Shown piece after piece: positions 1 through 10,000 of a stretch of DNA of 10,000 bases (position 1 is its first letter; each line of letters begins with the position of its first letter). The stretch is from Methanospirillum hungatei (lineage in GTDB: Archaea > Halobacteriota > Methanomicrobia > Methanomicrobiales > Methanospirillaceae), in contig NZ_JAIWNS010000021.1 in assembly GCF_020216685.1 (NCBI RefSeq), positions 1-10,000 of the forward strand, written 5' to 3'. A model generated the notes under the pieces. That model ran no database searches and had not been told where the DNA came from. It saw nothing but the letters and a program-made list of their open reading frames with translations. Both the position numbers and the translations under genes were made by a program.

Positions 1-1
1 C

Positions 2-1108
2 TATACAAGCGGGACGACCGGCCAGCCAAAAGGGATTGTTCATACCACCGGAGGATATCTCGTCGGAGCTCATTACACCTGCAAATACATCTTTGATCTC
101 AAAGAGAACGATGTCCACTGGTGTACTGCCGACCCGGGCTGGATCACCGGACATAGTTATATCGTGTATGGTCCGCTCTCAGTAGGAGCTACAGTGCTCA
201 TCACCGAGATCACCCCTGATTATCCTGACCCGGGAGTCTGGTGGAGTCTTATTGAAGAGTTTGGTGTAACGGTCTTTTACACCGCTCCAACCGCCATCCG
301 GATGTTCATGAAGGTTGGTGAGCAATGGCCGGATAAGTATAACCTCAGCTCCCTCCGGATCATCGGATCGGTCGGCGAACCCCTCAACCCGGAGGCATTT
401 GAATGGTACTACCGGGTTATCGGAAGAAACAGGTGCCCCATCCTTGATACCTGGTGGCAGACGGAAACAGGTATGCACATGATCACAACCCCGCTTGGAC
501 AGCCTATGAAACCCGGATTTGCAGGCGTTCCTATACCAGGAGTTGTGGCAGATGTGGTGGACAAGGAAGGCAATCCGGTTCCTGCACGGCAGGGAGGTCT
601 GCTGGTCATCAAGGAGCCGTGGCCATCGATGATGCGGACCGTCTACAATAATCCGGACCGGTATAAGCAGTACTGGAACCAGATTAAAAACTGGTATACC
701 GTCGGTGATCTTGCGGTAAAGGACGAGGACGGATACATCATGGTTCTGGGAAGATCTGATGATATCATCATCGTCGCCGGTCATAATCTGGGAACGGCAG
801 AGGTGGAATCAGCCCTGGTCTCCCACGAAGCAGTTGCAGAGGCTGCCGTCATCGGTGTTCCGGACGAGGTGAAAGGACAGGCGGTAAAAGCCTTTGTCAT
901 CCTCAGACAGGGATATGAACCAAGTCAGAAGCTCGTCTCCGAACTGACATACCATGTCAGGATGACCATCGGCCCAATCGCCATGCCATCCGGCATAGAA
1001 TTTATGGATAAGCTGCCAAAGACGAGAAGCGGGAAGATCATGCGACGTGTCCTCAAGGCAAAAGAGATGGGAGTTGATCCAGGCGACATCTCAACCCTTG
1101 AAGAATAA
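2..1108 (+). CDS. acs: Acetyl-CoA synthetase (AMP-forming), C-terminal part; start lies before the window
   Basis: This enzyme activates acetate with ATP to acetyl-AMP and then forms acetyl-CoA in the cytoplasm. The reading frame is open from base 2 to TAA at 1106-1108, giving 368 residues; the family is usually about 630-660, so roughly the N-terminal 40% is missing off the edge. Visible motifs in order: the ATP-binding loop [11 protein letters not shown] (2-34), [12 protein letters not shown] (about 125-160), the acyl-pocket and adenylate motif DTWWQTETG (446-472), the hinge region [18 protein letters not shown], and the C-terminal [10 protein letters not shown] with the catalytic, acetylation-prone lysine at 1034-1036. 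The two adjacent tryptophans match acetate-size-selective Acs enzymes of this family. Hydrogenotrophic methanogens use Acs to assimilate acetate as a carbon source; that role is inferred. The first internal ATG at 164 is not the real start, because conserved family sequence continues upstream of it. Confidence 0.96.
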
Positions 1109-1117
1109 TTTTTTTTT
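1109..1117 (+). terminator. T-tract terminator after acs
   Basis: Nine consecutive T residues follow directly after the acs stop codon. Oligo-T tracts on the non-template strand are the main intrinsic termination signal of archaeal RNA polymerase. No strong hairpin precedes it, and none is needed in archaea. Confidence 0.6.
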
Positions 1118-1198
1118 AACCTTCCCCCTTATTTCCAAGATGAAAAACACCACATCCATTCAGATTACCCTAAATTTGAGTCCATTATTAGGAAATAA

Positions 1199-1218
1199 AC
1201 TCATTTTGAGTATTTAAG
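1199..1218 (+). promoter_or_regulatory. Possible promoter: small inverted repeat followed by a TATA-like element
   Basis: An inverted repeat actca-ttt-tgagt (1199-1211) leads into the TATA-like tatttaag (1211-1218). The element tttgagt also occurs at 1175-1181, 30 bp upstream of its copy at 1205-1211. Transcription would start near 1240, but no open reading frame follows on this strand before the convergent gene at 1364-1993. It is either a spurious AT-rich match or the promoter of a small RNA. Confidence 0.25.
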
Positions 1219-1221
1219 ACC

Positions 1222-1363
1222 CCTGACCAGACATGGATCAGGTTCCAAAATCCCCATAGCGGCCTTCTATGGAATCACATATTCAAACACTATGCCCGGA
1301 ACGATATGAAGGTAAGGAAAAGCCAAGGATCCATATGCTAATATATTAATATTTTTATATTAA
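1222..1363 (+). other. Non-coding segment with two small stem-loops; candidate small RNA or 3' region
   Basis: No plausible protein is seen here. Two stem-loops lie in tandem: cctgacc paired with gg-a-tcagg (1222-1242, seven pairs with one bulged A), and ccatag paired with ctatgg (1254-1259 with 1267-1272, 7-nt loop). The segment ends in an AT-rich inverted repeat next to the stop codon of the convergent gene. A small RNA is possible but unsupported beyond the folding potential and the TATA-like element upstream. Confidence 0.2.
1346..1363 (-). terminator. AT-rich inverted repeat directly after the ArcS-like gene
   Basis: A perfect 7-bp inverted repeat, ttaatat (1346-1352) and atattaa (1357-1363) with a four-base loop, touches the stop codon of the minus-strand gene. 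It is a candidate 3'-end element, although pure A-T pairing is weak and the T content on the minus strand is modest. Confidence 0.35.
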
Positions 1364-1993
1364 CTATAAAGAATCTCGTATAAAAACAAGACCTTTATAG
1401 AACTCTTCAAGATATTCCTCCATGTTCAGGCTTCCTTCCTGAAAAGGACAGTCAAGTTCCATTATTTTATGAATTACATCCTTTCCTGGCATGATCATAT
1501 CAATAGGGACTCCTGCCAGCTCGGATCCCTGGATCAATGCCCTCCGGAACGGTCCAATACAATAGGCAATTCTCTTTTTATACGTATCTTTCGTTTTTTG
1601 AAGATACCCCGCTACCCGTTCGGTTTCAATCCTGAGAAAATCCTCCTGTATGGATGGATCCTTCACTTTTCCCAGCATATATTGATAATGAGCGTAAGGA
1701 TACATGGTTTCCAGTTCTGCCGGGAGGATACCACAGGTTCCAAAGATCACGATATGATATAAATCAGGCTGCAGAACCTCATCGATGATCGCTCGCATGA
1801 TCCGGTGACTCGGACTGGTACTGTATGGTTTTCGCACCGCACAGGGGATAAATATTGCAATGTCACGAGGGGGCACCTCGTACACATCAATGATGTACCG
1901 GTAGGATGCCTCAAATTCGGGAAGATAAAAGGGTGGATCGGTCAGTATCTTGTCAGATGGGGAGTGCTGTACGTCAGTTCTCGGATCTTCCAT
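1364..1993 (-). CDS. Stand-alone archaeosine synthase (ArcS) core-domain protein, DUF5591-like
   Basis: This 209-residue cytoplasmic protein carries the complete PCx3KPYx2Sx2H signature of ArcS as P50, C51, K55, P56, Y57, S60 and H63. It also has the family-like stretch GTCGILPAELE (85-95) followed by an HY pair (102-103). In full ArcS this core acts on preQ0 at position 15 of tRNA, attaching lysine on the way to archaeosine, together with a radical SAM partner (RaSEA) in many euryarchaea. Full ArcS is about 500-600 residues with TGT-like and PUA regions; both are missing here, so RNA binding would need another subunit or the substrate differs. The start at 1993 is chosen because a TATA box lies about 28 bp upstream and there is no Shine-Dalgarno, as expected for a leaderless mRNA. 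The motif assignment is firm; the exact role is inferred, and I give no gene symbol for that reason. Confidence 0.8.
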   Translation of the reverse strand: MEDPRTDVQHSPSDKILTDPPFYLPEFEASYRYIIDVYEVPPRDIAIFIPCAVRKPYSTSPSHRIMRAIIDEVLQPDLYHIVIFGTCGILPAELETMYPYAHYQYMLGKVKDPSIQEDFLRIETERVAGYLQKTKDTYKKRIAYCIGPFRRALIQGSELAGVPIDMIMPGKDVIHKIMELDCPFQEGSLNMEEYLEEFYKGLVFIRDSL

Positions 1994-2017
1994 TCCATAC
2001 TAATGACCATGAGAGGG

Positions 2018-2025
2018 CATATAAG
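2018..2025 (-). promoter_or_regulatory. TATA box of the ArcS-like gene, readable on both strands
   Basis: On the minus strand this reads cttatatg, centred about 28 bp before the ATG at 1993, which places transcription start at or next to the start codon (leaderless mRNA). On the plus strand the same bases read catataag and could fire divergently from about 2047 towards the Cache gene. Confidence 0.5.
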
Positions 2026-2049
2026 TCCTATGAGAGAATAAACTCATGC

Positions 2050-2173
2050 CTGGTTGTGACCAGCTGAACCGATATACGCATTGTACCCGAAAGGAATACC
2101 AGACGTCCACTCTGGGTCATTGGGATTCCAAACGATATTCAGACCAGAGTTGTTACATACCCAAAGGGAATCC
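2050..2173 (+). other. Spacer with hairpin potential upstream of the Cache gene
   Basis: The gap between the divergent genes (1994-2216) can fold. A stem ctggt/accag lies at 2050-2063. A longer stem, actctgggtc (2109-2118) with gaccagagt (2142-2150), gives nine pairs with one bulged G, and its loop holds a small ttgg/ccaa hairpin (2120-2131). A 7-bp inverted pair, ggattcc (2123-2129) and ggaatcc (2167-2173), offers a competing fold. The frame is open from ATG 2046 into the Cache gene, but that peptide is not hydrophobic and would bury the signal peptide, so the region is read as untranslated. It could be a long leader or a small RNA. Confidence 0.25.
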
Positions 2174-2191
2174 TGAATCAAAAATCCCATG

Positions 2192-2197
2192 TATTAT
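2192..2197 (+). promoter_or_regulatory. Weak TATA-like element before the Cache gene
   Basis: The bases tattat are centred about 22 bp ahead of ATG 2217. No Shine-Dalgarno precedes that ATG, so a leaderless mRNA is possible. The match is weak, and the stronger TATA at 2018-2025 is an alternative. Confidence 0.25.
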
Positions 2198-2216
2198 CAC
2201 ATCCAATAATGAAATC

Positions 2217-2825
2217 ATGACTCATTACTTCATTATTTGTTTGGTTTTTCTGCTCGGTATTGCCTCCCTTTCAGCAGATCTGCAGGATAGCCCTGACATT
2301 GTGGAACCAATCACCATTTCAGAAACCAACCTCACAAAAGACCTATCACAATCAGAAGTACAAACAGAGAATAACCAGGCATCAGATTCTCTGGACAAAC
2401 CTGTTGCAGAAATGGTTGCATTTGTTCAGGAGGCGGTTCAATATGCCCGGGATAATAAGAAGGAAGATGTCCTTGCTGAATTTAGTAACCGGAGCGGATC
2501 ATTCTTCAGAGGAAACCTCTACATCTATGCCTATGATTTTGACGGAATCACCCTTGCCCACCCGCTCCAGACCGAATTAATCGGAAAGAGCAGACTAAAA
2601 GAGCGTGATGCAGAAAATGAGTACTTTATCCGAAATCTGCGTGATGTAGCTTTGAACGGATCAGGATTTGTTGTCTTTCATTATGTAAATCCTGGCCACA
2701 ACAATGCTGTTGAGAAGAAACTTGGATATGTTGAGGCAGTGGATGATACCTGGTGGCTTGGCTCAGGGATTTATGGTGAGAACGTCACCCTTCCGAAAGA
2801 AGTTTCCTGGCATACTCCAATTTAA
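2217..2825 (+). CDS. Secreted single-Cache-domain protein without a signalling domain
   Basis: The 202-residue product has a short signal peptide (about residues 1-20, hydrophobic stretch 4-19, likely cut after SLSA), a polar linker of about 40 residues, and one Cache (sCache_2-like) sensor domain at about 64-188. Family features are YAYDFDGITLAHP (104-116), LIGK (121-124), the glycine-rich GSGFVVFHY (148-156), and GYVEAV with WWLGSGIYG (170-187). Cache domains bind small ligands such as carboxylates outside the membrane, usually as the sensor half of chemoreceptors or histidine kinases. Here the protein ends about 15 residues after the domain, with no second membrane segment, HAMP, kinase or methyl-accepting region. 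It may be a free ligand-binding protein that presents its ligand to another receptor. ATG 2217 is chosen over the in-frame 2046 because only it places the hydrophobic segment at the N-terminus. The ligand is unknown. Confidence 0.82.
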   Translation: MTHYFIICLVFLLGIASLSADLQDSPDIVEPITISETNLTKDLSQSEVQTENNQASDSLDKPVAEMVAFVQEAVQYARDNKKEDVLAEFSNRSGSFFRGNLYIYAYDFDGITLAHPLQTELIGKSRLKERDAENEYFIRNLRDVALNGSGFVVFHYVNPGHNNAVEKKLGYVEAVDDTWWLGSGIYGENVTLPKEVSWHTPI

Positions 2826-2870
2826 ATACTGAATGATTCTGAAAACCAATCTCTTTTTCCATCTGCAATT
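2826..2870 (+). terminator. Possible 3' end of the Cache gene
   Basis: Pyrimidine-rich sequence with a T5 run (2854-2858) follows the stop codon by about 30 nt. It is compatible with archaeal T-tract termination, but short. Confidence 0.3.
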
Positions 2871-2945
2871 TCAGGTAGATATCTTTTAAAATGAACACGC
2901 AGTTCCATCCGGAGTTTAGGGAGATTTGATCGACCAACAGGTTTT

Positions 2946-2981
2946 CAATTGTTAAACCAATTGATTAACCAATTCAAATAA
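2946..2981 (+). repeat. 12-bp tandem repeat, candidate operator of the metal-uptake operon
   Basis: The sequence holds two good copies of a 12-bp unit, caattgttaaac (2946-2957) and caattgattaac (2958-2969; 10 of 12 identical). A third, decayed copy starts at 2970 and keeps caatt. Within the array gttaa (2951-2955) and ttaac (2965-2969) form an inverted pair around a central caattg. It sits just upstream of the TATA box at 2983-2992, and the third copy overlaps the place where TFB contacts DNA, so a bound regulator could block or recruit the initiation complex. A metal-responsive regulator (DtxR or Fur type) is a guess from context; the bases do not match the bacterial consensus of either. Confidence 0.5.
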
Positions 2982-2982
2982 G

Positions 2983-2992
2983 TAAATATATA
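2983..2992 (+). promoter_or_regulatory. TATA box of the transporter/radical SAM operon
   Basis: The bases taaatatata are the strongest TATA match in the window. Transcription would begin near 3013-3018, giving a leader of about 105 nt before the start codon at 3122. Because downstream genes are closely spaced, this is probably the main promoter for 3122-8615. Confidence 0.6.
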
Positions 2993-3015
2993 CCTCCACC
3001 AGTGTACCTTTTTTT

Positions 3016-3114
3016 CACTCGTCATATTCATTGTGTGAGTGTACTCCGGCTATTCAATATCCGGACTATGTGCAATCATATGTGATGAGATAACAAAAAT
3101 CGGTATCACTGGAG
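3016..3114 (+). promoter_or_regulatory. Structured 5' leader and Shine-Dalgarno of the binding-protein gene
   Basis: The leader can form cactc/gagtg (3016-3020 with 3037-3041) and then tccgg/ccgga (3045-3049 with 3061-3065), the latter extended by three inner A-T pairs after one mismatch. The ribosome site ggag (3111-3114) lies 7 nt before the ATG. The leader is long for an archaeal gene, and no known riboswitch class is recognised in it. Confidence 0.35.
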
Positions 3115-3121
3115 TTACTGA

Positions 3122-4234
3122 ATGAAACAATACATTTTGTTTATCATCTGTGCAATCCTTGGAGCTCTATTCCTTGGAATGCCGGTATGTGCAGAAGAGA
3201 GTAAAACTCGTATCATTACTGATATGACCGGAAATGAAATCGAAATTCCGGAAGCTATTGAACGTGTTGCATTTTTTGGAGGCCCAATCGGTCAGGTCCC
3301 CTATATTCTTGGTGTTCAGGATACCATTGTTGCGACTTCAATCGGGAGTAAGAATTCGCAGCTTCTCAACATCATGGACCCGAACCTGAAAAATATTGCT
3401 GCACCACGACAGACAAATGGAATTATCAATATTGAGGAATTGATCAAATCAGAACCACAGTTTGTTCTTGCAGGGAATGTAGACGGGGAGATTGTTGAAA
3501 AACAGACTTCAATTCCGGTTGTTTACTTCTTTGAGAACTCCGACGGTAATGTAGAGCAGACAAAAGCCGAAGTCACCTTTATCGGCTCTATCTATGGAAA
3601 AGAAGATCGGGCACAGAAATATGCAGACTATCTTGACTCTACGTTATCACTAGTGAAATCACGTATCGGAGACATTCCACTTTCTGAGCAGAAAGTTCTC
3701 TTTAACGGATATGATGCAAATCACCTCATCACCTATGGTGGAGACAGCTACATGCAGGAGCGTATTGAGAACGCCGGTCTTCAAAACGCTGCACTCGAAG
3801 TAAATACCTCTGGTGTCAGGCCTGGAATTCATGCAGGTCTTGATGAGATCTCCATGGAACAGGTCCTGAAGTGGAACCCGGATATTCTGGTCATTGATAC
3901 CGGATCACCTGAAGATGTGTACAATGATCCGAAGTGGGCTAGTGTTAAGGCAGTTCAGAACCGCCAGGTATTCCGGCTTCCAAATGGTGTGTTTGTATGG
4001 AACCGGCCAACCGCAGAGTCTGCAGTCCTTCACCCGCTCTGGATGGCTAAAATTGCATATCCTGAACGATTTAATGACATCTCCATGCAGGATGAGGTCA
4101 AAAAATTCTACCAGGAGATCTTCTCCTATGAGTTAACCGACGAACAGGTCGATAAGGTCCTCTCTGGTGAATTTGCATCTGCCATAAGTGCAGGAAAGGG
4201 ACAGACAAACCAGACAAACATGGGAAATAAGTAA
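3122..4234 (+). CDS. Metal-chelate ABC transporter substrate-binding protein (FepB/BtuF family)
   Basis: This is the extracytoplasmic receptor of a type II importer for iron-siderophore, cobamide or a related metal complex. The 370-residue product has a signal peptide (about 1-25, cut likely after VCA). The two-lobe helical-backbone receptor fold follows from about 30: DMTGNEIEIP (34-43), a first-lobe segment with IEELIKSEPQFVLAG (104-118), YGGDSY (205-210), the second-lobe segment ISMEQVLKWNPDILVID (243-259), and a C-terminal region with LPNGVFVWNRP (286-296) and LHPLWMAKIAYPERF (303-317). It ends in a polar, Asn/Gln-rich tail. No classic lipobox is visible although a Cys is at 23 (MPVC), and no C-terminal anchor is present, so how it stays at the cell surface is unclear. 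It is the first gene of the operon, with a good ribosome site 7 nt before the ATG. The cargo cannot be deduced; annotation as iron-complex binding rests on the family only. Confidence 0.92.
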   Translation: MKQYILFIICAILGALFLGMPVCAEESKTRIITDMTGNEIEIPEAIERVAFFGGPIGQVPYILGVQDTIVATSIGSKNSQLLNIMDPNLKNIAAPRQTNGIINIEELIKSEPQFVLAGNVDGEIVEKQTSIPVVYFFENSDGNVEQTKAEVTFIGSIYGKEDRAQKYADYLDSTLSLVKSRIGDIPLSEQKVLFNGYDANHLITYGGDSYMQERIENAGLQNAALEVNTSGVRPGIHAGLDEISMEQVLKWNPDILVIDTGSPEDVYNDPKWASVKAVQNRQVFRLPNGVFVWNRPTAESAVLHPLWMAKIAYPERFNDISMQDEVKKFYQEIFSYELTDEQVDKVLSGEFASAISAGKGQTNQTNMGNK

Positions 4235-4262
4235 TTCCCGGAGAACATTTTTTCATTTTTTT
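4222..4262 (+). terminator. Hairpin plus T-tracts between receptor and permease (possible partial terminator)
   Basis: A stem gggaa (4222-4226) with ttccc (4235-4239) spans the stop codon of the receptor gene and is followed by T6 (4248-4253) and T7 (4256-4262). Such a site could end many transcripts early and keep receptor mRNA in excess over permease mRNA, as is common for binding-protein transporters. Confidence 0.45.
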
Positions 4263-4289
4263 GACAGGATATCTGATATGATCCATGTC
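4263..4289 (+). other. Stem-loop before the permease gene
   Basis: The bases gacaggat (4263-4270) pair with atcc-a-tgtc (4281-4289), giving eight pairs with one bulged A and a ten-base loop. It lies 22 nt before the permease ATG, which has no clear Shine-Dalgarno. It may protect the 5' end of a processed downstream mRNA or affect translation; this is inference. Confidence 0.3.
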
Positions 4290-4311
4290 ATTGATACCAG
4301 AGTAAACGCTT

Positions 4312-5352
4312 ATGATAAGAAATCCTGTAAAAAAAGAGTTTAGGGGAAGACGAAATTACACCCTGCTAAAGACAGGTCTGGTTCTTTTTCTTTGTAGCAC
4401 GACTCTGATCTCTCTTATGGTCGGACGATTCGACGTACCCCCTTATGACGTAATCAATGCTATTTTTTCCGGTTTTATTCCATCTCCTGACCTCTCGCCT
4501 ACAGTCAGAAGTGTAATCGTGGATGTCCGGCTTCCCCGGGTTATCGCAGTAATTCTCGTAGGTGCTGCTTTATCTGTTGCTGGTGCTGCATTCCAGGGAC
4601 TTTTCCGAAACCCGCTCGTATCTCCGGATATTCTGGGAGTCTCTGCCGGTGCAGGCTTTGGAGCAGCACTTGCCCTTCTCCTGACTGAAAACATATTTAT
4701 TACCCAGACATTTGCTTTCCTCTTTGGGATCATCGCGGTAGGACTTGCATATATGATAAGCCGGGTTTACCGGGTCAGCACAACCCTCACTTTGGTCCTT
4801 GCCGGTATTGTGGTCGCAGCTCTTTTTCAGGCCCTGACTTCACTGGTAAAATATGTTGCAGATCCTCTCAATAAATTGCCGGCCATTGTTTTCTGGCTGA
4901 TGGGTTCATTTAACCACATATCAAACTCCGATCTGATGGTGGCCGGGCCATTGCTGCTTGGAGGAATGTTTATTCTTTACCTGGTCAGGTGGCGGATTAA
5001 TGTTCTTTCCATGGGTGAAGAGGATGCACGGGCACTTGGTGTTGATATCAGGCAACAAAAGGCGATTATCATCATTTCAGCAACGCTAATTTCAGCTGCT
5101 GCTGTTTCTATATGTGGAATAGTCGGATGGATAGGACTTGTTATCCCTCATGTAGGCAGGATCCTGGTGGGTCCGGATCATAAACTGCTCATTCCTATCG
5201 CTGCCTTAGTAGGAGCAACATATCTTCTGATCGTGGATACCGTCGCACGGACGGTAACGGTTACTGAAATCCCTATCGGGATTATTACTGCACTCGTGGG
5301 AGCACCGGTATTTGCATACCTTCTCAGGAAGACACAGACGGGGTGGAAGTAG
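4312..5352 (+). CDS. Metal-chelate ABC transporter permease (FecCD/BtuC family)
   Basis: This membrane subunit forms the transport channel as a homodimer. The length of 346 residues is normal for the family. After a basic N-terminal tail (about 1-18), hydrophobic segments run through the protein as expected for about ten helices. Family motifs are ALSVAGAAFQGLFRNPLVSP followed by DILGVSAGAG, the WLMGSF loop, and the cytoplasmic coupling region GIVGWIGLVIPHVGR with VGPDHKLLIP, which contacts the ATPase. The start ATG at 4312 has only a weak purine stretch upstream (agag), and the 77-nt gap after the receptor gene holds a terminator-like hairpin and a second stem-loop. The ATPase gene starts inside or directly at the end of this gene, so the two are likely translated together. 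Confidence 0.93.
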   Translation: MIRNPVKKEFRGRRNYTLLKTGLVLFLCSTTLISLMVGRFDVPPYDVINAIFSGFIPSPDLSPTVRSVIVDVRLPRVIAVILVGAALSVAGAAFQGLFRNPLVSPDILGVSAGAGFGAALALLLTENIFITQTFAFLFGIIAVGLAYMISRVYRVSTTLTLVLAGIVVAALFQALTSLVKYVADPLNKLPAIVFWLMGSFNHISNSDLMVAGPLLLGGMFILYLVRWRINVLSMGEEDARALGVDIRQQKAIIIISATLISAAAVSICGIVGWIGLVIPHVGRILVGPDHKLLIPIAALVGATYLLIVDTVARTVTVTEIPIGIITALVGAPVFAYLLRKTQTGWK

Positions 5353-6182
5353 TGACTAATCCATTAATTATCTCTGATCTTTCTTTTCGTTATCATGCAA
5401 AAGACGAAACCACCATTTTTTCCGGTATCAACCTGTCCCTTGCAAAAGGAGAAATATTCTGTCTGATCGGTCCGAATGGGACAGGCAAATCAACCCTGAT
5501 AAAATGTATTGCCGGTCTTCTGACAGCCGAATCTGGCTCCGTCCACATTGATGGTGAAGAATTGAAGACACTCAGCCCGGCACGATCAGCCAGGATCGTT
5601 GGGTATGTCCCCCAATCACATACTCCCTCCTTCCCGTTTCCGGTTCGGGACGTGGTTGTCATGGGGAGATCACCCCATCTGGGTCCGCTTTCTTCACCGT
5701 CAGATTCTGATATGATGATTGCAGAGGAGTCCATGAAAACCGTCGGAGTATCACATCTGGCTGACCGTCCCTGCACTGATATCAGTGGCGGAGAGTATCA
5801 ACTTGTCCTCATTGCACGGGCTCTGACTCAGCAGCCACGGATTCTTCTTCTTGATGAACCCACATCTCACCTGGATCTGGGAAATCAGATGAAGATTCTT
5901 CGTACTATTAGAAAATTGAGCGAACAAGGCCTTTCTATTCTGATGGCCACCCACTTTCCTGATCACGCATTCCTCATATCGGGACAGGTAGGGATGATGA
6001 TGAATAAAGGGCTATCCAGAACCGGATCAGCAGAATCAATCATAAACGAAGGGATTATGCGGGAGGCTTATGATGCAGAAGTATGCATCATGACCATTCC
6101 AGGTGACAATGGCAGAAAGATCTGCATCCCTATGCTATCAGCCGGGGATAATCAGGAATATGCCCATACAATCATGAATTGA
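5343..6182 (+). CDS. Metal-chelate ABC transporter ATP-binding protein (FepC/BtuD family)
   Basis: This cytoplasmic ATPase powers the importer. It has 279 residues if translation starts at GTG 5343, or 276 from GTG 5352. The latter overlaps the permease stop codon by one base (taGTG) and has ggtgg about 5 nt upstream, which makes it at least as likely. All motifs are intact: Walker A GPNGTGKST (43-51), Q-loop Q91, signature ISGGE (147-151, an acceptable variant of LSGGQ), Walker B ILLLDE (167-172), D-loop SHLDLGNQ, and switch histidine H204. The linker after the Q-loop (FPFPVRDVVVMGRSPHLG) is typical of FepC/BtuD-type subunits. The C-terminal 60 residues are a short tail without a recognised regulatory domain. 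The next gene starts 11 nt after its stop codon. Confidence 0.94.
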   Translation: MEVVTNPLIISDLSFRYHAKDETTIFSGINLSLAKGEIFCLIGPNGTGKSTLIKCIAGLLTAESGSVHIDGEELKTLSPARSARIVGYVPQSHTPSFPFPVRDVVVMGRSPHLGPLSSPSDSDMMIAEESMKTVGVSHLADRPCTDISGGEYQLVLIARALTQQPRILLLDEPTSHLDLGNQMKILRTIRKLSEQGLSILMATHFPDHAFLISGQVGMMMNKGLSRTGSAESIINEGIMREAYDAEVCIMTIPGDNGRKICIPMLSAGDNQEYAHTIMN

Positions 6183-6187
6183 AGGAG
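6182..6187 (+). promoter_or_regulatory. Ribosome binding site of the methyltransferase gene
   Basis: The bases aaggag overlap the ATPase stop codon and lie 6 nt before ATG 6194. This strong site fixes the start and supports coupled translation. Confidence 0.7.
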
Positions 6188-6193
6188 TGACAC

Positions 6194-6868
6194 ATGAATA
6201 CACACGATAATGCACAAAACAGTGAAAATGAAACCACACGATATGATCGGATGGATATAGAGCAGGCTCGGGCATTTGATGAAACTGCATCGAAGATATT
6301 TGCTCCGATTTACCCGGTTATTGCACGGCAGATTCTGGATAGGACCAAAGTATCAAGGGGAGTAGCTCTTGACGCAGGGTGTGGACCTGCTCACCTGTCC
6401 CTGGCCCTTGCACAGGAATCTGAGCTAAAACTATTTGCTTTTGACGCATCTCCCATGATGTTGGCAATTGCCTATGAACATATAACCGATGCAGGACTTG
6501 TCAAAAGAGTGGTCCCAGTTCTTGGAGATGTTCATGACATCCCTTTTGAAGATAATTCAATCGATCTGATTGTGAGCAGGGGATCCTGGTTCTTCTGGGA
6601 TAATCTGGATCTGGCATTTAAAGAGATGTACAGAGTTCTGTCACCAGGTGGAATGACATTTATCGGGGGAGGATTTGGGAATGCACAGCTGAAAAAAGAG
6701 ATTCATGCAACCATGGCTGAGATGGATCCGGAATTTTCAAAAGGGGTTTCTAACCGGATGATGACGAATAATCCAGACCGGATTAAAAAAGAACTGGAAA
6801 AGGCAGAAATCCAGACCTATGATCTGATACAGGACGACTCAGGGTTCTGGCTTATCATCAGAAAATAA
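6194..6868 (+). CDS. Class I SAM-dependent methyltransferase of the transporter operon
   Basis: The 224-residue cytoplasmic protein has a Rossmann-type methyltransferase domain (about 45-175). Motif I is LDAGCGPAHLSLAL, which binds SAM; the acidic post-I residue is in FAFDASPMM; LGDVHDIPFEDNSIDLIVSRG covers the adenine-contact and motif IV region; MYRVLSPGGMTFIGGG is the usual motif V/VI strand-turn-strand. The N-terminal 20 residues are polar and likely flexible, and the RAFDETASKIFAPIYPVIARQIL segment (26-48) forms the usual substrate-side helix. Such domains methylate small molecules, tetrapyrroles, quinones or arsenite. It lacks the cysteine set of ArsM arsenite methyltransferases, and the substrate is not evident. 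Its place between the transporter ATPase and a radical SAM gene, with 10-11 nt gaps and a strong ribosome site, suggests that it acts on the imported compound or a derivative. Confidence 0.87.
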   Translation: MNTHDNAQNSENETTRYDRMDIEQARAFDETASKIFAPIYPVIARQILDRTKVSRGVALDAGCGPAHLSLALAQESELKLFAFDASPMMLAIAYEHITDAGLVKRVVPVLGDVHDIPFEDNSIDLIVSRGSWFFWDNLDLAFKEMYRVLSPGGMTFIGGGFGNAQLKKEIHATMAEMDPEFSKGVSNRMMTNNPDRIKKELEKAEIQTYDLIQDDSGFWLIIRK

Positions 6869-6878
6869 AGGAAAACCA

Positions 6879-8615
6879 ATGACAATCTGTTCAGTATGTG
6901 AGATGCGTTGTAATATTCAGGAGAACCAGTCCGGATCATGCGGAATGTATACCTGCCATGATGGGCAGATTCATGAACGGCATCCAAATTCATATCTTGT
7001 TGAATATCCGGTCAGTATTGAGACTATCCCGTTCCTACATTTTTATCCGAAACAAAAATTTTTACAGGTCAGTACCGTTGGTTGTAATTTCAGATGTGTG
7101 GGATGTGTATCAGATCTCCTGACCAGAACAGCCGCAGAATTTACCCCTTCACTGATTCATACTACACCTAAAGACATGGTTTCCCGTGCTATCAGCGAGA
7201 AATGCAGGGGAATCGTATTTGCTCTCAATGATCCAACGGTATCATTTCCATCCTTTCTTGCTCTGGCGCACCAGGCGAAACAGGCAGGACTCCTGATCGG
7301 CTGCTCCACAAACGGGTATTTCACTGATGAGTCATTATCCCTGATGATACCGGTTGTTGATGCGGTCGCTGTCGGGATTAAGGGAAGCGACGATGCCGCC
7401 TATCACGCATGTGGCGTGAGATCATCAGAACCGGTGTTCAGAAATATCAAGAAACTTGTGGATTCAGGCATCCATGTCGAAGTGACCGTGGTATATGAAA
7501 AAGGATCAGAAAAAGAATTGATAAAAACAGGCCGGCGTATTGTTGAAATCAGCCCGGAGATCCCCATTCTGGTTATGAGATTTATCCCCTTTGGTCCGGC
7601 TGATCTGGCTCTTGAACCGGGCATCCGTGCATCTGAAAAGATGTGTGATAAACTGCGGGAATTTGCCAGATATGTATATCTCTTTAATTCACCGGGTTCA
7701 GCATATCTTCAAACCAGATGTCCAAAGTGCGGTCAAATCATTGTAAGACGGGAGTTTTATGGTCCAATGGGGGCCAGGGTGATCGACAAATCCACACAAT
7801 GGACCTGTTCCTGTGGATTTCACATTCCATATATTGGTACGATTGCACAAAATGCATACCAGGAAGAGGGTATGATGGGAGGGTATCGCCCGACTCGTGC
7901 TCTTGAAGTCATCAAGGCTATCACCACCTGTCTTGATATTCAGGATGAGAAAACAAGTGCAAAGGTGTGGATGGATTTTATCTCTCAAAATTATATCGAC
8001 ACACTTCATAAAAAAATCCAGAAGATTGAGACGTTCTATGAGGTCATTGCACATCTTGCGGAGATCACCGGAACGGTTCAAAAGGGTGATCTACTCATCG
8101 CATATATTCGGGATCGGATTGCATTCATCTCATCCCTTGTAGAGAATAAACCCAGACCACGGGTTTTGTATGTTATGGGAACTCCATTATTTATTTTAAA
8201 TGAAGACAGGTTTGAAAACGCGATGGTCAGAGCAGCTGGGGGTGAACCGGTTAACGTAAATCTCCCCCGGAAAGGAAAACCCGGGATTATGGTGGATCCG
8301 GCATTTATCAACCAGTTGAATCCGGATGTTATCATGGTATCAGGATTTCTGTCAACTCCTCTTGAAGATATCTATGCAATCTGTGCAGAACAGGGCATCG
8401 ATGTGAATGCGGTTCGACACCACCGGATCCATCTCATGCCACCATCATGGGATTTTGGGAGCCCACGATTTGTACTTGGTCTCTTCTACCAGGTCAGCGT
8501 GCTCCACCCGGACATTGCTGTCGATATTGAGAAAGAAGCAGAGCAGTTTTACCAGCAATTCTATCACATGCCATACGCCGAGGCGAAACCAAACAGGTCC
8601 TTTTTCCGGCCCTGA
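6879..8615 (+). CDS. Radical SAM enzyme fused to a C-terminal FepB/BtuF-like metal-receptor domain
   Basis: This 578-residue protein has no signal peptide and so acts in the cytoplasm. Parts in order: an N-terminal Cys cluster (C4, C7, C11, C21) like that of PflA-related radical SAM proteins; a radical SAM core (about 60-270) with C69-x3-C73-x2-C76, which should hold the [4Fe-4S] cluster that cleaves SAM; a zinc-ribbon-like segment (C281, C284, C310, C312), comparable to the end of AmmeMemoRadiSam-type enzymes; a helical linker (about 335-420); and a domain at about 425-565 that resembles the receptor fold of FepB/BtuF: VLYVMGTPLF, an AAGG turn (452-455), INQLNPDVIMVSGF (477-490), MPPSWDFGSPR (520-530) and LHPDI. 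Normally that fold works outside the membrane as the transporter's receptor. The ATG lies 10 nt after the methyltransferase stop codon, with aaagga 6 nt upstream. Substrate and reaction are unknown; handling of the imported metal complex is an inference. Confidence 0.88.
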   Translation: MTICSVCEMRCNIQENQSGSCGMYTCHDGQIHERHPNSYLVEYPVSIETIPFLHFYPKQKFLQVSTVGCNFRCVGCVSDLLTRTAAEFTPSLIHTTPKDMVSRAISEKCRGIVFALNDPTVSFPSFLALAHQAKQAGLLIGCSTNGYFTDESLSLMIPVVDAVAVGIKGSDDAAYHACGVRSSEPVFRNIKKLVDSGIHVEVTVVYEKGSEKELIKTGRRIVEISPEIPILVMRFIPFGPADLALEPGIRASEKMCDKLREFARYVYLFNSPGSAYLQTRCPKCGQIIVRREFYGPMGARVIDKSTQWTCSCGFHIPYIGTIAQNAYQEEGMMGGYRPTRALEVIKAITTCLDIQDEKTSAKVWMDFISQNYIDTLHKKIQKIETFYEVIAHLAEITGTVQKGDLLIAYIRDRIAFISSLVENKPRPRVLYVMGTPLFILNEDRFENAMVRAAGGEPVNVNLPRKGKPGIMVDPAFINQLNPDVIMVSGFLSTPLEDIYAICAEQGIDVNAVRHHRIHLMPPSWDFGSPRFVLGLFYQVSVLHPDIAVDIEKEAEQFYQQFYHMPYAEAKPNRSFFRP

Positions 8616-8618
8616 AAC

Positions 8619-8634
8619 CTCTTTTTTCAAAGAG
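8619..8634 (+). terminator. Weak hairpin with T-tract after the radical SAM gene
   Basis: The bases ctcttt (8619-8624) and aaagag (8629-8634) form a 6-bp stem with a four-base loop just after the stop codon, and a T6 run (8622-8627) lies inside it. It is a candidate end of the five-gene operon, though weak. Confidence 0.4.
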
Positions 8635-8657
8635 CTCCAATACCGGCAACCCTTTGG

Positions 8658-8665
8658 CATATAAC
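8658..8665 (+). promoter_or_regulatory. TATA-like element before the secreted-protein gene
   Basis: The bases catataac are centred about 20 bp ahead of ATG 8682. That is closer than the usual 26 bp or so between TATA and transcription start, so a leaderless start at 8682 fits poorly and the element may not be the real promoter. Confidence 0.3.
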
Positions 8666-8681
8666 GTCACAATGATGTTTT

Positions 8682-9224
8682 ATGAGCCGTATTTTGGTTT
8701 TGTTCATTGCGGGTCTGCTTATTTTCAGTCTGACATCAGCAGGAAATGCAGACATGACCCCCCTTCCAAAGGTCCAGCTGCCGCTTGCACCGCCAGCACA
8801 GGAACCACCGTTTGATGATGATGAATTCTTTGATAAGGCTAACACCACCATATACAAGATCTGCACCGGGGAAACACTCCCGGTCGGAAAGATGAATACT
8901 GCTGTTCATGACTCGCTCGCCGGGACTTATTACACCCTTATCAGGATGAATGTCAGTCAGGAACAGTATCCACGGGCAGAAGAAGTTGTATCATTCCTGT
9001 CCTACACCCTGACACTATCAGAAAATTACCAGGACTATGAATCAGAGCAGAATAAGTTCTCCCCGGTCGAAATGGGCATTACACCTTATGAAGATCTGAA
9101 ACCATGGTACAATGCAGCAGCCAGAATGTGGAAAAAGATTTCAAAAGATTATCCAGGTGCAGAGATGTACGGGATGCCTGCTGCAATCGGACCAAAATCA
9201 TGGATAATCGGGCAGGTTCCATAG
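8682..9224 (+). CDS. Secreted protein of unknown function
   Basis: I do not recognise this 180-residue protein. It has a clear signal peptide (hydrophobic 4-20, likely cut after AGNA at about 23), then a proline-rich segment with PPAQEPP (about 27-43) and the acidic patch FDDDEFFD (44-51). The rest (about 65-160) looks mainly helical, with spaced aromatic residues and an EVVSFLSYTLTLSENY stretch reminiscent of helical hairpin repeats. It has one cysteine (61) and two N-glycosylation sequons, NTT (54-56) and NVS (90-92), both compatible with an extracellular archaeal protein. The start codon has no Shine-Dalgarno. It lies 66 nt after the radical SAM gene behind a weak hairpin and a TATA-like element, so it may be a separate unit or the last gene of the operon. 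A role with the transporter is possible but not shown. Confidence 0.72.
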   Translation: MSRILVLFIAGLLIFSLTSAGNADMTPLPKVQLPLAPPAQEPPFDDDEFFDKANTTIYKICTGETLPVGKMNTAVHDSLAGTYYTLIRMNVSQEQYPRAEEVVSFLSYTLTLSENYQDYESEQNKFSPVEMGITPYEDLKPWYNAAARMWKKISKDYPGAEMYGMPAAIGPKSWIIGQVP

Positions 9225-9487
9225 TTGCCAGTCAGATCTTCCTTTAATTTCATGGGATCTGTTCAGATACCCCCAGATAGGACACATTCATGCATCTACC
9301 ATTAATACTTCTTTTTCAGATCGCATCAGCAGTTTAGAAATCCATATGGCTGTATTATCATCTTAAAGAATGTTTCGAAATGATATCTGTCATTCCCAGA
9401 TTTTTAGCCTGTTTTGGTCATTCCCGATAAGACTTATCTTCCATGAACGCAGGCGACAAATTCATTGGTTACTTGCTGCCACCTATG
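9225..9487 (+). other. Non-coding spacer with inverted and direct repeats
   Basis: No credible gene is seen here. An inverted repeat cagatc (9233-9238) with gatctg (9256-9261), extended by two G-T pairs, may be the 3' end of the preceding gene. Further on, aatga/tcatt (9379-9383 with 9390-9394) forms a small inverted repeat. The nine bases gtcattccc occur twice, at 9389-9397 and 9417-9425, 28 bp apart and upstream of the chemoreceptor promoter; they could be regulator sites. Confidence 0.3.
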
Positions 9488-9488
9488 C

Positions 9489-9495
9489 TTATATA
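9489..9495 (+). promoter_or_regulatory. TATA box of the chemoreceptor gene
   Basis: The bases ttatata predict transcription from about 9516-9520 and a leader of about 50 nt before ATG 9567. The leader ends in aggag (9554-9558), 8 nt before the ATG, followed by a further purine run. Confidence 0.5.
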
Positions 9496-9566
9496 CTAAA
9501 AGAACAAGAATCAGGTATATGTCAGGGATGAAGACCGGGTAAAAAGTTGAAACAGGAGAGGGAACC

Positions 9567-10000
9567 ATGACTATCATAGACAACATTTCTATTGGAAAAA
9601 AATTAATTGGCAGTTTTCTCTTTATCGCAGCGATAGTGGGTATTGTTGCATTCATTGGATATTCTAATATGCAGACAATGAACACCAGTCTGACATCAGT
9701 ATATAATGATCGGCTTATCCCAATTCAGGATCTGGGTTCAGCCGATGCTGTTTTATATGAAATCAGGGGTGATTTTTACAAATATCTACTCATACCTGAG
9801 GAACGAGAAAATACCCGGAAAAAATTTGATGAAAATATAAAACTTGTTGATCAGTTGATGCAAAATTACCAGACCTCGAACCTTCTGGATTCTGAAAAAA
9901 CGGAGCTTACTATATTTACTACCAACTGGGAACGATATAAGACACTGATTAAGGAAAACCAAGCATACTGGGATGAAGGAAATGAAAAAGTTGTCCTTGA
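9567..10000 (+). CDS. Methyl-accepting chemotaxis protein, N-terminal part; cut by the window end
   Basis: The frame is open from ATG 9567 to the window end (144 whole codons). The protein starts with a short cytoplasmic segment containing ISIGKKLIG, then one membrane helix (about 14-32, FLFIAAIVGIVAFIGY), then an extracytoplasmic helical region with the pattern of the four-helix-bundle chemoreceptor sensor domain: NMQTMNTSLTSVYNDRLIPI, LYEIRGDFYKYLL and the W-rich TNWERYKTLIKENQAYW. These features are typical of 4HB-type transducers, which continue with a second membrane helix, HAMP and the methyl-accepting domain; those parts lie outside the window, so a histidine kinase or other output cannot be fully ruled out. 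A strong ribosome site (aggag, 9554-9558) fixes the start. The ligand is unknown. Confidence 0.8.
   Translation, partial: MTIIDNISIGKKLIGSFLFIAAIVGIVAFIGYSNMQTMNTSLTSVYNDRLIPIQDLGSADAVLYEIRGDFYKYLLIPEERENTRKKFDENIKLVDQLMQNYQTSNLLDSEKTELTIFTTNWERYKTLIKENQAYWDEGNEKVVL

Follow-up and report, generated by a model that had tools for sequence, protein, structure and literature searches.

In the anaerobic degradation of heme by ChuW/HutW a radical SAM (rSAM) enzyme opens an imported metal chelate, and its gene adjoins those of a class III-type importer. A receptor-type domain inside the cell occurs in archaeal MoeA-PBP_like proteins (PF12727), where it forms part of a cytoplasmic enzyme of Mo/W cofactor metabolism. 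Methanogens depend on Mo or W for their formylmethanofuran dehydrogenase, and their nitrogenase needs Mo or V; the V/Fe nitrogenases are used when Mo is scarce. In cell-free sulfidic medium the conversion of molybdate to tetrathiomolybdate was complete after 72 h with sulfide and after 3 h when Fe(II) was present as well, as reported in PMC10390477. Since molybdate is lost to tetrathiomolybdate in such media, a route via metal chelates should be useful there.

We analysed a window of 10 kb, which is a whole contig of a 3.0-Mb genome. At 6879..8615 (+ strand, as for all features below unless stated) an open reading frame encodes a protein of 578 aa, here called T, for which domain searches and structure prediction gave a two-domain architecture: a radical SAM enzyme, cytoplasmic by inspection of its N-terminus, joined to half of a metal-chelate receptor. 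The N-terminus contains a four-Cys motif (residues 4, 7, 11 and 21; 6888..6941) lying inside the region aligned with the AmmeMemoRadiSam rSAM model. It is followed by the radical SAM domain at residues of about 60-270 (7056..7688; Pfam Radical_SAM at 65-204, E 5.8e-12) with a CxxxCxxC motif at 69/73/76 and a partial TIM barrel resembling that of PFL-AE, which places T in the radical SAM superfamily. Next comes a ribbon of four Cys, C281-C284-C310-C312 (7719..7814), identified in the alignment and predicted to be a site for Zn or for an auxiliary Fe-S cluster. Secondary structure and receptor alignments mark the helices at 337-421 (7887..8141) as a remnant of a receptor N-lobe together with the backbone helix of class III receptors. 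Structure comparison assigned residues of about 426-572 (8154..8594) to a receptor C-lobe, which contains a W524-D525 loop (8448-8453) in common with receptors of neighbouring importers.

The receptor portion has the helical-backbone C-lobe fold of class III receptors and is incomplete at its N-terminal side. The Pfam match to Peripla_BP_2 (residues 376-522), which only just passed the cut-off with an E value of 2.4e-6, covers profile positions 92-233 of 235, i.e. the second receptor half only, and alignments of receptors to the structure model begin mostly at residue 338-341. Two complete lobes are thus absent from T as judged by Pfam coverage and by these alignment starts. One confident structure model was obtained; its pTM and the alignment ranges suggest a half-clamshell geometry for the receptor half. 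As only half of the domain is present, it probably does not clamp a ligand alone. Inspection of the N-terminus revealed no evident export signal, in agreement with the cytoplasmic location proposed by an earlier sequence-only reading of this DNA. The fusion layout which that reading described is real and unusual. Its intact radical SAM core and zinc-ribbon-like segment were likewise borne out by conservation: in an alignment of the window T with 82 of 120 listed homologues (the other 38 being >85% identical or not 555-620 aa long), Cys 69/73/76 and Cys 281/284/310/312 were each kept in 83/83 sequences. Cys 4, 7, 11 and 21 were kept in 74, 74, 74 and 75 of 83, the remainder being gaps.

For the window T no NCBIfam model scored above its cut-off. 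The nearest was TIGR04337 (AmmeMemoRadiSam rSAM enzyme, AmrS) with 92.8 bits compared to a cut-off of 220, matching the N-terminal 316 residues with an E value of 1.8e-26. The alignment of residues 3-316 of T takes in most of this model and with it the N-terminal four-Cys region, and all 83 aligned sequences match the model at E <= 1e-5 (best E 6e-36), such that the radical half of T is a relative of this family. T differs from AmrS in the score below cut-off, in the receptor half and in the importer partners. The genome of the window also encodes a separate relative, 30% identical and without the receptor half (G000:C180). The cut-offs of the glycyl radical activases PFLA (23.3 vs 231.75) and YjjW (40.1 vs 250.2) were missed, as was that of TIGR04317 (37.3 vs 380 bits), a tungsten cofactor oxidoreductase rSAM maturase. 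The latter shares with T the radical SAM core and, by its name, a tungsten context, whereas its match is confined to residues 66-198.

On the receptor side, the structures nearest to the C-lobe are the 4hn9/4ovk/4pag group, the nickel receptor CeuE HP1561 and the molybdate receptor MolA 3psa, while BtuF is more distant. The match of 4hn9 to the C-half (E 1.9e-15) identifies it as a class III (cluster A-II) C-lobe rather than an unrelated fold, just as the sequence-only reading had expected of a receptor-like domain. T differs from all these receptors in having no evident signal peptide, in an N-lobe that is mostly gone (215 residues aligned to a 316-residue chain) and in the fused rSAM domain. 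The archaeal MoeA-PBP_like proteins parallel T in placing a receptor-type domain in a cytoplasmic enzyme but use another receptor family and have no radical chemistry. ChuW/HutW offer a precedent for the mechanism that we propose below, while belonging to another radical SAM class and lacking a receptor half. Full-text searches of open-licence papers listed none that describes a fusion like T in its title or abstract, and the sequence-only reading likewise knew of no described enzyme with such a layout; such a fusion is not named in the available parts of PMC9431491 (on the Methanococcus voltae proteome), PMC9765008, PMC10390477, PMC2954201, PMC2954224 and PMC3578447.

The genes preceding T encode a complete importer and a methyltransferase: a class III substrate-binding protein of secreted type (3122..4234; PF01497, E 1.3e-23) with 4ovk, MolA 3psa and 4pag as best structures, a FecCD permease (4312..5352; PF01032, E 5.9e-90), an ABC ATPase (5343..6182; PF00005, E 6.1e-32) and a class I SAM methyltransferase (6194..6868; PF08241, E 1.9e-21) that ends 10 nt before T. 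Downstream, an open reading frame at 8682..9224 encodes a 180-aa protein with a signal-like N-terminus, as judged by inspection, and no Pfam or NCBIfam match; the operon may end with this gene. Two relatives of it were found in region L061, where such a gene also adjoins T, and relatives occur in region L063 too. Between 3122 and 9224 the genes are separated by gaps of 77, 11, 10 and 66 nt and in one case overlap, which indicates a single operon. Rfam and tRNA scans of the window gave no match. Scans for promoters and terminators with bacterial consensus patterns returned 10 and 4 matches, respectively, where 13.6 and 5.6 are expected by chance. No Mo/W gene is located on the 10-kb contig, nor at the 89%-identical locus of genome G001 (L061). 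Further upstream on the opposite strand (1364-1993, -) lies the gene of a 209-aa DUF5591 protein that resembles part of the archaeosine synthase ArcS, with a score well below the NCBIfam cut-off.

Two protein searches returned 420 and 535 homologues of T, 120 being listed from each. The listed archaeal sources comprise Methanospirillum, Methanosphaerula, Methanosarcina, Methanococcoides, Methanococcus (with Methanococcus maripaludis named), Methanotorris, Methanoculleus, Methanothrix and Methanolliviera; others are Desulfobacula toluolica, Desulfatiglandales, Desulfobacteraceae and a spirochaete. A listed homologue from Methanospirillum sp. is 65% identical. In the phylum of the window T was detected at E <= 1e-70 in 49/392 genomes and 16/136 genera. 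The family is thus conserved in methanogens, Desulfobacterota and a spirochaete, apparently without an earlier study; its carriers include many methanogens and some sulfate reducers. These organisms are anaerobes, many of them from sulfidic habitats. A plasmid search with T gave 9 records, none covering 80% of the protein, with separate AmrS-like or receptor-like matches only. A related-locus search of genome contigs, which may omit near relatives, gave 6 loci, none of them matching both halves.

To compare the receptor half with its presumed relatives we jointly aligned 41 T sequences and 43 receptors encoded nearby. The position of W524 is Trp in 31/41 T and 42/43 receptors, that of D525 is Asp in 31/41 T and 29/43 receptors. 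The following residue is Arg in 27/43 receptors and Phe in 31/41 T, and 31/41 T have an Arg at 530. The 10/41 T without W524 equal clade B in number, which likewise has ten T, and all four of the clade-B sequences inspected lack this Trp. In a tree rooted at a receptor the C-lobes of the 41 T form one group with none of the 43 receptors inside (support 0.924), which is consistent with a single fusion event. We also considered T as an artefact or a chance fusion. This was rejected since 120/120 listed relatives align over >=95% of the query; the single C-lobe group excluding all 43 receptors likewise opposes it.

Neighbouring genes were surveyed by tblastn in the window and in 40 regions, which were chosen around T and not randomly. 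T passed the filter in 39/41 regions, giving 45 T genes including one short form without the receptor half (L098). For 29/45 T genes the gene immediately preceding T on its strand is a relative of the window's methyltransferase gene. Receptor, permease and ATPase genes all occur within 6 kb for 24/45, with the reservation that the ATPase queries may also match ModC-like ATPases. In nine regions (L083-L085, L087, L089-L092 and L100) the order is receptor-methyltransferase-T-permease-ATPase; eight of these come from one family, which we take to be that of Methanococcoides burtonii, and one from another. Other neighbours of T include ModA/ModB-like, FmdE, DUF364/DUF4213, MoeA, XdhC and TrmO-like genes. 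Region L070 contains matches to FwdA and FwdB as well as two MoeA near T, among the neighbours being a MoeA fused to a PBP_like domain (PF12727; L070:3909-5762). In L073 FwdB and FwdA matches lie upstream of T, and in L080 FwdB and FwdD are >20 kb from the nearest T. Overall, a match to the Mo/W/nitrogenase queries was found within 10 kb of 20/45 T genes and not of 25/45; within this distance such matches are absent from all nine regions of the order given above.

We then quantified the association with Mo/W genes at 34 T loci from 25 T-bearing genomes (61 searched), counting genes within 10 kb of T. The 34 loci represent 40 T genes after merging those <20 kb apart. The counts exclude receptors standing alone, the ~320-aa relatives that lack a receptor half and a 97-residue fragment from G027; they include the T truncated at a contig end (G005) as well as the interrupted ones (G045, G052). 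ModA-like matches had to reach >=140 bits, and one DUF364 fragment (G009:C29, 44 positions) was excluded. Expected values followed a Poisson model built on genome size and gene number; contig ends were uncorrected, which lowers the observed counts. ModA-like genes were found at 11/34 loci compared to 0.55 expected, DUF364 at 12/34 compared to 0.43, and FmdE at at least 8/34 compared to 0.98, both FmdE numbers referring to the matches listed. The corresponding P values are 3.6e-12 for ModA, 2.1e-15 for DUF364 and, among the matches listed, 4e-6 for FmdE, all of them ignoring genome relatedness: 12/25 genomes belong to the genus of the window, and the loci with a co-located gene come from 3 genera for ModA, 4 for DUF364 and 3 for FmdE (among the matches listed). 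At least one of the three is present at 18/34 loci and none at 16/34, again with FmdE among the matches listed.

The control genes stayed at background within the same distance, with FeoB at 0/34 loci (0.51 expected), CobN at 1/34 (0.38 expected) and CbiM at 1/34 (0.60 expected). Across the 34 loci T is associated above background with Mo/W-related genes, the window's own locus having no such gene. Part of this is known in general, though not for T: PMC2954201 places DUF364 in the gene context of tungstate, molybdate, vanadium and iron, and PMC2954224 has FmdE adjoining metal-ion transporters, so that both had already been noted near transporters of rare metals. We regard the metal link of T as moderately strong, and the metals are quite probably those of the Mo/W/V class.

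A further link concerns the V/Fe nitrogenases. Genes for AnfG/VnfG occur in 7/392 genomes, 4 of which also have T (E <= 1e-70), while T is absent at this threshold from the three others, which belong to another family. In the genus g79, which we take to be Methanosarcina, a second T paralog is present in exactly 4/9 T-bearing genomes, and these are the same 4 that have AnfG/VnfG. The distance between the second-paralog T and the nearest AnfG/VnfG is 4.0-5.2 kb. In region L088 the block starts with P-II (two genes by clustering, one scanned), AnfD, AnfG, AnfK and AnfO, then NifH on the other strand, and ends with T, a second AnfO-like gene, receptor, permease, ATPase and receptor. In L086 T is divergent from NifH. 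Within 10 kb of the nitrogenase-linked paralogs of L086 and L088 no methyltransferase was found. In genome G402 one more AnfG/VnfG gene (C1:2481099) stands far from any T. The repeated Mo/W neighbours together with the V/Fe-nitrogenase neighbours suggest a role of T in the handling of scarce metals.

For the chemistry of T we infer that it is a cytoplasmic radical enzyme acting on a Mo, W or V chelate delivered by the importer of its operon, a reading to which we assign a probability of a little below 0.4. An action on an imported chelate would fit the conserved pieces: the importer is of chelate type, a C-lobe from its own receptor group sits inside the cell, and both a radical generator and a methyltransferase are present. 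In such a scheme the class III importer would bring in an organic chelate of Mo, W or V, and the C-lobe of T, with its W-D loop in most copies, would hold that chelate to the radical SAM site, which would take the place of the lost N-lobe. The 5'-deoxyadenosyl radical and the methyltransferase would then alter the ligand such that the metal is freed, from where it could pass to cofactors of the MoeA/Fwd type or to nitrogenase. The reaction may run in either direction, i.e. the ligand would be broken after import or made before export. The sequence-only reading had the receptor domain holding a corrinoid or another metal complex. The corrinoid is not favoured and gives way to molybdenum, tungsten and vanadium.

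If the ligand were made before export, T would be biosynthetic: jointly with the methyltransferase and, at loci that have them, DUF364/FmdE, it would build a small molecule binding Mo, W or V that is secreted and reimported, the receptor half recognising the product or testing its metal-loaded form. Radical SAM, methyltransferase and importer genes in one operon would suit this, yet the constant partners include no obvious scaffold-building enzyme (synthetase, ligase), the window holds no exporter, and the receptor half suggests recognition of an imported form, making this version rather unlikely. Less probable still is a substrate of another kind, a complex of iron or nickel, a heme or a corrinoid, with Mo genes lying nearby only through the clustering of metal genes. 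T is about as close to MolA-like as to HP1561-like receptors, so that a nickel chelate is a possible substrate, as is an iron chelate. FeoB (0), CobN (1) and CbiM (1 of 34 loci) at background argue against this alternative, and in the sampled genomes the second Methanosarcina paralog tracks the V/Fe nitrogenase genes. Corrinoid, cobalt or ferrous-iron handling as the main reading was rejected on the same control counts; the emphasis on corrinoids in the sequence-only reading also conflicts with the more distant position of BtuF and with the enrichment of Mo/W-related genes instead.

Two further explanations were considered. The resemblance of the N-terminal 316 residues to TIGR04337 (1.8e-26) and to PFL activases could mean that T modifies a protein in the manner of AmmeMemoRadiSam or of a glycyl-radical activase, with the receptor half merely a docking module. 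We consider this improbable given the scores of 92.8 bits vs 220 (TIGR04337) and 23.3 vs 231.75 (PFLA), the absence of genes for glycyl radical enzymes, Memo and AMMECR1 from the neighbours scanned, and ligand-loop residues of the receptor half that are kept in 31/41 copies. Alternatively, T might assemble or insert a metal-sulfur cofactor as a one-chain analogue of NifB and a receptor-fold scaffold. This is very improbable: the C-half clearly derives from a receptor (4hn9, E 1.9e-15), and T occurs in 49/392 genomes, whereas AnfG/VnfG, the sole nitrogenase marker surveyed, occurs in only 7, 4 of them with T.

Extending the reading of T as an enzyme for imported Mo, W or V chelates, one may tentatively imagine a metallophore economy for these metals among anaerobes of sulfidic habitats. 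T would be its signature enzyme, a one-lobed receptor handing the metal-loaded chelate straight to a radical site that breaks or builds the ligand within the cell. To our knowledge no metallophore of methanogens has been described. If the reading is correct, T would be a radical de-chelatase, of which we know no example, and a dedicated copy for V/Fe nitrogenases would exist in some Methanosarcina. There is a good chance that T defines a new pathway. It is a conserved candidate for how methanogens obtain Mo, W or V under sulfide, and as it is present in species with genetics (Methanococcus maripaludis) the question is directly testable. T also shows the receptor of an ABC importer reused, in part, inside a radical enzyme.

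Several observations were made alongside. In the genus of the window, regions L079 and L080 (G010) and L096 (G004) are islands of 20-40 kb rich in class III receptors, methyltransferases and copies of DUF364; with up to three T genes they form dense regions of metal acquisition. A sister arrangement is seen at L098:9365-11514 and L097:9260-11415. Here the gene of a radical SAM protein without receptor half (335 aa in L098) is followed by that of a protein (389 aa in L098) with no Pfam match, adjoining class III importer genes. In L097 a methyltransferase is present too, and genes for a ModA-like protein and a MOT1 molybdate transporter lie within about 9 kb. Proteins of 666 and 760 aa at L081:248-2248 and L097:6890-9172 apparently consist of two tandem class III receptors. 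Interrupted T copies occur in L065 (G045) and L078 (G194), one with an in-frame stop near the domain junction and one with a frame change in mid-gene, reflecting either fission or decay. Adjoining T at L064:12800-19110 there are many spurious open reading frames of one repeated peptide pattern, presumably a CRISPR array.
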